This document shows, piece after piece, positions 1 through 64,000 of a stretch of DNA of 64,000 nt. The position numbers were made by a program, and so were the translations under genes. How positions within the stretch are numbered: the first letter of the stretch is position 1; every line of letters starts with the position of its first letter. The notes under the pieces are model-generated. The model made no database searches, was not told the origin of the DNA, and saw nothing but the letters and a program-made list of their open reading frames with translations. The DNA is taken from NCBI RefSeq assembly GCF_000621805.1, contig NZ_JHXH01000002.1:1-64000 (forward strand), given 5' to 3'. The DNA is from Ruminococcus sp. FC2018. Lineage in GTDB: Bacteria; Bacillota; Clostridia; Oscillospirales; Ruminococcaceae.

Positions 1-250
1 TGAGATCTTCTTGGACTTCCTTTTTTAGCTTTGTAGGACGGCCTGTCGACTTGCGTCCTCGGCGCTCAACATAAAAACCTTCTTTGCCTTCTTCAAGATA
101 GATGCGCTCCCAGTCTGAGACTCTATTATGATTACTCACATCGAATTCCCGTGCTGCTTCCCTGTGGCTCAACTTTTCTTTGTGCATCGTTTCAACAACC
201 TTGATTTTGAATTCCGGTGTGTATCGCTTATTTGGTTTTCCTTTAGGCAT
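1..250 (-). CDS. IS3-family transposase OrfA (HTH subunit), partial
   Basis: The first 83 codons are visible, starting MPKGKPNKRYTPEF and running off the left edge. The opening (KRYTPEFK..VVE), the helix-turn-helix part (LSHREAAREFDVSNHNRVSDWE) and the following basic stretch (RRGRKSTGRPTK) are typical of IS3-type OrfA, which binds the element ends and is joined to OrfB by programmed frameshifting to make the active transposase. An A..GAAAGGGGGC sequence ahead of ATG can serve as ribosome binding site. Whether the gene is intact cannot be told here. Confidence 0.85.
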   Translation of the reverse strand, partial: MPKGKPNKRYTPEFKIKVVETMHKEKLSHREAAREFDVSNHNRVSDWERIYLEEGKEGFYVERRGRKSTGRPTKLKKEVQEDL

Positions 251-292
251 AAAAATGCCCCCTTTCGTTAGATTTCTAATTGGTATATTTTT

Positions 293-301
293 ATTATACC
301 A
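293..301 (-). promoter_or_regulatory. Extended -10 promoter of IS3 orfA
   Basis: Read on the minus strand, TGGTATAAT is a perfect extended -10, placed in the loop between the two inverted copies at 257-272 and 307-323. No good -35 lies 17 bases upstream inside the element. In IS3 elements a -35 may be supplied by the abutted opposite end in the circular intermediate; that is known of the family and only possible here. Confidence 0.55.
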
Positions 302-354
302 CATTGTCTAACAAAAGGGGAGCATTTCAATCTGAGTGGTCTTTATTATTTTGG

Positions 355-2319
355 TTAAGCAGCCTTTGTGGTTGTTGTTTCCGCAGGCTTCTTTTCCTCT
401 GCCTTGGTCTCAGCAGGCTTTGCAGTTGTTGCAGCTGCTGCGCCCATTACCTCAATCAGAGAGTAGTTCCTGTTAAGGCTCTCAAGGCGGGACTTGATAT
501 CATCCTGCTTCTCATACATATAAGCAGTGTAGTAAGGGATCTCGTCGTTCATGTCAACGGAAGCCTCGTTGCCGGAAATAACAGGGTTTCTCATAAGTAC
601 CAGAGCATAAGCTGTCTTTGCGCCCTTGTCGGTGGTTACCGATACGGTGTATTCCTTGGCAACATAAGCCTTGGTGCTGGAAGTAGAAGCCTCGTTGTTC
701 TCCATGAGATAAGTCTTGCTGTCGGAGAATGCCATAGCGGTGATCTTTCCGCCTGCGCTGAAGCCGCTGATATAAGTTCTGTCAACGCCCTTCTTGGTAA
801 GGTCAGCCTTTACCTTGTCAAATACGCCGTTGAACTTCTCAACGTTTGCAGGAGCATTTTCCTTTGTCAGGTATGTAGGAGCGTCATCGCCTACTGTATA
901 CTCCTTCTCGTAGTAGCCGTCTTCGTTAGGTGTGCCCTCGATAGCATATCCGGACTCTGTGAAGCTGCTTCTTGCATAAGCAAGTACAACGAACTTATCG
1001 CCCTGCTTGAGGACCTTGGATGAATCCTTGATATAGAATCTTACGCCGTTCTTGATCTCCTCGGAGCAGCCGTCTGTGTTAACGCCTGTAACTCTCAGAT
1101 AAGGGATCGCATATCTGTATGTAGGCTTGATGCCCTCAAATACGTTGATCTTCTTCATTTCTTTAAGACCTTCAACAGTAAATTCCTTTTCCTGTGTAGC
1201 GGTCTCGCTTACATAGAAGTTTCCGTCGTATTCAAGTGTAACTGTGCCGTTCGGATCGCTTGAATCAACAAGCTTAGCGTTTCTCATTCTTGCGGTAAGA
1301 ACTACCTTGTCGCCGTTTGAGAGCTTGCCGTTCTTGCTGGTGTCCTTCATAGAGATCCTTACAAACGGATAAGCCTCATCTGTGTTCATAGTTACACGGC
1401 CTGCACCATCATTACCTGTAAAGTTAAGAACTACGTCCTTGAACATATCTACCTTTGTGCCGTTTGTAAGACCGGTTACCTCAACCTCAAATTCCTTCTC
1501 CTGGATCTTGATGTTGTTTTCCTTGAGGTAATCGTCGTTGCACTCAACAACGCACTTTACCTTGTCGCCGTTGCTCAGACCTGTTGCCTTCTCGCCGTCG
1601 TTGATGGTGATCTTAAGACCTGCTTTTTCGTTGAGCAGAGCGTCACGCATCTTTCTTGCTTCCTTAGCATCGCCGGCCTTTGACCATGCGCTGAGGAGCT
1701 TGGACTCGGTGATCTCAAAGTAAGGTGAAACAGCCTTGTCGTCAGAAGAATCTTCGTCATCGTCACCGGTGATACCCAGATTGCTCATAGTATCTGATGC
1801 TGTATATGTAAGATCAGAATACTTGTTCAGCTTTGCTGTTGCAACGCCGGAGCTTTCAATGCCCTTGAACTCAATCTTATAAAGATCCTTGGCATCGATC
1901 TTCTGGAATCTGAAGAATACGTGCTTGATGATAAAGAATGCTGCGATACCGACTACCAGCACACAGGCAATAATGATTATCATTGCAAGGTGTTTTTTGA
2001 ACCAGTTGTCGCCTGCCGGCTTAACTGCTGCACCCGGTGTGCCGAAGCCCGGCTGAGCTGCAAACTGCGGCTGCTGGAAATTGGGCTGCTGTGGAGCTGC
2101 GCCCGGCTGCTGGAATCCGCTGTTAGGCTGCTGGAAAGTGCCGCCCTGTGGCTGCTGAGGAGCTGCCTGCTGAGGAGCCTGTGTAGGCTGATCTGCACCA
2201 ACGTTGCCTGCGCCCTGCTGAGCCTGCATCTCTGCGATGTTAGCTCCGCATCCCATGCAGAACTTTTCTTCCGGTCCTACCGGATGTCCGCATTTGAGAC
2301 AAAACTTGATAGTGTTCAT
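355..2319 (-). CDS. Zinc-ribbon membrane protein with repeated exported domains
   Basis: The protein has 654 residues. An N-terminal zinc ribbon (Cys7, Cys10, Cys21, Cys24) is followed by a Gln/Pro/Gly-rich linker (about 31-105), one membrane helix (about 112-133) and a long exported part. The exported part looks like three diverged tandem domains, each ending in an L.NGDKV strand and an EKEF.V element (about 146-284, 289-385, 389-476), then a further region and an Ala/Thr/Lys tail. The architecture recalls TcaA-like zinc-ribbon membrane proteins, but I cannot name a function. GGGAGGAAATAGCA precedes ATG. The IS end lies directly behind its stop, so any terminator may have been displaced. Confidence 0.85.
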   Translation of the reverse strand: MNTIKFCLKCGHPVGPEEKFCMGCGANIAEMQAQQGAGNVGADQPTQAPQQAAPQQPQGGTFQQPNSGFQQPGAAPQQPNFQQPQFAAQPGFGTPGAAVKPAGDNWFKKHLAMIIIIACVLVVGIAAFFIIKHVFFRFQKIDAKDLYKIEFKGIESSGVATAKLNKYSDLTYTASDTMSNLGITGDDDEDSSDDKAVSPYFEITESKLLSAWSKAGDAKEARKMRDALLNEKAGLKITINDGEKATGLSNGDKVKCVVECNDDYLKENNIKIQEKEFEVEVTGLTNGTKVDMFKDVVLNFTGNDGAGRVTMNTDEAYPFVRISMKDTSKNGKLSNGDKVVLTARMRNAKLVDSSDPNGTVTLEYDGNFYVSETATQEKEFTVEGLKEMKKINVFEGIKPTYRYAIPYLRVTGVNTDGCSEEIKNGVRFYIKDSSKVLKQGDKFVVLAYARSSFTESGYAIEGTPNEDGYYEKEYTVGDDAPTYLTKENAPANVEKFNGVFDKVKADLTKKGVDRTYISGFSAGGKITAMAFSDSKTYLMENNEASTSSTKAYVAKEYTVSVTTDKGAKTAYALVLMRNPVISGNEASVDMNDEIPYYTAYMYEKQDDIKSRLESLNRNYSLIEVMGAAAATTAKPAETKAEEKKPAETTTTKAA

Positions 2320-2373
2320 TGCTATTTCCTCCCAAAAAATGATCTGTAATAATCATACGATCCTACGTAAACA

Positions 2374-2402
2374 ATTATATATTATTATTAAAAGTTTGTC
2401 AA
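2374..2402 (-). promoter_or_regulatory. Promoter of zinc-ribbon membrane protein gene
   Basis: On the minus strand, TTGACA, a 17-bp spacer and TATAAT lie about 55 bases upstream of the start at 2319. Both hexamers are perfect matches to the sigma-A consensus. Confidence 0.8.
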
Positions 2403-2549
2403 TAAAAATATTCTTTTTTCCACCAATCTTTCATATTCTACGCCCTTATCAGCACGCTTTTTGTATCATTTGTCACAGTGCAAAGGAATAATCTCCCCCG
2501 AGGTTGTCAAAGCTTTTATAAGACAGCAAAAAAGGAGGTGCAGTGCAGT

Positions 2550-3233
2550 TTGTTCATAGTCTTTTTCCGTGCGGTGATATTATATGTTGTTATCGTGGCA
2601 TCAATGCGTCTTATGGGAAAGCGGCAGCTGGGTGAGCTGCAGCCCTCGGAGCTGGTGATAACCCTGCTGCTTTCAAACATTGCCACGCTGCCTGTGGAAA
2701 ACACGGAGATACCCATGATAATGGGCGTAATACCTATTTTCACTCTTGTGAGCCTGGACGTTGTGCTGTCCCACCTGTCTTTGAAGTTCCGCCCGCTGCG
2801 GCGAGCCATGTGCGGAAGCGCAAAGATAGTTATTTCCAACGGACAGATAGACCAGAAAATGATAAAGGATCTGCGTTTCTCGGTGGATGACCTTATGCAG
2901 AGCCTGCGCAGCCAGCAGATATTTGACGTTTCCCAGGTGCAGCTTGCGGTGGTGGAGACCACGGGAAAAATATCCGTGTATCAGAAAAAGGCAAACCAGA
3001 ACGTCACCTGTGAAGACCTGGACATCAAGGGGGAAGACGTTGACCCGCCCCAGCTGGTCATTGACAGCGGGAAACTGGTTGAGGGCGCACCGGAGTCCAT
3101 TGGCTTTGACAGGGCTTGGGTGGACAAAAAGCTGAAACAGCAGCATCTGAGAGTCAGGGATGTATTTCTTATGACAGGAGAAAGTGACGGCAAAACGGTG
3201 ATAATACCTTTTGACAAGGGGGGAGCAAAATGA
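2550..3233 (+). CDS. DUF421 (YetF-type) membrane protein
   Basis: About 227 residues from a TTG start with AAAGGAGGTG nine bases ahead; the longer frame back to 2478 has no ribosome binding site. N-terminal membrane helices (FFRAVILYVVIVASMRLMGKRQ) carry the R.MGKRQLGEL signature of DUF421, followed by two further hydrophobic segments and a cytoplasmic domain with paired beta elements (SLR.Q.IFD and VRDVFLMTGE). The family is widespread in Firmicutes, often linked to sporulation or the envelope, with no settled biochemical role. The stop overlaps the next start as ATGA, so it is translationally coupled to a DUF4363 protein, the usual partner. Confidence 0.85.
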   Translation: MFIVFFRAVILYVVIVASMRLMGKRQLGELQPSELVITLLLSNIATLPVENTEIPMIMGVIPIFTLVSLDVVLSHLSLKFRPLRRAMCGSAKIVISNGQIDQKMIKDLRFSVDDLMQSLRSQQIFDVSQVQLAVVETTGKISVYQKKANQNVTCEDLDIKGEDVDPPQLVIDSGKLVEGAPESIGFDRAWVDKKLKQQHLRVRDVFLMTGESDGKTVIIPFDKGGAK

Positions 3234-3601
3234 AAAGACTGTGTATAAGCATAGCCATAATGCTTTGCGTGGTGTTTATCTGTGTTTTCTCCGTGAGCAG
3301 GCTGAAAACCGGCAACCAAAAGCTGTTTGAGTACATCTCCCTCACCCGTCAGACGTACCTTGAAAACAGGGACGCTGCCCCTGCTCTGGAGCAGCTAACC
3401 GACTACTGGAAGGAGCATTATCTTCTTCTGAGCTACACCACCGCAGGCAGCGAGCTGGAGCAGATGTCCCTTACCGTGGCAAAGCTGCCCCGTCTTATGC
3501 AAAGCCGAGGCAGCGAGTTTCTTGCGGAGCTTGATGCCCTTGAGCACTGGGCACAGCTGGTCTACGACAGCAATTTCCCATGTTTTTCCGCCATATTTTG
3601 A
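3230..3601 (+). CDS. DUF4363 family protein
   Basis: A 123-residue protein with one N-terminal hydrophobic segment (about 3-22, ISIAIMLCVVFICVFSV) that could be a signal anchor, then a helical exported region with W.EH..LLSYTT and repeated Leu/Glu pattern. This matches the DUF4363 family, which in clostridia sits behind DUF421 genes as here. The two genes overlap by four bases, so they are probably made together and may act as a pair at the membrane. Function unknown. Confidence 0.75.
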   Translation: MKRLCISIAIMLCVVFICVFSVSRLKTGNQKLFEYISLTRQTYLENRDAAPALEQLTDYWKEHYLLLSYTTAGSELEQMSLTVAKLPRLMQSRGSEFLAELDALEHWAQLVYDSNFPCFSAIF

Positions 3602-3610
3602 AAAAGGCGC

Positions 3611-3642
3611 AAAAAAACCGCCCTGTGGCACAACAGGGCGGG
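3611..3642 (-). terminator. Terminator of the 58-residue ORF
   Basis: A CCGCCCTGT / ACAGGGCGG hairpin followed, on the minus strand, by seven T. It ends leftward transcription from the small gene that stops at 3671; no T run is present on the plus side. Confidence 0.75.
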
Positions 3643-3670
3643 AGATCTGCCGGGCAGCTGCCTCAAACAC

Positions 3671-3847
3671 TCAGTCCTTTTTTTCAAGGACAAAATAGGT
3701 GTCGGTGTTTTCCGTGCACAGCTCTTTTATTTTCCAGCCAAGACCCAGAAGCTCGTTAAGGTGCTCCACACGCTTGAACCTGTCCATTTCGGGAGCAGAG
3801 CCTTCGGTGTTGCCGCTGGACTTTGTGATATAAAACTTTTTTTCCAT
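3671..3847 (-). CDS. Small hypothetical protein (58 residues)
   Basis: An ORF of 58 codons starting MEKKFYITKSSGNTEG and ending YFVLEKKD. AAAGGAGGATCTGTTC precedes the ATG with good spacing, and a clear intrinsic terminator follows the stop, both of which support a real gene. The centre (LNELLGLGWKIKEL) resembles the short beta-alpha pattern of small DUF4177-like proteins, in which a GW motif precedes a last strand, but the match is too weak to assign. No membrane segment or cysteine pair is present. Confidence 0.65.
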   Translation of the reverse strand: MEKKFYITKSSGNTEGSAPEMDRFKRVEHLNELLGLGWKIKELCTENTDTYFVLEKKD

Positions 3848-3968
3848 GAACAGATCCTCCTTTCAAATCCCATGCTGTTATTATAACATAGATTTTTATT
3901 TTTTTCAACGGGTCTGAGGATTTTCTTCCGGGATTATTTAAGATAAAAATGCAGTGTTTTGTCGCCTC

Positions 3969-3997
3969 TTGCAATTATATGATAAAAGTGTTATAAT
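3969..3997 (+). promoter_or_regulatory. Promoter of cls
   Basis: TTGCAA, 17-bp spacer, TATAAT, about 45 bases ahead of the GTG start at 4044. Confidence 0.75.
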
Positions 3998-4043
3998 ACC
4001 AATAACATACTGTATACATAACTCAGAGAAAGGGGAGCAGGCT

Positions 4044-5627
4044 GTGCATACCATACACAATGCGGTAAGAACGGAACAGCGTCCGAAAAAGAAACCTAAA
4101 AAGCTTATAAAAATAGCCTTTTCCAAGCGCACCACCATTATTATACTGCTGGTGCTGCAATTTGCTTTCATACTGCTCACCTTTACCACCCTCAGCTCGG
4201 TATCGGCATATGTGCGGATAATCTTTTCCTGGATGGCTATCTTTCTCGCATTTGTTATAATCAACACCAACGAGAACCCTGCATACAAGCTTGCGTGGAT
4301 AGTCCCGCTTATAGCCATGCCGGTATTTGCGTCGGTGCTTTATCTTATGCTCAACAATCAGTATTCTTCCCGGAGGCTGAAAGCAAAATACGCCAAAAAG
4401 CTCAAGGAAACAAAAAAATATCTCAGGACAGACCATGTCCTTATGCACTCCATACGCCGTGAGAACAGGGATTTTGAAAAGCTGGTGCGGTATATCCAGA
4501 TGTCAGGGGGCTACCCTGCGTACACAAACTCCTCAGCCACATATCTGCCCTTTGGCGAGACAAAATTTGCCGTTATGATGCAGGAGCTTAAAAAGGCGAA
4601 GAAGTTTATCTTCATGGAGTATTTCATCATCGACGACGGAAAGATGTGGCAGGCTATCGTTGATATACTGCTTGAAAAGGTGGAGCAGGGGGTTGAGGTA
4701 AGGCTCATATACGACGGCATGGGCTCACAGTTCACACTGCCCTTCAGATACAAGGAAAAGATGAAGGAAAAGGGCATAAAGACCCTGGTTTTCAACCCGT
4801 TCCGTCCTTTGATATCCTCGGTGCAGAACAACCGTGACCACCGAAAGATACTGGTTATCGACGGCAACGTAGGCATAACCGGCGGAGTTAATATTGCCGA
4901 CGAGTACATCAACCAGAAAAACCGTTTCGGTCACTGGAAAGACAACGCAATAATGATAAAGGGCGAAGCGGTGTGGAACTTCACCATGATGTTCATACAG
5001 ATGTGGGACGTTATATCCGGCGAGCGCACAAGGGTAGATATCTACCGCCCGGACGAAGCCTGCTACCCCCCTACCGACGGGATCATCATTCCCTATGCCG
5101 ACTCACCTCTTGATGAGGAAAACGTGGGCGAGCTGGTGTATATGGATATTATCAACAATGCAAACGATTATATCTACATCACCACCCCTTATCTTATCCC
5201 CGACAATGAGATGGTGACGGCGCTGGGCTATGCGGCAAAATCGGGAGTTGACGTAAGGATAATAACCCCCCATATCCCGGACAAATGGTATGTCCATGCG
5301 ATCACAAGATCGTTTTACAAGGACCTTATGGATCTGGGCGTGCGGATCTATGAGTATGAGCCGGGCTTTATCCATGCAAAGACCTTTGTTTCCGACGACG
5401 ACACCGCAGTGGTGGGCACAATAAATCTTGACTACCGAAGCCTGTATCTGCATTTTGAGTGTGCCACATATGTGCGCAACTCCTCCTGCATACCTTATAT
5501 AAAAGAAGATATGCTGGATATGTTTGAAAACAGCTGTACGGAGATAACCGCCGAGGACCTTGAAGCAAGGTCAATATTTGACCGCCTCACGTCGGCTGTC
5601 CTAAAGCCTTTCGCACCTTTGCTGTAA
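4044..5627 (+). CDS. cls: Cardiolipin synthase (phospholipase D family)
   Basis: Joins two phosphatidylglycerol molecules to cardiolipin and glycerol at the membrane. From the GTG start the protein has 527 residues; AAAGGGGAG stands 7-14 bases ahead, whereas the upstream ATG in the same frame has no such site and lies before the promoter. Two N-terminal membrane helices are followed by two PLD domains, each with an H.K....D motif: DHRKILVIDG..GGVNIADEY and HAKTFVSDDDTAVVGTINLD. Length fits bacterial ClsA (about 480-520). It is monocistronic, with its own promoter and a terminator shared with the convergent gene. Confidence 0.95.
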   Translation: MHTIHNAVRTEQRPKKKPKKLIKIAFSKRTTIIILLVLQFAFILLTFTTLSSVSAYVRIIFSWMAIFLAFVIINTNENPAYKLAWIVPLIAMPVFASVLYLMLNNQYSSRRLKAKYAKKLKETKKYLRTDHVLMHSIRRENRDFEKLVRYIQMSGGYPAYTNSSATYLPFGETKFAVMMQELKKAKKFIFMEYFIIDDGKMWQAIVDILLEKVEQGVEVRLIYDGMGSQFTLPFRYKEKMKEKGIKTLVFNPFRPLISSVQNNRDHRKILVIDGNVGITGGVNIADEYINQKNRFGHWKDNAIMIKGEAVWNFTMMFIQMWDVISGERTRVDIYRPDEACYPPTDGIIIPYADSPLDEENVGELVYMDIINNANDYIYITTPYLIPDNEMVTALGYAAKSGVDVRIITPHIPDKWYVHAITRSFYKDLMDLGVRIYEYEPGFIHAKTFVSDDDTAVVGTINLDYRSLYLHFECATYVRNSSCIPYIKEDMLDMFENSCTEITAEDLEARSIFDRLTSAVLKPFAPLL

Positions 5628-5655
5628 TATATCGCTTATTTTTATAACAAACATC

Positions 5656-5684
5656 AAAAAAGACCCGCAAAAACGGGTCTTTTT
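5656..5684. terminator. Bidirectional terminator between cls and convergent gene
   Basis: AAAAAGACCCG / CGGGTCTTTTT hairpin with a five-base A loop; A and T runs on both sides let it serve both converging genes. Confidence 0.85.
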
Positions 5685-5700
5685 ATTATTTTCAGAATTT

Positions 5701-6411
5701 TCAGAATCTGCTGCTTCTGATAGCTCTCTGAGAACGTATCTGTGCCAGAGGATCTCCGAACTTTTCCTTCTGCTTTTTGAAGTCCATATCAAGAGGCTTT
5801 CTGTTGCTCTTTGACATAACGTCGGTCATCTTTTGCATAAGCAGTCCCTGCTCGTAAAGTGCAACCGCATCTTCACAGGTCTCAGCCTCTCCCGAAACAA
5901 GAAATCCCTTTATGGTGCTGATACTGCTGATATAATCCGGTGTGATAAAGTCCAGACGCTTTTCAAGTCCCTTGCGGTAATCCTCACACTGACGCTCGGT
6001 CTGCTTTATCCTGCCGTCCAGTATCTCTATCTGCTCCTGGATACCTCTGTTTATCTCGTGCTGCTCTTCCTTTTCCTTGTTGAGCTTCATGTTCTGCATA
6101 ACATAAACTACCACTATGCCCAGGACAAAGGAGATCACCGCTACGATTATTGCCAGCAGCCATGCACTCATACCGAAAATGAACAGCATAGTTATACCCA
6201 GCACCGCTGCACCTGCTCCGATCTTGCCAAGCTCCTTAAAGATCTTATCCTTCAAGCCGAACTCTTTGGCTACTGCTGCATCATCTTTGATGTAGGTTTT
6301 CAGATATTCCTTATTCTGTTTGCTGATATCCACCGCTTCTTCAAATTCATAGTATCTGTTGATATACTCAGCGACACGATTCATGCGGTCAAGCTCTTGT
6401 TTATCAGCCAT
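5701..6411 (-). CDS. Membrane protein with coiled coil, unknown function
   Basis: The protein has 236 residues: a charged N-terminus (about 1-65), two closely spaced hydrophobic segments (about 66-106, GAGAAVLGITMLFIFGMSAWLLAIIVAVISFVL split by a short turn), a probable coiled coil rich in Glu/Gln/Lys (about 108-155) and a basic C-terminal part ending RSQRAIRSSRF. I recognise no family. AAGGAGCAGATGATCG precedes ATG. It has its own promoter and a terminator, so it is a single-gene unit. Confidence 0.8.
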   Translation of the reverse strand: MADKQELDRMNRVAEYINRYYEFEEAVDISKQNKEYLKTYIKDDAAVAKEFGLKDKIFKELGKIGAGAAVLGITMLFIFGMSAWLLAIIVAVISFVLGIVVVYVMQNMKLNKEKEEQHEINRGIQEQIEILDGRIKQTERQCEDYRKGLEKRLDFITPDYISSISTIKGFLVSGEAETCEDAVALYEQGLLMQKMTDVMSKSNRKPLDMDFKKQKEKFGDPLAQIRSQRAIRSSRF

Positions 6412-6476
6412 CGATCATCTGCTCCTTATCGTTAAAAAGAACGGCAAAAATCCGTCACAATTTATATACATAAGAT

Positions 6477-6505
6477 AGTATAACACAGTAAAAAAGTTTT
6501 GTCAA
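6477..6505 (-). promoter_or_regulatory. Promoter of the coiled-coil membrane protein gene
   Basis: On the minus strand TTGACA, 17-bp spacer, TATACT, about 65 bases ahead of the start at 6411. Confidence 0.8.
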
Positions 6506-6559
6506 CGTAATTTTAACTAAAAAAAGGAATAAAGAGTAATGCAGTTTGATATACCGCCG

Positions 6560-7114
6560 TCAGCTCTGGCTGGTGGACATGGTGATGTCGGGCTTGTCCT
6601 GCCCGTTTTCCTCTGCCTCAAGCTTGTCCATCTGCTCAATAAGCGTCTTTTTTATACCCTGGACAAACTCTGTGGGGAAGGGAAGGTTGAACCCATGGGG
6701 ATCCACAACAAAGCCCTTGAGTACGCTTTGCTGCTCAACGATCTCCGCAAGATCCGCAAAGGTCATCAGGAATGCCTCGCAGGGCATTTTCTGCTCCTCT
6801 CTGAAGGCGATAACATCGTCGTGTGTGAGAAAAGCGGGGAAATACTTTTCGCCCTCGGGATTTTCGATAAGCACGAACTGAGCCTTGGGACGCTCGCTGA
6901 AACGAAGTCTGTCGTTTTCGTTTTTAAGCTCGGTAGAGCTGTCAAAGATCGCCGGAACGAAAAATGTGGTGTCAAATATCACCTTGTTGAGCACATCGTC
7001 CCTTGCTTCGTCGGTGTAATTCTCACGCATCTTTTCGATAGCCTCCACAAGGGGAGAGTTATCGATGTCGTTAAGGTCTGCGCCGGGGTTGTTTACATTG
7101 AATTGTTCTGCCAT
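6560..7114 (-). CDS. SseB-family protein
   Basis: A soluble acidic protein of 184 residues. The centre carries the SseB N-terminal-type fold: VIFDTTFFVPAIFD, then a strand FVLIENPEGEKYFPAFLTHDDVIAF and GFVVDPHGFNLPFP, which matches the signature pattern of SseB domains (a strand pair followed by a conserved DP.G.N). The biochemical role of this family is unknown; the Salmonella namesake is a secreted protein, but these Firmicute versions are cytosolic. The ribosome binding site GAAGGAG lies inside the 3' end of the upstream glycosyltransferase gene (two-base gap), so they form one operon. Confidence 0.8.
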   Translation of the reverse strand: MAEQFNVNNPGADLNDIDNSPLVEAIEKMRENYTDEARDDVLNKVIFDTTFFVPAIFDSSTELKNENDRLRFSERPKAQFVLIENPEGEKYFPAFLTHDDVIAFREEQKMPCEAFLMTFADLAEIVEQQSVLKGFVVDPHGFNLPFPTEFVQGIKKTLIEQMDKLEAEENGQDKPDITMSTSQS

Positions 7115-7116
7115 TT

Positions 7117-8073
7117 TTATTCTCCTTCCTCTTCCAGGTTGGTCTCGATTATATATTTTGGTCTTGCCTTTGCTTCAAGATAGATCTTGCCGATATACTC
7201 ACCTATAACGCCTATTGAAAGCAGCTGGAGCCCGCCGATCGCCCATATTGAAATAACGATAGTTGACCAGCCGGGGACAGCGTTGCCTATTGCCCAGGTT
7301 ATAAGGAATCTTATGAGCATGATTATTGAAACAAAGAAGATGAAAAATCCCAGGAAAGTTATAAATCTTATGGGCTTGATAGAAAGGGAGGTTATTCCCT
7401 CGATGGCAAAGGATATCATTTTTTTCAAAGGGTATTTGGACTCCCCTGCCTGACGCTCGTTGCGGACATATTTCACCGTATCCGACTTAAAGCCCACCAT
7501 TGGCACAAGACCCCGCAGGAACAGGTTTACCTCCTTGAACTCTGCCAGGGCAAGCACAGCCTTTTTGCTCATAAGTCTGTAATCCGCATGGTCGTAGGTT
7601 ATCTCAACGCCCATTTTTGACAGCAGCTTGTAATAGCCTCTTGCGGTGCCTCTTTTGAACTGGGTGTCCTTGTCACGGGAGCTTCTTACTCCATAAACTA
7701 TCTCGCACCCCTGGGCACGCTTTTCCAGAAAGCCGTCAATGGCATTTATATCGTCCTGAAGATCGGCGTCCATGGAGATGATGATGTCGGCGTAGTTTAC
7801 CGCTGTGTTCATGCCTGCAAGCAGGGCGTTCTGGTGACCCTTGTTTCGGGAGAGCTTCACCCCTGTGAAATAGGGGATCGCACCGTAAAGCTTGGTGATT
7901 ATCTCCCAGGTCTTATCCTTTGAGCCGTCGTCAACAAACATTACCTTGCTGTCGGGGTGTATCTTTTCCTCGCTTACCAGCTCCTGCATTTTTTCAAGCA
8001 GAGCCTTTGCGGTGATAGGCAGCATCTCCTCCTCGTTGTAGCATGGAATTACGATGTAAAGTTTTTCAAGCAT
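7117..8073 (-). CDS. Family 2 glycosyltransferase, membrane-anchored (GtrB/DPM1 type)
   Basis: A 318-residue GT-A enzyme likely to move a sugar from a nucleotide sugar to undecaprenyl phosphate on the inner membrane face. Residues 1-230 hold the catalytic domain: VIPCYNEEEMLP, FVDDGSKD, and DADLQDD as the metal-binding acidic motif. Two C-terminal hydrophobic segments (about 235-300, FITFLGFFIFFVSIIMLI and WSTIVISIWAIGGLQLL) followed by GEYIGKIY.EAK.RP.YII are typical of the GtrB / YkcC branch. AAGGAAAGATCAGA precedes ATG. Middle gene of a leftward run from TatD to SseB. The sugar and the acceptor cannot be read from sequence. Confidence 0.92.
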   Translation of the reverse strand: MLEKLYIVIPCYNEEEMLPITAKALLEKMQELVSEEKIHPDSKVMFVDDGSKDKTWEIITKLYGAIPYFTGVKLSRNKGHQNALLAGMNTAVNYADIIISMDADLQDDINAIDGFLEKRAQGCEIVYGVRSSRDKDTQFKRGTARGYYKLLSKMGVEITYDHADYRLMSKKAVLALAEFKEVNLFLRGLVPMVGFKSDTVKYVRNERQAGESKYPLKKMISFAIEGITSLSIKPIRFITFLGFFIFFVSIIMLIRFLITWAIGNAVPGWSTIVISIWAIGGLQLLSIGVIGEYIGKIYLEAKARPKYIIETNLEEEGE

Positions 8074-8158
8074 TCTGATCTTTCCTTATACTTTTTTATT
8101 TTTATTTTCCCCGAGCCGCTTTTTGGGGGATATTATCCGTCCCGTCTTTTTTCCGGCG

Positions 8159-8950
8159 CTATTCCGGGGTATGTATGCCGTACAGCCTTTTTGCGTTATC
8201 GCAGGTCATATCGCACACCTGCTGGGTGGTGAGTCCTTTTTGCTGCGCAACCACCTTGACCACCTCTGCTATCATGGGGCTTTCGCACCGCTGCCCTCTG
8301 TACGGGGGCGGAGCCATATACGGACAGTCGGTCTCCAGCAGCAGTCTGTCCATTGGCACCTGCTCCAGAGCCTTCAGGGCTTTTTTTGCGTTTTTAAAAG
8401 CCAGCACACCTGTAAAGCCGATATAAAAGCCCATGTCCACAGCTTCTTTAGCAGTTTCCCCGGAGCCGGAAAAGCAGTGTATAACTCCCCTTGAGCCATG
8501 CTTTTTCAAAAGCTCCATGGTGTCCGCAGTGGCATCTCTGCAATGGACTATAACAGGCAGGTCTTTGCACTTTGCAAAGACAAGCTGTTTTTCAAAAACC
8601 TCTATCTCTTTTTCCCTGTCATACCCTTCGTAGTGATAGTCAAGACCTATCTCGCCTATCGCCGTAAGCTTGCCTGTGGCTTTTGCCGCAAGATACAGCT
8701 CCTCCAGCTTCTGCTCCCAGTCCGGGGGCAGAACGTTTGCAAACTCCGGGTGAAAGCCCACCGAGGTATAAAAGTTTTTGTATTTTTTTGCACATTCTAT
8801 CCCGAACAATGCCGAAGCAGTGTCGGTTGCGGCATGGTTGACATAGCTGACGCACGAGCCTTCGCCCAGCACCCTGTCAAGCACCGCCTGCCTGTCATGG
8901 TCAAACCAGTGGTCATCGTAATGACAGTGGGAATCAAATATATTGTTCAT
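8159..8950 (-). CDS. TatD-family metal-dependent hydrolase
   Basis: A 263-residue TIM-barrel hydrolase of the TatD/YcfH family, usually a 3'-5' DNA exonuclease or related phosphohydrolase. Visible metal ligands: DSHCHYDDHWF at the N-terminus, GEIGLDYHYEG, PVIVHCRDA, GVIHCFSGSG and LLLETDCPYMAPPPYRG. The ATG at 8950 is preferred because AAAGGA lies eight bases upstream and the HxH motif normally follows within ten residues; the longer frame to 9004 adds residues unlike the family. First gene of the operon with the glycosyltransferase and SseB genes; its promoter lies in the rsmG end. Confidence 0.93.
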   Translation of the reverse strand: MNNIFDSHCHYDDHWFDHDRQAVLDRVLGEGSCVSYVNHAATDTASALFGIECAKKYKNFYTSVGFHPEFANVLPPDWEQKLEELYLAAKATGKLTAIGEIGLDYHYEGYDREKEIEVFEKQLVFAKCKDLPVIVHCRDATADTMELLKKHGSRGVIHCFSGSGETAKEAVDMGFYIGFTGVLAFKNAKKALKALEQVPMDRLLLETDCPYMAPPPYRGQRCESPMIAEVVKVVAQQKGLTTQQVCDMTCDNAKRLYGIHTPE

Positions 8951-9085
8951 TTGTACATTCCTTTCAACATAGTTGAGGGGGAAACCTTTTTGAAACAAGG
9001 TCAAAAGCGGCTTTGCCGTTTTGTCCCCCTTGCGGGAATATCCTTAATTGCGCTGATAGGATATAAATGAAAAATAAACACAGTT

Positions 9086-9114
9086 AGTATACCACATATA
9101 CCGGCGTTTGTCAA
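9086..9114 (-). promoter_or_regulatory. Promoter of tatD - glycosyltransferase - sseB operon
   Basis: Minus strand TTGACA, 17-bp spacer with a TG extended element, TATACT. The -35 overlaps the last codons of rsmG, so this operon can be expressed apart from the rsmG/mnmG block. Confidence 0.8.
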
Positions 9115-9821
9115 AGCCGTTTCTTTTTCATCTGTGCACCGGTGCGGGGATATTTTTCATCGGTGGCTTTTACCTTGTCGATGACCACAAGCGTCCTGCC
9201 GTCGCCGTTTGGCAGGGTGTATTCCTTGACCAGGGAGAGCTTGCCTCCCAGCAGTTCTATTGCTCCTGCGGCAGAATCTATCTCCTGCTTGGCGTCCGAG
9301 CCTTTGAGGGCGATAAAGCTGCCCCCTTGTTTTACAAAAGGCAGACAGTATTCGCACAGGTCGCTCAGGTTCGCCACCGCCCTTGCCGTGGCAAAGTCAA
9401 AACGCTCACGGAATTCTCCGTTTCGTCCCAGCTCCTCTGCCCTTGCGTGCAGACAGGTCGCCCCCAGTCCCAGTGAGTCGGAAAGCTGTGCCAGGAAGGT
9501 TATCCGCTTCTGAAGGCTGTCCAGCAGCGTAAGTTTAATATCGTCACGCCATATCTTTACTGCGCAGCCGGGGAAGCCTGCCCCTGTGCCTATATCTATA
9601 AGCGTGCTGTCACGGGGTATGCCCACCGTGAAAAAGGGGAAAACGCTGTCAAAAAAGTGTTTTATCGCTATCCCCTCAGGGTCGGTTATAGCTGTGAGGT
9701 TTATGTTTTCGTTCCATGCGCAAAGCATCTGTGCATATCTGTCGTACTTTTCAAATTGCTCGTCGGTCACAGCAATACCTGCGCCGGTAAAAATCTGCAT
9801 AAATCTTTCTTTGTCAAGCAC
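9111..9821 (-). CDS. rsmG: 16S rRNA (guanine-527-N7)-methyltransferase RsmG
   Basis: Methylates G527 of 16S rRNA with S-adenosylmethionine. About 236 residues, normal for the family. Visible are the N-terminal NLTAITDPEGIAIKHFFDSV block, the SAM loop LIDIGTGAGFPG, FLAQLSDSLGL and ATARAVANLSDLCEYCLP. Two GTG codons are possible, 9830 and 9821; the second has GAAGGAAGG at eight bases, while at the first the site would touch the start codon. It follows mnmG in the classical order mnmE-mnmG-rsmG. Loss of this enzyme is known to give low-level streptomycin resistance in other bacteria. Confidence 0.95.
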   Translation of the reverse strand: MLDKERFMQIFTGAGIAVTDEQFEKYDRYAQMLCAWNENINLTAITDPEGIAIKHFFDSVFPFFTVGIPRDSTLIDIGTGAGFPGCAVKIWRDDIKLTLLDSLQKRITFLAQLSDSLGLGATCLHARAEELGRNGEFRERFDFATARAVANLSDLCEYCLPFVKQGGSFIALKGSDAKQEIDSAAGAIELLGGKLSLVKEYTLPNGDGRTLVVIDKVKATDEKYPRTGAQMKKKRL

Positions 9822-9920
9822 CGTAAGCACCTTCCTTCTTAGTGTTTATCCGCATACTGCGGTGTGTGTTGAGTGTTATCTTATGAAGTGACCGTGGGGT
9901 TTCCCGGCTGCTTCCCAAGG

Positions 9921-11801
9921 TCACTTTCTGCTGTTTTGCTCCAGCCATACCAGCAGCACCCCTACGTCTGCCGGATTCACGCCGCTTATGCGGCTTGCCT
10001 GCCCTACCGACAGCGGCTTTATCTTGTTGAGCTTTTCGATGGCTTCAAGCCGCAGGCTGGGCACGGTACTGTAATCAAGCTCCGGGGGCAGAGCCCTGCT
10101 CTCCAGCTTGCGCATTGCCTCCACCTGTTCCAGCTGTATCTTTATATATCCCTCGTACTTTATCTGCAATTCCACCTGCTCGGTGACTTCTTTGTCCAGC
10201 GGCGGTCTTTGCTTGTCAAACTCCCCCAGAGCCTCATAGCTCACTCCCGGGCGTTTTATCAGCTGTGAAAGCTTTATCCCGTTGGTGAGGGGGTCTGTGC
10301 CCACGCTCTCCAGCAGCTTGTTGAGCTTCTCCGAGGGGGCAAGGTTCACATGACTCACCCTTTCTATTTCCTTTGCTATTAGTTCATTCTTTCTGAGAAG
10401 ATGCTCATACGCTTCGTCGCTCACCAGCCCTACTCTGTGTCCCACAGGCAGCAGCCTTATGTCTGCGTTGTCCTGGCGCAGCAGCAGTCTGTATTCGCTG
10501 CGTGAGGTGAGCATTCTGTAAGGGTCGGAACAGCCCTTTGTCACCAGGTCGTCAATAAGTGTGCCGATGTAAGAGCTTGCCCTGTCAAGAACAAGGGGCG
10601 GCTCGCCTTTTATCTTCAAAGCGGCGTTCACACCTGCCACCAGTCCCTGTGCGGCAGCTTCCTCATAGCCCGATGTGCCGTTGAACTGACCTGCGCCGTA
10701 AAGTCCGCTTATCTTTTTGAACTCCAGCGTTGCAAGCAGCTGTGTGGGGTCGCAGCAGTCGTACTCGATGGCGTAGGCGTTGCGCATTATCTCCACTCGC
10801 TCCAGCCCCTCTATGGAGTGCAGAAACTCCAGCTGGACAAATTCGGGCAGAGAGGAGCTCATTCCCTGAAGATAGTATTCCTCCGTGCCCAGCCCCATGG
10901 GTTCAATAAAAAGCTGGTGCCTCGGCTTGTCGGAAAAGCGCATGATCTTGTCCTCTATGGAGGGACAGTAGCGTGGTCCGATGGCATTTATCCGCCCTGA
11001 ATATATGGGGGAAAGATGTATGTTGTCCTTTATTATTTTGTGCGTTTTTTCGTTTGTGTATGCAACGTAGCACTCCACTTTGTTGCTCAGACCGCCCTTT
11101 GTGGAAAAGGAAAACGGAACAATGTCCTCGTCGCCGCATTGCCTTTCAAGCTTGTCAAAGTCTATTGAGCGTTTGTGGACCCTGGCAGGGGTGCCCGTCT
11201 TGAAACGGCGTATCTCCACACCTGCGTCAACAAGGCTCTGTGTAAGCTTTTGGGCAGGCTTCACCGAATCCGGACCGCTGGGGTAAGACACCGCACCAAC
11301 GTGTATCACTCCCCCGAGGTACGTTCCGCTGGCGATTATCGCCGCCTTGCAGCGGTATATTGTCCCCAGCATTGTCTTAACACCTGAAACTGCGCCGTTT
11401 TCAAACATTATGTCGGTTATCTCCGCCTGCTTCAGAAACAGGTTTTCCTGCTTTTCCACAGTGTTTTTCATAAGGTCGTGGTAAGCCGTGCGGTCTATCT
11501 GCGCCCGAAGGGAGTGTACCGCAGGACCTTTGCCTTTGTTGAGCATCCTGCTTTGTATAAGAGTCCTGTCCGCAGCCTTGCCCATTTCCCCTCCCAGGGC
11601 ATCTATCTCACGCACAAGGTGTCCCTTTGCTGTGCCGCCGATAGAGGGGTTGCAGGGCATATTTGCCACGCAGTCAAGGGTTATGGTGAAAAGAGCGGTC
11701 CTCATGCCAAGGCGAGCCGCAGCCAGAGCAGCTTCGCACCCTGCGTGCCCTGCTCCTATAACAGCAATGTCGAAATATTCTCTTGTTTCAGCCGTTGCCA
11801 T
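9921..11801 (-). CDS. mnmG: tRNA uridine 5-carboxymethylaminomethyl modification enzyme MnmG
   Basis: FAD-dependent partner of MnmE; together they place the carboxymethylaminomethyl group on U34 of certain tRNAs. 626 residues from the ATG at 11801, which has AAAGGAGAT nine bases upstream; the frame extends to 11885 but without a site. FAD-binding motif DIAVIGAGHAGCEAALAAARLG near the start, then NPSIGGTAKGHLVREIDALGG, the second family signature GTYLGGVIHVG and RYCPSIEDK, and the C-terminal MnmE-binding helical domain ending ISGVNPADVGVLLVWL. The gene to its right in the operon is not mnmE but a DinB-like ORF. Confidence 0.97.
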   Translation of the reverse strand: MATAETREYFDIAVIGAGHAGCEAALAAARLGMRTALFTITLDCVANMPCNPSIGGTAKGHLVREIDALGGEMGKAADRTLIQSRMLNKGKGPAVHSLRAQIDRTAYHDLMKNTVEKQENLFLKQAEITDIMFENGAVSGVKTMLGTIYRCKAAIIASGTYLGGVIHVGAVSYPSGPDSVKPAQKLTQSLVDAGVEIRRFKTGTPARVHKRSIDFDKLERQCGDEDIVPFSFSTKGGLSNKVECYVAYTNEKTHKIIKDNIHLSPIYSGRINAIGPRYCPSIEDKIMRFSDKPRHQLFIEPMGLGTEEYYLQGMSSSLPEFVQLEFLHSIEGLERVEIMRNAYAIEYDCCDPTQLLATLEFKKISGLYGAGQFNGTSGYEEAAAQGLVAGVNAALKIKGEPPLVLDRASSYIGTLIDDLVTKGCSDPYRMLTSRSEYRLLLRQDNADIRLLPVGHRVGLVSDEAYEHLLRKNELIAKEIERVSHVNLAPSEKLNKLLESVGTDPLTNGIKLSQLIKRPGVSYEALGEFDKQRPPLDKEVTEQVELQIKYEGYIKIQLEQVEAMRKLESRALPPELDYSTVPSLRLEAIEKLNKIKPLSVGQASRISGVNPADVGVLLVWLEQNSRK

Positions 11802-11888
11802 GGTGACATTATCTCCTTTGTGTGATGTGTCTATGCGCTGTTTTAAAAATGTATCCCTACGATAAATCAGAATTTGCATTATCATAAC

Positions 11889-12413
11889 TTATTTTGTTAC
11901 TTGTCCTTTTCGGTATCTGCCAAAAAGAATCCCGTCATCAACATATTTGTCAGCCTGAGATACCCACATTGGAAATTTTCCTGTTGCTACGGCAGTCTGT
12001 CCGTTAAGCATTCCTGTATGGAATGAAATATGACGGAATTGTCTCAATACCAATTCCATTCTTGTATGCTCACAGTTTTCAGGACATTCATACAGCATTT
12101 CATCTGTAAGAGAATCAAGATATGCATATGTTTTTTTCTCTACACTGTCAAGGTAATCAAGAAGCTGCTCATCAGACAAGGTAACTGAGGCAGGCTTGTC
12201 AGGATTGTCAAGCCCCTCTTCATGAAAAGGCGGTTCATCATATAAACAAGGATTTATAAACCATTTATCAGCTGAATGAAGTGCATGATACGCCCATCTC
12301 CAACACGGAGCGCCGCAGCATATTGCATCTCTGTCATAAGTCTGAATAGATGTTCTGATATTCAGAAAATTCGGTTTCGCCATTTCTTTTATTATCATAC
12401 ATAATTCATTCAT
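11889..12413 (-). CDS. DinB-like four-helix protein
   Basis: A 174-residue protein starting MNELCMIIKEMAKPNF, with AGGAGGATTTTATA ahead of ATG. The pattern of helices with W.YHALHSADKWF, LLDYLDSVEKKTYAYLDSLTDE and RMELVLRQFRHISFHTGMLNGQ matches DinB-superfamily proteins, where three His residues (here H in YHALHSAD, RHISFHTG) bind a divalent metal; enzymatic activity is often unknown, some are thiol transferases. It is placed between mnmE and mnmG and is visibly richer in A+T than both, which suggests later insertion into a conserved operon. It starts 38 bases after the mnmE stop. Confidence 0.75.
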   Translation of the reverse strand: MNELCMIIKEMAKPNFLNIRTSIQTYDRDAICCGAPCWRWAYHALHSADKWFINPCLYDEPPFHEEGLDNPDKPASVTLSDEQLLDYLDSVEKKTYAYLDSLTDEMLYECPENCEHTRMELVLRQFRHISFHTGMLNGQTAVATGKFPMWVSQADKYVDDGILFGRYRKGQVTK

Positions 12414-12450
12414 TATAAAATCCTCCTGTTCTAAATTCCGATTTATCGGA

Positions 12451-13815
12451 TTATTTTCCAACACAGAACTTGCTGAATACGTTATTGACCACCGCTTCGG
12501 TGGCTTTTTCCCCTGTGAGCTCCAGCAGGGCGTTTGCGGCGAAGTCTATCATCACCGTAACAGCGTCAAGAGTCTGTCCCGAGCGCAGGCTTTCCAGTGC
12601 GCCGCTGAGATATCTGTGTGCGGTCCTGACGCAGTACATCTGCCGCTCGTTTGCGAAAATATCGCTGTCGGGATCGTGATCTCCCACGCCGAAAAGCTCC
12701 TCCACCGCACTTTGCAGGCGGTCAAGCCCCTCGCCGTTCTTGGCGGAGATCTCTATGACCTTGCCGTATTTCTCCAGCTTTGTCCTGTCCGCAGCCGATT
12801 CAAGGTCGGTCTTGTTGAAAATTATAAGCCGCTTTTTGTCAAGCCCCGAAATGTACTCCAGCAGCTGCCTGTCCTGCGCATCAAGTTCACGAGAGGAGTC
12901 AAACACCGCCAGTATCAGCATTGCGCTGTCAAGCTGCTTTCTGGCAAGCTCCACACCCAGCTGTTCCACCCTGTCCCCGGTGTCGTGTATCCCTGCGGTG
13001 TCGGAAAGCTTCAGAGTCACGCTTCCCAGCTGTACGCTTTCCTGTATAACATCTCTTGTGGTGCCTGCAACATCGGTGACTATGGACCTTTCAAAGCCCA
13101 GCAGCATATTCATCAGAGCCGATTTGCCCACGTTGGGCTTGCCTGCGATACAGGTGTCGATGCCGCTTTTGAATATAAGCCCCCGGTCGTAGTTTTCAAG
13201 TATCCTGTCAAGGGACTTTATCCCGCCGTCCAGACTGCTTTCCAGGGCAGACTGCTCCACTGCCGGAAGGTCCTCCTCCGGGTAGTCCACCCATGCCGCC
13301 AGCTCTCCCAGAATGTCCACAAGCTTGTCCGTAAGAGCCTTTATCTGCTCAAAAAGTTTTCCGCTGCGTACAAGGTTTGCCGAGTTGAGAGCGTATTCGC
13401 CCTGTGCGGAAATGGTGTCCATTACCGCCTCCGCCTGGGTCAGCGACAGCTTGCCGTTTAAAAAAGCACGCTTTGTAAACTCTCCCCTGTCCGCAGGCTC
13501 CGCCCCGTTTTCAAGGCAAAGCCGCAGCACCTTTTTGGTAACATATATTCCGCCGTGGCAGGATATCTCGCAAACGTCCTCCCCGGTGTATGACCTTGGG
13601 GCACGGAATACGGTGAGCACACCGTCGTCCACAGCCTTGTGCCCGTCAACTATCTGTCCGTAGGCGCAGCTGTACCCTGCCATTGAGGGGACATCGCTGC
13701 AGCTCAGAGGCTTGAAAACAGCCTGTGCCACCTTTAAAGCGTCCTTTCCGCTTATGCGTATTACAGAGATACCCCCCTGTGCAAGAGGCGTTGAGATTGC
13801 ACATATAGTGGACAC
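12451..13815 (-). CDS. mnmE: tRNA modification GTPase MnmE
   Basis: GTPase partner of MnmG in U34 tRNA modification. About 454 residues from GTG at 13815 (VSTICAISTPLAQGGISVIRISG), which has a GGGGGGAA site; an in-frame ATG five codons upstream has none. N-terminal folate-binding domain, central helical domain, inserted G domain with GKPNVGKSALMN (G1), DTAGIHDT (G3) and NKTD (G4), and the C-terminal CVGK motif whose cysteine is required for activity. First gene of the leftward block mnmE - DinB-like - mnmG - rsmG. Confidence 0.97.
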   Translation of the reverse strand: MSTICAISTPLAQGGISVIRISGKDALKVAQAVFKPLSCSDVPSMAGYSCAYGQIVDGHKAVDDGVLTVFRAPRSYTGEDVCEISCHGGIYVTKKVLRLCLENGAEPADRGEFTKRAFLNGKLSLTQAEAVMDTISAQGEYALNSANLVRSGKLFEQIKALTDKLVDILGELAAWVDYPEEDLPAVEQSALESSLDGGIKSLDRILENYDRGLIFKSGIDTCIAGKPNVGKSALMNMLLGFERSIVTDVAGTTRDVIQESVQLGSVTLKLSDTAGIHDTGDRVEQLGVELARKQLDSAMLILAVFDSSRELDAQDRQLLEYISGLDKKRLIIFNKTDLESAADRTKLEKYGKVIEISAKNGEGLDRLQSAVEELFGVGDHDPDSDIFANERQMYCVRTAHRYLSGALESLRSGQTLDAVTVMIDFAANALLELTGEKATEAVVNNVFSKFCVGK

Positions 13816-13859
13816 GCAAGTTCCCCCCATTCGTTTTATTGTAATTTATTGACCAATGT

Positions 13860-13888
13860 ATTATACCATAATAAATATCTTTTGTAAA
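13860..13888 (-). promoter_or_regulatory. Promoter of mnmE block
   Basis: Minus strand TTTACA, 17-bp spacer ending in TGG (extended -10), TATAAT, about 45 bases before the GTG start. Confidence 0.75.
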
Positions 13889-13926
13889 GCGCACCCCCTT
13901 TTTGTTCGGCAAAAATTCAAATACTG

Positions 13927-13955
13927 TTGAAAAATCCCTGCGGGTGTGTTATAAT
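13927..13955 (+). promoter_or_regulatory. Promoter of YfhO-family gene
   Basis: TTGAAA, 17-bp spacer, TATAAT, about 105 bases ahead of the ATG at 14061; back to back with the mnmE promoter. Confidence 0.75.
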
Positions 13956-14060
13956 ATATTGTGATTTTGCAATAGCTGTTTTACAAAGCTGCCTTTGGAC
14001 TGACTTTTGTATGGCTGTCGGGGTGTGCGGTGTAAAAATTTCAAAAAGAGGGAAATAAAA

Positions 14061-16688
14061 ATGGAAGCTGTTATGGACAGACCGGGATTCCTTAAAAGCC
14101 CGGCGAAAAAACAAAAGGAAAAATATCTGCTGCTGTTTATCGTGTCCTTCGGGATAATGATGCTGTCGTTCCTGCCAAGAATGATACTAAACGGCGGTAT
14201 CTTCACCTATTACGGTGACTTCAACTCCCAGCAGATAATGTTTTATCAGCACGCCCACGATTCCGTTCAGGCAGGCAGCCTGGGCTGGGACTGGGGCACC
14301 GACCTGGGCTCCAGCTTTATCGGGTCATACTCATTCTACCTGCTGGGTTCGCCCTTTTTCTGGCTGACTACCCTTTTCCCGTCCTCCTTCGTACCGTATA
14401 TGATACCATGGCTTCTTGCCCTGAAAACCGCCGTAGCTTCGGTATTTGCCTATGCCTATATAAGACGCTTTGTCAAGGACCCGTCGGCTTGCTTTATCGG
14501 CGGACTGCTCTACGGTTGCTCCGGCTTTCAGATATACAACGTTTTCTTTAACCACTTCCACGATGCCACTGCCCTTTTCCCTCTTATTCTCATAGGCTTT
14601 GAGCGGTTGGTGGTGGACAACAAAAAAGGCGGATTTGCCCTTGCAATGGCGATCAACGCCATAAACAGCTACTTTTTCTTTATCGGTGAATGTGTGTTCC
14701 TTGTTGTGTATTTCTTTTTGCGCTGCACCGATAAGGATTTTCGCATCACCTTCAAAAAGTTCTTCTGGCTTATCTTTGAAGCCGTTATCGGTATAGCCAT
14801 TGCCGCCTTTATGTTCCTGCCGGCGTGCATGGACATAGTGGAAAACCCAAGGCTTACCGAAAGGCTCTGGGGGCTGGACATGGTTGTGTACAACGAGTCC
14901 ACCCGTATCCCACGTATCTTCCAGGCGTTCTTTATGCTCAACGATATGCCTGCAAGGATAAATATATTTGCCTCCGACCGTGCAAGGTGGGCATCTCTGG
15001 CAGGCTATCTTCCCCTGTTCTCCATGGCGGGAGTTATCGGCTTTATGCGCACAAGGAAAAAGCATTGGCTCACACGCTCGGTGTATGTATTCATGATAAT
15101 GGCGTGCGTGCCTATACTTAACAGTTCCTTCGTAATGTTCAATGCCTCCTACTACGCAAGGTGGTATTATATGCCTATCCTGCTTATGTGCCTTATTACC
15201 GCAAAGGTCATCGCAGAGAACAAGGACGATCTGAAAAAAGGCTTTATACCTGTGCTTGCGGTGGACGTTGTGATCCTGGGCATCGGACTTCTGCCCAAGG
15301 ACGAAAACGGCAAGCTGGTATTTGCCAGACTGCCCAAATATCCCGAGTTTTACTATATCCAGGCGGCTGTCACCATAATTATGCTGATCCTGCTTGCGGT
15401 GCTTATCTACCTTATGGGAAGCTCCACAGGCGAGGAGCTGCTGGCAAGGATACGCCTCAACTTCAAGCGTGCCGCCTGCATACTTACCGCCGTTGCCGCA
15501 GGAGTGTGTATGTTTACCTGTGTGACCTACGGTTCTATGCAGACCGAGTCCCCGAAGGACTATATCGCCCGTGGTATCAACGGCTCGGAAAAAATAGATA
15601 TGGACCTTTTTGAGCAGCAAAGCTCATATACCAACCCCACCAACAGCTTTTACAGGATAGATACCTCCCCTGACGTGGATAACTGGTGTATGTTCTGGGG
15701 ACTTTCCTCTATGCGCTGCTTCCACAGCGTGGTCAATACCTCTATCATGGAGTTTTACACCGAACTGGGACAGACCCGTGACGTTGCGTCCCGTATCGAT
15801 ACACAGCTCTACGGACTGCGCAGCCTTTTGTCGGTAAAATATTACTTTGACCAGTCCCAGCTTCCAAAGGGTGCCACACAGGAATATACCGGCAACCTTA
15901 TCGGTTTCAGCTTTGCAGGCAGACAAAACGGATTCAGGATATATGAGAACAAAAACTATATCCCCATGGGATTTGCCTTTGATTATTATTGCAGCAAGGA
16001 AGACATAAAGGGCATGACCGATGCCAACAAATCGGTGGCGCTCACAAAGGCGTTGGTGCTTGACGCAGATACGGTAATGAGGTATGCCGACTATGTAAAA
16101 TACACCGTGTTCAAGCCGTCGGATTATACCGTTGCGGCGTACAACGAGAACTGTGCACAAAGACGTGCCCAGAGCTGCTCTTATTTCAAGGAGTCCACAA
16201 ACGGCTTTGACGCAAAGATAACTCTTGGGGACAAAAAGCTGGTGTTCTTCTCGGTGCCTTACGACAAGGGCTGGAAAGCCACCGTCAACGGCAAGGATGC
16301 CGAGGTAATAAAGGTGGACTTCGGACTTTGCGCAGTTGCCTGCGATAAGGGCGAAAACGACATAAAATTCACCTACCGCATGAGATTCTTTACCGAAGGA
16401 CTGATGATCACAGGTACAGGCGCAGTTATCTGGCTTGGCTATGTGGTGTTCTTCAGACGTGAGGACATAGCAGGCTTTGTGGCAAGAAGGAAAAAGAAGC
16501 CCGCTGACGGCAAGGACAGCGAAGACGAAAACGATAAGACCGACAAGACTGACGATGTGCTTGAGCAGGAAGACGGTGAAGACTCTGACGATTTTGACGA
16601 CCCCGAGCTTCTTGAGGATGTTCCCGACAGCGAATACGAGACTCAGATGAGCGAGCTTGACAGTCTTGACAAAACGGAGGAAGAATAG
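14061..16688 (+). CDS. YfhO-family multi-spanning membrane protein
   Basis: An 875-residue membrane protein with about 13 hydrophobic segments and a large non-membrane domain (about 510-790) before a last helix. The N-terminal region with GGIFTYYGDFNSQQ and the block LLYGCSGFQIYNVFFNHFHDATALFPLILIGFERL are typical of YfhO, a GT-C-like family; in Bacillus it is implicated in glycosylation of lipoteichoic acid. ATG at 14061 has GAGGGAAATAAAA before it; the frame start at 14007 lacks a site. The last ~75 residues are an unusual tail, very rich in Asp/Glu, probably cytoplasmic. The next gene starts directly after its stop. Confidence 0.88.
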   Translation: MEAVMDRPGFLKSPAKKQKEKYLLLFIVSFGIMMLSFLPRMILNGGIFTYYGDFNSQQIMFYQHAHDSVQAGSLGWDWGTDLGSSFIGSYSFYLLGSPFFWLTTLFPSSFVPYMIPWLLALKTAVASVFAYAYIRRFVKDPSACFIGGLLYGCSGFQIYNVFFNHFHDATALFPLILIGFERLVVDNKKGGFALAMAINAINSYFFFIGECVFLVVYFFLRCTDKDFRITFKKFFWLIFEAVIGIAIAAFMFLPACMDIVENPRLTERLWGLDMVVYNESTRIPRIFQAFFMLNDMPARINIFASDRARWASLAGYLPLFSMAGVIGFMRTRKKHWLTRSVYVFMIMACVPILNSSFVMFNASYYARWYYMPILLMCLITAKVIAENKDDLKKGFIPVLAVDVVILGIGLLPKDENGKLVFARLPKYPEFYYIQAAVTIIMLILLAVLIYLMGSSTGEELLARIRLNFKRAACILTAVAAGVCMFTCVTYGSMQTESPKDYIARGINGSEKIDMDLFEQQSSYTNPTNSFYRIDTSPDVDNWCMFWGLSSMRCFHSVVNTSIMEFYTELGQTRDVASRIDTQLYGLRSLLSVKYYFDQSQLPKGATQEYTGNLIGFSFAGRQNGFRIYENKNYIPMGFAFDYYCSKEDIKGMTDANKSVALTKALVLDADTVMRYADYVKYTVFKPSDYTVAAYNENCAQRRAQSCSYFKESTNGFDAKITLGDKKLVFFSVPYDKGWKATVNGKDAEVIKVDFGLCAVACDKGENDIKFTYRMRFFTEGLMITGTGAVIWLGYVVFFRREDIAGFVARRKKKPADGKDSEDENDKTDKTDDVLEQEDGEDSDDFDDPELLEDVPDSEYETQMSELDSLDKTEEE

Positions 16689-17228
16689 ATGTACTCGATA
16701 GAAAAAACGGTAAACTCCAAAAAAGTATATGACGGCAAAGTTGTCCAGCTCTACTGCGACGATGTGGAGCTTGACAACGGGTACAAGACCTTCCGTGAGG
16801 TGGTGCGCCACCCGGGCGGCGTGTGCGTTGTGGCTCTGGACGAACAGGAGAACATTTACCTTGTCCAGCAGTTCCGCTATCCCTACAAAGAGGTCCTTAC
16901 CGAGCTGCCCGCAGGTAAGCTTGAATACGGCGAGGACCCGGAGACCTGCGGACGGCGTGAGCTTAAAGAAGAGGCAGGGGCAGAGGCAGAGAGCTTTGAA
17001 TATCTGGGAGTGCTCTACCCCACCGTTGCGTACAACACGGAAAAGATACATATGTATCTTGCAAGGGGCTTGAGCTTTTCACAGCAGCACCTTGACGACG
17101 GAGAGTTCCTTGACGTTAAAAAAATGCCCCTTAAAGAGGCATTTGAAATGGCAATGGACAATAAGCTTCCCGACTCAAAGACCCAGCTTGCAATTATAAA
17201 AGCTTATCTGAAGCTCCACGGAATTTAA
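16689..17228 (+). CDS. Nudix hydrolase, ADP-ribose pyrophosphatase type
   Basis: Splits ADP-ribose or a similar nucleotide-diphosphate sugar. 179 residues with an N-terminal strand domain and the Nudix box G-KLEYGEDPETCGR-RELKEEAG at about 77-99, including the REL.EEAG metal-binding core. The downstream block YPTVAYNTEKIHMYLARGL, with a P about 15 residues beyond the box, is typical of ADP-ribose pyrophosphatases. The ATG follows the stop of the YfhO gene without a gap, with GGAGGAAGAAT inside that gene's end, so the two are co-translated. Ends at a bidirectional terminator. Confidence 0.93.
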   Translation: MYSIEKTVNSKKVYDGKVVQLYCDDVELDNGYKTFREVVRHPGGVCVVALDEQENIYLVQQFRYPYKEVLTELPAGKLEYGEDPETCGRRELKEEAGAEAESFEYLGVLYPTVAYNTEKIHMYLARGLSFSQQHLDDGEFLDVKKMPLKEAFEMAMDNKLPDSKTQLAIIKAYLKLHGI

Positions 17229-17242
17229 TATGCAAGGCAAAG

Positions 17243-17272
17243 AAAAAGACCCGAAAGATCGGGTCTTTTTTG
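17243..17272. terminator. Bidirectional terminator between Nudix and CAP genes
   Basis: AGACCCGA / TCGGGTCT hairpin with A and T runs on the two sides. Its right edge touches the stop codon of the leftward CAP gene. Confidence 0.85.
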
Positions 17273-18811
17273 TTATGCGATATCGTTTGAAAATCCAAGC
17301 ATTACCCAGTAATGTCCGGTCACTGTGTAGCCGCTTCGTGTCTCCTCGGTGGTAACGCAGACAACCGACAGCTTTTTGATGTTGGTGTTAAGGATATTGT
17401 CCTTGTGGTTGGGGTAGGGGTCTTTTGATGCAAGCCACTTTTCAAGTGCCCACGCCGGCTTTCCGTGAACCGTCTCGTCGTCGCCGCCCCAGCCGTTGCA
17501 CAGGTTTTCAACGCTTGCGTAGTCACGCTTGAGAAGATATGCCTTTATGCCAACGTTGGTGAATACGGTGTAGTAGTGTCTGTCTCCGCCAACAGCCCTT
17601 GCGGCAGGTCTGGTGTGTGCGTCCTTTGGATAGTAGGTATACTCCTCCGCCCTCATCTTTGCCGCATCAAGCAGCTTGCCACTGGTATCGGCGGTAAGGT
17701 CGCTTCTGAGCCCTCTTTGTTTCAAAAGGGCAACGAACTGTGCGGAATAGTCCTGAATACTCTTTATCTTGACGTTTCTTCCGTCGTTTTGCGGATAGAT
17801 TGGGTTTGCAATTATAACGTTGCCGCCGGAAGAACTGCTTGCGGCTGTTTTCTTTGTAGTCGCCTTAGTCGTCGCCTTTGTAGTGGCTTTTTGGGTGTTC
17901 CATGTTTCAAGAGTCAACGCCGTTGTGTCTGTGCCGTCCCAGTTTGCTATGGTCTGGCGTGGGGTGGTAGTGGTGGTGGAAGCTGCGGTGGATACGTCCG
18001 ATGAATTTGCCGGCATCAGCTTCTTGCCGCCGATGGTAACGCTGTCCTCGGATACGTTCACCACCTGTCCCCCGTGCTGGAAATAGGTAAGAGTCTTGCC
18101 CGATGGGTCTGTCACGGTAACTCCCTGACCGTTCCTTGCCGCCTTAATGGTAAGCTCTGTTCCGTCGTCTGCTTTGAAGGTGCTCTGAACCACCTCTTTG
18201 CCGTCCTTATAAAGCTTGAACTTGCCCGAGCTTTCGTGCTTGAGCACAAGTCCGCCGCCGAGATCATAGCTGGAATAGGACTTGTCGGTGTAAGCCATCC
18301 TCTTTCCGCCGTAATAGATCTGATCGCCCTTTTTCTCAACTTTCTGTTTGTTGAAAACGAACTCGGTTATTTCGGTGTCCCCTTTTTTGAAGGTGACCTT
18401 GTTATCCTTGCAGGTGATCTTGATTATGTCTTTGTTATCCGCCTCGACCTCTCCGTTTTCCACAACAACGCTGTCCTTGTTCTTCAGCCGGAAGATGTTG
18501 TCCTTGTCCTTAAAAAGGGTGTAGTCATACATATGTATGTACAATACGGTCTCCTCCCCTGCGCTGGCAGAGGTGGTGACTGCCGCAGAGGCAGCTGTGG
18601 CAGTGGTGGTGGTAGACTCGGCTTCCCTGCTGCTGTCGCTGTCTGTGGAGGAGCTGTCTGTGTAAGACTTGTCCTGCTCGGCGATAGATAAAGTTGTGTC
18701 GTCGGATGCCATATCCGTCCCGTTGTCTGATTGCCATGCGAAAAGCGCAAGGCACGAAGTCAGAACTGCCAGACACAGAAAGGTCCTTTTAAGCTTTCCT
18801 GCTCCGCTCAC
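17273..18811 (-). CDS. Secreted CAP-domain (SCP-like) protein
   Basis: About 512 residues. A signal peptide (LKRTFLCLAVLTSCLALFAW) is followed by a Ser/Thr-rich stretch, a beta-rich region (about 90-270) made of short strands of the FKLYKDGKEVV type, a Thr-rich linker with TTKATTKATTKKT repeats (about 280-330) and a C-terminal CAP-like domain with AAKMRAEEYTYY, VENLCNGW, KDNILN and YWVMLGF. CAP proteins are exported, with roles from adhesion to peptidase inhibition; none can be assigned. GTG at 18811 has AAGGAGGTG at suitable distance; the GTG at 18820 overlaps that site. Confidence 0.78.
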   Translation of the reverse strand: MSGAGKLKRTFLCLAVLTSCLALFAWQSDNGTDMASDDTTLSIAEQDKSYTDSSSTDSDSSREAESTTTTATAASAAVTTSASAGEETVLYIHMYDYTLFKDKDNIFRLKNKDSVVVENGEVEADNKDIIKITCKDNKVTFKKGDTEITEFVFNKQKVEKKGDQIYYGGKRMAYTDKSYSSYDLGGGLVLKHESSGKFKLYKDGKEVVQSTFKADDGTELTIKAARNGQGVTVTDPSGKTLTYFQHGGQVVNVSEDSVTIGGKKLMPANSSDVSTAASTTTTTPRQTIANWDGTDTTALTLETWNTQKATTKATTKATTKKTAASSSSGGNVIIANPIYPQNDGRNVKIKSIQDYSAQFVALLKQRGLRSDLTADTSGKLLDAAKMRAEEYTYYPKDAHTRPAARAVGGDRHYYTVFTNVGIKAYLLKRDYASVENLCNGWGGDDETVHGKPAWALEKWLASKDPYPNHKDNILNTNIKKLSVVCVTTEETRSGYTVTGHYWVMLGFSNDIA

Positions 18812-18852
18812 TTTACCCACCTCCTTGAAAATGCGTACAATACCTTAGCCTA

Positions 18853-18880
18853 AGTATAGCACATATGAAGTTTAATTTTA
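18853..18880 (-). promoter_or_regulatory. Probable promoter of CAP gene
   Basis: Minus strand TATACT preceded by TGC (extended -10) about 40 bases ahead of the start; the -35 17 bases upstream is poor (TTAAAA-like). Confidence 0.5.
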
Positions 18881-19052
18881 ATGCACAAAAGCAGTACCTC
18901 TTTCTTAAATTTTTTTATCTGTTTTGCATATCTGTTCTATGTTTTTACTAAACATTTCCCGAATCGGGGATTTGCGGTATTAAATTCCCAGAATATAGCA
19001 ATTTTGCCGGGCTTCGGGACAAAAACCCCGGGGAAAGGACCTGTGTCCCCAT

Positions 19053-19068
19053 TGTTCCACGTGGAACA
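19053..19068. promoter_or_regulatory. parS site 1 (next to noc stop)
   Basis: Perfect 16-bp palindrome TGTTCCACGTGGAACA, a match to the Firmicute parS consensus apart from one base that makes it fully symmetrical. It lies two bases past the noc stop. Confidence 0.9.
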
Positions 19069-19070
19069 TT

Positions 19071-19997
19071 CTACATCTGTACAATTTGTGAATGCTCCTG
19101 CTCCTGCTGCTCCCCTGCGGGAATGGTGATAATGTATTCGATATACCCCTGGTGCTCCACCTTCCGGGTGTCCGCTTTTACCCCTGCAAGCCGCATGACC
19201 TCCACTGCCTTGTCCACGGTGTTGAAAAACATCTTCACGTCCTTGAGCAGCCCTGCACTCTTTCTTATGGACATCTCCCGCAGGGCTTTCTCCTCCCTTG
19301 TCTTGATGTAGCTTTCCAGCTGGGTCACCGTCCACTTCCCTTTTACCGCCTTGAGAAGTATCTCCTTGCGTTCGTCCGGCTGGTCGATGCGCAAAAGTGC
19401 ACGGGCGTGGCGCTCGGAAAGTCCTGTGTCGGTGATAATGTCCTGCTCTTCCTTGGTGAGCCTTAAAAGTCTGAGCTTGTTTGCCACCGTGGACTGTGCC
19501 AGACCCAGCCGCACAGCCAGCTCCTCCTGGGTCAGCCCGTAAAGCCGTATGAGCCGCTCCATCGCCTGTGCTTCTTCAAAAAATCCCAGCTGACACCGCT
19601 GTATATTCTCAATAAGGGACATAACTGCACTGCGTCCTCTGTCGGCGTTTATAAGAATGCACGGAACGGTGTTCATCCCTGCCATTTTTGCCGCACGGAG
19701 CCTGCGCTCCCCGGAGATAAGCTCAAAGCTCCCTTCTGTCCTGCGGACGGTCAGAGGCTGGATTATACCGTCCTGGGAGATGCTTTTTGCAAGTCCCGTC
19801 AGCTCCCCCGGAGAAAAATATTTTCTGGGCTGATTGGGATTTGTTCGGATATCCCCCACCGAGATGTCAAATATCTTCCCCACCTCTTTAACGTGACGAA
19901 GCTCCCTTTTCTGTCCGTGGTAAATATCCTCACCCAAGCCCATGCGTTCCTCGTCCCCCACAAGTACCCTGTCCAATGCTTTTTGTAAAATGCTCAT
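19071..19997 (-). CDS. noc: ParB-family nucleoid occlusion protein (Noc-like)
   Basis: 308 residues. ParB/CTPase domain (about 44-135) with QPRKYFSPGELTGLAKSI, ISGERRLRAAKMAG (the GERR.RA CTP/clamp motif) and LIENIQRCQLGFFEEAQA, then an HTH with LTQEELAVRLGLAQSTVANKLRLLRL and a C-terminal dimer part. A second ParB homologue lies on the other side of parA, so this leftward copy fits Noc, which binds DNA and keeps FtsZ off the nucleoid, as in Bacillus. AAAGGAGGTCGAAAAC precedes ATG. Flanked on both sides by parS palindromes. It could also be a second segregation ParB. Confidence 0.82.
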   Translation of the reverse strand: MSILQKALDRVLVGDEERMGLGEDIYHGQKRELRHVKEVGKIFDISVGDIRTNPNQPRKYFSPGELTGLAKSISQDGIIQPLTVRRTEGSFELISGERRLRAAKMAGMNTVPCILINADRGRSAVMSLIENIQRCQLGFFEEAQAMERLIRLYGLTQEELAVRLGLAQSTVANKLRLLRLTKEEQDIITDTGLSERHARALLRIDQPDERKEILLKAVKGKWTVTQLESYIKTREEKALREMSIRKSAGLLKDVKMFFNTVDKAVEVMRLAGVKADTRKVEHQGYIEYIITIPAGEQQEQEHSQIVQM

Positions 19998-20311
19998 GTT
20001 TTCGACCTCCTTTTTGCCTCTATTTTACCATAGCCCCTGCCCGGGCTCTATACCCTTATCACAGGAAAATAAACAAAAATTACAGCAAAAATCCGTTCCG
20101 TCCGCTCAAAAGCCTCCCCTTTTTACAGTATCTCACAAGCCTTTTACCGAATCTTGCCGAAAATTGTTCCACGTGGAACAGTTAAATACAAGGCAAAAAA
20201 ATTTAAAAAAGGACTATGCAAAAAGAAAAATATGTTGTATAATAAAAAGCGGAATGCGGCGACAGGCAGAGGTTGAGCTGCCGCCGGCATGGCGAAAGGA
20301 GGACGCAGGAT
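19998..20311. other. Divergent control region noc / parA
   Basis: 314 bases between the divergent noc and parA genes. It holds the noc ribosome binding site, a TAAAAT-type -10 for noc, the second parS palindrome (20165-20180) near the middle, an A-rich run, and a TATAAT at 20239-20244 for parA with a poor -35. No ORF of weight and no tRNA. Confidence 0.6.
20165..20180. promoter_or_regulatory. parS site 2 (between noc and parA)
   Basis: Second perfect copy of TGTTCCACGTGGAACA, about 60 bases upstream of the presumed parA -10; ParB spreading from here could repress both divergent promoters. Confidence 0.9.
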
Positions 20312-21127
20312 TTGCGTGCAGACAGAATGGGAAAGATAATTGCAGTTTCAAACCAGAAAGGCGGCGTGGGAAAATCCACCACCGTAGTAAACCTGGCGGC
20401 GGTTTTCGGCGCAAGGGGCGAAAAGGTGCTCATCATAGATTTTGACCCCCAGGGCAACACCACCACCAGCCTTGGAATATCTAAAAAGAGTATCCGCAAC
20501 ACAATATATGATGTGCTTTTAGGGGACTGTGAGCTCCAGGAGGCAGTGGCAGCCTCGGCTTTCAGGGGAGTGTCGGTGGTGCCTACCACACAGGACCTTG
20601 CCAGTGCATCTGTGCAGCTTCTGACCATGGAAAACAGGGCGATGCGGCTGCGGGAATGTATCAAGGATGCGGCGGATTTTTACGACCACATCTTTATAGA
20701 TTGCCCGCCTACGCTGGATATGCTCACCATAAACGCCCTTGTTGCGGCGGATTCGGTGATTATACCCATACAGTGCGAGTTCCTCTCCCTGGAGGGACTG
20801 GTGGAGCTTCACCAGACTGTGAGCAGAGTCCGTGAGACCTGGAACAGCAAGCTTGAGGTGGAGGGCATACTTTTTACAATGTGCGTTGCCCGCTACAAGC
20901 TCACGGAGCAGATAATCAAAGAGGTGAAAAAGCATTTCCCCAAGGAGACTTTTAACACGGTGATACCAAGAAACGTTGCCATCTCGGAAGCACCCAGCTT
21001 CGGAGAGCCTGTGATATACTACGAGAAGAAATCAAAGGGCGCAAAGGCTTACGAGGACCTTGCCAGGGAAATGATAAAGCGTGAGAAAAAGAAAGCCAGG
21101 GAAGCGGCTGCAAAGCAGGGAGAATAA
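20312..21127 (+). CDS. parA: Chromosome partitioning ATPase ParA (Soj)
   Basis: Walker-type ATPase that works with ParB in origin segregation and control of replication initiation. Deviant Walker A KGGVGKST near the N-terminus, then DFDPQGNTTTSLG (A'), FIDCPPTLDMLTINALVAAD (Walker B region) and IPIQCEFLSLEGL. 271 residues from TTG at 20312, which has AAAGGAGG nine bases ahead; the ATG at 20327 (MGKIIAVSNQKGG) is the classical Soj start but sits 24 bases from that site. Either is possible. Followed after 39 bases by parB, with a parS in the gap. Confidence 0.93.
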   Translation: MRADRMGKIIAVSNQKGGVGKSTTVVNLAAVFGARGEKVLIIDFDPQGNTTTSLGISKKSIRNTIYDVLLGDCELQEAVAASAFRGVSVVPTTQDLASASVQLLTMENRAMRLRECIKDAADFYDHIFIDCPPTLDMLTINALVAADSVIIPIQCEFLSLEGLVELHQTVSRVRETWNSKLEVEGILFTMCVARYKLTEQIIKEVKKHFPKETFNTVIPRNVAISEAPSFGEPVIYYEKKSKGAKAYEDLAREMIKREKKKAREAAAKQGE

Positions 21128-21129
21128 AT

Positions 21130-21145
21130 TGTTCCACGTGGAACA
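21130..21145. promoter_or_regulatory. parS site 3 (between parA and parB)
   Basis: Third perfect TGTTCCACGTGGAACA, starting two bases after the parA stop and ending 12 bases before the parB ribosome binding site. Confidence 0.9.
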
Positions 21146-21166
21146 TTTTGCAAAAGGAGAGTTAAA

Positions 21167-22096
21167 ATGAGCAAAAAAGCACGAATGAACAGAGGACTTG
21201 ACGCACTTTTCAGCGATAATTTTGCCCCGTCGGCTGCGCAGCAGGAGCAGGATACAAAGCAGCAGACGCAGGAGGATAAAAACGGCATCACCATCGTGAG
21301 CATCTCGCTGGTGGAGCCTAACAAAGGACAGCCCAGAAAAGATTTTGACGATGAAAAAATACAGGAGCTGGCGGAAAGCATAAAGGAAAACGGTCTGCTC
21401 CAGCCCATACTGGTAACACCCCTTGACAACGGAGGATACCGCATTGTGGCAGGGGAGAGACGCTGGCGGGCGGCACGCAGCGCAGGGCTTAAAGAGGTGC
21501 CCGTTTATGTCAGGGAGCTGAGCGAAAAACAGGTGATGCAGCTTGCGCTTATCGAGAATATCCAGAGGCAGGATCTGACCCCCATTGAGGAGGCAATGGC
21601 TTATAAGCAGCTTATGGACAAGTATTTCATGACCCAGCAGGAGCTGGCAAAGGCGGTGGGGAAGTCCCGCTCGGCTATTGCCAATGCGGTAAGGCTGCTG
21701 GAGCTGGCAGAGCCGGTGCAGAAGTACCTTGACCGTGGGAAGCTGTCGGTGGGTCACGCAAAGGTGCTTGCAGGGCTGAGCGATGAGCAGATCCAGGTGC
21801 AGGCGGCAGACCTTGCGGTGAACGGCGGGCTTTCGGTGAGAGAGCTGGAGAACGAGGTGAAGAACCTTGTCCGGACAGGGGACAAGGGCGCAGAGGCAAG
21901 GAAAAAGAGGGCGTCGCTGAAGCACGAGGACCCGTTTTTGAAAGAGTTTGAGATAACCGTCAACGACAATTCCAGCATTAAGACCAAAGCAAAAATCACA
22001 GGCAAAGGGGACAAGATGGTAAACATTACCATTCCCAAGTCGGTGGAGGCAGCCGAGGTTTTGTCAGCTCTGGCGGAGATACTGGTGAAGTATTGA
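21167..22096 (+). CDS. parB: Chromosome partitioning protein ParB (Spo0J)
   Basis: 309 residues. N-terminal ParA-activating basic segment (KKARMNRGLDALFSDN, with the RGLDALF signature of Spo0J), CTPase/ParB domain with QPRKDFDDEKIQELAESIKENG and VAGERRWRAARSAGL, LIENIQRQDLTPIEEA, HTH with MTQQELAKAVGKSRSAIANAVRLLEL and a C-terminal dimerisation domain. It binds parS, spreads as a CTP-dependent clamp and loads SMC. AAAGGAGAGTTAAA precedes ATG. Transcribed with parA; a strong terminator follows. Confidence 0.96.
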   Translation: MSKKARMNRGLDALFSDNFAPSAAQQEQDTKQQTQEDKNGITIVSISLVEPNKGQPRKDFDDEKIQELAESIKENGLLQPILVTPLDNGGYRIVAGERRWRAARSAGLKEVPVYVRELSEKQVMQLALIENIQRQDLTPIEEAMAYKQLMDKYFMTQQELAKAVGKSRSAIANAVRLLELAEPVQKYLDRGKLSVGHAKVLAGLSDEQIQVQAADLAVNGGLSVRELENEVKNLVRTGDKGAEARKKRASLKHEDPFLKEFEITVNDNSSIKTKAKITGKGDKMVNITIPKSVEAAEVLSALAEILVKY

Positions 22097-22132
22097 CACA
22101 GACCGGGGATACCGTACATAACAAAGAAAAAG

Positions 22133-22169
22133 ACCGGTGCTTGCTTTTTAAGGCAGGCACCGGTTTTTA
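22133..22169 (+). terminator. Terminator of parA-parB operon
   Basis: ACCGGTGC / GCACCGGT hairpin with five T behind it. A second GCCCGG / CCGGGC hairpin follows at 22172-22190. Confidence 0.85.
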
Positions 22170-22264
22170 ATGCCCGGATTTTTTCCGGGCTCTGTGCAGC
22201 AGGGACGCTTTTTTCATGCAGATGGCTTTGAAAAGCTGTTTTTGAAAGACGGGCAGGCAAGTGC

Positions 22265-22293
22265 TTGATTTTTTGGAATATATATGATATAAT
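22265..22293 (+). promoter_or_regulatory. Promoter of ZIP transporter gene
   Basis: TTGATT, 17-bp spacer ending in TGA, TATAAT. Start of transcription is expected near 22300, at the edge of the palindrome at 22301-22318. Confidence 0.8.
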
Positions 22294-22300
22294 ATCGTTT

Positions 22301-22318
22301 TGTTAGCAGATGCTAACA
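22301..22318. promoter_or_regulatory. Candidate operator of ZIP transporter gene
   Basis: TGTTAGCA-GA-TGCTAACA, eight-base perfect arms around a two-base centre, eight bases downstream of the -10. The position is that of a repressor site. The sequence recalls the TTAG..CTAA symmetry of DtxR/MntR-type metal regulators, which is inference. Confidence 0.6.
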
Positions 22319-22338
22319 GTTGAATGAGGTGTGAGATC

Positions 22339-23124
22339 ATGTGGATAAAAGTTTTGTACGGTATTATAATACCCCTTGTGGGTACAAGCCTGGGTTCGGC
22401 TTGCGTATTTTTCCTCAAAGGGGAGATAAACGACAAGCTGCGCAGGAGCCTATCGGGAATGGCGTCGGGTATCATGGCGTCGGCATCCTTTTTCAGTCTG
22501 CTGCTGCCGTCCCTTGAAATGGCAAGGACAAACGGCATGGGCAAGCTTTCGTTTATCCCTGCGGTGCTGGGATTTATTGTGGGGATGCTGTTTCTGCTGG
22601 TGCTTGACCTGCTTATCCCTCATATGCATATTGACAGCAGCGAGGAGGGTCCAAAGAGCGGACTTGACAGCAGCACAAAGCTGGTGCTGGCGGTAACGCT
22701 GCACAATATCCCCGAGGGCATGGCTATGGGTATCGTTTACGCAGGCTGGCTGTACGGTGACCATAACATCACCATGGCAAGCGCACTTGCTCTGGCAATA
22801 GGAATTGCGATACAGAATTTCCCCGAGGGTGCTATCGTTTCCATGCCCCTTTGCGCACAGGGAATGTCAAAGAAAAAGACCTTTGGTCTTGGCGTGCTCT
22901 CGGGCATTGTGGAACCGGTGGGGGCACTTCTCACCATTTTCTTTGCAGGCTTTTTCCTGCCTATAATGCCCTATCTGCTCAGCTTTGCCGCAGGGGCAAT
23001 GTTCTATGTGGTGGTGGAGGAACTTATCCCCGAGATGAAGGAAGGCTCTCACTCAAATATCGGCACGATAATGTTCGCCATAGGCTTTGCCGTAATGATG
23101 ATGCTGGATGTGGGACTGGGCTGA
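22339..23124 (+). CDS. ZIP-family divalent metal transporter
   Basis: Membrane carrier for zinc or related metals, normally importing. 261 residues with eight hydrophobic segments; transmembrane helices 4 and 5 carry the metal-binding motifs HNIPEGMAMG and QNFPEGAIVSMP, and a later helix has VVEELIPE. A short His-containing loop (LIPHMHIDSSEEG) lies between helices 3 and 4. The ATG at 22339 has GAGGTG seven bases ahead; the ATG at 22324 overlaps that region. Monocistronic, with its own promoter, a palindromic operator candidate and a terminator. Confidence 0.92.
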   Translation: MWIKVLYGIIIPLVGTSLGSACVFFLKGEINDKLRRSLSGMASGIMASASFFSLLLPSLEMARTNGMGKLSFIPAVLGFIVGMLFLLVLDLLIPHMHIDSSEEGPKSGLDSSTKLVLAVTLHNIPEGMAMGIVYAGWLYGDHNITMASALALAIGIAIQNFPEGAIVSMPLCAQGMSKKKTFGLGVLSGIVEPVGALLTIFFAGFFLPIMPYLLSFAAGAMFYVVVEELIPEMKEGSHSNIGTIMFAIGFAVMMMLDVGLG

Positions 23125-23149
23125 AAGCGCTTACAGGCTGTAATAAAAA

Positions 23150-23183
23150 CAAAAAGCGGAGCGATGTGCTCCGCTGAATTTTT
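23150..23183. terminator. Terminator between ZIP and Rrf2 genes
   Basis: AGCGGAGC / GCTCCGCT hairpin with A run on the left and GAATTTTT on the right; can serve both converging genes. Confidence 0.75.
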
Positions 23184-23192
23184 GTCCGAAGG

Positions 23193-23618
23193 TCAGATTA
23201 TATAGTCGTACTCCACTTTGTTGCCTGAAATATCCGCCAGGGTGATGCCGGAAAAATAGTCCTTTGTCATCTTGTAGTACTCCTGCCAGATGGGAAGTGT
23301 TTTGCAGTAGCCCGAACGGGTACACTGCTCGCTGTGCTCACGCAGACACTCCACCGGCGCAAGGTCCCCCTCGGAAAGCATAAGTATCTCCCAAAGGGTG
23401 TACTGCTGAGGCTCACGGGTAAGCTTGTATCCGCCGCCTTTGCCGTGGAGGCTCTGGATAAGCCCTCCCTCTTTAAGGGCAGGCAGCAGCCTTTCAATGT
23501 ACTTCAGGGAGATGCCCTGACGCTTTGCAACGTCCTTCATGGGGATAAAATTCCCGTTGCGATGCTCGGCAAGGTCAAGCAGTATGCGCAGGGAATAACG
23601 TCCTTTTGTAGATATCAT
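23193..23618 (-). CDS. Rrf2-family transcription regulator with Cys cluster
   Basis: A 141-residue winged-helix repressor starting MISTKGRYSLRILLDLAEH, the classic Rrf2 opening. The DNA-binding region (KDVAKRQGISLKYIERLLPALKEGGLI) and the wing (HGKGGGYKLTR) are complete. Three cysteines in CLREHSEQCTRSGYC (spacing C-x7-C-x5-C) resemble the iron-sulfur ligands of IscR or NsrR, so it may sense iron-sulfur status, nitric oxide or redox; CymR-type proteins lack them. A large palindrome overlaps its own promoter, suggesting autoregulation. The neighbours give no isc/suf genes. Confidence 0.9.
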   Translation of the reverse strand: MISTKGRYSLRILLDLAEHRNGNFIPMKDVAKRQGISLKYIERLLPALKEGGLIQSLHGKGGGYKLTREPQQYTLWEILMLSEGDLAPVECLREHSEQCTRSGYCKTLPIWQEYYKMTKDYFSGITLADISGNKVEYDYII

Positions 23619-23651
23619 AGATAAACTCCTTTTTATTAATAAAACTTAAGC

Positions 23652-23682
23652 ACTAAAACCAACCTTGTAAGTTGGTTTTAGT
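23652..23682. promoter_or_regulatory. Palindromic operator candidate at Rrf2 promoter
   Basis: Twelve-base perfect arms ACTAAAACCAAC / GTTGGTTTTAGT around seven bases, starting in the -10 of the Rrf2 gene. TTGTAAGTTG occurs here and again 30 bases upstream (23695-23704). Fits an autorepression site. Confidence 0.7.
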
Positions 23683-23708
23683 TTAACACAAAATTTGTAA
23701 GTTGTCAA
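23680..23708 (-). promoter_or_regulatory. Promoter of Rrf2 gene
   Basis: Minus strand TTGACA, 17-bp spacer, TAAACT; the -10 runs into the palindrome at 23652-23682. Confidence 0.7.
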
Positions 23709-23776
23709 GAGGGGATTTTTGGCACAAGATAATATTATGTTCACACAAAAGACAGATAATATTGTTAAAACGCACA

Positions 23777-23805
23777 TTGCATTTTTTCTGCGGTGATGCT
23801 ATAAT
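23777..23805 (+). promoter_or_regulatory. Promoter of purC
   Basis: TTGCAT, 17-bp spacer ending in TGC, TATAAT, about 45 bases ahead of the ATG. Leader too short for a purine riboswitch. Confidence 0.75.
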
Positions 23806-23848
23806 TTTAACGGCAGATAAAAAATAAAACAACCGGAGGTACATAAGT

Positions 23849-24703
23849 ATGGAAAGCGAACTGAAAAAGATCATATCGGGAAAGGTCCGTGAGGTATATG
23901 ACACAGGAAAGGACGAGCTTATAATCGTCACCACAGACCGTATTTCCGCATTTGACGTTATTCTTGACAGCGAGATACCGGGCAAGGGAGTAAACCTTAC
24001 ACAGATAGCAAATTTCTGGTTCGACTACACAAAGGACATTGTTAAAAACCACATCGTTTCCACAAAGCAGGAGGATATGCCTGCCGAGTTTGCAGACAGC
24101 TATTACAAGGACAGGACGATAAAGGTTAAAAAGCTGAAGATGCTGCCTTATGAGGTCATTGTCAGAGGCTATCTTTTCGGCAGTATGTGGAACGCATACA
24201 AGGCAGGGGAGAGCTTCTGCGGAGCACAGTTCACAGGAGAGCATCAGCTTGCAGAAAAGCTTGAAACACCTATCGTTACCCCGTCCACAAAGAGCAGCGA
24301 GGGACATGACATCAACATCACCCGTGAGGAAATGGCTCAGGGCGTAGGTCAGGAGCTGGCTCAGAAGATATTTGACATTTCCATCGCTCTTTACAACAAG
24401 TGCTATGACTATGCGCTTACAAAGGGCATTATAATCGCAGATACAAAGTTTGAGTTCGGACTGGACGAAAACGGAGAGATAGTGCTGGCAGACGAGATGT
24501 TCACACCGGATTCAAGCCGTTTCTGGAACGCTGCGGAGTATAAAGTAGGCGAGTCTCCCAAGTCATATGACAAGCAGTTTGTACGTGACTGGCTCATCGC
24601 CAACGACCTCAAGGGCGTAGAGCCTGCTCCGAAGCTCCCTGATGAGATAGTGGCAAAGACTGCCGCTCTTTATGACCAGTGCAGAGAGAAAATAACAGGC
24701 TGA
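23849..24703 (+). CDS. purC: Phosphoribosylaminoimidazole-succinocarboxamide synthase
   Basis: SAICAR synthetase, adds aspartate to CAIR with ATP in purine synthesis. 284 residues, in the range of the longer form of the family. Visible are SGKVREVYDTG (the ATP-binding lead), TTDRISAFDVIL, PYEVIVRGYLFGSMW, PTTKSSEGHD-like PSTKSSEGHDINIT, IADTKFEFGL and DEMFTPDSSRFW. ACCGGAGGTACATAAGT precedes ATG. It stands alone here, away from any other pur gene, with its own promoter and terminator. Confidence 0.96.
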   Translation: MESELKKIISGKVREVYDTGKDELIIVTTDRISAFDVILDSEIPGKGVNLTQIANFWFDYTKDIVKNHIVSTKQEDMPAEFADSYYKDRTIKVKKLKMLPYEVIVRGYLFGSMWNAYKAGESFCGAQFTGEHQLAEKLETPIVTPSTKSSEGHDINITREEMAQGVGQELAQKIFDISIALYNKCYDYALTKGIIIADTKFEFGLDENGEIVLADEMFTPDSSRFWNAAEYKVGESPKSYDKQFVRDWLIANDLKGVEPAPKLPDEIVAKTAALYDQCREKITG

Positions 24704-24718
24704 GAATAATAAGAAAAG

Positions 24719-24746
24719 AGCTTGCCCTCGGGCAGGCTTTTTTTGT
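24719..24746 (+). terminator. Terminator of purC
   Basis: TGCCC / GGGCA stem extended by AGC / GCT, followed by seven T. Confidence 0.8.
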
Positions 24747-24774
24747 TGACAATGCAGCAGCGGCATGATAAAAT
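24746..24774 (+). promoter_or_regulatory. Promoter of duplicated zinc-ribbon protein gene
   Basis: TTGACA directly behind the purC terminator, 17-bp spacer, TAAAAT. Confidence 0.75.
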
Positions 24775-24856
24775 ATATCCCGAAGACAGCCGCTGCAAAA
24801 GACGTTTTCTGCCGCAGGGCTGATATGGGAAACCGGAAAAAGGGGAGGTACAAAAA

Positions 24857-26395
24857 ATGCAGGACAACAGATATCCCACGCTAAAAGACGTAAAGGCTAT
24901 GCAGGTGGATCACGGAAAGCTTGTGGCAGCCGAAATGAATTCAAGATCCAACGGAATGATGATGTTCAGCGGCGTAAGCGACAGCTATACCCTTAAAGAG
25001 ATTGACGGGGAAATGGTGCTTTTGCACCTGCACAAAAGCGATATGGACGGTACGGTGGAAAAGCTTTACCGTGCAGACAGGGAAGCTCTGGATAAGATTG
25101 CACAGATCGCCGACAGGGAAAATCTGTACGCCTGGGGAGAGATGCGCATCGACCCGGAAAAAGACGATCGTCCCAGGGTCTTTGACTATTCAAGTTCCTC
25201 GGGTATCCGCCTTTTTACAGACGATGAAAGAGGAAATACCTTTAGTTTCAACTGCGATACGGCTGAGTTTTACGGCGCAGGCGCTGTGGTCAAGGAGATA
25301 ACCGATATACTTTTCAGCTTTGTCACCGACGATGGTTTGATAAGCGAAAAGCAAAGCCCCCCTACCGACCCCCGTGTTATCGAGCTTAAAAAGCTTTGGT
25401 TCCCCGACCAAAAGCCCACACAGGAGCCCACACAGGTGACTGATGAGCCTGAAAAAACCATCTCCACGGAGTTTGTTTATAACGGCGGTGACTGGAAGTG
25501 CCCCGAGTGCGGACAAGACGGGAACCAGGGCAAATTCTGCGCCAACTGCGGCAGCTGGCGACCTGACCTTGCGCCGAAAAAAGAGGAGGTCAAGGAAGTA
25601 GAAACACAGCCGATCCAGCCGTCGGAGGCTGCAAAGCAGATGGGTATTCCCGGCGGCATAACAGAGATGATGAAAACCGTGGGACTGATGCCCGTGGACA
25701 AGCCGGACGAGCAGCTTGCCGGGCTGCTTGAAGAAAAGGTGAGCCACGGCAGGATCATCAGCTTTGAGCATATAAGCCGCTGCGGCGGCATGAGCATCAA
25801 CAGTCACCGCGAGGACAGCACCAAGGCGGTGTGGGCTGACGGCGGTGCAGCCGTCACAAAGTATATACAGCAGGGAAGCTATGACGCAGTGGTCACCGAG
25901 TTAAAGGCAGGGGAGAAGGTCATTGCGGAGCTTGAACAGTATATCAGAGATAACAACCTCACAAACCTTTCCCGACTCACATACGACCGCTCGAAGGACC
26001 CCTTTGCAAACATGACCGACAGTTGGGAAGGGGGCGGTTACAGCATTGTATTTGACGACTCTGAGGAGGGAGGCAGATCCTTTGTCTGCTTTACCCTTGA
26101 CCCTAAGGCGATAAGTCAGCACGGGGGCGGCGAAATAACCGGGAAGCTGAGTGAGTTTACACAAAGGCTGTGCAGTGAGAGCGTGATAAGCTCTATGCGC
26201 CGTGAAGCGCCTAAAACAGGGGGAATGGGCATGATGGGTCCTGCCGGCACAGCAGTAACTGTATCCACCCCCGACAACAAAACGTCAGCGCTCACAGCAC
26301 AGTACACCGAGCAGGAAAAATGGGAGTGCAGTCAATGCGGATATGCTGAAAACACCGGCAAATTCTGCAGCAGCTGCGGCAGCCCACGAAAATAG
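24857..26395 (+). CDS. Protein with duplicated domain, each copy ending in a zinc ribbon
   Basis: 512 residues, no signal peptide or membrane segment, so probably cytosolic. The zinc ribbons are Cys215/218/228/231 and Cys491/494/504/507, both with G..GKFC..CG. Each follows a domain of about 150 residues; the two domains share a pattern (helix with LDKIAQIADRENL or IAELEQYIRDNNL, then R..DP/SKDP, then a G..L/VF.DDE..G..F strand pair), so the protein looks like an internal duplication of domain plus ribbon. A Pro/Thr/Glu linker and a Gly/Met-rich linker precede the ribbons. I recognise no family. GGGGAGGTACAAAA precedes ATG; own promoter. Confidence 0.8.
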   Translation: MQDNRYPTLKDVKAMQVDHGKLVAAEMNSRSNGMMMFSGVSDSYTLKEIDGEMVLLHLHKSDMDGTVEKLYRADREALDKIAQIADRENLYAWGEMRIDPEKDDRPRVFDYSSSSGIRLFTDDERGNTFSFNCDTAEFYGAGAVVKEITDILFSFVTDDGLISEKQSPPTDPRVIELKKLWFPDQKPTQEPTQVTDEPEKTISTEFVYNGGDWKCPECGQDGNQGKFCANCGSWRPDLAPKKEEVKEVETQPIQPSEAAKQMGIPGGITEMMKTVGLMPVDKPDEQLAGLLEEKVSHGRIISFEHISRCGGMSINSHREDSTKAVWADGGAAVTKYIQQGSYDAVVTELKAGEKVIAELEQYIRDNNLTNLSRLTYDRSKDPFANMTDSWEGGGYSIVFDDSEEGGRSFVCFTLDPKAISQHGGGEITGKLSEFTQRLCSESVISSMRREAPKTGGMGMMGPAGTAVTVSTPDNKTSALTAQYTEQEKWECSQCGYAENTGKFCSSCGSPRK

Positions 26396-26404
26396 AACAA
26401 AAAA

Positions 26405-26447
26405 AACAAGCCGTTGGATACCGGTACCGGTACACATCGGCTTTGTC
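26405..26447 (+). terminator. Possible terminator behind duplicated zinc-ribbon gene
   Basis: AAGCCG / CGGCTT outer stem around an inner ACCGGT-type repeat, followed by a T/G-rich stretch rather than a pure T run. Weak. Confidence 0.4.
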
Positions 26448-26492
26448 TGTTGTGTTGTTTGTTTGCCTGCCCAAAAGGGGACAAGACCCTGC

Positions 26493-26765
26493 TCAGCCGT
26501 CGGTGAGCAGCATCGCCAGCACACAGTCGGCAATAATTATAATGGCGATTATCCACCATGAAAAGCCCAGGTGGAGCATCATTGCGCTGACGGCAAAAAG
26601 TGTGGCAAGGACAAGAAACATGATGCCTGCCTTGGAGGTCTTTCTCTTTTTCGAGGAAAGCCTCTTGACTGCCGAGAGTATGGAAAGTATATAAAATACA
26701 CCTGCTCCGATAAGAGCAACAAGCGCAGCGGTGTTCATTGTGGAAGCTATCTGTTTTTCGGGCAT
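26493..26765 (-). CDS. Small membrane protein, three helices
   Basis: 90 residues from ATG at 26765 (GAAAGGA nine bases ahead; the longer frame to 26807 lacks a site and overlaps the promoter). Three hydrophobic segments at about 10-30, 46-68 and 71-88, with a basic loop (KRLSSKKRKTSKAG) between the first two that should lie in the cytoplasm. No family recognised. It has its own consensus promoter and points against the preceding gene. Confidence 0.75.
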   Translation of the reverse strand: MPEKQIASTMNTAALVALIGAGVFYILSILSAVKRLSSKKRKTSKAGIMFLVLATLFAVSAMMLHLGFSWWIIAIIIIADCVLAMLLTDG

Positions 26766-26812
26766 AATCAACTGTCCTTTCGTTATCTGATCGGAAAAAT
26801 CAAGCAAGTTTG

Positions 26813-26841
26813 ATTATAGCACAATTACTCCATATCGTCAA
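26813..26841 (-). promoter_or_regulatory. Promoter of small membrane protein gene
   Basis: Minus strand TTGACG, 17-bp spacer ending in TGC, TATAAT, about 45 bases ahead of the start. Confidence 0.8.
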
Positions 26842-26929
26842 GCTATAGCAATTATATACAAGGGGTGAGGGCTGTATGTGTACTTTTTTGTGTACTGTTG
26901 AAAATTTAACGCCGAAACAACGGTTTTAC

Positions 26930-26958
26930 TTGCAATTTCTACAAAAAAGGTGTATAAT
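26930..26958 (+). promoter_or_regulatory. Promoter of L,D-transpeptidase gene
   Basis: TTGCAA, 17-bp spacer ending in GTG, TATAAT, about 55 bases ahead of the ATG. Confidence 0.8.
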
Positions 26959-27012
26959 ACATCTACTTAACGAAAAAATATGTGTATTTAGTAAAGACTG
27001 TGAGGTCAGAGC

Positions 27013-28923
27013 ATGGAAGATAATGAGATAAAAAATGCAGTTTCTGCACAAGAGGGCGCTGACGAGGCTGTGAAAAACGCCGTATCAAAGGAAGATAAGG
27101 CAAAGCTTATTGCCAGGAACATGGCAAATGCATCCTTTAACAGCGACACAGTTGAGGATAAGAGCGAAATAAGCGAAAACGCAGCACTCAGAAAAGTCAA
27201 CGAGGCTGTGAACAATACACGCAGCTATGAACGTGCGGCTCCACGAAGGGCAGGCACAGAGGAAAGAGATATGTCACAGGTTAGAAGAAAAAGACCGGAG
27301 GGTGCAAGAAGCCCGCAGCGCAGGGAGCAGGGACAGAGAAGAAGCTCCGATCCACGCAGAAGACCCCAGAGCGCAAACCGCAGACCGGTGAGAAAGAAAA
27401 AGAAATCAAAGGCTCCGCTGATAGTATGTCTGTCACTGCTGGGCGTTATAGTTCTGGGACTTGCTGTGGCATACATAGTTGGCGTGAACAAGTACAAGGG
27501 CGTATTTCTTGACAACACCTTCATCAACAACATAGATGTAAGCTCAAAGACAAAAGAAGAAGCTTACAAGATGGTAAAGGAAAAGTCACAGCTCAAGGAC
27601 AGCATCACAATAGTAAGATTGGGCGGCGAGCAGATATCCATTCCTTTGAAGGAGATCGGATACGAGGACAAGACCCAGTACGAGATAGAGAAGTTCTATA
27701 ACTCCCAGAACCATTACAACTGGGTTGCTTCAAAGTTCAAGAATACTCAGTTTGAACTTGAGGAAAAGTTTGATTACGATAAGACTCTGCTTGAAACACA
27801 GCTCAAAAAGCAGATGACAGCAACAGGCTCCGGCAAGGATCCTATTGACGCTACGATCCAGAAGAGCACAGACGGCTCGGGATATGTTATCGTCAAGGAG
27901 AAGCCCGGCGACAAGATAAATCTGGACAAGATAAAGAACCTTTACGACTACGTTGAAAAAAGCCTTGACAAGGGTACATTCATCGTAGACGTGGCTGAGG
28001 TGGACTGCTACGAGACAGCGAAGATAACCGCAGATTCCCTTAAAGAGAAGTGCGACAAGCTCAACAAGATGTTCAACTTCACCATAACTCTTGACTTTGT
28101 ATACGCCCAGGAACAGCTCACAGGCGATATGGTCATGAACTGGGTAAACTTTGATGATAAAGCTGACAACGGTATCGCCGTTGACATGAAACAGGTTGAG
28201 ACCTATGTTGAGGGGCTTTCAAAGAAATATGACACCTATGGCAAGGACAGAGAGTTCAAGACCACCAAAAAAGGCGTTATTACCATTAAGGGCGGCAAGA
28301 TGGGCGAGAACGATTCGGGCAGCTATGGCTGGTGGATGGATCAGCAAAAGACCATGGAGCTTATCGCAGGACTTATAAGAGAAGCTAAGAACGCCAAGGT
28401 AAAGCCTGTTTATTACACATGGCCTAACGACCAGAATTTCACATTCACCTGTGATGAGTCGGTGTGGACCGCTGAAAAGGATTGGGGCAACACCTATATC
28501 GAGATCGACCTGGCAGCGCAGCACTTGTGGTATTACAAGGACGGCAAGGTGGCTATGGAAAGCGACATCGTTTCCGGACTTGACGGAGATTATAACAGAT
28601 ATACCCGTGAGGGCGTGTTCAAGGTGTTCTATAAGGAGCGCAACAAGGTGCTTCGGGGAAGCGCAGGCGGTGCGACATGGGCATCACCTACGACATACTG
28701 GACAAATATGAGTCTTTACGGCGCAGGACTGCACGACGCTTCGTGGCAGTACGGCGTATTCGGCGGAACAAAATACAAGTATGCGGGAACTGCATCTCAC
28801 GGATGTATAAATATGCCGCTTGACAAGGCTAAGTATGTATTTGACAATGTGCCGATAAACACACCTGTATTTATCTACAAGATAGATAAGGCTGCTGCCG
28901 GTGCAGCTACAAAACCAAACTGA
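27013..28923 (+). CDS. Membrane-anchored L,D-transpeptidase (YkuD domain)
   Basis: Makes 3-3 cross-links in peptidoglycan or attaches proteins to it, on the outer face of the membrane. 636 residues: acidic then strongly basic cytoplasmic N-terminus (Arg-rich about 78-132), one membrane helix (about 135-157), a long extracytoplasmic region typical of the PG-binding_4 domain that precedes clostridial YkuD enzymes, and the YkuD domain (about 495-628). Catalytic motif ASHGCINMP with Cys598, preceded by the conserved His. The start lacks a strong ribosome binding site (GAGGTCAGAGC). Next to it, in convergent direction, is an M23 peptidase. Confidence 0.93.
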   Translation: MEDNEIKNAVSAQEGADEAVKNAVSKEDKAKLIARNMANASFNSDTVEDKSEISENAALRKVNEAVNNTRSYERAAPRRAGTEERDMSQVRRKRPEGARSPQRREQGQRRSSDPRRRPQSANRRPVRKKKKSKAPLIVCLSLLGVIVLGLAVAYIVGVNKYKGVFLDNTFINNIDVSSKTKEEAYKMVKEKSQLKDSITIVRLGGEQISIPLKEIGYEDKTQYEIEKFYNSQNHYNWVASKFKNTQFELEEKFDYDKTLLETQLKKQMTATGSGKDPIDATIQKSTDGSGYVIVKEKPGDKINLDKIKNLYDYVEKSLDKGTFIVDVAEVDCYETAKITADSLKEKCDKLNKMFNFTITLDFVYAQEQLTGDMVMNWVNFDDKADNGIAVDMKQVETYVEGLSKKYDTYGKDREFKTTKKGVITIKGGKMGENDSGSYGWWMDQQKTMELIAGLIREAKNAKVKPVYYTWPNDQNFTFTCDESVWTAEKDWGNTYIEIDLAAQHLWYYKDGKVAMESDIVSGLDGDYNRYTREGVFKVFYKERNKVLRGSAGGATWASPTTYWTNMSLYGAGLHDASWQYGVFGGTKYKYAGTASHGCINMPLDKAKYVFDNVPINTPVFIYKIDKAAAGAATKPN

Positions 28924-28931
28924 TAAACAGC

Positions 28932-28969
28932 AAAACTCCGCAGAGGCAAAGACCTTTGCGGAGTTTTTA
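28932..28969 (+). terminator. Terminator of L,D-transpeptidase gene
   Basis: ACTCCG / CGGAGT outer stem with an inner CAAAG / CTTTG stem and five T. Confidence 0.85.
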
Positions 28970-28995
28970 TTGGGGATATTATTATGGGAGGGAGA

Positions 28996-29724
28996 TCATT
29001 TTGTAGAAGGGTCGATAAAGTCCACCGGGTCTATCCAGCTGCCGTTTCTCTCAAGTGCAAAGTGCAGATGAGCAGGCAGGGCGGATTCTATCTGTGCGGT
29101 CTCGCCCACGGAGCCGATAACGTCCCCGGAGTTTACGTTGTCCCCCTCGGATACGCTGACGGTGGCTGCCATGCCTCGGTAGTGACCAATAATGCCGTTG
29201 CCGTGGTCAATAGTCACGCAGCTGCCCCAGAGAGCATCGTTGTAGACCTTTTTCACAACACCCTTGTTCATGGCTTTAACGGCAGTGCCTGCATCGGCTT
29301 TGATGTCCACACCGTCGTGTGTCTTCCACACCCCAAGGGTCTTGCTTTTCACCAGCTCACCGTTGGAAAACGGCTGTATGACCTCGCCGTCAACGGGCAT
29401 GATGCTTGGCTGAGTCTTGATGTCAAGGTCAGACTTTGAGGAGCTGTCCTTGGGCTGGGAGTCCTTCTTTTTGTCCGCCTGCTCGGCAGAGGACTGAGAG
29501 CTGTCTGGCGATTTGATAATGTTGTCAAGCTTGTTGTCCGCAGATTGGGACATACTTGACGGCTCTGCAAGAGACAGGGTGTCGCTTATGGTGTCCATGG
29601 TCTTATTGTATGCCGCCACGCCTGCACCTGCCAGTGCAAGGATACAGGCTCCTACGGTGATATATATACCTTTTTTGCCCATGTACCTGCCAATTTTTGA
29701 GTTTTTGAAGCGAATGAATCTCAT
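28996..29724 (-). CDS. M23-family peptidoglycan peptidase, SpoIIQ-like
   Basis: 242 residues: basic N-terminus, one membrane anchor (about 19-39, IYITVGACILALAGAGVAAY), a Ser/Asp/Lys-rich linker (about 55-108) and an M23 (LytM) domain (about 110-240). The zinc ligands look complete: THDGVDI supplies H..D and HLHFALE supplies HxH, with HYRGM before it. Size, single anchor and linker fit SpoIIQ of the engulfment channel; clostridial SpoIIQ keeps the zinc ligands as here, Bacillus SpoIIQ does not. A general cell-wall endopeptidase is equally possible, as no other sporulation gene is close. Confidence 0.85.
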   Translation of the reverse strand: MRFIRFKNSKIGRYMGKKGIYITVGACILALAGAGVAAYNKTMDTISDTLSLAEPSSMSQSADNKLDNIIKSPDSSQSSAEQADKKKDSQPKDSSSKSDLDIKTQPSIMPVDGEVIQPFSNGELVKSKTLGVWKTHDGVDIKADAGTAVKAMNKGVVKKVYNDALWGSCVTIDHGNGIIGHYRGMAATVSVSEGDNVNSGDVIGSVGETAQIESALPAHLHFALERNGSWIDPVDFIDPSTK

Positions 29725-29867
29725 GGTATAAAAAACCTTTCCCCGATAAGACGTTTTCTGTGCGGCAAAGCTGTCCGCCAGATGTCAGCTTATGCTATCG
29801 GTGCATAAGTCCTTTGACCTTATTTTGGACAATCGGAGCGGAATTATTCACCACGCCGGAAAAATTA

Positions 29868-29896
29868 TTGACAAGCAGATAATGATGTGATATAAA
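29868..29896 (+). promoter_or_regulatory. Promoter of hflX
   Basis: TTGACA, 17-bp spacer ending in TGA, TATAAA, about 40 bases ahead of the ATG. Confidence 0.75.
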
Positions 29897-29934
29897 TTTA
29901 AAAACAGATATTTCAGATACAAGAGGTAAAGTCT

Positions 29935-31194
29935 ATGGAGCAGATAACGGAAAATGAGATAAATGTGCAGAAGGTCCTTGTGGCAGCGGTGGACCTGGGG
30001 AGCTATGACGTAAGGATGTCCCTTGACGAGCTGGAGGAGCTGGTGGACACCGCAGGTGGTCAGGTGGTGGCAAGGGTGGTGCAAAAACGCCAGTCTTACG
30101 ACAGTGCCAGCTGTATCGGCGCAGGCAGACTTGAGGAAATGGCGGAGCTTTGCCGACAGCTTGATGTGGACAGGATAGTTTTTGACTGCGAGCTGACAGC
30201 GACCCAGATAAGGAATATTGAAAATGTGTGCGGTGTATTCACCATTGACAGGACCATGCTGATACTGGATATTTTCGCCCGGCGTGCCACTACCCGTGAG
30301 GGACGGCTGCAGGTGGAGATCGCCCAGAACAAGTACCGACTGCCCAGACTTACGGGAATGGGTGCGGACCTGTCCCGTCTCGGAGGCGGGATAGGCACAA
30401 GAGGTCCCGGAGAAAGTAAACTGGAAACGGACAAAAGACATATCAGAAGCCGCATTGAAAAGCTTTCACAGGAGCTTGAAAAAGTGGCGCAGCATCGGGA
30501 TATGCTCAGAAAGCGGCGCAAAAAAGACAACGTCCGTGTGGCTGCCATCGTGGGGTATACCAACGTGGGCAAATCCACCCTGCTCAACACCCTGACACAG
30601 GCGGGAGTTCTGGCGGAAAACAAGCTTTTTGCCACGCTTGAGACTACCTCAAGAGCGATTACCCTTCCCGACGGCAGGGAGGTCATGCTGGTGGATACGG
30701 TGGGACTTATCAGACGCTTGCCCCACCACCTTGTGGAAGCGTTCAAGTCCACTCTGGAGGAGGCTGCCAACGCCGATGTTATAATCCATGTCTGCGACGC
30801 TTCCGCCGAGGACTGCCGGGAGCAGGTCAGAGTCACAAACCAGCTGCTCAATGAGCTTGGCTGTAAGGATATCCCCGTGGTCACTGCGCTTAATAAGTGG
30901 GACAAGGTGGCTTTTACGGACGAAGGGGAGCTTGAGGGTGAGGCAAATACCGTGAAGATCTCCGCAAAAAACGGTACAGGCATCACAGAGCTGCTTTTAG
31001 CCGTGCAGAATGCCCTGCCTCGTTCAAGTACCCGCTGTCGCTTGCTTGTGCCGTTTGATAAGGCTGGGCTGCTGAGTACTATCCGTGTGGACGGCAAGGT
31101 GTTCAGTGAGGAGTATACTCCCGATGGTATACTGTGTGATGTGCAGGTGGACGTTAAAGTCTATCATATGGTGCAGGAGTATAAGTGCGAATGA
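29935..31194 (+). CDS. hflX: Ribosome-associated GTPase HflX
   Basis: 419 residues. N-terminal HflX domain with the nucleotide-binding-like block SYDSASCIGAGRLEEMAEL and VFDCELTATQIRNIE, the Gly-rich linker GGGIGTRGPGESKLETDKR, a helical stretch, and the G domain: GYTNVGKSTLLN (G1), DTVGLIRRLPHHLVEAFKSTLEEA (G3) and NKWD (G4). HflX splits stalled or heat-damaged ribosomes and ribosomes blocked by some antibiotics. AGAGGTAAAGTCT precedes ATG. Single gene, 82 bases ahead of aroB, which has its own promoter. Confidence 0.96.
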   Translation: MEQITENEINVQKVLVAAVDLGSYDVRMSLDELEELVDTAGGQVVARVVQKRQSYDSASCIGAGRLEEMAELCRQLDVDRIVFDCELTATQIRNIENVCGVFTIDRTMLILDIFARRATTREGRLQVEIAQNKYRLPRLTGMGADLSRLGGGIGTRGPGESKLETDKRHIRSRIEKLSQELEKVAQHRDMLRKRRKKDNVRVAAIVGYTNVGKSTLLNTLTQAGVLAENKLFATLETTSRAITLPDGREVMLVDTVGLIRRLPHHLVEAFKSTLEEAANADVIIHVCDASAEDCREQVRVTNQLLNELGCKDIPVVTALNKWDKVAFTDEGELEGEANTVKISAKNGTGITELLLAVQNALPRSSTRCRLLVPFDKAGLLSTIRVDGKVFSEEYTPDGILCDVQVDVKVYHMVQEYKCE

Positions 31195-31210
31195 TGTCGA
31201 ACAAGTTTTG

Positions 31211-31240
31211 TTGACAAGGCAGGGTAAAATTTGATATAAT
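31211..31240 (+). promoter_or_regulatory. Promoter of aro operon
   Basis: TTGACA, 18-bp spacer ending in TGA, TATAAT, just behind the hflX stop and about 36 bases ahead of aroB. Confidence 0.8.
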
Positions 31241-31276
31241 GGTATGCGAAAAATACTCTCAACGTGGGGGATAAAA

Positions 31277-32386
31277 ATGAAATTCAATGTGAGTCTTAAA
31301 AGAGTCGTGGACGATTCGTACGATATAGAGATAGGCTATGGGCTTTACGACAGCCTTGTAAGCGACCTGAAAGCAGGGCTTGCAGGGGGGCGCAGAAAGC
31401 TTGCGCTTATAACAGACAGCATAGTGGAAAAGCTGTATGCGGATAAGCTCACAGATGCCCTGACCGGGGAAGGCTTTGAGGTGCACAGATTCGTTATACC
31501 TGCGGGTGAAAAGTCAAAGACAAGGCAGATGAAGGAGTTTGTTGAGGACTCAATGCTGGAAAAGGGCTTTCGCCGTGACTGCGCCGTGATAGCCCTTGGG
31601 GGCGGCGTCGTGACAGACCTTGCAGGCTTTACCGCAGGCACATTCGGCAGAGGAGTGCCCTTTGTGAATTACGCAACTACTCTGCTTGCGGCAGCGGACG
31701 CTTCGGTGGGAGGAAAGACGGCGGTGGATACCCCCCTTGCCACAAATCTTATAGGAATGTTCAACCAGCCCCGAAAGGTGTATATAGACATCGATACCTG
31801 GAAAACTCTCCCCCGTGAGCAGATATCAAGCGGTCTTGCGGAAACGATAAAGCATGGCTGTCTTGGGGACAGGGAGCTTTTTGAGTATCTCGAAAAGAAT
31901 ATCGAAAAAGTCTTTGACTGTGACCGTCAGGTGTGCGAGTATATCTCCCGGCACAACTGCGAGGTCAAGTATAAAGTCGTTATGCAGGACGAAAAGGAAA
32001 GCGGTCTGCGTGAGGTGCTCAATCTCGGTCATACTGTCGGCAGAGCGATAGAAACTGTCTCGGATTATAAACTGCTCCACGGACAAGCCGTTGCCATAGG
32101 GCTTTGCGCACAGGCAAGGCTCGGCGAAAAGCTCGGCTTTATCTCAAAGGAAAACGTGCAGAGGGTTGAAAAGCTCTGCGAAAGAGCGCAGCTGCCTGTT
32201 TGCATACCCGATTATATCGACAGGGAAAAGCTGCTCGATAAACTCTACACCGACAAGAAAGTACGTGACGGCAAGCTGAGATTTGTTTTCCAAAAGCAGA
32301 TAGGCGAGATGATGTGCTTTGGCGGCAATAACTACGGCAAGCAGATAAGCCGCGAGCAGATCGCAGATGTTTTAAGCAAGATGTAG
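31277..32386 (+). CDS. aroB: 3-Dehydroquinate synthase
   Basis: Second step of the shikimate pathway, NAD- and metal-dependent. 369 residues from the ATG at 31277 (GTGGGGGATAAAA ahead); the frame opens at 31244 but that codon lies at the promoter's end. Visible signature ALGGGVVTDLAGFTAGTFGRGVPFVNYATTLLAAADASVGGKTAVD-type region split as GGGVVTDLAGF, PFVNYATTLLA and DASVGGKTAVD, later GLAETIKHG, LNLGHTVGRAIE and LLHGQAVAIGL with the metal ligands. First gene of aroB - orf - aroA - aroC. Confidence 0.96.
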   Translation: MKFNVSLKRVVDDSYDIEIGYGLYDSLVSDLKAGLAGGRRKLALITDSIVEKLYADKLTDALTGEGFEVHRFVIPAGEKSKTRQMKEFVEDSMLEKGFRRDCAVIALGGGVVTDLAGFTAGTFGRGVPFVNYATTLLAAADASVGGKTAVDTPLATNLIGMFNQPRKVYIDIDTWKTLPREQISSGLAETIKHGCLGDRELFEYLEKNIEKVFDCDRQVCEYISRHNCEVKYKVVMQDEKESGLREVLNLGHTVGRAIETVSDYKLLHGQAVAIGLCAQARLGEKLGFISKENVQRVEKLCERAQLPVCIPDYIDREKLLDKLYTDKKVRDGKLRFVFQKQIGEMMCFGGNNYGKQISREQIADVLSKM

Positions 32387-32392
32387 GATAAA

Positions 32393-32905
32393 ATGTCAAA
32401 ATCAAAGTATAACAAACGTCTGAAAAAGCTAAAAGAAGAGAAGAAGAAAACGCTTAAAGCCAAGCGTATTTGTATGTGGCTGGTGCTGGTTTTCGAGGTA
32501 ATTTTGATATTGGCGCAGTGGTGTGTGGGCGATCTTCAGAGAATGCAGAAAGCTGAATGTACCGAAACGGCAGATGCCGTGGTAACAGACATAGAGAATG
32601 TAACAGGCGGTAACCACCATATCAAAACCTGGCTGACGATAGCTGTTGATAAGGATAGCGATTTCAGCATCGATGTTATCAAAAGCACCAGCTCGAATTA
32701 CGAGAAAGGGCAGAGGATACGGATATTCTATGACCCTCACGATCACAGTGATTATTATATCAAGGGAGAGCTGAAATACCTGACGCATACCAGGATAGTC
32801 CTTATTGTGATCGCTGTGCTGTGGGTGATAGTGTGTGTATGCGTCATAAGGTCGGTACTTAATGAAAAGAAAAAACAGAAAAGTTTTGATTGGAGAAAAG
32901 AATGA
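32393..32905 (+). CDS. Two-helix membrane protein, DUF3592-like
   Basis: 170 residues. A Lys-rich cytoplasmic start (SKYNKRLKKLKEEKKKTLKAKR), helix at about 27-45, an exported domain of about 80 residues with ADAVVTDIENVTGG and FYDPHDHSDYYI, then a second helix (about 136-155) and a basic tail. The exported part resembles DUF3592 domains, in which a short strand repeat ends with a YDP..P element. It lies between aroB (six-base gap) and aroA (four-base ATGA overlap), so it is co-translated with shikimate enzymes although nothing suggests a role in that pathway. Confidence 0.8.
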   Translation: MSKSKYNKRLKKLKEEKKKTLKAKRICMWLVLVFEVILILAQWCVGDLQRMQKAECTETADAVVTDIENVTGGNHHIKTWLTIAVDKDSDFSIDVIKSTSSNYEKGQRIRIFYDPHDHSDYYIKGELKYLTHTRIVLIVIAVLWVIVCVCVIRSVLNEKKKQKSFDWRKE

Positions 32906-34128
32906 TAGTAACTGTAGATCCCCGAAAACTCAAGGGTAGAGTGGTCGTTCCGCCGTCAAAGAGCGTGGCACACAGGCTCGTCATCGCCGCAGCGCTTTCA
33001 AAGGGAACGAGCAGAGTGAGCAATCTCAGCTTTTCCAAGGACATAACTGCGACCATAAACGCAATGCGGGCACTCGGTGCGCAGATAGACATCGACGGCG
33101 ATACCGCCGTTATCAAGGGCATCGAAAAAGCACCCGAAAAAGCTGTTATCGACTGCTGTGAGTCGGGGTCTACTCTGAGATTTCTTATCCCTGTGGCGTG
33201 TGCCCTTGGGGTGGAAACCACCTTTTACGGACAGGGCAAGCTGCCCCAAAGACCCATAACCCCGTATCTTCAGGAGCTGCCAAAGCACGGGGCGGAGTTT
33301 GACTATAACGGAACAATGCCCTTTACCGTGAGAGGCAGGCTGACTGCCGGGGAATACCGGGTTGGAGGAGATGTGTCCTCGCAGTTTGTTACCGGGCTTT
33401 TGTTTGCCCTTAGCGCAATGAAAGGGGAAAGCAGCCTTGTGCTCACCACCCCACTGCAATCACGACCCTATGTGGACATAACCGCCGAATGTCTTGGAAA
33501 GTGCGGAGTGAGCGTAAAGGAAACGGACAGCGGATACTCTGTAAAGGGTGGAGATATGGGCTGTTTTGACGCTTTTGTCGAGGGGGATTATTCCCAGGCG
33601 GCTTTCTTTTACGTGGCAAATTCCCTTGGCTCGGACATAGATATCCTGGGGCTTGATGAAAAATCTTCCCAGGGGGATAAAAAAATTGTTGAAATATGCA
33701 GAGAAATAGTGTATAATAAAAGTGGTGGGCTCAGAGCTTTTGAGCTGGATTGCTCGGATATACCCGACCTTGTGCCCATACTTGCAGTGCTTGCGAGCTT
33801 TTGTGAGGGCAAAAGCCGCATCACCAACGTTGCAAGACTGCGCATAAAGGAAAGCGACAGGCTCAGTGCCATAAGCAGCTGTCTTAACGCCCTCGGCGGA
33901 AAGGTCACAGCAGGAGCGGACTTTCTGGAGATACAGGGAGTGCAAAGCCTTGACGGAGGCAGCGTTGATTGCTTTAACGACCATAGGATAGCAATGGCAA
34001 TGGCTGTGGCGGCAACAAGAAGTACGGCACCTGTAACGCTTATCGGCGCACAGTGCGTTGAAAAATCCTATCCCGACTTTTTTCAGGTCTACAAAAACCT
34101 GGGCGGGGATATTATTATTGAGAATTAA
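32902..34128 (+). CDS. aroA: 3-Phosphoshikimate 1-carboxyvinyltransferase (EPSP synthase)
   Basis: 408 residues from ATG at 32902, which overlaps the upstream stop and has TGGAGAAAAGA ahead. Substrate-binding blocks are VPPSKSVAHRLVIAAALSKG, ESGSTLRFLIPVA, GQGKLPQRPITPYL, GDVSSQFVTGLLFAL, DCSDIPDLVPILAVLASFCEG, RIKESDRLSAI and FNDHRIAMAMAVAA. The segment that governs glyphosate response reads CESGSTLRFLIPVACALG; the usual class I GNAGT..R...A is replaced by SGSTLR, as in class II-type or Gram-positive variants. Third gene of the aro operon. Confidence 0.95.
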   Translation: MIVTVDPRKLKGRVVVPPSKSVAHRLVIAAALSKGTSRVSNLSFSKDITATINAMRALGAQIDIDGDTAVIKGIEKAPEKAVIDCCESGSTLRFLIPVACALGVETTFYGQGKLPQRPITPYLQELPKHGAEFDYNGTMPFTVRGRLTAGEYRVGGDVSSQFVTGLLFALSAMKGESSLVLTTPLQSRPYVDITAECLGKCGVSVKETDSGYSVKGGDMGCFDAFVEGDYSQAAFFYVANSLGSDIDILGLDEKSSQGDKKIVEICREIVYNKSGGLRAFELDCSDIPDLVPILAVLASFCEGKSRITNVARLRIKESDRLSAISSCLNALGGKVTAGADFLEIQGVQSLDGGSVDCFNDHRIAMAMAVAATRSTAPVTLIGAQCVEKSYPDFFQVYKNLGGDIIIEN

Positions 34129-34157
34129 GCCGCTTTGCGGCAGGTGGAGGAAAGAAT

Positions 34158-35249
34158 ATGTCATCGACATGGAACAATAAGATAACCTTTTCAATATTCG
34201 GAGAAAGCCATGGACAAGCCATCGGTGTGTGCATGGACAATATCCCTGCAGGGGAGAGCCTTGACCTTGACGAGATATACAGGTTCATGGCAAGAAGAGC
34301 GCCAAAAAAGGACGGTCTTACCACCGCCCGCAGTGAAAAGGATATTCCACAGATAATGTCGGGGTTCTATAACGGAAAGACCACCGGCACGCCTATCTGC
34401 GCCATAATCGCAAATACCGACCACCATTCTCAGGATTATTCCAACATTTCAAAGCTCGCAAGACCCGGTCATGCGGATTATACAGGTGCTCTGCGTTACA
34501 GAGGCTTCAACGACCTTCGTGGCGGCGGACACTTCTCCGGCAGGCTCACCGCTCCCCTTTGCTTTGCAGGTGCGGTAGCACAGCAGATACTTCGCAGAAG
34601 AGGGATATACATAGGTGCGCATATCGCACAGATACATGGCATACAGGATAAGAGCTTTGATGTGATAAATACCTCAAAGGACGATATAAGAGAGCTTTGG
34701 GACAAGGATTTCCCTGTTATCATAGACGTTCAGGGAAACGAGATGAAAAAAGAGATACAAAAAGCCAGACAAGCCGGCGACAGCGTGGGAGGAGTTATCG
34801 AGGCTATCGCCATAAATGTTCCCGCAGGCATAGGCTCGCCTATGTTCGACGGACTGGAAAACTCCATCGCACAGCTTATCTTCGGTATCCCCGCAGTAAA
34901 GGGACTTGAATTCGGAGCAGGCTTTGCAAGCGCAGAGCTTACAGGCTCCGAGAACAATGACGAGTTTTATGTGAACGACAACGGACACGTTGTAACGAAA
35001 ACCAATAACCACGGCGGCATCCTGGGCGGCATCTCAAGCGGTATGCCAATAACCCTGCGTGTGGCTGTAAAGCCTACACCATCCATCTCAAAGCCCCAGG
35101 AAACGGTGGATTATTCCGCAATGAAAAACGAAACGCTGGAGATAAAGGGCAGACATGACCCCTGCATAGTCCCAAGGGCTGTGCCTGCGGTGGAGGCTGC
35201 GCTGAATATTGCCATACTCAACCATATGCTGGATTATCCAAACTTTTGA
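34158..35249 (+). CDS. aroC: Chorismate synthase
   Basis: Last common step of aromatic amino acid synthesis, needs reduced FMN. 363 residues. Visible signatures: FGESHGQAIGVCMDNIPAG at the N-terminus, MARRAPKKDGLTTARSEKD, RPGHADYTGALRYRGFNDLRGGGHFSGRLTA, NNHGGILGGISSGMPI and RHDPCIVPRAVPAVEAA near the end. GTGGAGGAAAGAAT precedes ATG. Follows aroA by 29 bases. The downstream gene begins 18 bases later and is probably read on the same transcript. Confidence 0.97.
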   Translation: MSSTWNNKITFSIFGESHGQAIGVCMDNIPAGESLDLDEIYRFMARRAPKKDGLTTARSEKDIPQIMSGFYNGKTTGTPICAIIANTDHHSQDYSNISKLARPGHADYTGALRYRGFNDLRGGGHFSGRLTAPLCFAGAVAQQILRRRGIYIGAHIAQIHGIQDKSFDVINTSKDDIRELWDKDFPVIIDVQGNEMKKEIQKARQAGDSVGGVIEAIAINVPAGIGSPMFDGLENSIAQLIFGIPAVKGLEFGAGFASAELTGSENNDEFYVNDNGHVVTKTNNHGGILGGISSGMPITLRVAVKPTPSISKPQETVDYSAMKNETLEIKGRHDPCIVPRAVPAVEAALNIAILNHMLDYPNF

Positions 35250-35267
35250 TCAAGGGGGGGCTTATTC

Positions 35268-36107
35268 TTGGAAAGAAACCCCGAGAGGTTTTTTTCACAG
35301 CAGATGAAAACGGTCTTTGATGTGAGCCAGGCGAAAATACTTATCGGAAGCTTTCTTTCAAGCTCTCAGACACCCTGTACAGCGGCACAGCTGCGTGAGA
35401 TACTCACGGTGAACGGCAACGTTATCGGATATTTCACCTACGTTGAGGCGTTTGAGCAGATGTGCAGAAACGGGATGACCGAAACGGACGATGAGGGTCA
35501 TGTAAAGCTTACCGAAACAGGCAGACAGCTTGTGGCGGAGCTGGAAAGCATGGTGCCAAGGAGTCTGAGAGACAGAGCGCTCGCCTCCGGCGAGGAGTAT
35601 ATGCAGGAGGAAAAAAACCGCAGAGATATAAGCGTGGAGCTGGTATCCCGTGGGGACGACTGCGGAGCACAGTGTGAGTGCTGCGACAGCGGAAGAATGC
35701 TTATGCGCATGGTGCTGTGGAACACGGACAGGGAGCTTTCCGACCACGAAAGGTCACTTATGAACAGCGACCCTTCAAGGCTTTATTGCTCGGTCATGGA
35801 CCATATTTTAGGTGCGCCGGCATCTGAGGGCGGGGATAGCGTACAGCAGACGGATCTGGAAAAAAGACTTACGGCTGCGGCAAGAGAAAAGGCTGAAAGG
35901 GCACAGACAAAAAACAGCTGCCGGATAAAACAGCTGCCGCAAGGGTTGATAGTAAGCTGTAAATGCAGCTGCGGCGCAAAGGTGCTTATGGAGCTTGATG
36001 TGGGTGCTCCCGATAAGGAGCAGGCGCAGTATATCGCCAACAGGCTGGAACAGGATACCGGGCTTTATAAAAGCGCAGTGGAATGTGTGCTGAAAAACAG
36101 GATATGA
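35268..36107 (+). CDS. DUF4364-like winged-helix protein
   Basis: 279 residues from a TTG start with AAGGGGGGG seven bases ahead. The N-terminal ~110 residues have the winged-helix pattern of clostridial DUF4364 proteins (AKILIGSFLSS, TAAQLREILT, FEQMCRNGMT, VKLTETGRQLVAELESMVPRSLRD). The middle holds several cysteines in CGAQCECCDSG, and the last part has CKCSCGAKVLMELDVGAPD. It may be a DNA-binding regulator, but no target is known. It follows aroC closely and ends at a terminator. Confidence 0.65.
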   Translation: MERNPERFFSQQMKTVFDVSQAKILIGSFLSSSQTPCTAAQLREILTVNGNVIGYFTYVEAFEQMCRNGMTETDDEGHVKLTETGRQLVAELESMVPRSLRDRALASGEEYMQEEKNRRDISVELVSRGDDCGAQCECCDSGRMLMRMVLWNTDRELSDHERSLMNSDPSRLYCSVMDHILGAPASEGGDSVQQTDLEKRLTAAAREKAERAQTKNSCRIKQLPQGLIVSCKCSCGAKVLMELDVGAPDKEQAQYIANRLEQDTGLYKSAVECVLKNRI

Positions 36108-36114
36108 ACACAGG

Positions 36115-36150
36115 AGAGAACGGAAGCAGTTTCGTTCTCTTTTAATTTTT
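36115..36150 (+). terminator. Terminator of aro operon / DUF4364 gene
   Basis: AGAGAACG / CGTTCTCT hairpin followed by TTTAATTTTT. Confidence 0.8.
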
Positions 36151-36194
36151 GGTAAATCCGCTGTATCGCAACGGCTCTTTTCGGCAAAAAACTG

Positions 36195-36223
36195 TTGATT
36201 TTTATGCCGGGTAGTGGTATAAT
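36195..36223 (+). promoter_or_regulatory. Promoter of EAL gene 1
   Basis: TTGATT, 17-bp spacer ending in TGG, TATAAT, about 40 bases ahead of the ATG at 36265. Confidence 0.8.
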
Positions 36224-36264
36224 AAAGAATAAAGATGACGACCCGGGAGGTAAAGGGGGATATT

Positions 36265-37881
36265 ATGAACAGAGTAATGACAGAACAGGAATTGTTGGCG
36301 TGCTTTGACGACGCAGTGAAATTCGGGCACATTTTTGTTACATATCAGCCCAAGATAAACCATTCCACAGGAAGAATGATAGGTGCGGAGGCACTTATGA
36401 GGTGGACGCATCCCGTTTACGGTATGCAGTATCCCTCGGACTTTATCCCTGTGCTGGAAAAGAACGACCTTATCTATAAAGCCGACCTGGCGGTGTTTGA
36501 GGCGGTGTGCAGATTTCTGCGCAAATGCCTTGATAACGGGGACACACCGGTGCCCGTGTCGGTGAATATGTCAAGATATGATATATACCGCAAGAATTAT
36601 GTGGAGCAGATAGAGAATCTGCGCAAAAGCTATGATATACCTGTGAAGTACCTGCACGTGGAGATAACGGAAAGCTCTGCCATCGGCGGTATGGAGCTTG
36701 TGTCCGGCGTGCTGCGCCAGCTGCATGAGTACGGATACGTTGTGGAAATGGACGACTTCGGAAGCGGATATTCCTCCCTTAATGTGCTCAAGGACCTGGC
36801 GGTGGACGTTATTAAGCTGGATATGCGTTTTCTCAGCGGCGAGATCGGCGGCAGAGGGGGCACAATAATCAGCGCCATAGTGCGTATGGCAAAGTGGCTG
36901 GGTACACCTGTTATCGCAGAGGGCGTTGAGACCATGGAGCAGGCGGACTATATGAAGAGCATAGGCTGCAAGTACGTCCAGGGATATCTGTATTCAAAGC
37001 CTGTTGCGGAGGATGAGTTCAGAGAAAAACTTGGGCAGCTGGAACACGAACCTCTGACACCTGCTATGGATCTTATAAACAGCATGGAAGCAGGACGCTT
37101 CTGGGATCCCCGGTCTATGGAGACTATTATCTTCAATAACTTTGTGGGCGGCGCAGTTATTTTTACATATCACAACGGTGACGCAGAGATACTCAAGGTG
37201 AACAAGAAATATATAAAAGAGATCGGCATGAATATGATGGAGCAGGAGATACTTGATGCCGACCCCTGGGCGTCCCTTGACGAGAAAAACCGTGAGATCT
37301 ATGAGCAGACGCTTTTGCGTGCCATCAGATCAAAGGACGAGGAAAGCTGCGAGACCTGGCGCAATATCTGCTCAAAGACCTGCGGCGAGGACAGGATATG
37401 TGTGCGCAGCTTTATCCGTATGATCGGAAGGACCGAGGAGCATTATCTGTTCTATGCCATGGTACAGAATGTCACCGCAGAGAAAAAGTGCTATAACGAC
37501 CTGTATGAAAGCGAGCGCAGGTTCCGTTTTGCCAGCGAGCACGCCAACGTTTATGCCTGGGAGGTGGACGTTTCCAACAGGGAGATGAGACCGTGTTTCA
37601 GATGTATGCGTGATCTTAATGTTCCGCCGCTGGTGCATAACTATCCCGAGCCGCTTATAGAGACGGGAGTTTTTCCGCCGGACTATGCGGATATGTACCG
37701 TGAGGTAGTGGACAAGCTTCTGAGCGGGGAAATGGACAGCTTTGAACATGTCATACCTCTCACAGTGGGAAGAGTGCCATTCCACGTAAGATATACCCTG
37801 GAGCGTGACGAAACAGGCAAGCCTCTGAAGGCTTACGGCTCGGCAACTCTGGTGGTGGACGAGGAAGAAAAAGGAGAATAA
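36265..37881 (+). CDS. Cytosolic c-di-GMP phosphodiesterase (EAL) with PAS-like C-terminus
   Basis: 538 residues, no membrane segment. The EAL domain is at the N-terminus (about 5-255), the reverse of the usual order. Catalytic residues all appear: Glu42 of the EAL motif, Asn101 (VSVNMSR), Glu133 (HVEITES), Asp163-Asp164 (DDFGSGYSS), Lys184, Glu219 (EGVET) and Gln239, so it should split c-di-GMP to pGpG. Behind it lie two PAS-like regions (about 285-410 and 415-530, with FRFASEHANVYAWEVDVSNREM). ATG at 36265 has AAAGGGGGA ahead. No GGDEF is fused. The next gene follows with its own promoter. Confidence 0.92.
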   Translation: MNRVMTEQELLACFDDAVKFGHIFVTYQPKINHSTGRMIGAEALMRWTHPVYGMQYPSDFIPVLEKNDLIYKADLAVFEAVCRFLRKCLDNGDTPVPVSVNMSRYDIYRKNYVEQIENLRKSYDIPVKYLHVEITESSAIGGMELVSGVLRQLHEYGYVVEMDDFGSGYSSLNVLKDLAVDVIKLDMRFLSGEIGGRGGTIISAIVRMAKWLGTPVIAEGVETMEQADYMKSIGCKYVQGYLYSKPVAEDEFREKLGQLEHEPLTPAMDLINSMEAGRFWDPRSMETIIFNNFVGGAVIFTYHNGDAEILKVNKKYIKEIGMNMMEQEILDADPWASLDEKNREIYEQTLLRAIRSKDEESCETWRNICSKTCGEDRICVRSFIRMIGRTEEHYLFYAMVQNVTAEKKCYNDLYESERRFRFASEHANVYAWEVDVSNREMRPCFRCMRDLNVPPLVHNYPEPLIETGVFPPDYADMYREVVDKLLSGEMDSFEHVIPLTVGRVPFHVRYTLERDETGKPLKAYGSATLVVDEEEKGE

Positions 37882-37885
37882 TAAA

Positions 37886-37914
37886 AAAGCCGCCTCTTAC
37901 AGGCGGTTTTTTCA
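37886..37914 (+). terminator. Terminator of EAL gene 1
   Basis: GCCGCCT / AGGCGGT hairpin with a five-base loop and six T. Confidence 0.85.
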
Positions 37915-37931
37915 AGGCAAGGGGGAAATGA

Positions 37932-37960
37932 TTGACAAAATACCACCTGGATGGTATAAT
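37932..37960 (+). promoter_or_regulatory. Promoter of gene at 37999
   Basis: Perfect TTGACA and TATAAT with a 17-bp spacer ending in TGG. The spacer contains the short palindrome ACCACCTGGATGGT-like ACC..GGT symmetry, which could be an operator. Confidence 0.85.
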
Positions 37961-37998
37961 CAAAGCAGGATATTATTTTGCTGAAGCGAGGTACGGAT

Positions 37999-38595
37999 AT
38001 GGTATCGAACACCTATTACCTTAAAAGGAACGAAAAAGATTTTGCAAACATCCCCGAAGAGGCACAGAGAGTGGCGGAGTATCACGGTCTGGATAAACGT
38101 TCTTGCCTGAGAATGCGTCTGCTGGCTGAGGAGCTTATATGTATGCTGCCCCACCTGCTCAAATACGGCAAGGGAAAATTCTGGATAGAGAATGTGGGGA
38201 AAAAGTTTGAGCTGCACCTGGGAGTGCTTATAGATAAAACCAGTGAATACGACGTGGACAGGATACTTTCCATATCCGGAGACGGAAAAAATGCCGCATC
38301 AAAGGGCATTGTGGGAAGGCTCATAGTGTGGATGGAAAGCATTGTGGGGAACAACAACTCCGTTAGCGATGACCCCTACGGCGTGTGGTCAAGAGGTGTG
38401 GCAGACTATGACGAGGAAACTATCTGGTCGCTGAAAAACTACCGTGACGCATTTGAGTCCGAGGAGGTCAGAAAGTCATACAGCGAGGATTGGGACGAGC
38501 TTGAAAAGTCCATTCTTGCAAACCTTGCGGATAACGTTACCGTGGGTGTTGCAATGGGAAAGATAGAGATAGTTATACAAAAGGATTTCAGCTGA
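37999..38595 (+). CDS. Hypothetical protein, possibly with a kinase-like ATPase fold
   Basis: 198 residues from ATG at 37999 (GCGAGG seven bases ahead); a TTG at 37978 opens the longer frame. The stretch CLRMRLLAEELICMLPHLLKYGKGKFWIEN recalls the first helix and strand of GHKL/anti-sigma-type ATP-binding domains (R..LAEEL), and VGVAMGKIEIVI at the end resembles a last strand, but the glycine-rich ATP-lid motifs are not obvious. It has a strong separate promoter. Lying behind an EAL gene it may take part in signalling; that is inference only. Confidence 0.7.
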   Translation: MVSNTYYLKRNEKDFANIPEEAQRVAEYHGLDKRSCLRMRLLAEELICMLPHLLKYGKGKFWIENVGKKFELHLGVLIDKTSEYDVDRILSISGDGKNAASKGIVGRLIVWMESIVGNNNSVSDDPYGVWSRGVADYDEETIWSLKNYRDAFESEEVRKSYSEDWDELEKSILANLADNVTVGVAMGKIEIVIQKDFS

Positions 38596-38599
38596 AAAA

Positions 38600-38633
38600 A
38601 GAACCCTTACCGTAAAAGGTAAGGGTATTTTTT
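38600..38633. terminator. Bidirectional terminator
   Basis: ACCCTTAC / GTAAGGGT hairpin with an A run before and ATTTTTT behind; separates the gene ending at 38595 from leftward mtnN. Confidence 0.8.
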
Positions 38634-39342
38634 ATGTGCCGCTGCGGATAAAGTCCGCAAAGGTCTGCGCCAGCTTTGTTGCGCAGTCTTCAAGGTTGTC
38701 TATGTACTGCTGTCCCGCATCGCCGCCGGCTTTGTCGGTTATTGCCCGTATAACGTTGTATGGCACCGAGTTTGCATAGCATATCTGTCCCACGGCTGCT
38801 CCTTCCATTTCCCCTGCGCAGGCACCGAACCGCTCCGCCACAGGCAGCCTTTCGTCTGCACCCTTAAAAAACCTGTCTCCCGAGGCGATAATGCCTTTTT
38901 TCAGCTTTATGCTCTTTGCGGCGTAAAAGCTTTCAAGGTCTTGTGCCGTCTTTTCGTCGCAGGGCAGCTCCACAACGTTTATCCCGGAGATAAGCCCTAC
39001 AGGGTCTCCCACCGCAGAGGTGTCCATGTCATACTGAACTGTCGCCGTGGCGCAGACAGTGTCGCCAATGTCAAGCTCCTGTGTAAGTGCGCCTGCAACG
39101 CCTATATTGAATATGTGGTTGCAGTTGTAATTGACTATCATTATGCTTGCGCATACTCCCGCAAACACCTTTCCCACACCGCATACAGAAAGCACAACCG
39201 ACTTGTCCCCGAGCTTTCCGCTGACAAATGTCCCGTAGCCCACCTTTTCTTTTTTAACGTGCGTGAGCATTGTCTCAAGAGCCTTTGCCTCGCAGGACAT
39301 GGCGGTGATAATGCCGATTATGGTGCCGGATGAATTTTTCAT
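38632..39342 (-). CDS. mtnN: 5'-Methylthioadenosine/S-adenosylhomocysteine nucleosidase
   Basis: Splits MTA and S-adenosylhomocysteine to adenine and thioribose compounds, recycling products of SAM use. 236 residues. Visible: GIITAMSCEAKALETML at the N-terminus, VLSVCGVGKVFAG, FNIGVAGAL, the catalytic region ACAGEMEGAAVGQICYANSVPYNVIRAITDKAGGDA with the E-M-E and Asp residues of the family. AACGGAGGAACAGCC precedes ATG. Last gene of the leftward coaBC - cca - vanZ - mtnN run; it overlaps the vanZ stop by four bases. Confidence 0.95.
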   Translation of the reverse strand: MKNSSGTIIGIITAMSCEAKALETMLTHVKKEKVGYGTFVSGKLGDKSVVLSVCGVGKVFAGVCASIMIVNYNCNHIFNIGVAGALTQELDIGDTVCATATVQYDMDTSAVGDPVGLISGINVVELPCDEKTAQDLESFYAAKSIKLKKGIIASGDRFFKGADERLPVAERFGACAGEMEGAAVGQICYANSVPYNVIRAITDKAGGDAGQQYIDNLEDCATKLAQTFADFIRSGT

Positions 39343-39869
39343 GGCTGTTCCTCCGTTGAATGTGTATTTTCCCTGCCGCTTTCAGAAGCTGCGGCGAATT
39401 TTCTTAAAAGCAGTACCCACACTATGAAAATGCAGACAGCTGCCCCCAGGGCACTTCCGCAGGTGTCTATAACAACGTCCCGCAGCTCGCATGAGCGACC
39501 CGGGATAAAGCTCTGGTGTATCTCGTCGGATACGGCGTAAATACAGCAGGTCCCCACTGCGGAAAGATACCGCAGACCTTTTCTTTTCAAAAACCAAAAG
39601 CCGCCCACAGCCGCTGCCCCCATAAGGGAGTAAATAAAAAAGTGGGCGCACTTGCGTACCGCAGTGGTGAAGATACCCATAACAAGCCCGTAGTCGCTTT
39701 GATTTTCCATGTCGTTGAGAGAGGGGAGGAAATGGTCTTTGATAAACTCAACTACCCTTCCGCTTTGCGCCGAGGATTGGGTGTGGTCGTTGGAAGAAAA
39801 CCAGAAAACCACTGCAAACAGTATCACAAGCGGTACAAAGCCCAGGATAAGCTTGGTTCGTTTACTCAT
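39339..39869 (-). CDS. VanZ-family membrane protein
   Basis: 176 residues with four hydrophobic segments. Family signature RKCAHFFIYSLMGAAAVGG, then YAVSDEIHQSFIPGRSCELRDVVIDTCGSALG, which is the highly conserved core of VanZ. The founding member gives teicoplanin resistance by an unknown mechanism; most chromosomal homologues are not resistance genes. A charged cytoplasmic tail with ESGRENTHSTEEQP follows the last helix. The start overlaps the cca stop by four bases and CTTAAGGAGAATTTCAA precedes it. Confidence 0.92.
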   Translation of the reverse strand: MSKRTKLILGFVPLVILFAVVFWFSSNDHTQSSAQSGRVVEFIKDHFLPSLNDMENQSDYGLVMGIFTTAVRKCAHFFIYSLMGAAAVGGFWFLKRKGLRYLSAVGTCCIYAVSDEIHQSFIPGRSCELRDVVIDTCGSALGAAVCIFIVWVLLLRKFAAASESGRENTHSTEEQP

Positions 39870-41197
39870 TTGAAATTCTCCTTAAGATAGGTCACCAGTG
39901 CGTCCTTTTCGTTGTCGGTACGCTCCTCTATCACCGCATCAAGCAGCATTTTCAGGGCTTTGCCTATGCTGCTGCCCTCATAGCCCAGGTCGATAAGGTC
40001 ATTGCCGTTCACCGCAAGGTCGCTTATGTGCAGGCAAAGCTGCTCTGCACGGATCTGCCGGGCAACCTCTCCGATCGCCTCAAGCTCCGCAAGCTTTTGC
40101 TCACGCATATATCCGGACTGTGCGAGGGTATCCGCACGGCGCACCCGAAGGTAGTCGTCAAAAAAATCGTCGTCGTATTTTGACATAAGTCTGCGCACGG
40201 ACTTTTTCACAGGGGGGATACGGGTGTCGTGTTCAAGCACCAGGTCATAGATACGGCTGCGTGATCTGTTGTCAAGCTTCAGCGCACCTGTTATCTCCCG
40301 TGACAGCTTTGCGCTTTTCAGCTGATGTGTCTTGAAGTGGTCCACTCCTGCCGAGTCGGTGGTGTGTACAAGGGGCTTGCCGATGTCGTGAAGCAGCATG
40401 GTAAGGCGAAGCACCCAGTCGGGGGAGATGTTGTTCACGCTTTTGCAGATGTGTGTGTAAACGTCATAGCAATGGTGAGGGTTGTTCTGTTTCAGGTCAA
40501 AGCAAGGCTCCAGCTGTGGGATGATCACCGCCATAACATCACGGTATTCGGTGAGTATCCTTGCAGGGTCCTTTCCGCAAAGCAGCTTTTTAAGCTCTGC
40601 GGCAATGCGCTCTGCGGATATGTTTTTCAAAAGCTCCTTCTGACTGTGGATAGCCGACGAAGTGCCTTTTTCTATTTCAAAATCAAGCACCGAGGAGAAG
40701 CGCATTGCCCGAAGGATACGCAGAGCGTCCTCGTCAAAACGCTCTGTGGGATCCCCCACGCATCTGATGATACGTCGCTGAAGATCCTGCGTCCCGCCGA
40801 ACATATCCACCAGCCCCTCGCTTTGGTTGTAGCAAAGGGCGTTGATAGTAAAGTCACGCCGCTTCAGATCCTGGGAAAGCTCCTTTTCAAATCTGACCTT
40901 GTCAGGCTTGCGGTGATCGGAGTATTTTCCGTCGCTTCGGAAGGTGGTTATCTCAATGGGGTCGTGACCGATAAGGACGGTGAGAGTGCCGTGCTTTATG
41001 CCCGTCTCAATAGCGTTGTAAGAGGCAAATACCTTCTTCATCTCCTGTGGAGTGCAGTCGGTGCAGATGTCATAATCGTTTGGCGTCTTGCCCAGCAGGG
41101 CGTCACGTACGCAGCCGCCTACGATGTATGCTTTATAGCCGCAGGCGTGGAGCATATCAAGTGCCGTTTGGGCATATTCAGGTATGTTTATCTTCAC
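39866..41197 (-). CDS. cca: CCA tRNA nucleotidyltransferase / poly(A) polymerase family, with HD domain
   Basis: Adds or repairs the 3' CCA of tRNA. 443 residues from a GTG with AAAGGAGGGACACGGC ahead. Nucleotidyltransferase head with YIVGGCVRDALLGKTPNDYDICTD (the G-G-x-VRD and DxD motif), RRDFTINALCYN, DPTERFDEDALRILRAMRFSS and an HD domain around LRLTMLLHDIGKP and LVLEHDTRIPP. Encoded tRNA in this window already has CCA, so the enzyme would mainly repair. Follows coaBC after 50 bases. Confidence 0.93.
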   Translation of the reverse strand: MKINIPEYAQTALDMLHACGYKAYIVGGCVRDALLGKTPNDYDICTDCTPQEMKKVFASYNAIETGIKHGTLTVLIGHDPIEITTFRSDGKYSDHRKPDKVRFEKELSQDLKRRDFTINALCYNQSEGLVDMFGGTQDLQRRIIRCVGDPTERFDEDALRILRAMRFSSVLDFEIEKGTSSAIHSQKELLKNISAERIAAELKKLLCGKDPARILTEYRDVMAVIIPQLEPCFDLKQNNPHHCYDVYTHICKSVNNISPDWVLRLTMLLHDIGKPLVHTTDSAGVDHFKTHQLKSAKLSREITGALKLDNRSRSRIYDLVLEHDTRIPPVKKSVRRLMSKYDDDFFDDYLRVRRADTLAQSGYMREQKLAELEAIGEVARQIRAEQLCLHISDLAVNGNDLIDLGYEGSSIGKALKMLLDAVIEERTDNEKDALVTYLKENFK

Positions 41198-41247
41198 GCC
41201 GTGTCCCTCCTTTGGTTATCGTTTTCCGCCCCGTGGGTAAATGGGTC

Positions 41248-42435
41248 TTACAGTGTAAGCAGCTTGTCAAGTATCCTGTGTGCCGCCTGCTCTTTTGACA
41301 TAAGGGGCAGCTCGGTGCAGTCGCTCGGGGTTATCATGGTGATAACGTTGGTGTCAACGCCGAAGCCTGCGCCCTGTGTTCTGAGGGAGTTGGCGCAGAT
41401 CATGTCGCAGTGCTTGCTTTCCAGCTTTCTGCGGGAGTTTTCCAGCACATTGTCCGTCTCCATGGAAAATCCGCAGAGTATCTGTCCCTCAGGTTTATTT
41501 TCTCCCAGAGCTTTAAGAATATCCTTGGTGCGCACCAGGTCGATCTTCATGTCGTCATCTGATTTCTTGATCTTGCTGTCAGCCACCGCAGCAGGTGTGT
41601 AGTCTGCCACCGCAGCCGCCTTGATGATAATATCCTGCTTTGCCGCCGCCGAGGTAACTGCGTCAAACATCTCCTGTGCGCTGTTTACCTTTACCACATC
41701 AACGAACATTGGCACTTCAGCCTCGCAGTGTCCGCACACAAGTGTTACCTGTGCCCCTCTTTGCATAGCGGCTCTTGCTATGGCGATGCCCATTTTTCCG
41801 CTGGAATGGTTGGTGATAAAGCGGACAGGATCTATGGGTTCCCGTGTAGCACCGGCGGTGACAAGGACTTTTTTGCCTGCAAGATCCTTTTCAAAAGCGA
41901 TCTCTTTGAGGATATGCTCCACAAGCACGCTTTCCTCGGGCAGCCTGCCGTCGCCTATGTCGCCGTTGGCAAGCATACCTGTGTCCGACTTTATTATGCC
42001 GTAGCCGTAGGACTCAAGCTTTTTTATGTTGTCCTGAACAATAGGATTGTGCAGCATATTGTGGTTCATGGCAGGTGCGATCAGCTTTTTGCAGGGGCAC
42101 GCCATGACGGTGGTGGTGAGCATATCGTCGGCAATGCCGCAGGCGATCTTGCCGATGACGTTGGCAGAGGCAGGTGCGATAAGAACGATGTCTGCTGCCT
42201 TGGCAAGGGCAACGTGCTCAACGCTGTATTGAAAATTCCTGTCGAAAGTGTCGATAAGGCACTTGTGCTGGGTGAGAGTCTCAAAGGTTATGGGATTTAT
42301 GAACTGAGTGGCGTTTTGTGTCATAAGAACGTGAACGTCGGCACCCAGCTTTTTGAGCATTCTTGCGACGTTTGCCATTTTGTAGGCGGCGATAGAGCCG
42401 GTAACGGCAAGTACAACAGTCTTTTTGTTCAGCAT
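41248..42435 (-). CDS. coaBC: Bifunctional CoaBC: phosphopantothenoylcysteine synthetase/decarboxylase
   Basis: Two consecutive steps of CoA synthesis. 395 residues from ATG at 42435 (GGAGGTATTATACA ahead). The flavin-dependent decarboxylase CoaC comes first: AVTGSIAAYKMANVARML, EHVALAKAADIVLIAPASANVIGKIACGIADD and PAMNHNMLHNP. The CTP-dependent synthetase CoaB follows: VTAGATREPIDPVRFITNHSSGKMGIAIA, AAVADYTP, KIKKSDDDMKIDLVRTKDIL and ICGFSMETDN. It is divergent from the panT-like/coaX operon, so one control region governs most CoA genes here. Confidence 0.96.
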   Translation of the reverse strand: MLNKKTVVLAVTGSIAAYKMANVARMLKKLGADVHVLMTQNATQFINPITFETLTQHKCLIDTFDRNFQYSVEHVALAKAADIVLIAPASANVIGKIACGIADDMLTTTVMACPCKKLIAPAMNHNMLHNPIVQDNIKKLESYGYGIIKSDTGMLANGDIGDGRLPEESVLVEHILKEIAFEKDLAGKKVLVTAGATREPIDPVRFITNHSSGKMGIAIARAAMQRGAQVTLVCGHCEAEVPMFVDVVKVNSAQEMFDAVTSAAAKQDIIIKAAAVADYTPAAVADSKIKKSDDDMKIDLVRTKDILKALGENKPEGQILCGFSMETDNVLENSRRKLESKHCDMICANSLRTQGAGFGVDTNVITMITPSDCTELPLMSKEQAAHRILDKLLTL

Positions 42436-42479
42436 TGTATAATACCTCCAATTTTCCCGTATCTTTTTGTCCAGGATAT

Positions 42480-42485
42480 AGTATA
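42480..42485 (-). promoter_or_regulatory. -10 of coaBC promoter
   Basis: TATACT on the minus strand, preceded by TGT; about 45 bases ahead of coaBC. No convincing -35. Confidence 0.5.
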
Positions 42486-42527
42486 ACACAGAAATTAAAA
42501 AAAAGATATAGCTTTTTTCAAAAAAGT

Positions 42528-42537
42528 GTGATATAAT
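42528..42537 (+). promoter_or_regulatory. Extended -10 promoter of panT-like operon
   Basis: TGATATAAT is a perfect extended -10; the -35 region is poor. Transcription would start near 42544, leaving a leader of about 167 bases. Confidence 0.65.
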
Positions 42538-42543
42538 ATTCTC

Positions 42544-42710
42544 GGAGTTCGGGGGAACTCTGCGCAGATCGCCGGAAAAGCCCGGAAAAGCGTGCTAAAG
42601 CAGATATTGTTATGCAAGTCTGACTTTACAAAAGCACAAACGGGCAAGGGGCAGTTGTGCGCTGTATTGTATCCTGCGGTGCAGGAATAATAACAAAGGA
42701 GGTTTTCATT
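42544..42710 (+). promoter_or_regulatory. Structured 5' leader of panT-like - coaX - nadA, candidate regulatory RNA
   Basis: The leader holds GAGTTC-GGGG-GAACTC (42545-42560), an exact tandem of CCGGAAAAGC (42572-42591), GCACAA / TTGTGC around 15 bases (42634-42660) and TCCTGC-GGT-GCAGGA (42672-42686) shortly before the AAAGGAGG site. Such a row of hairpins ahead of a vitamin transporter suggests a riboswitch or attenuator. I could not match it to a known class. Confidence 0.5.
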
Positions 42711-43340
42711 ATGAAAACAAATGTAAAAAAACCATTCAACGTTCGCCAGCTGGTGATCCTGGGACTTATGACCGCACTGGTGATGATCTTCTCCTTCACG
42801 CCCATCGGCTCGATCCCTGTGGGACCGCTGGTAATAACCCTTAATGTCATCCCCGTGGCAATAGCAGCGGTGACCTGCGGACCTCTCGGAGGTGCTGTTA
42901 TCGGCGGAATGTTCGGAATGTTCAGCTTTTTGCAGTGCATCGGAATAGGTGTCCCCAGCGGTATGGGTGCAGCATTGTTTGCGATCAACCCATTCTTTGC
43001 GTTTGTCCAGAGGTTTATCCCCAGAGTTCTTGTGGGACTTATCGCAGGCTACGCCTTCAGGATCGCAAGAAAGATGTCCAACAACGGCGTAGGCGGTGCA
43101 GTTGCAGGCTTTATGACTGCGTTTTCAAACACGGTGCTGTTTATGACCACACTGGTGCTGCTTTTTGGCAGAACAGAATATATGGAAAAGCTGATGGACG
43201 GCAAGAACGTTATCTGGTTCATTATCACATTCGTTGGTGTAAATGCACTGGTTGAGATGCTTGTTGCAACGATAGTTACCGCTGCGGCTGCGGTGGGACT
43301 TACAAAGGCAGGATTTATAAAAGGCAAAGCTAAAGCCTGA
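42711..43340 (+). CDS. ECF transporter S component, probably for pantothenate
   Basis: 209 residues with six hydrophobic segments, starting at ATG 42711 behind AAAGGAGGTTTTCATT. The N-terminal VRQLVILGLMTALVMIFSFTPIG, with small residues on one helix face, and the loop PVGPLVITLNVIPVAIAAVTCGPLGGAVIGG are typical of ECF-type substrate-binding subunits, which work with a shared EcfAA'T module encoded elsewhere. The substrate is inferred from position: it stands in operon with pantothenate kinase coaX and opposite coaBC, as PanT genes do. Riboflavin or another vitamin cannot be excluded by sequence alone. Confidence 0.85.
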   Translation: MKTNVKKPFNVRQLVILGLMTALVMIFSFTPIGSIPVGPLVITLNVIPVAIAAVTCGPLGGAVIGGMFGMFSFLQCIGIGVPSGMGAALFAINPFFAFVQRFIPRVLVGLIAGYAFRIARKMSNNGVGGAVAGFMTAFSNTVLFMTTLVLLFGRTEYMEKLMDGKNVIWFIITFVGVNALVEMLVATIVTAAAAVGLTKAGFIKGKAKA

Positions 43341-43362
43341 CATAAAGGACAGGAGATAAAAG

Positions 43363-44127
43363 ATGATACTTGCGGTCGATATAGGAAACACGAATATAGT
43401 TCTGGGCTGCTGTGACAAGGATAAGATACTTTTCAGAGAAAGGGTTTCCACCAGTCTTACCGCAACAGACCTTGAATATGCGGTAACGCTGCGCACGGCT
43501 GTTGAGATGAACGGGCTTGACGGTTCGGAAATAGACGGAGCGATAATCTCATCTGTTGTGCCCACGATAACAAATACCGTTAAAGCAGCAGTTGAAAAGT
43601 ACACCAAGGTGAAGTGCAAGGTAGTAGGACCCGGAATGAAAACGGGGCTTTCCATTAAAATCGACAACCCTGCGCAGCTTGGCAGTGACCTTGTGGTTGA
43701 CGCAGTGGCAGGAATAAACGAGTATAAAACACCACTTATTATCGTGGATATGGGCACAGCGACTACCCTTTCGGTCATAGATACAAATAAGGATTATATC
43801 GGCGGAATGATAATGCCGGGGATAATGGTGTCCCACGATTCGCTTATAAATCGCACCTCCCAGCTGCCAAGGATAGCCCTTGAACAGCCTAAAAAGGTGA
43901 TAGGCACAAATACTGTTGAGTGTATAAAGGGCGGTCTGCTCTATGGAAATGCGGGAGCTATCGACGGTATATGTCAAAGGATGATGCAGGAGCTTGGTAA
44001 GGATTGCACCGTGGTCGCCACAGGTGGACTGGCACCGATTATCGTTCCCCTTTGCAGGACGAGTATAATCCTTGACGAGGACCTGCTTTTAAAGGGACTG
44101 ATGATAATTTACAATAAAAATACCTGA
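43363..44127 (+). CDS. coaX: Type III pantothenate kinase
   Basis: Phosphorylates pantothenate, first step of CoA synthesis; the type III enzyme is not inhibited by CoA and needs a monovalent cation. 254 residues of the ASKHA fold: MILAVDIGNTNIVLG (phosphate 1 motif), SSVVPTITN, GPGMKTGLSIKIDNPAQLGSDLVVDAVA, IIVDMGTATTLSVID (phosphate 2), GGMIMPGIM and VVATGGLAPII. GGACAGGAGATAAAAG precedes ATG. Second gene of the panT-like - coaX - nadA operon. Confidence 0.96.
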   Translation: MILAVDIGNTNIVLGCCDKDKILFRERVSTSLTATDLEYAVTLRTAVEMNGLDGSEIDGAIISSVVPTITNTVKAAVEKYTKVKCKVVGPGMKTGLSIKIDNPAQLGSDLVVDAVAGINEYKTPLIIVDMGTATTLSVIDTNKDYIGGMIMPGIMVSHDSLINRTSQLPRIALEQPKKVIGTNTVECIKGGLLYGNAGAIDGICQRMMQELGKDCTVVATGGLAPIIVPLCRTSIILDEDLLLKGLMIIYNKNT

Positions 44128-44144
44128 CCGGTGAGGATAAAGTT

Positions 44145-45074
44145 ATGATAAATGATATTCAGCGGAAAATAATCCGGCTAAAAGAGGAAAAGGATATATG
44201 TATCCTTGCCCACAGCTATCAGGCTAAGGAAATAATCGAGATAGCCGACATCACAGGAGATTCCTACAAGCTGTCTGTTGAGGCGGCAAAGGTGAAAAGC
44301 CGCAATATCCTTATGTGCGGTGTGCATTTTATGGCTGAAACGGCAAAGATGCTGTCGCCGCAAAAGCACGTTTTCCTTGCAAACCCACTTGCAGGCTGCC
44401 CCATGGCGGAGCAGATGGATGCGCAGATGATAAGTGCCATAAAGGCTAAGGAGCCCGACAGAAAGGTGGTTTGCTATATCAACACCACCGCCGCCCTGAA
44501 AGAGGTCTGCGACGTTTGCGTGACTTCGTCTTCTGCGGTTAAGATAGTGAAGAATATGGACGCTGAAAAGATACTTTTTATCCCCGACTGCAACCTTGGT
44601 GCGTTTGTGAAAAAGGCTTGTCCCGATAAGGATATAATGCTGCTCCAGGGCGGCTGCCCAACTCACGCAAGGGTAACAAAGCAGGAGCTTGAGGAGGCTA
44701 AAAGACTTCACCCCAACGCTGTGGTGCTGGTACACCCCGAGTGCAGACCGGAGGTCACGGAGAATGCTGATTATGCAGGCTCAACAAGCGGAATAATGGA
44801 GTACGCCGCTAAGTCCGATGCTAAGGAATTTATTATCGGCACGGAGATATCCATTGCTGAGCATTTGCAGTACAGGTATCCCGATAAGGATTTCTATGTG
44901 CTGTCCAAGGATCTTATCTGCTCCAATATGAAAATAACCACCCTAATGGACGTTTACAAGACCTGCGAGAGTATCGGAAATAGCGACGGCAAAGCATTTG
45001 AGATAGAGATGACAGACGAGCAGATAGCTAAAGCAAAGGTCTGCATCGACGAAATGATCCGTCTCGGCGGCTGA
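44145..45074 (+). CDS. nadA: Quinolinate synthase NadA
   Basis: Condenses iminoaspartate with dihydroxyacetone phosphate to quinolinate for NAD synthesis, using an oxygen-sensitive [4Fe-4S] cluster. 309 residues. Cluster cysteines are seen in NPLAGCPMAEQ, HPECRPEVTE and LICSNMK; AHSYQ near the start and GSTSGIMEYA complete the active site. NadB and NadC, the usual partners, are not beside it. It starts 17 bases after coaX and ends in a terminator shared with a convergent gene. Confidence 0.96.
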   Translation: MINDIQRKIIRLKEEKDICILAHSYQAKEIIEIADITGDSYKLSVEAAKVKSRNILMCGVHFMAETAKMLSPQKHVFLANPLAGCPMAEQMDAQMISAIKAKEPDRKVVCYINTTAALKEVCDVCVTSSSAVKIVKNMDAEKILFIPDCNLGAFVKKACPDKDIMLLQGGCPTHARVTKQELEEAKRLHPNAVVLVHPECRPEVTENADYAGSTSGIMEYAAKSDAKEFIIGTEISIAEHLQYRYPDKDFYVLSKDLICSNMKITTLMDVYKTCESIGNSDGKAFEIEMTDEQIAKAKVCIDEMIRLGG

Positions 45075-45087
45075 ACAACGAAAATAA

Positions 45088-45116
45088 GAAAAGACGGCTT
45101 TAAGCCGTCTTTTTGT
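45088..45116. terminator. Bidirectional terminator nadA / EamA gene
   Basis: AAGACGGCTT / AAGCCGTCTT hairpin with A and T runs; it contains the stop codon of the leftward transporter gene (45100-45102). Confidence 0.85.
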
Positions 45117-46032
45117 TTGCTCTTGAAAGCCGCTCGGAGAACTGGGAAAGTATGATCGCCGCAAACATTATCACGCAGCCGATGATCTCACGCACGTTTA
45201 GCCGCTCTCCAAGTATCACCGCCGCCGTCAGCACCCCGAACACCGATTCCATGCACAAAAGCAGGGACGCAACGGTTGCCTCGGTGTATTTCTGTCCGAT
45301 TATCTGCAAAGTGTATGCCACGCCGCAGCTCATGATACCTGCGTAAAGCAAAGGTATTGCTGCGCCGGAAATGCCGCTGATGCTTGGCTTTTCAAAAATA
45401 AACATGGCAGCGCAGGAAAGCACTCCCCCCACAAGGAACTGCATTGCGGAAAGCCGCAGTCCGTCAGCTTTGGCAGTGAACCGCTCGATGGCAAGAATAT
45501 GCAGTGCGAACACCGCCGCACAGCCTATGGCAAGTAGGTCCCCCTTGTTGAATTCCCCTATGTCCTTTGGGTCAACACAGAGAAAATACAGCCCTGCAAA
45601 GCCCAGAAGAACACACAGCCATGTCACCGCCGGGGTCCGCTTTTTTACAAACAGCCCCAGAAGGGGCACAAAGAAAATGTAAAGTGCGGTTATGAACGCT
45701 ATCTTTCCCGCAGAGGTGTATGCAAAAGCCTGCTGCTGGATATTGCTTGCCACGCAGAATATCACACCAAGCAATACTCCGTATTTAAGGGATTTTCTGT
45801 CCGTCCTTTTCTTTTGGGCTTTTTCCTGCGGGGAGAGCTTTTTGCCGGCTATCCTGTCACGGATAAGTATGCAGGGCAAAAGCACCGCCGCTCCCATGAG
45901 CATACGAATGCCGTTGAAGGTAAAAGCCCCCACGCTCTCCATGCCTTTGCTCTGGGCGGTAAAAGCCATGCCCCATATCAAAGCCGTAAGCAGCAGCATA
46001 ACTGCGCCTTTCAGCTGAGTTTTTTGTTTCAT
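45100..46032 (-). CDS. EamA-type (DMT) metabolite exporter
   Basis: 310 residues with ten hydrophobic segments forming two EamA repeats. The first opens MLLLTALIWGMAFTAQSKGME..GAFTFNGIRMLMGA, the second has YAGIMSCGVAYTLQIIGQKYTEATVASLLLCMESVFGVLTAAVILGE, the standard pattern of drug/metabolite transporters. A basic loop with KKLSPQEKAQKKRTDRKSLK lies between helices 2 and 3. Substrate unknown. ATG at 46032 has AAAAGGTGATAAC ahead; the frame opens at 46074 without a site. Confidence 0.9.
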   Translation of the reverse strand: MKQKTQLKGAVMLLLTALIWGMAFTAQSKGMESVGAFTFNGIRMLMGAAVLLPCILIRDRIAGKKLSPQEKAQKKRTDRKSLKYGVLLGVIFCVASNIQQQAFAYTSAGKIAFITALYIFFVPLLGLFVKKRTPAVTWLCVLLGFAGLYFLCVDPKDIGEFNKGDLLAIGCAAVFALHILAIERFTAKADGLRLSAMQFLVGGVLSCAAMFIFEKPSISGISGAAIPLLYAGIMSCGVAYTLQIIGQKYTEATVASLLLCMESVFGVLTAAVILGERLNVREIIGCVIMFAAIILSQFSERLSRANKKTA

Positions 46033-46152
46033 GTTATCACCTTTTCGATTCACGCTCAGATAAAATGATAACATATTTTCACAGCTTTATCAACAAGGGG
46101 GTGTGAAACTTTTTTTCCTTTTAATGGGCAAAGGGGACAATTTCAATAATTA

Positions 46153-46165
46153 ACGATAATATCGT
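46153..46165. promoter_or_regulatory. Palindrome upstream of cellulase gene
   Basis: ACGATA-A-TATCGT, perfect six-base arms, flanked by two direct copies of CAATAATTAA (46144-46153 and 46198-46207). Candidate regulator site; promoter elements nearby are poor. Confidence 0.4.
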
Positions 46166-46227
46166 AATAAAACGTAAATAAAATGGTGGTAAACTTACAA
46201 TAATTAATGTCGGGCGGGGGGTATATT

Positions 46228-47598
46228 ATGAAAAAAATAACCATGAGAACACTGGCAGCGGCAATGTCCCTTATGATGCTGCTTACCGGCTGCTCCGAGG
46301 GAAACGAGACCGACAGCTCCACAGCAGAGATAACCACTGCATCACAGTCCTCCGAGGAAAGCTCGGCACCCGAGGAGACCACCCAGGGAGTTGAGATGCC
46401 CACAGAGGGGGACATTATACCCTGGGAGGGAGAGGGCGACCCCTTAGCAGGTCAGCAGAGCAGCTCTCAGGCACAGACAACTACCAAGGCGCAGACAACA
46501 ACTGCCGCCTCAACAGCTGCCACCACCAAGGCTGCCCCACAGCAGCAGAATAACGGCGGCGGAAACAGCGGCGGAAATAATAACGGCGGAGGCGCAAAGC
46601 CTGCCCCTGCTGCTACGACCAAAGCTCCCGCACCTGCTCCTGCCCCTGTAAGCGGAACTCCCGTGCAAAGACACGGAGCCTTAAAGGTCAGCGGAAACCA
46701 TATCGTTGACAGCAGGGGAAATACATTTATGCTCCAGGGTATGTCCACCCACGGTATTATGTGGGAGGATTTTTCCAACATTCTTTCGGTGAACTCTCTG
46801 CGAGTCCTGCGTGACGACTGGAAGTGCAACGCCGTGAGAATTGCAATGTATACCGAGGAGTGGGGAGGCTATACCACAGGTTATGCTGCACAGGCAAAAG
46901 CCAAGGTGATAAACGGTGTTGCCAACGCTACCAGCCTTGGAATGTACGTTATAATCGACTGGCATATCCTCCAAGACGGAAATCCCCAGAAGCACCAAAG
47001 CGAAGCTATCGCTTTCTTCAGGGAAATGGCACAGAAATATAAAAACTATAACAACGTGATCTTTGAGCTTTGCAACGAGCCAAACGGCGGTGCAAACTGG
47101 CAGTCAAACATAAAGCCGTACTGTCAGGCGGTTGTTAATACCATAAGAGCTGCCGGAGCCAAGAACCTTGTTATCTGCGGCACAGGCACATGGAGCCAGG
47201 ATATCGACCAGGTGCTTGGCAACAGGATAAACGACGCAAACTGTCTGTATACTCTGCATTTCTACGCAAATACCCACACCGACTGGCTGAGACAGCGTTT
47301 GCAGAAATGCTATAACAGCGGGCTTCCGGTGCTGGTAACAGAGTTCGGTACCTGCGACGCCAGCGGAAACGGCGGCTTTAACGAGTCCCAGACAAGAGCG
47401 TGGTATAACCTGCTCAAAAACCTGAAGGTCGGCTGGTTCAACTGGTCGGCGGCAAATAAAAACGAGACCGCATCGGCGTTCAAGGTGGGAACAAATCTTG
47501 CAAACATCAGCGCAGGAGAGGGACAGCTCACCCAGAGCGGAAAGCTTATAAGGAGCCTTTTCCGTGCAAACGCCGCAGCCAATGCTGCATACATCTGA
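46228..47598 (+). CDS. GH5 endoglucanase lipoprotein (cellulase)
   Basis: 456 residues. Lipoprotein signal (LAAAMSLMMLLTGC, lipobox LLTGC) followed by a long low-complexity linker of Ser/Thr/Glu, then Gln/Thr/Ala and Asn/Gly runs (about 25-145), and a GH5 catalytic domain (about 150-450). NVIFELCNEPNG holds the acid/base Glu284 and VLVTEFGTCDASG the nucleophile Glu372. The opening QGMSTHGIMWEDFSN..SLRVLRDDWKCNAVRIAMYT fits subfamily GH5_2, which cuts beta-1,4-glucans. No dockerin or carbohydrate module is seen, so it should be cell-bound rather than part of a cellulosome. GGGGGGTATATT precedes ATG. Confidence 0.95.
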   Translation: MKKITMRTLAAAMSLMMLLTGCSEGNETDSSTAEITTASQSSEESSAPEETTQGVEMPTEGDIIPWEGEGDPLAGQQSSSQAQTTTKAQTTTAASTAATTKAAPQQQNNGGGNSGGNNNGGGAKPAPAATTKAPAPAPAPVSGTPVQRHGALKVSGNHIVDSRGNTFMLQGMSTHGIMWEDFSNILSVNSLRVLRDDWKCNAVRIAMYTEEWGGYTTGYAAQAKAKVINGVANATSLGMYVIIDWHILQDGNPQKHQSEAIAFFREMAQKYKNYNNVIFELCNEPNGGANWQSNIKPYCQAVVNTIRAAGAKNLVICGTGTWSQDIDQVLGNRINDANCLYTLHFYANTHTDWLRQRLQKCYNSGLPVLVTEFGTCDASGNGGFNESQTRAWYNLLKNLKVGWFNWSAANKNETASAFKVGTNLANISAGEGQLTQSGKLIRSLFRANAAANAAYI

Positions 47599-47609
47599 CG
47601 AGGTGAAAA

Positions 47610-48161
47610 ATGAGACTTGACAGTGTAAAAGAGTATGAGAGAAGAATAAAAAGCATCATTATAACGGAAGATGAGATAAAAGACGGGCTGAAAAGAGCAG
47701 GGGAGTATATAAACGCCCTGTACGACGGCAACCCCATTCTTCTTGTGAGCGTACTCAAGGGCGCATTCGTGTTTATGGCAGACCTTTGCCGTGAGGTGAC
47801 CGTTCCCTGCGAGATAGGCTTTATGTGCGTCAAGAGTTATTTTGAGGGGACCTCGTCCTCTGGAGAGGTCAGCGTGGTGATGGACCTTGACAGGGACGTG
47901 AAGGATTACCACCTGGTAGTTGTGGAGGACATAATCGACACGGGAAGAACGCTGAAAAAGCTGCTTGATATGCTGGGGGATAGGAAGCCTCTGTCGCTTA
48001 ATGTTGTAACGCTCCTTGACAAACCGGACAGACGGTTGGTGGACTTGAAAGCGGATCTTTCCCTTTTCACCATACCGGATAAATTCGTTATCGGATACGG
48101 TCTGGACTGTGCGGAGTATTACAGAAATCTTCCCTACATAGGGGAATACAGCGAGATATAA
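47610..48161 (+). CDS. hpt: Hypoxanthine phosphoribosyltransferase
   Basis: Purine salvage: hypoxanthine or guanine plus PRPP gives IMP or GMP. 183 residues. LLVSVLKGAFVFMADLCR at the N-terminus, FMCVKSYFEGTSSSGEV (flexible loop), the PRPP-binding motif LVVVEDIIDTGRTL and DKFVIGYGLDCAEYYRNLPYIG at the end are all standard. GACGAGGTGAAAA precedes ATG. It follows the cellulase gene by 11 bases and is probably on the same transcript, an unusual partner for that enzyme. Confidence 0.96.
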   Translation: MRLDSVKEYERRIKSIIITEDEIKDGLKRAGEYINALYDGNPILLVSVLKGAFVFMADLCREVTVPCEIGFMCVKSYFEGTSSSGEVSVVMDLDRDVKDYHLVVVEDIIDTGRTLKKLLDMLGDRKPLSLNVVTLLDKPDRRLVDLKADLSLFTIPDKFVIGYGLDCAEYYRNLPYIGEYSEI

Positions 48162-48172
48162 GAATAAAAAAA

Positions 48173-48207
48173 GCGGCTCTTTGCAAGGCATTGAGCCGTG
48201 ATTTTTG
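48173..48207 (+). terminator. Weak terminator behind hpt
   Basis: CGGCTC / GAGCCG hairpin with 13-base loop and TGATTTTT behind. Confidence 0.5.
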
Positions 48208-48228
48208 ACAGTTGCGGGAGGTAAGAGA

Positions 48229-48555
48229 ATGAGCATTACGGTGAATATATATTATACCGGGAAAAATGGCAGCGCAGTTGAATTTGCCCGTGAAATGGAG
48301 CAAAGCGGAACGGCGGAGCTTATAAGACGGGAAAAGGGAAACCGAAGATACGAGTATTTTCTGCCCATGAATGGGACAGAAACAGTGCTGCTCATAGACA
48401 GCTGGGAGGATCAGGCGTCAATAGATGCCCACCACGCATCGCCTATGATGAAGACCATAGCGCAGCTGCGTGAAAAGTATGACCTGCATATGAAGGTGGA
48501 AAAATATATCCCTGCACCGCAGGAAAAGGCGGACAGGGAGTTTATCAGAGAATAA
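48229..48555 (+). CDS. Antibiotic biosynthesis monooxygenase (ABM/YgiN) domain protein
   Basis: 108 residues from ATG at 48229 (GGGAGGTAAGAG ahead). Single ferredoxin-like domain: ITVNIYYTGKNGSAVEFAREME, the strand EYFLPMNGTETVLLIDSWEDQASIDAHHASPMMKTIAQL with the conserved W.....DxHxxSPxM motif. Proteins of this fold act as quinol monooxygenases or bind haem; the reaction here is unknown. It lies 21 bases ahead of a cation/proton antiporter gene and is likely co-transcribed. Confidence 0.9.
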   Translation: MSITVNIYYTGKNGSAVEFAREMEQSGTAELIRREKGNRRYEYFLPMNGTETVLLIDSWEDQASIDAHHASPMMKTIAQLREKYDLHMKVEKYIPAPQEKADREFIRE

Positions 48556-48576
48556 ACGAGAAGAAGGTAAGTTTAG

Positions 48577-49827
48577 TTGGATAGGATAGATTTTTTCAGG
48601 GATCTGGCATTGATAATAGTCAGCGCAAAGCTGTTCGGACTTGTGGCGGCAAAGCTGAAAGCACCGCAGGTGGTGGGCGAGATAATCGCAGGTCTGATAA
48701 TGGGACCGTGTATATTCGGCTTTGTGAAGCAGTCGGATTATATCTCTTTGCTGGCGGAAATAGGCGTTATAATGATAATGTTCTCCGCAGGGTTGGAGAC
48801 TAACCTGAAAGAGCTGGTCAGAACAGGACCCAAAGCCCTGATGATAGCCGTTATCGGCGTGTTTGTGCCTCTTGGAGGAGGAACGCTTTTGTACAGCTGC
48901 TTTTACGGTTTTGAGGCAGTGGGCAGCGACGGCTTTTACAGAGCGCTGTTTATCGGCACAATACTCACAGCGACCTCTGTGGGGATAACCGTTCAGACCC
49001 TCAAGGAGCTGGGACATATAAAGGAACACGTGGGAACGCTTATCACCAGCGCAGCCATTATCGACGACGTTATCGGAATTATCGTGCTCACCTTTGTTAT
49101 CGGCTTTAAAAACCCCGAATCAAAGCCCTCCACAGTGGTGATACATACGGTGCTGTTCTTTGTATGCAGCATCTGCGTGGGAATGCTCATGTACTATATC
49201 TTCAAATACATCGACAAGCATCACCCCCACCAGAGAAGAGTGCCCATACTTGGACTTGCGCTTTGTATGTTCTTTGCCTTTGCGGCGGAGGAGTTCTTCG
49301 GGATCGCAGATATCACAGGCGCATATGTGGCAGGACTTATTCTTTGCAACCTCAACGATTCGGATTATATCGCCCGTAAGATAGACATAAACTCATATAT
49401 GATATTCGGTCCGGTGTTTTTTGCAAGTATCGGTCTTAAAACCGAGTTCAAAGGCTTTACAAGCTCTCTGCTGCTGTTCTCCCTTTGCTTTGTGGCGGTG
49501 GGGCTTGTTACAAAAGTGATAGGCTGCGGACTTACCGCAAAAGTAATGGGATACAACTGGAACGAAAGCCTTAAAGTGGGCGTTGGAATGATGACCAGAG
49601 GCGAGGTCGCCCTTATCGTGGCGCAAAAGGGACTTTCCGAGGGTATGCTCGATGCAAAGTATTTTGCGTCGGTGATATTGCTTATCATCGTTTCGTCCAT
49701 TTCAACACCTATCATACTCAAGCTGCTTTACAGAAAATCTCACGGAAACAAGCGCACCGACGACGATGACGGACAGCCGCAGACCCGGCAGCCTGAACCT
49801 GAGCAGACAAAGGCGCCGACACAATGA
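48577..49827 (+). CDS. Cation/proton antiporter, CPA2 family
   Basis: 416 residues from a TTG with GAAGGTAAG ahead. Twelve or so hydrophobic segments; APQVVGEIIAGLIMGP early, IGVIMIMFSAGLETNL, LTATSVGITVQTL, TSAAIIDDVIGIIVL (the paired Asp-Asp of ion-binding helix 5) and FGPVFFASIGLKTEF are typical of CPA2 Na+/H+ or K+/H+ antiporters. The hydrophilic C-terminus (GNKRTDDDDGQPQTRQPEPEQ) is short and lacks a TrkA-N domain. A terminator follows. Confidence 0.92.
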   Translation: MDRIDFFRDLALIIVSAKLFGLVAAKLKAPQVVGEIIAGLIMGPCIFGFVKQSDYISLLAEIGVIMIMFSAGLETNLKELVRTGPKALMIAVIGVFVPLGGGTLLYSCFYGFEAVGSDGFYRALFIGTILTATSVGITVQTLKELGHIKEHVGTLITSAAIIDDVIGIIVLTFVIGFKNPESKPSTVVIHTVLFFVCSICVGMLMYYIFKYIDKHHPHQRRVPILGLALCMFFAFAAEEFFGIADITGAYVAGLILCNLNDSDYIARKIDINSYMIFGPVFFASIGLKTEFKGFTSSLLLFSLCFVAVGLVTKVIGCGLTAKVMGYNWNESLKVGVGMMTRGEVALIVAQKGLSEGMLDAKYFASVILLIIVSSISTPIILKLLYRKSHGNKRTDDDDGQPQTRQPEPEQTKAPTQ

Positions 49828-49849
49828 ATTTGACAAATAAAGGACCTTT

Positions 49850-49883
49850 AAGGCTCTGCCCTGCAACGGCGGAGCCTTTTTGA
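49850..49883 (+). terminator. Terminator behind CPA2 antiporter gene
   Basis: AAGGCTC.GCC / GGC.GAGCCTT hairpin and five T. Confidence 0.85.
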
Positions 49884-49953
49884 CTGTTTTAATAACAGCA
49901 ACGGGAAAAGTTTGTATAAATTGCAGAAAAACTGCCGGCTTGGGCAGGTTATG

Positions 49954-49982
49954 TTGAATTTGAAAGACCGATGTGGTATACT
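49954..49982 (+). promoter_or_regulatory. Promoter of NhaC-family gene
   Basis: TTGAAT, 17-bp spacer ending in TGG, TATACT, about 45 bases ahead of the ATG. Confidence 0.75.
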
Positions 49983-50028
49983 GTAAAACATAAACTCAGC
50001 ATTATGCTGTTTCAGAAGGAATGGTCGT

Positions 50029-51681
50029 ATGAAAAAACATGTCAGCAAAATTATTTTTGCAGCATTCATACTTGTCTATGTGATATGCTGCTTTGTCCAG
50101 GCACCTGTTACAGATGCAGTGGGGACAATGTGGTCACTGCTGCCGCCCATAGTGGCTATCGGTCTTGCGCTTATCACAAAAGAGGTGTACTCATCGCTGT
50201 TTGTGGGCATAATAACCGGCGGCATCGTCTGCGCAATATCCGCAGGTTCCGGCTTCCCGGGAGTGTTCAACACCATTGTGAAGGACGGACTTGTGGCTAA
50301 CCTTGCCGATGAAAGCAACATGGGTATATTGGTTTTCCTGGTGGTCCTGGGAATAATCGTTGTGCTTATGAACAAGGCGGGGGGAAGCCGTGCATACGGC
50401 GACTGGGCAGCAAAGCACATAAAGACCCGAGCAGGCGCAAGCCTGTCCACCTTTGTGCTGGGCGTTCTGATATTTGTGGACGACTATTTCAACTGTCTCA
50501 CCGTAGGCTCTGTTATGCGTCCCGTAACGGACAAGCATAAGGTGTCAAGGGCTAAGCTGGCTTACCTTATAGATGCCACCGCTGCACCTGTGTGCATTAT
50601 CGCACCGATTTCCTCATGGGCAGCCGCAGTCAGCGGTACTGTAAAGGGCGTAAACGGAATACAGCTGTTTATAAGAACAATACCCTACAATCTTTATGCC
50701 CTGCTCACCCTGGCAATGGTCATCTTCATAGCTGCGTCGGATCTTGATTACGGTCCCATGAAGACCCATGAGGATAATGCCAAAAAGGGCGACCTTTTTA
50801 CCACCAAGAGCACCGTTTATCCCGAGGACGCAAAGCCGGAGCATACCAAAGGAAAGGTCATCGACCTTGTCCTGCCTGTGCTTGTGCTTATAGTAATGTG
50901 TGTCCTGGGAATGCTGTATACAGGCGGTCTGTTCGAGGGCGAGAGCTTTATCGATGCCTTTGCCAACTGCGATGCCTGCTACGGACTTGCCCTTGGCTCT
51001 ATCGGCGCACTTCTTATCATTATCGTGTATTTCCTTATCAGGCGTGTGCTCACATTCGGACAGTGCATGGACGCTGTTCCCGCAGGCTTCAAGCAGATGG
51101 TGCCTGCAATACTCATTCTTACATTTGCGTGGACGCTTAAAACCATAACCGCTCAGCTGGAAGCAGGAGCCTTTGTTTCCGATCTTGTCCAGAGCGCCAC
51201 CGCAGTGAAGATCCTTCTGCCTGCAATACTCTTTGTTGTGGCACTGGGACTCTCCTTCGCAACAGGTACATCATGGGGAACCTTCGGTATACTTATCCCC
51301 ATCGTAACAGAAGTGTTCAGAGGCGAACTTGACTCGGTAACATCTTCGGGAAGTATCCCCGCAACAGTTATAATCTGCATCTCAGCCTGCCTTGCAGGTG
51401 CCGTTTGCGGCGACCACTGCTCACCTATTTCCGATACCACCATTATGGCGTCCACAGGTGCCCAGTGTGACCATGTGAACCACGTTTCCACACAGCTCCC
51501 TTACGCTATGACCGTTGCAGGAGTTTGCGTGGCAGGATATATCCTTGCAGGCTTTGTGGAAAATGTGTTTGTTGTCCTGGGCTGCTCTATGGCAGCAATG
51601 CTTGTGACTCTGTTTGTTATCAAAAAGCTGAAAACGCCTAAGTCTGCCGCCGCAGAAGATGAAACCCCGGCACATGAGTAA
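50029..51681 (+). CDS. Na+/H+ antiporter of the NhaC family
   Basis: 550 residues with about 11-12 hydrophobic segments. WSLLPPIVAIGLALITKEVYSSLFVGIITGG at the N-terminus, LGVLIFVDDYFNCLTVGSVMRPVTDKHKVSRAKLAYLIDATAAPVCIIAPISSWAA in the middle and FATGTSWGTFGILIPIV..GAVCGDHCSPISDTTIMASTGAQCDHVNHVSTQLPY near the end are the core blocks of NhaC and the related YqkI type. These exchange sodium, or malate in some members, against protons. AAGGAATGGTCGT precedes ATG. Own promoter; no clear terminator before marR. Confidence 0.93.
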   Translation: MKKHVSKIIFAAFILVYVICCFVQAPVTDAVGTMWSLLPPIVAIGLALITKEVYSSLFVGIITGGIVCAISAGSGFPGVFNTIVKDGLVANLADESNMGILVFLVVLGIIVVLMNKAGGSRAYGDWAAKHIKTRAGASLSTFVLGVLIFVDDYFNCLTVGSVMRPVTDKHKVSRAKLAYLIDATAAPVCIIAPISSWAAAVSGTVKGVNGIQLFIRTIPYNLYALLTLAMVIFIAASDLDYGPMKTHEDNAKKGDLFTTKSTVYPEDAKPEHTKGKVIDLVLPVLVLIVMCVLGMLYTGGLFEGESFIDAFANCDACYGLALGSIGALLIIIVYFLIRRVLTFGQCMDAVPAGFKQMVPAILILTFAWTLKTITAQLEAGAFVSDLVQSATAVKILLPAILFVVALGLSFATGTSWGTFGILIPIVTEVFRGELDSVTSSGSIPATVIICISACLAGAVCGDHCSPISDTTIMASTGAQCDHVNHVSTQLPYAMTVAGVCVAGYILAGFVENVFVVLGCSMAAMLVTLFVIKKLKTPKSAAAEDETPAHE

Positions 51682-51723
51682 TGCGTTTATAGGTTGACGA
51701 TCGATGATATTTACTGTAAAAGG

Positions 51724-51752
51724 TTGACAAATTAAGTAAAATGAGATACAAT
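51724..51752 (+). promoter_or_regulatory. Promoter of marR-type gene
   Basis: TTGACA, 17-bp spacer, TACAAT. GGTTGAC also occurs 32 bases upstream. Confidence 0.75.
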
Positions 51753-51786
51753 ATTTGTATAGTATTTATTATCGGAGGTGGAGATC

Positions 51787-52272
51787 ATGAGCGCAAAAAA
51801 AAACGATGATATCCAGGCAGAATGTTTTGTAAAGCTGTGCGAACTGTATCCTGTTTACAGAAGAGTGATCTGCAAGCTTTTTGATGCAAAGGAGTTCAAA
51901 TTTACCAAAACTCAGCAGATGATCATAATGACTCTGTGGCTTTATAAAAAGACCTCTCTTTCCCAGCTGGCAACCCTTATCAGTACATCTAACGAGCAGG
52001 CAACAAGAGCTGTGGGACAGCTTGTAAAGAAGGGCTTTGTTACAAGAGAAAGAAATGAGGAAAACCGCAGACTTGCTGAAATACAGCTTACACCTAAGGC
52101 TGAAGAGGCAATAATGGAAAGCCAGTCAAGGGTCAGAGAAAGGTTCCCAAAGAGCCTTAAATGCTTCAGCGACGAAGATGCAGCAGAGCTCTACGAAAAC
52201 CTGAGCAAGGTGGGAGAGATCCTGATGAAGGCTGAACGGGAGCTGCTTGCGGTTGAGAACATAGATGAATAA
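51787..52272 (+). CDS. MarR-family transcription regulator
   Basis: 161 residues from ATG at 51787 (GGAGGTGGAGATC ahead; a GTG three codons earlier overlaps the site). Winged helix: QQMIIMTLWLYKKTSLSQLATLISTSNEQATRAVGQLVKKGFVTRERNEENRRLAEIQLTPKAEEAI, with the DNA-reading helix and the D/E.NRR wing typical of MarR, flanked by dimerisation helices. Ligand and targets unknown. It overlaps the following DUF6472 gene by eight bases, so they are translated together. Confidence 0.9.
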   Translation: MSAKKNDDIQAECFVKLCELYPVYRRVICKLFDAKEFKFTKTQQMIIMTLWLYKKTSLSQLATLISTSNEQATRAVGQLVKKGFVTRERNEENRRLAEIQLTPKAEEAIMESQSRVRERFPKSLKCFSDEDAAELYENLSKVGEILMKAERELLAVENIDE

Positions 52273-52468
52273 CGAAAAGAAGAAAAGGCGCCCCCAGGGG
52301 AGCTGTGAAAACTGCGCAAACTATGCATACGACCAGGAATATGAAGAATATGTGTGCATGGTGGATCTTGATGAGGATGAGTATTATCGGTTTTTAAATG
52401 AACCGAATTATGCCTGTCCCTACTTTAAACTTGATGATGAATACGCAGTGGTGAGAAAACAGAATTAA
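52265..52468 (+). CDS. DUF6472-like small cysteine protein
   Basis: 67 residues. SCENCANYAYDQEYEEYVCMVDLDEDEYYRFL, then ACPYFKLDDEYAVVRKQN: four cysteines in the spacing C-x2-C ... C ... C, as in the short DUF6472 proteins common in clostridia, which probably bind zinc. Highly acidic in the middle. Starts eight bases inside the marR-type gene and ends at a terminator. Function unknown. Confidence 0.8.
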   Translation: MNNEKKKRRPQGSCENCANYAYDQEYEEYVCMVDLDEDEYYRFLNEPNYACPYFKLDDEYAVVRKQN

Positions 52469-52476
52469 AAATCAAA

Positions 52477-52510
52477 AAAAGTGCTTGTTGGTATTGACAA
52501 GCACTTTTGT
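52477..52510 (+). terminator. Terminator of marR/DUF6472 operon
   Basis: AAAAGTGCTTGT / ACAAGCACTTTT hairpin. Its right arm overlaps the -35 of the tRNA promoter. Confidence 0.85.
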
Positions 52511-52522
52511 TTGTGGTATACT
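52494..52522 (+). promoter_or_regulatory. Promoter of tRNA-Ser
   Basis: TTGACA, 17-bp spacer ending in TGG, TATACT; expected start near 52529, 30 bases ahead of the tRNA. The -35 lies in the upstream terminator hairpin. Confidence 0.8.
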
Positions 52523-52558
52523 ATTAAAGCTGTAATAGTTACAGCGATAGTAAACTGT

Positions 52559-52651
52559 GGAGAAGTCGCCTAGCCCGGTTTATGGCGCACGACTGGAACT
52601 CGTGTATGGGTTAATAGCTCATCGAGGGTTCGAATCCCTCCTTCTCCGCCA
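52559..52651 (+). tRNA. tRNA-Ser (anticodon GGA)
   Basis: 93 bases. Acceptor stem GGAGAAG / CTTCTCC, anticodon stem CACGA / TCGTG with loop CTGGAAC (anticodon GGA at 52595-52597), T arm GAGGG-TTCGAAT-CCCTC, and a long variable arm as in class II tRNAs. Discriminator G and encoded CCA. Reads UCC and UCU serine codons. Confidence 0.96.
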
Positions 52652-52675
52652 GTGCACAGCGTGCACCACGCAATT

Positions 52676-52709
52676 CCGCCTTTGGGAAATTCCCGAGGGC
52701 GGTTTTTTT
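52676..52709 (+). terminator. Terminator of tRNA-Ser
   Basis: CCGCC / GGCGG outer and GGGAA / TTCCC inner stem, seven T behind. Confidence 0.85.
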
Positions 52710-52925
52710 GTTTGACGGCGGGTCGGACATCGTAATAAACCCGCAGAGACGGGTCGTCCGCATATTTTTGCTATGCCTAAAAGCCTATTCTGCGCCATTT
52801 GATGACCTTCCGGGCTTTGAGATCCGGCGTTGATCTTCATAACATTTTTCTGCTTCATGTAATATGATTCAATACTTACTTTAATTATACATCACCACCG
52901 CCCGATAGTCGATCATATACAAGCA

Positions 52926-52965
52926 GAAAAAACAGCGTGAGAGTATCAAAGCCGCCCTCACGCTG
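52926..52965 (-). terminator. Terminator of C_GCAxxG_C_C gene
   Basis: CAGCGTGAG / CTCACGCTG hairpin with TTTTTT behind it on the minus strand. Confidence 0.8.
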
Positions 52966-53047
52966 CTTGCGCATATAGCTTGTTATTGCGCTCAATATTT
53001 CGCAATGTACTCGGGTTTACCGAGATCAGCCCTTGCTTCAGACCGCA

Positions 53048-53485
53048 TTATTCATTTATCAGCCCTTCGGCAATAAGCACCGCACTTTCTATCAGCTTGG
53101 GACATTTAGAAGCAAACAGCCCCTTTGCCCTTGCACAAGCCTTGCCTTCATCGGTGGAAATATCGCAGTCAAGCAGCTCACGGCAGATGTACGAACCGTT
53201 CTGTTTTGCAAATTCATCTAGAAAACGCACCGCATAGCTGTTTGCTCTCTGCTTGCTGTCAAAGTCTCTGTCCTCGCACATACCGTATTTAAGCCCCAGA
53301 GCCATCAGCGCACCCGTGCACGCACCGCAGACCTCAGCCTTGCACATTCCTCCGCCAAAGCACGCACCGACCTTCAGTGCCTGTTCTCTTGCTATTCCAA
53401 GCTCATCGGCAAATGCCGCCAGCACCGCCTGAGAGCAATAGTACCCCTTTGAGAAAAGCTCGCTTGCAATTTCTGTGTGTTTCAT
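53048..53485 (-). CDS. C_GCAxxG_C_C family redox protein
   Basis: 145 residues, soluble, eight cysteines. YYCSQAVLAAF near the start, then GACFGGGMCKAEVCGACTGALMALGLKYG, the signature that names the family, and a later C...C pair (YICRELLDCDI). The family is thought to be redox-active and is found in anaerobes, often near electron-transfer or metal genes; its reaction is unknown. AGGAGGTAACTT precedes ATG. It lies behind an ArsR-type gene, separated by a small terminator, so partial read-through could couple the two. Confidence 0.9.
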   Translation of the reverse strand: MKHTEIASELFSKGYYCSQAVLAAFADELGIAREQALKVGACFGGGMCKAEVCGACTGALMALGLKYGMCEDRDFDSKQRANSYAVRFLDEFAKQNGSYICRELLDCDISTDEGKACARAKGLFASKCPKLIESAVLIAEGLINE

Positions 53486-53535
53486 AAGTTACCTCCTATA
53501 AATATATTTGAATTTATCTATATTTACCTTAAACA

Positions 53536-53556
53536 AAAATCCGTGTTTCCACGGAT
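53536..53556 (-). terminator. Small terminator behind arsR-type gene
   Basis: ATCCGTG-GAAA-CACGGAT hairpin (tetraloop GAAA on the minus strand) followed by TTTTTG; sits between the two leftward genes and may be an attenuator. Confidence 0.65.
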
Positions 53557-53559
53557 ATT

Positions 53560-53865
53560 CTATTTGCAGCAGCTTTTACCGCTGCCCGATACCTTTGTAA
53601 GCTCACGCAGACATTTCACAGCAGCCTCAGTACCTTCCTCCGAAATGGAGTAGTACATCCACTTGCCCTCTTTTCTGCCGACCACAAGACCGCTGTCGCA
53701 AAGTATCCTCATGTGGTGCGAAAGGGTGGGCTGGGTACACTGCATAGCCTCAAGCAGCTTGCAGGCGCATTTCTCACCGTGTTGCAAAAGCCTGAATATC
53801 TGCACCCTGTTTTCATCGCACAGTGCCTTGAAGATAACGGTTATCTGCTTGTCTGAAAGCTTCAT
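53560..53865 (-). CDS. ArsR/SmtB-family regulator
   Basis: 101 residues from ATG at 53865 (GAGGTGTGCGAT ahead; the longer frame to 53955 runs through the promoter). Winged helix with FKALCDENRVQIFRLLQHGEKCACKLLEAMQCTQPTLSHHMRILCDSGLVVGRKEGKWMYYSI. The CxC in EKCACKLL, in place of the usual ELCVCDL, and the C-terminal CC are possible soft-metal or arsenic(III) ligands. A large palindrome covers its promoter, which fits derepression by a metal. No ars transport gene is next to it. Confidence 0.92.
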   Translation of the reverse strand: MKLSDKQITVIFKALCDENRVQIFRLLQHGEKCACKLLEAMQCTQPTLSHHMRILCDSGLVVGRKEGKWMYYSISEEGTEAAVKCLRELTKVSGSGKSCCK

Positions 53866-53895
53866 ATCGCACACCTCACATTGATGATTTTCTAT

Positions 53896-53924
53896 ATAAT
53901 AGCAAACACATTGAAGTTTGTCAA
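53896..53924 (-). promoter_or_regulatory. Promoter of arsR-type gene
   Basis: Minus strand TTGACA, 17-bp spacer, TATTAT. Confidence 0.8.
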
Positions 53925-53931
53925 TGTGTTT
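53904..53931. promoter_or_regulatory. Operator of arsR-type gene
   Basis: AAACACATTGA / TCAATGTGTTT, perfect 11-base arms around six bases, spanning the -35 and most of the spacer. A bound ArsR dimer would block polymerase. Confidence 0.8.
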
Positions 53932-54162
53932 TCCAAATTTTTTCAAAAAAATCAAAAAAAATATTTCGATCTGCTTATTGCATAAAAAACAGGCACCTGC
54001 TTTGTGTACAATGCCTGATGGTTAAGATGTGGTATTTGTATTATACCATTAAAAAGAAATCTGAGTTTCAGCTTGATCGCCGTCAAGCAAAGTGTCCCTG
54101 CAAGAATAACTGCCCCTGTCTATCCTTGACATGATCTCGCACCGCCGCTTCAGAAAAAGAAA

Positions 54163-54191
54163 TTGACAGGCTATCCCGGGTTTGGTATAAT
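54163..54191 (+). promoter_or_regulatory. Promoter of EAL gene 2
   Basis: TTGACA, 17-bp spacer ending in TGG, TATAAT, about 75 bases ahead of the ATG. Confidence 0.85.
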
Positions 54192-54264
54192 ATAAAAGAG
54201 TAATCATGCAGGCATGGGGCAGATGTGCACTGCCTGCTGACAAATAGCTTGGGGGAAAGGGAAA

Positions 54265-56280
54265 ATGGCAAGTGCAAAAAAGGACCGCAATAAAGAACGG
54301 GTGAAGCTTTATAAGAAGGTCAGAAATACCAGCACATGGGGTTCAACGGTTTTTTATCTGATAATGATACTCCTGTTTGTGGTCACGATGGTCTTTCTGG
54401 CGGGCTTTGTGCTGGAGTATATTTTTGAAACAAAATTTGCCCAGGGCTATCGGGAGCTGAAACATACGGCTGAGCTTTACGAGCTTGCAGATAAAGAAAA
54501 AGACAAAAGCCTTATGGAGCATATTGAAACGGAAAACACGGATTTTATCGTAAGGGATAAAACGGGAAAGGTGTTATACCGCAAAGGCGAGGATACCTGC
54601 AAGGGCGAAGGCAGCGATATAAAGCTCTCCAACGGCGAGGAGACATATAAGGTATATGAGGATTCCAAGCTGGGATTTATCTACCCCGACGGTGACGGCG
54701 GACTTGGATTTAAGATAAAGGACTTTATAAAATGGGTGAGTGACCACGAGGAAAACATAAGAGTCCCGCTGTGGATATCCATAGATATAAGATCCGGTGA
54801 ACAGACTTTTATCGGAAAAGCGCAGCTCACCTTCGACAGAAGAGATACCATACTTGTTATTGAATTTTTGTCGGGCGTAGCAGGGATAGTTTTTGTCATC
54901 GGTGTTATAACTATAATAAGGATAATCAAAAGTGCAGTCAATTATAAAAGGGTGGTAAGGCTGTTCTACTACGACCCTGTTACAAAGGGACATAACTGGA
55001 TGTGGTACGTAAGATACGGCGACGAAAGACTGCGCAGTTCGTTCACAAAGAAATACAGCTTTGCGGTGGTCAATCTGGTTTTCAGAAATTACAGGACCTA
55101 CTGCCTGTGTCACTCTCTGTCCGAGGGCGAGGAGCTTCTTGCAAGGATAGACAAGGCACTGTCGAAAGAGCTGAAAAAGCCGGAAATGTGCGCCCATGCC
55201 ACCACCTCCAACTTTGCGCTTTTACTTAGATATGACGACCGTCAGAAGCTGACAGAAAGACTTGAAGGGTTAGTGAAAAAGCTTCATGAAATTGACAGCG
55301 AGCACAAGTTCGATTTCCAGATAGGTGCAGACATTGTGCCTGTGTACAGAAACGAAGGCGGAAGGATACTCAGACGTAAGGATGTCAGCATTGAAAATGT
55401 GTACAACAACGCTTGTTCCGCAAGAGCGGAGCTGGCGGAAACAGAGGAAACAGGCATACGAATTTTCGACAACGCTCTGCTTGAGGAGCAGCGCTGGCGT
55501 GACATTGTGCATGAGCATCAGTGGAACGCATTGAAAAACCGGGAGTTTGTGGTGTATTATCAGCCTAAGTACGACCCCAGGACCAACGCTCTGAAAGGGG
55601 CAGAGGCTCTTGTAAGGTGGGATTCTCCCGAATACGGATTTGTTACACCGGGCAGGATAATCCCGATCTTTGAGAAAAACGGCTTTATCACCCAGATAGA
55701 CCACTATATGATACAGCACGTTGCCCATGACCAGAAGGCATGGCTGGACGGTGGGTATGACTGCGTTCCTGTGTCGGTAAATGTTTCAAGAGCGCATTTT
55801 TCCGAGAACGACCTGGCGCAGCAGATAAGGGATATCGTAGACCGAGAGCAATGCCCCCATGAGCTTATAGAGATAGAACTTACCGAAAGCGCATTCTTTG
55901 ATGACAAAAAGGCGATGATAGAAACTATCAAAAAGCTGAAGGAATATGGGTTTGCGGTTTCAATGGACGACTTCGGAGCAGGGTATTCCTCCCTTAATTC
56001 TCTCAAGGATATGCCCCTTGATGTGCTCAAGCTTGATGCGGAGTTTTTCAGAGGAGATAATGCCGGGGAAAGAGGCGAGATAGTTGTATCCGAAGCTATC
56101 AAGCTGGCAAAGAGCCTTGAAATGCGCACGGTGGCAGAGGGCATCGAGGAAAAGGAACAGGTGGACTTCCTGGCACAGCAGGGCTGCGATATGATACAAG
56201 GGTACTACTTTGCAAAGCCAATGCCGAAGAATGAGTACGAGGAAAAAATGCAGCGCAGCAAAATAGCGGAGAATAACTGA
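54265..56280 (+). CDS. Membrane c-di-GMP phosphodiesterase: sensor - decayed GGDEF - EAL
   Basis: 671 residues. Helix 1 (about 29-52), an extracytoplasmic domain of about 140 residues with no recognised family, helix 2 (about 195-221), a GGDEF-like domain (about 232-400) and a C-terminal EAL domain (about 415-660). The GGDEF motif is replaced by ATTSNFALL around residue 315 and the domain keeps only its outline (YYDPVTKGHN, FAVVNLVF), so no cyclase activity is expected. In EAL, Glu447, Asn506, Asp568-Asp569, Lys589 and Glu625 are present, so phosphodiesterase activity is likely, controlled by the outer domain. GGGGGAAAGGGAAA precedes ATG. Confidence 0.93.
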   Translation: MASAKKDRNKERVKLYKKVRNTSTWGSTVFYLIMILLFVVTMVFLAGFVLEYIFETKFAQGYRELKHTAELYELADKEKDKSLMEHIETENTDFIVRDKTGKVLYRKGEDTCKGEGSDIKLSNGEETYKVYEDSKLGFIYPDGDGGLGFKIKDFIKWVSDHEENIRVPLWISIDIRSGEQTFIGKAQLTFDRRDTILVIEFLSGVAGIVFVIGVITIIRIIKSAVNYKRVVRLFYYDPVTKGHNWMWYVRYGDERLRSSFTKKYSFAVVNLVFRNYRTYCLCHSLSEGEELLARIDKALSKELKKPEMCAHATTSNFALLLRYDDRQKLTERLEGLVKKLHEIDSEHKFDFQIGADIVPVYRNEGGRILRRKDVSIENVYNNACSARAELAETEETGIRIFDNALLEEQRWRDIVHEHQWNALKNREFVVYYQPKYDPRTNALKGAEALVRWDSPEYGFVTPGRIIPIFEKNGFITQIDHYMIQHVAHDQKAWLDGGYDCVPVSVNVSRAHFSENDLAQQIRDIVDREQCPHELIEIELTESAFFDDKKAMIETIKKLKEYGFAVSMDDFGAGYSSLNSLKDMPLDVLKLDAEFFRGDNAGERGEIVVSEAIKLAKSLEMRTVAEGIEEKEQVDFLAQQGCDMIQGYYFAKPMPKNEYEEKMQRSKIAENN

Positions 56281-56284
56281 ACAT

Positions 56285-56327
56285 AAAAAGACCGACTCTT
56301 TGACTTTACAAAGGGTCGGTCATTTTA
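56285..56327. terminator. Bidirectional terminator
   Basis: GACCGAC.CTTT / AAAG.GTCGGTC hairpin with A run before and ATTTTATT behind, between EAL gene 2 and the convergent oxidoreductase gene. Confidence 0.8.
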
Positions 56328-56366
56328 TTGTCCCACGGCTGGCTTGCCGCAGGGCAGATTGTATTT

Positions 56367-57356
56367 TCAAAAAGCTTTTTCCCCGGGATAGTAAAATCCG
56401 TGGCGTGCTCTTATGCTGTCCATTACTTTCATTACCGCCGCAGTGCAGCGGTGTGGGACAAGGTCGCTTTGCAGCGCACCATTGTAAAGACAGCTGTGCG
56501 CCTGCTCTATCTCGTACTCATAGCCGTTTATCCTTACAGGCAGGTGCGAGCTTTCCACGACGTTTCCGTCCGTGTCAAAAAGAGTGATACGGTCGGTGCA
56601 GTGGAACCACTCTCCAAACAGGATACACCCCTTGTCCCCTGTTATAAGGGCATCGTTTTTAAGCTGTCTGTCAAAGCCGCAGCGTATCTTTGCAAAGGCA
56701 TCGCCGTGATCCAGAGTTATGCACTCTGACATATCAACGCCATTTGAAATGTTCATGGTGCTTGTAATACTGTCAGGCGTGTCTCCCAGAAGGTCGGCAG
56801 CAAGCGTAAGCGGATATACCCCCACGTCCAGCAGCGCACCGCCTCCGCACAGGGGGTCAAATAGCCTGTCGCTTTTATCGTAGGGCACAAGGTTTGAAAA
56901 ATCTGCCCTTATGCAAAGCACTTTCCCTATCCTGCCCGATCTCACCCATTCAAGTGCTTTGAGGTAGGTGGGCGTGCATTTCATCCACATGGCTTCCATA
57001 AAGAAAACCTTGTTTTTACGGGCACATTCCAGCATCTGTTCAAGCTGGCTGCTGTTAAGGGAAACGCTTTTTTCGCAAAGCACGTTCCTGCCGTTTTCCA
57101 TGCACAATATACAGTTGTCATAGTGGCTCGCCATAGGGGTGGCGATGTAAACTATATCCACATTTTTATCTTCGGCAAGAGCCGCATAGCTGCCATAGCT
57201 TTTTTCAAAGCCGTATTTCTCCGCAAAGTCGGCAGCCTTGTGGGATGAGCGTGATGCCGCTGCATAAAGCTGTGCATCGGGGCAGCCTTTAAGTGCCTGT
57301 GCAAAGGTGTTGGCTATCCTGCCTGTGCCGATAATGCCCCAACGTATTTTTTTCAT
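56367..57356 (-). CDS. Gfo/Idh/MocA-family NAD(P)-dependent oxidoreductase
   Basis: 329 residues from the ATG at 57356 (AGGTG seven bases ahead). Rossmann motif WGIIGTGRIANTFAQAL, then VDIVYIATPMASHYDNCILCMENGRNVLCEKSVSLN with the EK(S/P) motif of the family, and GGGALLDVGVYPLTLAADLLGD. The closest types are dihydrodiol or xylose dehydrogenase-like enzymes; substrate unknown. A TetR-type gene lies upstream in the same direction (95-base gap) and may control it. Confidence 0.93.
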   Translation of the reverse strand: MKKIRWGIIGTGRIANTFAQALKGCPDAQLYAAASRSSHKAADFAEKYGFEKSYGSYAALAEDKNVDIVYIATPMASHYDNCILCMENGRNVLCEKSVSLNSSQLEQMLECARKNKVFFMEAMWMKCTPTYLKALEWVRSGRIGKVLCIRADFSNLVPYDKSDRLFDPLCGGGALLDVGVYPLTLAADLLGDTPDSITSTMNISNGVDMSECITLDHGDAFAKIRCGFDRQLKNDALITGDKGCILFGEWFHCTDRITLFDTDGNVVESSHLPVRINGYEYEIEQAHSCLYNGALQSDLVPHRCTAAVMKVMDSIRARHGFYYPGEKAF

Positions 57357-57451
57357 ATCCATCACCTGTAAATTTTTTTCTGTCCTTTTGTCAATGCTGA
57401 GAGAGCAAAATCCCGTATCTGCCATTGAACGTGCAGATACGGGAATAAATA

Positions 57452-58024
57452 TCAGTTTTTGTAAAATTCGTCCTCTACCGTCTGATCCAGTCTGGAAACG
57501 ATCTTTATGATCCTTTCCTCAGGCTCCTGGTAATTGCCCAGCGCCCATTTGGATATGACTGCAAGGAAGCCCTGTGAGCGATAGCAGCTCATATACTCAA
57601 GCTCCTTGTCGGTTATGTCCGAAGATAGCATCTCGCTCTCCATCTGTCTGAACAGTCCCTCGATAAGCTTGCTGAGCTTGCTGCGCAGCTGACCTGTGCT
57701 GTTGGGGCTGAATACCATCTTGAAAAGAGGCTTGTTGTCAGAGATGTACCGGACTATCTGAGAGAAAAACTCCTCCGCAGGAAGCTCCTCCAGCTTCAGT
57801 ACCAGAAGTCCCAGCTCAACCAGAGTTTCAGACTCTATCTTGTCGTAAAGGTCATATACGTCCAGATAATGCTTGTAAAAGGTCACACGGTTGACCTCTG
57901 CTTTGTCGGCGATCTCCTGAACGGTCACCTTGTGAAGTTCTTTTTCCATAAGCAGTTCCGCAAGTGCATCACGCAGTGCCCTTCGGGTCCTGAGAGTTCG
58001 GCGGTCTGTAGTTTTTTCAGCCAA
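57452..58024 (-). CDS. TetR-family transcription regulator
   Basis: 190 residues from a TTG with AGAGGTG seven bases ahead. HTH: ALRDALAELLMEKELHKVTVQEIADKAEVNRVTFYKHYLDVYDLYDKI, the TetR signature, followed by a helical ligand domain like the TetR_C DUF-type found in Firmicute regulators (FLAVISKWALGNYQEPEERI). Targets unknown; the oxidoreductase gene behind it is a candidate. Confidence 0.9.
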   Translation of the reverse strand: MAEKTTDRRTLRTRRALRDALAELLMEKELHKVTVQEIADKAEVNRVTFYKHYLDVYDLYDKIESETLVELGLLVLKLEELPAEEFFSQIVRYISDNKPLFKMVFSPNSTGQLRSKLSKLIEGLFRQMESEMLSSDITDKELEYMSCYRSQGFLAVISKWALGNYQEPEERIIKIVSRLDQTVEDEFYKN

Positions 58025-58083
58025 AACGGTTCACCTCTGTATAAAATAGTTGGGTTTACTGTGCATTTCCAATTATCCACCTT

Positions 58084-58112
58084 ATTATAACACATATTTT
58101 TGATTTTTGCAA
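58084..58112 (-). promoter_or_regulatory. Promoter of tetR-type gene
   Basis: Minus strand TTGCAA, 17-bp spacer, TATAAT. Confidence 0.75.
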
Positions 58113-58221
58113 CACAATGAGAGGGCAAAAGAGAAAAAACTGATTATTTCAATGTACGGACGGGGATCTTTGGCGACAATTTATCGCTTATTTGTAAATT
58201 AAGCTACAGCTTTCGCAGGGG

Positions 58222-58239
58222 ATGTAGTTTATACTACAT
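58222..58239. promoter_or_regulatory. Palindrome ahead of exported protein promoter
   Basis: ATGTAGT-TTAT-ACTACAT, seven-base arms, 20 bases upstream of the -35 at 58259; a place for an activator or repressor. Confidence 0.5.
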
Positions 58240-58258
58240 TTGAGAGGCGATTTGATTG

Positions 58259-58287
58259 TTGATTTTAACTAAAATGTGTGCTATCTT
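58259..58287 (+). promoter_or_regulatory. Promoter of exported protein gene
   Basis: TTGATT, 17-bp spacer ending in TGC, TATCTT. Confidence 0.65.
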
Positions 58288-58378
58288 ATACACAGAACAA
58301 AAAAGCTGGACAAAACAGAAAACAAAAAAAGAACAAAAGATAACAAATGGATAAACCAAGAAAAAGGAGGGAAGCTGA

Positions 58379-59095
58379 ATGAGAGACTGTGACAAGAAAA
58401 CAAAGACAGACAGAACAAACCCCAAGCTGGTAGTTTCACTGTGCTCAGGGTTTGTTGCACTTGCAATGCTCACAGGGGTCGCAGTGTTCACCGCATCAGC
58501 TTCCGGAGTTTCACAAAACCGTCCCAAGACGGTGAAAGCTGCCGAGGTGACGCAGTCACAGTCAGATTACCGGGATATCCTGCTGGCACAGCAAAGGTCA
58601 GATAATATGACAAAGGTCAAGTCTTCCGGGTCCGGCACTCAGCTGGCAGCAGGTGCTCAGGACAGCAGAAAAACCGCTGACAGCAGTTCGCAAGACGAAG
58701 CGTACAAAAGAAATTATATATACTACGTTCCGGCACAAGCCCACAAAACAGTAAAAAACAAAGAGGATCTTACAGGCAGATATATTGAAAAAGAAAACAA
58801 GAACATTCAGATAGAATTTTCAAAGAATGACAATAAGTCCTACCGCTGCGTGGTAACTAAGGATGAGTCGGAAAAAGGAAAGGCAGTATACGAATTTATA
58901 TGCACCACAGGTGATTCATATCTGACATATACAGGCGGTATCAGGTACCGTATCACTCAGAACGCTGTAACAAAGGCTCTTGAGAAGAAACAAGAGAGCA
59001 AGGATCATTGCGGAAAGATCTATCTCAGCGAGTCGGGACTTACCTGGACCGACAGCGACGGATCCCACGGAACTTTCACACAGATCACGGACTAA
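58379..59095 (+). CDS. Exported hypothetical protein
   Basis: 238 residues. Basic N-terminus (RDCDKKTKTDRTNPK), a signal or anchor segment (about 17-41, LVVSLCSGFVALAMLTGVAVFTASA), a Ser/Gln-rich linker, and a C-terminal domain (about 130-238) with short strands: LTGRYIEKENKNIQIEFSK, SYRCVVTKDESEKGKAVYEF and IYLSESGLTWTDSDGSHGTFTQI, resembling small beta-barrel domains that end exported proteins. Cleavage after ASA is plausible. No family recognised. AAAAAGGAGGGAAGCTGA precedes ATG; a terminator follows. Confidence 0.8.
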   Translation: MRDCDKKTKTDRTNPKLVVSLCSGFVALAMLTGVAVFTASASGVSQNRPKTVKAAEVTQSQSDYRDILLAQQRSDNMTKVKSSGSGTQLAAGAQDSRKTADSSSQDEAYKRNYIYYVPAQAHKTVKNKEDLTGRYIEKENKNIQIEFSKNDNKSYRCVVTKDESEKGKAVYEFICTTGDSYLTYTGGIRYRITQNAVTKALEKKQESKDHCGKIYLSESGLTWTDSDGSHGTFTQITD

Positions 59096-59147
59096 GCCCA
59101 AAATTCCCCCCAAAGGAATTTTCCATATATTCTCTCCCCCTTTTCAG

Positions 59148-59179
59148 ACGCTCGTAATAATACGGGCGTTATTTTTTTT
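59148..59179 (+). terminator. Terminator of exported protein gene
   Basis: ACGCTCGT / ACGGGCGT hairpin (one T.G pair) followed by TATTTTTTTT. Confidence 0.85.
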
Positions 59180-59254
59180 GAAAAAAGCGGTATTTAAACT
59201 TGGTTTTAAGCAGGCAGATTATACTGTGTTCAGAAAAAGAAAGAGGGTGACAAA

Positions 59255-60523
59255 ATGTTCGTAAAAAAAACAAGACTTCTGGTAGCTGTTCTTGCCATTT
59301 GTATGCTGGCAGCAGGCTGTGCGGATTCCTCCGGCTCATCGTCGCAGGACTTGTCCGAGGCGGGACAGGAAAGCTCCGTTTCCGTATCGGCTGACAGCGA
59401 GGGATCGTCCGAGGGCGACAGCAGCTCGCAGAAGGAAAAAAAGTCAAAGAGCAAAACAGACAGCTCGGCAGGCTCTGATGATACCTCTGCGGATACCTCC
59501 ACAGGAGCAAGTGAAAAGAGCAGGAGCAAAAAGGACAGCTCACAAAGCTCAGGGGATAACAGCGGTTCTTCCTCCACAGGGAAAAAGTCCAAAAAGAGCA
59601 AAAAGAGCAAGACCGAAAGCGGCTCTGACAGCAGCTCAGGTTCGTCGGAGAAAAAGTCAAAGAGCAAATCCTCGGCGGACAGCTCAAAAGGAAGTAACGA
59701 CAGCGCTTCTGCCACATCGGGCAGCGGCGCTTCCGCTTCTTCAAAAAAGAGCCGATCAAAGGTGAAAAAATCAAAGAGCACCTCAAGTGAAAGTGCTTCG
59801 GATACACAAAAAAGCAAGTCTGCAAAGACAAAGTCACAAAGCTCGTCAACCACTTCGGACAGCACCGTGAGCAGTGCTCAGTCATCTCAGGACAGCAGCA
59901 CTCAGACGATGACGGATACCGCAGCGGAAGCTCAGACTGACCTGAGTGTGCAGACACCGGTCGAGACGGAGCAGGATCAAAGCGCACAGGAAACCTCGCC
60001 AAGCGAGCAGACACAGGAAAATACCGCTGATATTGAAGCTGACGGCGAAAATGAGCAGACAGACCAGAATGAACAGCAGGAGCAGACCACGGACGAAAAT
60101 ATAAATGGATCCGAGGACACAGAAAGCGTGCAGCAGCCTGCTGACGCTGAAAACATACAGGACGAGGACCCGTCGCCGCAGGAGCAGACATCTGATACCG
60201 AAAACGAAGAAGAGGGCGGTGAAAATGAGCAGACAGACCAGAATGAACAGCAGGAGCAGACCACGGACGAAAATATAAATGGATCCGAGGACACAGAAAG
60301 CGTGCAGCAGCCTGCCGACGCTGAAAACATACAGGACGAGGACCCATCGCCGCAGGAGCAGACATCTGATACCGAAAACGAAGAAGAGGGCGGCGAAAAT
60401 GAGCAAACAGACCAAGAACAGCAGCAGGATCTGACCACGGACGAAAACAGCGATGAAGCCGAGAGCACCGGCAGCGAGCAGCAGGAGGATCAGGACACAC
60501 AGGATACACCGACAAAAACATAG
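59255..60523 (+). CDS. Ser/Lys/Asp-rich lipoprotein with 58-residue tandem repeats
   Basis: 422 residues. Lipoprotein signal LLVAVLAICMLAAGC (lipobox LAAGC), then a Ser/Lys/Asp-rich low-complexity region (about 25-215) with repeated KSKKSKKSK-like blocks, and an acidic Gln/Glu/Thr-rich region. Residues 265-380 are two tandem copies of a 58-residue unit, with a partial third. No globular domain can be seen, so it is likely a flexible, charged rod on the outer face, perhaps a spacer, an adhesin stalk or a wall-associated polymer. AAAGAGGGTGACAAA precedes ATG. Strong codon repetition makes it prone to length change. Confidence 0.8.
   Translation: MFVKKTRLLVAVLAICMLAAGCADSSGSSSQDLSEAGQESSVSVSADSEGSSEGDSSSQKEKKSKSKTDSSAGSDDTSADTSTGASEKSRSKKDSSQSSGDNSGSSSTGKKSKKSKKSKTESGSDSSSGSSEKKSKSKSSADSSKGSNDSASATSGSGASASSKKSRSKVKKSKSTSSESASDTQKSKSAKTKSQSSSTTSDSTVSSAQSSQDSSTQTMTDTAAEAQTDLSVQTPVETEQDQSAQETSPSEQTQENTADIEADGENEQTDQNEQQEQTTDENINGSEDTESVQQPADAENIQDEDPSPQEQTSDTENEEEGGENEQTDQNEQQEQTTDENINGSEDTESVQQPADAENIQDEDPSPQEQTSDTENEEEGGENEQTDQEQQQDLTTDENSDEAESTGSEQQEDQDTQDTPTKT
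60047..60450 (+). repeat. 174-bp tandem repeat inside the lipoprotein gene
   Basis: Unit 1 at 60047-60220, unit 2 at 60221-60394, both 174 bases and almost identical, then a diverging partial unit from 60395. 174 is divisible by three, so gain or loss of a unit keeps the frame. Confidence 0.9.
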
Positions 60524-60536
60524 TAAAATAACAACA

Positions 60537-60569
60537 GCCCGATGACCGTCAAGGTACATCGGGCGTTTT
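60537..60569. terminator. Bidirectional terminator
   Basis: GCCCGATG / CATCGGGC hairpin between the convergent lipoprotein genes, with GTTTTG on the right and an A/C-rich left side. Confidence 0.7.
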
Positions 60570-60580
60570 GCTGCATCTTG

Positions 60581-61237
60581 TTATTTTATTCCGTAGGTGG
60601 TGTTGTAATCGGCGACTCTGAAGGTAACAGGGAATTGTGTGCTTCCCACGGTGGAAAGCTTGACGGTGAAGATAAAGCCGTCCTTTTTGCCGTTAAAGAA
60701 CCTTGCCGAGCCTTTCCCGAAAGCAGGCACATTTTCCTCCAGTTTGTTCTCAGCCGGCAGCTTTTCTTTCAAGCATTTGATAAGCGCCTGTGAAACTGCG
60801 GTGGGCTCCACCTTATCGTCGTCATCACCGATAGAGTAATATATTCCTCCGAGCTTGCCGTCCTCCTTGTAGGAAAGGATCACCTTTACACTTGCCTCTC
60901 CGCCCAGCTTGACTCTGCCGGCAAAGACCTCCGACCTTTTGCCCAGGTCAAAGGTGAACTGTCCGCTGTAGTCTTCCACAGCATTTTTGTTGTCAAAAGC
61001 ACCGTTTGTCTTTGCGCTCACCTCATCGGCGGTAAGACCTATGAACTGTGTGCTGCCCTCTCCCATAAAAGCACCAAGAAAATCAGCCTCTTCAACTACC
61101 TTGCCCTTTTCCGCATTGCTTGAGGATGAGGACAATGTCACCTTTTCTCCCTCTGTCCTTGAAGAGCTGTCGCCGCAGGACGCAAATGCACTCAGGGCAA
61201 CAACAGCTGATAAAACAGCAATAACTATTTTTTTCAC
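60581..61237 (-). CDS. Lipoprotein of unknown function
   Basis: 218 residues from a GTG at 61237 with AAGGGGGAG seven bases ahead; the longer frame to 61324 covers the promoter. Lipoprotein signal (KKIVIAVLSAVVALSAFASC), a Ser-rich linker and a domain of about 160 residues with strand-rich pattern: TAD.VSAKTNGAFDNKN, GQFTFDLGKRSEVFAGRVKLGGEASVKVILSYKEDGKLGGIYYSIGDD and a C-terminal FTVKLSTVGSTQFPVTFRVADY. No family recognised. Opposite in direction to the PP2C gene, sharing a control region with it. Confidence 0.8.
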   Translation of the reverse strand: MKKIVIAVLSAVVALSAFASCGDSSSRTEGEKVTLSSSSSNAEKGKVVEEADFLGAFMGEGSTQFIGLTADEVSAKTNGAFDNKNAVEDYSGQFTFDLGKRSEVFAGRVKLGGEASVKVILSYKEDGKLGGIYYSIGDDDDKVEPTAVSQALIKCLKEKLPAENKLEENVPAFGKGSARFFNGKKDGFIFTVKLSTVGSTQFPVTFRVADYNTTYGIK

Positions 61238-61265
61238 TTTAACTCCCCCTTGTGATATTTTATAA

Positions 61266-61294
61266 ATGATAGCACATTTTATTTGAAAAATCAA
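61266..61294 (-). promoter_or_regulatory. Promoter of lipoprotein gene
   Basis: Minus strand TTGATT, 17-bp spacer ending in TGC, TATCAT, about 30 bases ahead of the GTG. Confidence 0.7.
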
Positions 61295-61317
61295 GGGTAT
61301 TTTAATACCTGTAAAAG

Positions 61318-61346
61318 TTGACAATCAAAGGGTATAAGTGTATAAT
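61318..61346 (+). promoter_or_regulatory. Promoter of PP2C - kinase operon
   Basis: TTGACA, 17-bp spacer ending in GTG, TATAAT, about 40 bases ahead of the PP2C ATG. Confidence 0.85.
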
Positions 61347-61384
61347 ACATTCAGGTATGCAAATTTTCTTTTACGAGGTAGGCA

Positions 61385-62101
61385 ATGGAGTATTTTTATA
61401 AGGCGTATTCCCACACAGGAAACAGAGATAAAAATGAGGACAGCTTTTCCCTGCGCCAAGGGGAAGGCGTACTTTGTGCCGCCCTTGCAGACGGCATGGG
61501 CGGATTCGGAGGGGGAGAGATAGCCTCCCAAACGGTGATACAAGCCTTTGAGCAGGCGTTTGACCTTGACCCTATGACCCAGCCCTGCCGGATCGTTTTA
61601 AATGCCAATGAGATGATACTTCAAAAGCAAAAAGAGCTTGGAAATAAAATGAAGACCACCGCAGCGGTGGTGAGGATAGATGCCCAAGGGGCACATATAG
61701 CCCATGTGGGAGACAGCAGGGTGTATGCCTTCAAAAACGGCAGGATAGTGATGCGGACCGTTGACCACAGCGCAGCCCAGATGAGCGTGGACGTGGGGGA
61801 GATAACTGCCGATGAGATACGAACCCACCCGGACAGATGCGTGCTTACCAAAGCGCTTGGCTCATCCCGGGAGCTCAGACCTGCACAGGCGCAGCTTCCT
61901 GCGGACAGCTTTGACTGTATGCTCATATGCTCCGACGGGTTCTGGGGGAGCGTTACGGAAAGTGAAATGTGCCTGTGCCTTGCCCAAAGCCAAACCCCCG
62001 GGCAGTGGCTTGAGCTTATGCAGAGCGTAAGGCAGAACAATATCTCACAGGATGATGATAACAATACGGCGATTGCCATAATGAAACAAAGGGAGGGATA
62101 A
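61385..62101 (+). CDS. PP2C-type protein phosphatase
   Basis: Removes phosphate from Ser/Thr residues, Mn/Mg-dependent, cytosolic. 238 residues. Motifs: RDKNEDSF with Glu18-Asp19, ALADGMGGFGGGEIAS with Asp36-Gly37, THVGDS-type AHVGDSRVYAF with Asp110, LICSDGFW with Asp184, and DDDNNTAIAI at the end. All metal-binding acids are there. Slightly short beside PrpC/Stp (about 245). CGAGGTAGGCA precedes ATG. The kinase gene begins three bases after its stop, so kinase and phosphatase form one operon, the common bacterial pairing. Confidence 0.93.
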   Translation: MEYFYKAYSHTGNRDKNEDSFSLRQGEGVLCAALADGMGGFGGGEIASQTVIQAFEQAFDLDPMTQPCRIVLNANEMILQKQKELGNKMKTTAAVVRIDAQGAHIAHVGDSRVYAFKNGRIVMRTVDHSAAQMSVDVGEITADEIRTHPDRCVLTKALGSSRELRPAQAQLPADSFDCMLICSDGFWGSVTESEMCLCLAQSQTPGQWLELMQSVRQNNISQDDDNNTAIAIMKQREG

Positions 62102-62104
62102 GCG

Positions 62105-64000
62105 ATGCTGTGTATGTACTGTATGAAGGATATGGAGCAGACTGCACAGGTGTGCCCGCATTGCGGCAGCAGCAGGAGCTATTCGGTGCCTCCCCACAGA
62201 CTTATCCCGGGTACAATGCTTGCCCAAAGATATATCGTGGGCGTGGCAAAGGGCGAGGGCGGCTTCGGTATAACCTATGCAGGCAAGGATACACGCCTTG
62301 ACAGGATAGTTGCTGTAAAGGAATATTTCCCCTCGGGACTTGTGAACAGAAATGCCACAGTCTCTCCCGTGGTGACAAGGACAACGGAGGAAAACGGCGC
62401 TGATGCCTTTGAAAGGGGCAGAGAAAGATTCCTTAACGAGGCAAAGACCCTTGCTAAATTTTCCGGGGAACTGGGCGTTGTACATATCCTTGACTTCTTT
62501 GAGGAAAATGATACCGCATACATAGTTATGGAATACCTTGACGGAATGAGTCTGGGGGAGTACCTTAAAGTCAACGGCACAATGACAGCGGCGGACACGA
62601 TAACCATACTTATGCCCGTTATGCTGTCCTTGAAAAAGATACACAAGCAGGGACTTATCCACAGGGATATAAGCCCGTCAAACATAATGGTGCTTAAAAA
62701 CACCGTCAAGCTCATAGATTTCGGTGCGGCAAGACACGCCACAGGAAGCGGCAACAAGAGCATTTCGCTTATGCTCAAGCCCGGCTATGCCCCCGAGGAG
62801 CAGTACCGCAGCAAGGGAGTTCAGGGTCCCTGGACAGATGTTTATGCCCTTTGCGCCACCATTTACAAGTGCATTACAGGCGTTACTCCCGACGAGGCAA
62901 ATGACAGACTGCACTGTGATGAGTTAAAGACACCGTCACAGCTTGGAATAAACGTTGCTCCGTCCTTTGAAGCTGCGCTTATGAAGGGTATGAGCGTCCT
63001 GCAGCAGGACAGGTATCAGACTGTGGATGAGCTGCTTGAGGCTCTTACCGGCTTTGAAATATCCGACGACCCCAAGACGCTTGTGGGAGCTTCCGCAGGC
63101 AAAAAGGCATATGACCCCGAGGACGATAACCGCACCACCATGGTCTCTCAGCTTTCAAGCGAGGACAATGTTACACGCTTTGTCCCAAGGGAGCAGGCAG
63201 TGCAGCAGCAGGCTTACAGAGCACCTGTGCAGCCGCCGCAGTTTGCCCCCGAGCCGTCCTTCCCCGGAGCTGTGCAGGGATTTGCCCCCGGCAAGGAAAA
63301 CTCCGAGCTGGATAACAAGGTTGCCGACAGGATAAAAAAGCGCAGGCAGAAAAAGGCGCTTATGGCGTTTTTTATCATACTGCTGATAGTTATAATTGCG
63401 CTGGTGGTAATGGTGCTGGTGAAAAACTCCTCGGGCAAAACGGGAGGCTCTGACAGCAGCGGAAAGACGGTTACAAACAAAGACGGCGTTGCCATTACAA
63501 ACAGCAAGGTGGATATGGACCTGGAGTCAAGGTACGTGAACTTCTATAAAACAGCCGTTACCGTGGACAGCATAAAGGAAGTCAAAAACAACAGCAGCAT
63601 ACAAAGCATCTATATAAGTCAGTGCGAGGTCACCCAGGGTGCTATTGACGAGATAGGAGAGCTGGGGGATAGGATAAAGACACTGAGCATTGAGGAGAGC
63701 AAGGGCTTTGATGACCTTACCCCTGTTTCAAAGCTCACCAATCTTTACAGCCTTTCCATAAAAATGTGCGGACTGAAAAACGACGACTTCAAAAAGATAG
63801 ACACAAGCGCAATGAAGGGACTGGGATATGTTGACCTTACAGGCAACCCGGACCTTTCGGACATAAGCTTTTTGAAGGGCGGAGAAAAATCAATATATAC
63901 CCTGGGCATATCCTACACCGCCGTAAGCGACCTTTCTCAGATATCCGGCTTTGAAAAGCTCAGCAGGCTCACTGCGGAAAAGTGCAGGATATCCGATATA
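62105..64000 (+). CDS. Zinc-ribbon Ser/Thr protein kinase with membrane helix and leucine-rich repeats, partial
   Basis: 632 residues are visible and the frame is still open at the right edge. N-terminal zinc ribbon (Cys3, Cys6, Cys17, Cys20), kinase domain (about 43-315) with glycine loop GEGGFGITY, Lys72 (VAVKEYF), HRDISPSN (Asp188, Asn193), DFG at 205-207 and APEEQY. A Pro/Gln-rich linker follows, then one membrane helix (about 418-439) and an exported part with Ser/Gly linker and leucine-rich repeats from about 480 (DLTPVSKLTNLYSLSIKMCGL, MKGLGYVDLTGNPDLSDISFL). In place of PASTA domains the outer sensor is an LRR. The ATG stands three bases after the PP2C stop. Confidence 0.92.
   Translation, partial: MLCMYCMKDMEQTAQVCPHCGSSRSYSVPPHRLIPGTMLAQRYIVGVAKGEGGFGITYAGKDTRLDRIVAVKEYFPSGLVNRNATVSPVVTRTTEENGADAFERGRERFLNEAKTLAKFSGELGVVHILDFFEENDTAYIVMEYLDGMSLGEYLKVNGTMTAADTITILMPVMLSLKKIHKQGLIHRDISPSNIMVLKNTVKLIDFGAARHATGSGNKSISLMLKPGYAPEEQYRSKGVQGPWTDVYALCATIYKCITGVTPDEANDRLHCDELKTPSQLGINVAPSFEAALMKGMSVLQQDRYQTVDELLEALTGFEISDDPKTLVGASAGKKAYDPEDDNRTTMVSQLSSEDNVTRFVPREQAVQQQAYRAPVQPPQFAPEPSFPGAVQGFAPGKENSELDNKVADRIKKRRQKKALMAFFIILLIVIIALVVMVLVKNSSGKTGGSDSSGKTVTNKDGVAITNSKVDMDLESRYVNFYKTAVTVDSIKEVKNNSSIQSIYISQCEVTQGAIDEIGELGDRIKTLSIEESKGFDDLTPVSKLTNLYSLSIKMCGLKNDDFKKIDTSAMKGLGYVDLTGNPDLSDISFLKGGEKSIYTLGISYTAVSDLSQISGFEKLSRLTAEKCRISDI

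Follow-up and report, generated by a model that had tools for sequence, protein, structure and literature searches.

The window, by which we mean the whole 64,000-nucleotide stretch of Ruminococcus sp. FC2018 DNA that was analysed, ends within a series of four genes on one strand that encode, in order, a PP2C phosphatase, a leucine-rich repeat (LRR) Ser/Thr kinase, an ABC ATPase bearing two FHA domains and an ABC-2 permease. The kinase gene runs past the window edge, and a read of the genome beyond it revealed the FHA-FHA-ABC ATPase followed by the permease as a separate gene; both were missed by the first-pass annotation because they lie past that edge. The features within the window are as follows.

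61318..61346, forward strand: putative sigma-A type promoter, TTGACA-17-TATAAT, called by its 12/12 match to the consensus
61385..62101, forward strand: PP2C-type Ser/Thr phosphatase, 238 aa (Pfam PP2C_2, 1.4e-11)
62105..64000, ending at 64966 beyond the edge, forward strand: LRR receptor-type Ser/Thr kinase, 953 aa (open reading frame and genome read)
62111..62164, forward strand: CxxC...CxxC zinc-ribbon motif, kinase residues 3-20 (four invariant Cys; Pfam below cut-off)
62252..62908, forward strand: kinase catalytic domain, residues 50-268 (Pfam Pkinase)
63173..63175, forward strand: codon of T357, a putative autophosphorylated FHA docking site (linker conservation)
63356..63427, forward strand: predicted membrane helix, residues 418-441 (hydrophobic stretch)
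63674..64000, forward strand: first part of the LRR ectodomain, whose marked units run from residue 524 to about 905 (64819, past the window)

The intergenic gaps are 3 bp between PP2C and kinase, then 27 bp and 12 bp. The promoter, which ends 38 bp upstream of the PP2C start, is the sole 12/12 match of the 18 sites that an 8-kb scan yielded, and no RNA element reached the gathering score in 9 kb. PP2C residues D36-G37, G109-D110-S111-R112, D184-G185 and D225-N226, which we take to be metal-site motifs, are invariant in 10 aligned PP2Cs. A mobile-element origin was considered and rejected: phage records gave no match to the kinase at 1e-30; none of the 35 plasmid records that match it covers more than 80% of the query, the best 10 of 35 listed reaching residues 2-338 at most; of 32 viral-contig pattern matches to the ectodomain, 0 were confirmed; and the operon's GC content, 0.48 to 0.50, falls inside the range of its surroundings (0.43 to 0.51). 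Likewise, a defence system was rejected, the PADLOC matches looking like generic kinase and ATPase similarity.

The kinase matches Pfam Pkinase at 4.5e-31 and LRR_4, in nine stretches, at 1.3e-27; it is the sole LRR_4 protein found in its genome at E 0.001. Residues K72, H186-R187-D188, N193, D205-F206-G207 and A229-P230-E231 are invariant in 10 orthologues, as are the ribbon cysteines C3, C6, C17 and C20, and the zinc ribbon is called from this motif (Pfam Zn_Ribbon_1 E 0.074, under the cut-off). Because the one hydrophobic stretch, residues 418-441, sits behind a KKRRQKK patch, the kinase domain is predicted to lie inside and the LRR outside, so that an outer LRR, a single helix and an internal, catalytically equipped kinase are all present on a topology read from sequence. 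This agrees with the first-pass annotation, which had described a ribbon-bearing kinase with all catalytic residues, one helix and exported repeats. Read past the right edge, the gene contains further LRR units, about 17 in total as marked by eye, of the internalin class; a PDB search with the ectodomain gave internalin A at 7e-45, and the repeats are therefore not a chance resemblance. They end in a C-terminal cap (residues 905-925) that contains D.PLD[KR] and has a mean identity of 0.86 over 9 rows.

Which proteins work with this kinase? The order PP2C/kinase/FHA-ABC/permease is intact in nine of 29 genus genomes, that is, at all nine genus loci. Full-length orthologues of the LRR kinase and of the FHA-FHA-ABC ATPase occur in the same nine genomes and neither was found in the other 20 (Fisher 1e-7, uncorrected for kinship). 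PP2C directly adjoins the kinase on its upstream side at 9/9 loci, which upholds the earlier claim of a PP2C-kinase operon, here a predicted one; that this operon is conserved in nine genomes, and that the LRR ectodomain sits on a catalytically complete kinase, lends partial support to the earlier idea of a receptor-like kinase. The LRR kinase, FHA-FHA-ABC ATPase and permease also adjoin in L080, from another family of the order, and in L087; no PP2C is visible at either locus, both contigs ending near the operon, and we count this against a kinase-controlled exporter. Nearest-neighbour domains at the kinase loci were called with profiles built from window and locus sequences rather than Pfam, and counts from genome searches are lower bounds because only the best 3 to 7 first-look candidates per genome were scored. 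The FHA-FHA-ABC ATPase and permease are the most constant partners of the kinase.

The ATPase matches Pfam FHA at 5e-25 in two stretches and ABC_tran at 1.6e-25, with the FHA pair N-terminal to the ATPase. FHA domains bind phosphothreonine, and the phosphopeptide-binding residues G-R, S..H and N-G are present in each of the two domains in all 13 sequences compared. It is the sole FHA protein found in its own genome at E 0.001, and the same holds in 6/9 operon genomes. The transporter is likely the output of the kinase, and its ATPase resembles White/ABCG-type transporters, a weak hint that the cargo may be hydrophobic. What, then, might the FHA domains read? In the linker between kinase domain and helix (residues 317-417), only T357, K416 and K417 are invariant. 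The pattern [ED]D..T..[VIA] is present in 9/10 linkers against a mean of 0.04 rows after shuffling, the rows being kin. The motif reads TRFV in this kinase, and FHA I of Rv1747 binds pTRVV of Rv2623 (PMC5549992); by sequence, the T357 context thus resembles a published ligand of an FHA-bearing ABC transporter. Two observations count against this docking scheme. Thr-Val/Ile pairs are enriched in zinc-ribbon kinase linkers generally (74 kinases), and their presence showed no positive association with an FHA gene within 6 kb (16/30 with, 32/44 without), a comparison that rests on T[VI] and S[VI] patterns and a two-by-two table. Similarly, L087 has the FHA-ABC gene and a linker in which T-R-x-V is absent by eye.

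We propose that the operon encodes a receptor kinase that gates an ABC exporter, in the manner of PknF-Rv1747 and PpkA-PppA-Fha, and we hold this reading, with its ligand, cargo and phosphorylation steps, to be probable though far from certain. The operon would be a one-way signal device leading from the extracellular side to an export pump. First, the LRR ectodomain would bind an extracytoplasmic ligand. Second, binding would alter kinase association in the membrane and raise autophosphorylation, including that of T357. Third, the two FHA domains of the ABC ATPase would dock on pT357 of the linker, and the kinase would phosphorylate the ATPase or switch it allosterically. The ATPase and its separate permease would then export the cargo, and PP2C would reset both kinase and transporter. 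If this is true, binding of pT357 by the FHA domains is the clear prediction, and it would show by what means a receptor kinase in bacteria picks out a single transporter.

The LRR could instead be a structural or adhesive ectodomain that tethers the kinase to the envelope or gathers it there in clusters, through peptidoglycan, an S-layer or a partner membrane protein, with the kinase reporting envelope state. We regard this as unlikely, yet it draws on several observations. Conservation did not locate a ligand face: concave and convex LRR positions did not differ (p 0.25, or 0.253 to three places, with 9 rows; 0.41 with 10 rows), a null result that favours a structural LRR and counts against the gated exporter, and the C-terminal units taken alone gave p 0.097. 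The strongly conserved cap is also what a protein-protein site could look like. A family of 229-aa one-helix proteins, candidates for such a partner, lies downstream of the operon at 5/9 loci in 1 to 3 copies; it was not found at 4/9 genus loci, however, and is therefore not an obligatory neighbour. In Serratia, PpkA has a periplasmic partner, RtkS, that binds and stabilises it (PMC6082577). Against a purely structural role, concave positions are more conserved in the C-terminal units (684 onward) than in the N-terminal ones (p 0.0007, with a split chosen after the overall result).

A kinase acting on many cell proteins in division and envelope, with the FHA-ABC merely one neighbour and PP2C a general Stp, seems to us improbable. 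Several membrane Ser/Thr kinases do have several substrates each (review PMC6213207), and the linker survey of 74 kinases with its lack of a positive FHA association is in keeping with such breadth. However, this genome already has, at another locus (L004), a canonical PASTA kinase with a PP2C of its own, the operon kinase and FHA-ABC occur in the same nine genomes out of 29, and the search of this one gave no further FHA protein.

The first-pass annotation had also pointed to three exported proteins at 58379-61237 as possible ligands or substrates. N-terminal export signals are visible by eye in all three. The one nearest PP2C (60581-61237) lies on the opposite strand to the operon. Homologues near the operon, own locus included, are patchy: the 58379 type at 4/9 loci (two matches weak or short), the 59255 type at 3/9 (the other two matching in the N-terminal part alone) and the 60581-type lipoprotein, divergent to the operon, at 5/9. 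The three are poorly conserved and encoded outside the predicted transcript, and none of them reaches a Pfam cut-off or matches NCBIfam at 0.001; a role as ligands or substrates is very improbable, despite the export signals and the recurrent divergent lipoprotein.

We return to the gated exporter, and to how its sensor may have been assembled. The earlier suggestion that the outer domain had been exchanged holds for the zinc-ribbon kinase family and fails for the genome's own PrkC, in which PASTA was not swapped for LRR, since the PASTA kinase and its PP2C are intact elsewhere (L004); a further PASTA kinase of this genome, L007, has a zinc ribbon, and its catalytic motifs are degraded. The kinase tree rejects a single clade for the cap-type LRR kinases plus L095 and L140 (p-AU 2e-51), and for the cap-type LRR kinases alone p-AU is 0.02. 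In sister kinases that share this chassis, the ectodomain is PASTA, SH3_3, F5/8C or NPCBM; in kinases encoded next to an FHA-ABC of this kind, it is PASTA, F5/8 type C or NPCBM. Such domains are of kinds often tied to wall or glycan binding, which also suits a structural ectodomain. Because the trees reject one LRR clade and kinases beside the same FHA-ABC differ in ectodomain, we conclude that outer domains have been exchanged on one chassis. The cap-type group is defined by D.PLD[KR] and was named after a quick tree and before the careful one. The AU test used 41 chosen rows of 99 and omitted the LRR kinases L072, L075, both of L083 and the second of L140; the quick tree omitted L085, L086 and L128 as copies of L072, L076 and L081, as well as rows, including L082, whose kinase domain was shorter than 250 residues. 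In the ectodomain survey and quick tree, the LRR label is a regular-expression count rather than a Pfam call; the survey found no ectodomain in L110, L126 or L157 and left out L139, to which no reading frame was assigned.

Outputs may vary as well. A second cap-type LRR kinase, L088 of genome G215, adjoins a TIR-FHA protein and not an FHA-ABC, which counts against a dedicated export switch, and this TIR-FHA protein stands beside C39-type exporters. More tentatively, and as a possibility we would not yet call probable, gut Clostridia may possess modular receptor kinases in which a chassis of zinc-ribbon kinase, PP2C and FHA reading is fitted with exchangeable ectodomains (an internalin-type LRR for a specific host, feed or neighbour protein or glycan; PASTA; F5/8 type C; NPCBM) and outputs (FHA-FHA-ABC; TIR-FHA in L088), with an autophosphorylated linker threonine recruiting the output. 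If so, natural variants with exchanged ectodomain and output would allow comparative study of signal specificity.

Finally, each part of this operon is known, while searches of the openly licensed literature gave no report of a transmembrane LRR kinase combined with a phosphatase and an FHA-bearing ABC exporter. Plant LRR receptor-like kinases share the outer LRR, the inner Ser/Thr kinase and the single helix, but their domain order is the opposite of the N-terminal kinase and C-terminal LRR (type II) found here; the likeness is one of analogy, not kinship. Internalins share the LRR class, and among PDB entries internalin A matches the ectodomain best; here, though, that ectodomain is predicted to be membrane-anchored through the kinase, and internalin models stay below their cut-offs (internalin_A 127/1600 bits, inl_like_NEAT_1 115/1275, internalin_H 92/1050). 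STPKLRR of Vibrio splendidus is a published bacterial kinase with LRRs (PMC10237653); unlike the kinase here, it is a type III secreted effector with the LRR (35-168) ahead of the kinase (203-403), and the word "transmembrane" is absent from the main text on it. The PASTA kinases PrkC, StkP and PknB are likewise membrane Ser/Thr kinases beside a PP2C, but the operon kinase shows no PASTA domain in Pfam even at E values up to 1, reaches 173 of the 450 bits that the NCBIfam PASTA-kinase model requires, and coexists with the separate PASTA kinase and PP2C. Closer is the type VI secretion threonine phosphorylation pathway, PpkA-PppA-Fha, in which kinase, PP2C and FHA protein form a set (PMC6082577) and Fha binds phosphothreonine (PMC3953482). 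PpkA is the nearest solved kinase domain (5hnv, 3e-47), and in both cases the set would switch a transport machine; here, however, the FHA domains are on an ABC ATPase, the ectodomain is an LRR, and no type VI secretion proteins were found among nine proteins scanned around the operon. In PknF-Rv1747 of Mycobacterium tuberculosis, a Ser/Thr kinase forms a two-gene operon with an ABC exporter that carries two FHA domains, and the Rv1747 subclass resembles White (PMC3908365). The present operon differs in its LRR ectodomain, in the PP2C of the cluster and in FHA similarity, which is weak (FHA1 against 6cah, E 0.0096, and 6ccd, E 0.013, no better than other FHA domains). Rv1747 is moreover one polypeptide and the permease here a separate gene, though ATPase and permease are fused in the relatives L024, L025, L026 and L152. 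In both systems, as gene order and short gaps here predict, a Ser/Thr kinase shares an operon with an FHA-bearing ABC transporter.

What does the LRR kinase gene belong to? Its contig runs to 240,537 bases in a genome of 2.4 Mb, and the genes that follow it lie past the window edge on the same strand.

Operon and following gene
61385-62101, + strand: PP2C phosphatase
62105-64966, + strand: LRR kinase, 953 aa, 3' end past the window edge
64994-66472, + strand: ABC ATPase with two FHA domains (FHA-ABC), 492 aa
66485-67282, + strand: ABC-2 type permease, 265 aa
67384-68073 (6384-7073 of the fetched operon locus L002), + strand: one-helix protein, 229 aa, no family match above cut-off

The first four genes are separated by 3, 27 and 12 bases, and a sigma-A type promoter match (12/12) ends 38 bases 5' of the PP2C start. 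Since the scan returned 18 promoter-like sites against 10.6 in shuffles, we rely on this perfect match only. We infer that PP2C, kinase, FHA-ABC and permease form one transcription unit; the 229-aa gene is preceded by a promoter match of its own (10/12). An RsbW-like ATPase gene (HATPase_c_2, 8e-21) lies 3' of the operon (L002:7461-7916; contig C2 68461-68916) and adjoins it in L069 and L070 too, and a partner-switch close to the PP2C could be of importance. Upstream, a tandem repeat at 60043-60447 (unit 174 bases, 2.3 copies, 95% matches) sits within a lipoprotein gene (59255-60523) with a Ser/Lys- and Glu/Gln-rich product.

Kinase architecture, by residue
3-20: CxxC-CxxC motif
317-417: linker, poorly conserved
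418-441: membrane helix
524 to about 905: LRR units, marked by eye
after the LRR units: short, conserved C-terminal cap with DCPLDK, then a charged tail

The kinase domain has the full set of catalytic residues. Its closest solved kinase is PpkA (3e-47), with PknB behind (7e-25), and the closest solved LRR to the ectodomain is internalin A (7e-45). Pfam recognizes nine LRR_4 stretches; NCBIfam gave no match at cut-off for any of eight proteins tested, among the matches listed (25 of 193 for the ABC ATPase). This arrangement of predicted features would place the kinase inside and the LRR outside. A search of the own genome for the LRR_4 family (E 0.001) found no other LRR_4 protein. The C-terminal half of the ectodomain and the cap are better conserved than the N-terminal half, and the LRR faces, taken overall, do not point to a conserved ligand surface.

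How widespread is this operon? The FHA-ABC was matched at 1e-40 in 18 of 29 genus genomes; it is full-length with identity of at least 70% in nine, and in the other nine the match starts at residue 225 and is limited to the ATPase part. Two additional FHA-ABCs, at 37 to 38%, are encoded in G222. The kinase match extends through the ectodomain in the same nine genomes, with the order PP2C, LRR kinase, FHA-FHA-ABC, permease kept in 9/9, and is confined to the kinase domain in three more. Some absences may be assembly gaps, several genomes being incomplete. With the ABC as query, and the own genome included in each count, broader draws gave at least 9/197 genomes in the family (1e-30; three by the ATPase part only), 3/394 in the order (1e-70), 4/391 in the class (1e-75) and 1/398 in the phylum (1e-75), each again a minimum. 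The LRR kinase, FHA-FHA-ABC and permease also occur together in L080, from another family of the same order, and in L087; the L080 contig stops just past the permease and that of L087 starts just 5' of the kinase, so that PP2C presence cannot be judged in either. Named kinase relatives come from uncultured Ruminococcus (NCBI: Oscillospiraceae, Bacillota) and other Clostridia, mostly from ruminant gut samples by record titles; two of the named loci are from genomes of the same genus: L085 is the locus of uncultured Ruminococcus RUG13311 (G216) and L086 that of an uncultured Clostridia bacterium (G221).

Within 6 kb of the kinase in 80 loci, a biased set comprising the best 80 of 574 confirmed, we counted PP2C in 35, any FHA protein in 32 and FHA-ABC in 12. 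The permease is present in all 12 FHA-ABC loci and an LRR ectodomain in three, two of them copies of genus loci already counted. A Pfam scan covered seven of the nine others (all but L107 and L144).

Ectodomains of non-LRR kinases in FHA-ABC loci (Pfam)
L116, L133: PASTA with SH3_3
L152: PASTA
L118: F5/8 type C domain
L097: NPCBM
L138, L145: no named ectodomain

Reading 79 kinases gave a count of six with an LRR ectodomain. Mapped on a quick tree (n=99 kinase domains), the LRR label requires 7 changes, against 15.8 in shuffles, and at least four of the seven are forced by well-supported branches. A careful tree (n=41) rejected a single clade of cap-type LRR kinases (p 0.02), as well as one of cap-type kinases with L095 and L140 (p 2e-51). 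The cap motif D.PLD[KR] occurs in 12 LRR kinases (the nine of the genus, L080, L087 and L088) and in none of six other LRR kinases looked at. Thus, ectodomains shift between kinase domains, and LRR ectodomains are of at least two kinds. Outputs differ too: L088, a second LRR kinase of a genome of the same genus (G215, contig C5; also fetched as L171), neighbors a TIR-FHA protein and C39-type exporters.

The TIR-FHA protein (L088:8116-8958; TIR_2 6e-18, FHA 8e-18) is flanked by this LRR kinase on one side and, on the other, by a second ABC, a C39-peptidase ABC exporter and an HlyD-like protein. Three other loci of like layout were scanned: L100 and L109 encode TIR-FHA as well, and L120 FHA only. 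G222, where the LRR operon is also present, contains two more kinase/FHA-FHA-ABC/permease/PP2C clusters with a different kinase type (L077, L078), and in L020 (G055), read by eye, a small WXG100-like gene comes after a cluster of FHA-FHA-ABC, permease, PP2C and a kinase-like gene. The own genome encodes another zinc-ribbon kinase (L007, contig C1 near 200873) with a PASTA ectodomain (6e-13); its catalytic motifs read HRG and TGFC, and it is probably a pseudokinase sister to the window kinase.

How might kinase and transporter be coupled? Apart from the operon ABC ATPase, no FHA protein was found in the own genome (E 0.001). The two FHA domains of this protein keep G-R, S..H and N-G in 13/13 sequences, and the Walker and signature stretches of the ATPase are kept; we take all of these to have their customary roles. 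Linker mean pairwise identity is 0.35 across 10 orthologues, and linker residue T357 is constant in all 10, never substituted by serine. Its context is T-R-F-V in the window kinase and T-[RQS]-x-[VAI] in 10/10; with the preceding acidic residues, [ED]D..T..[VIA] fits 9/10 linkers. FHA I of Rv1747, one of the two FHA domains in that mycobacterial ABC transporter, recognizes pTRVV on Rv2623 (PMC5549992). Taken together, the conserved FHA residues, the invariant T357 context and the Rv1747 precedent suggest that autophosphorylated T357 would bring the FHA-ABC to the kinase. Across zinc-ribbon kinase linkers, Thr-Val/Ile occurs at 84 sites versus 31.2 in shuffles (sd 5.0) and Ser-Val/Ile, without enrichment, at 39 versus 35.8 (sd 5.5), the pattern to be expected of FHA readers. 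However, linker Thr-Val/Ile does not track nearby FHA genes (16/30 with, 32/44 without), which argues against a simple rule, unless readers are encoded elsewhere in those genomes, and T-R-x-V is missing from the L087 linker despite the same gene neighbors. Other zinc-ribbon kinases (L094, L101, L145) carry repeated Thr-Val motifs in their linkers (L101, for instance, has four GEETVF units), as if each kinase offered several docking sites.

Two further neighbors deserve consideration. The 229-aa family, for which no Pfam match exceeds its cut-off, lies 3' of the permease in five of nine genus loci (L002, L069, L070, L073, L075; 1 to 3 copies), and the lipoprotein encoded at 60581-61237 on the opposite strand has relatives near the operon in five of nine. 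Because each is found in 5/9 loci, they may be helpers, by analogy with RtkS, which helps PpkA in Serratia (PMC6082577); they are not obligatory. ATPase and permease share the same best-scoring NCBIfam model, that of the pigment precursor permease (TIGR00955), with scores far under its cut-off. We infer a ligand for the LRR and a cargo for the exporter.

Finally, among the matches listed in openly licensed literature we found no transmembrane bacterial LRR kinase, which is no proof of absence; the main text of a review (PMC6213207) contains neither "leucine-rich" nor LRR. The published LRR kinase STPKLRR of Vibrio splendidus is secreted, and its architecture (PMC10237653) is unlike that of the window kinase. 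The window operon would work like the PknF-Rv1747 system (PMC3908365) and the PpkA-PppA-Fha pathway (PMC3953482). One defining feature of the former is a fused permease, whereas here the permease is a separate gene; one of the latter is a type VI secretion cluster, and none lies near the window operon as far as scanned. We therefore class the window operon as a variant and not as a member of either system.
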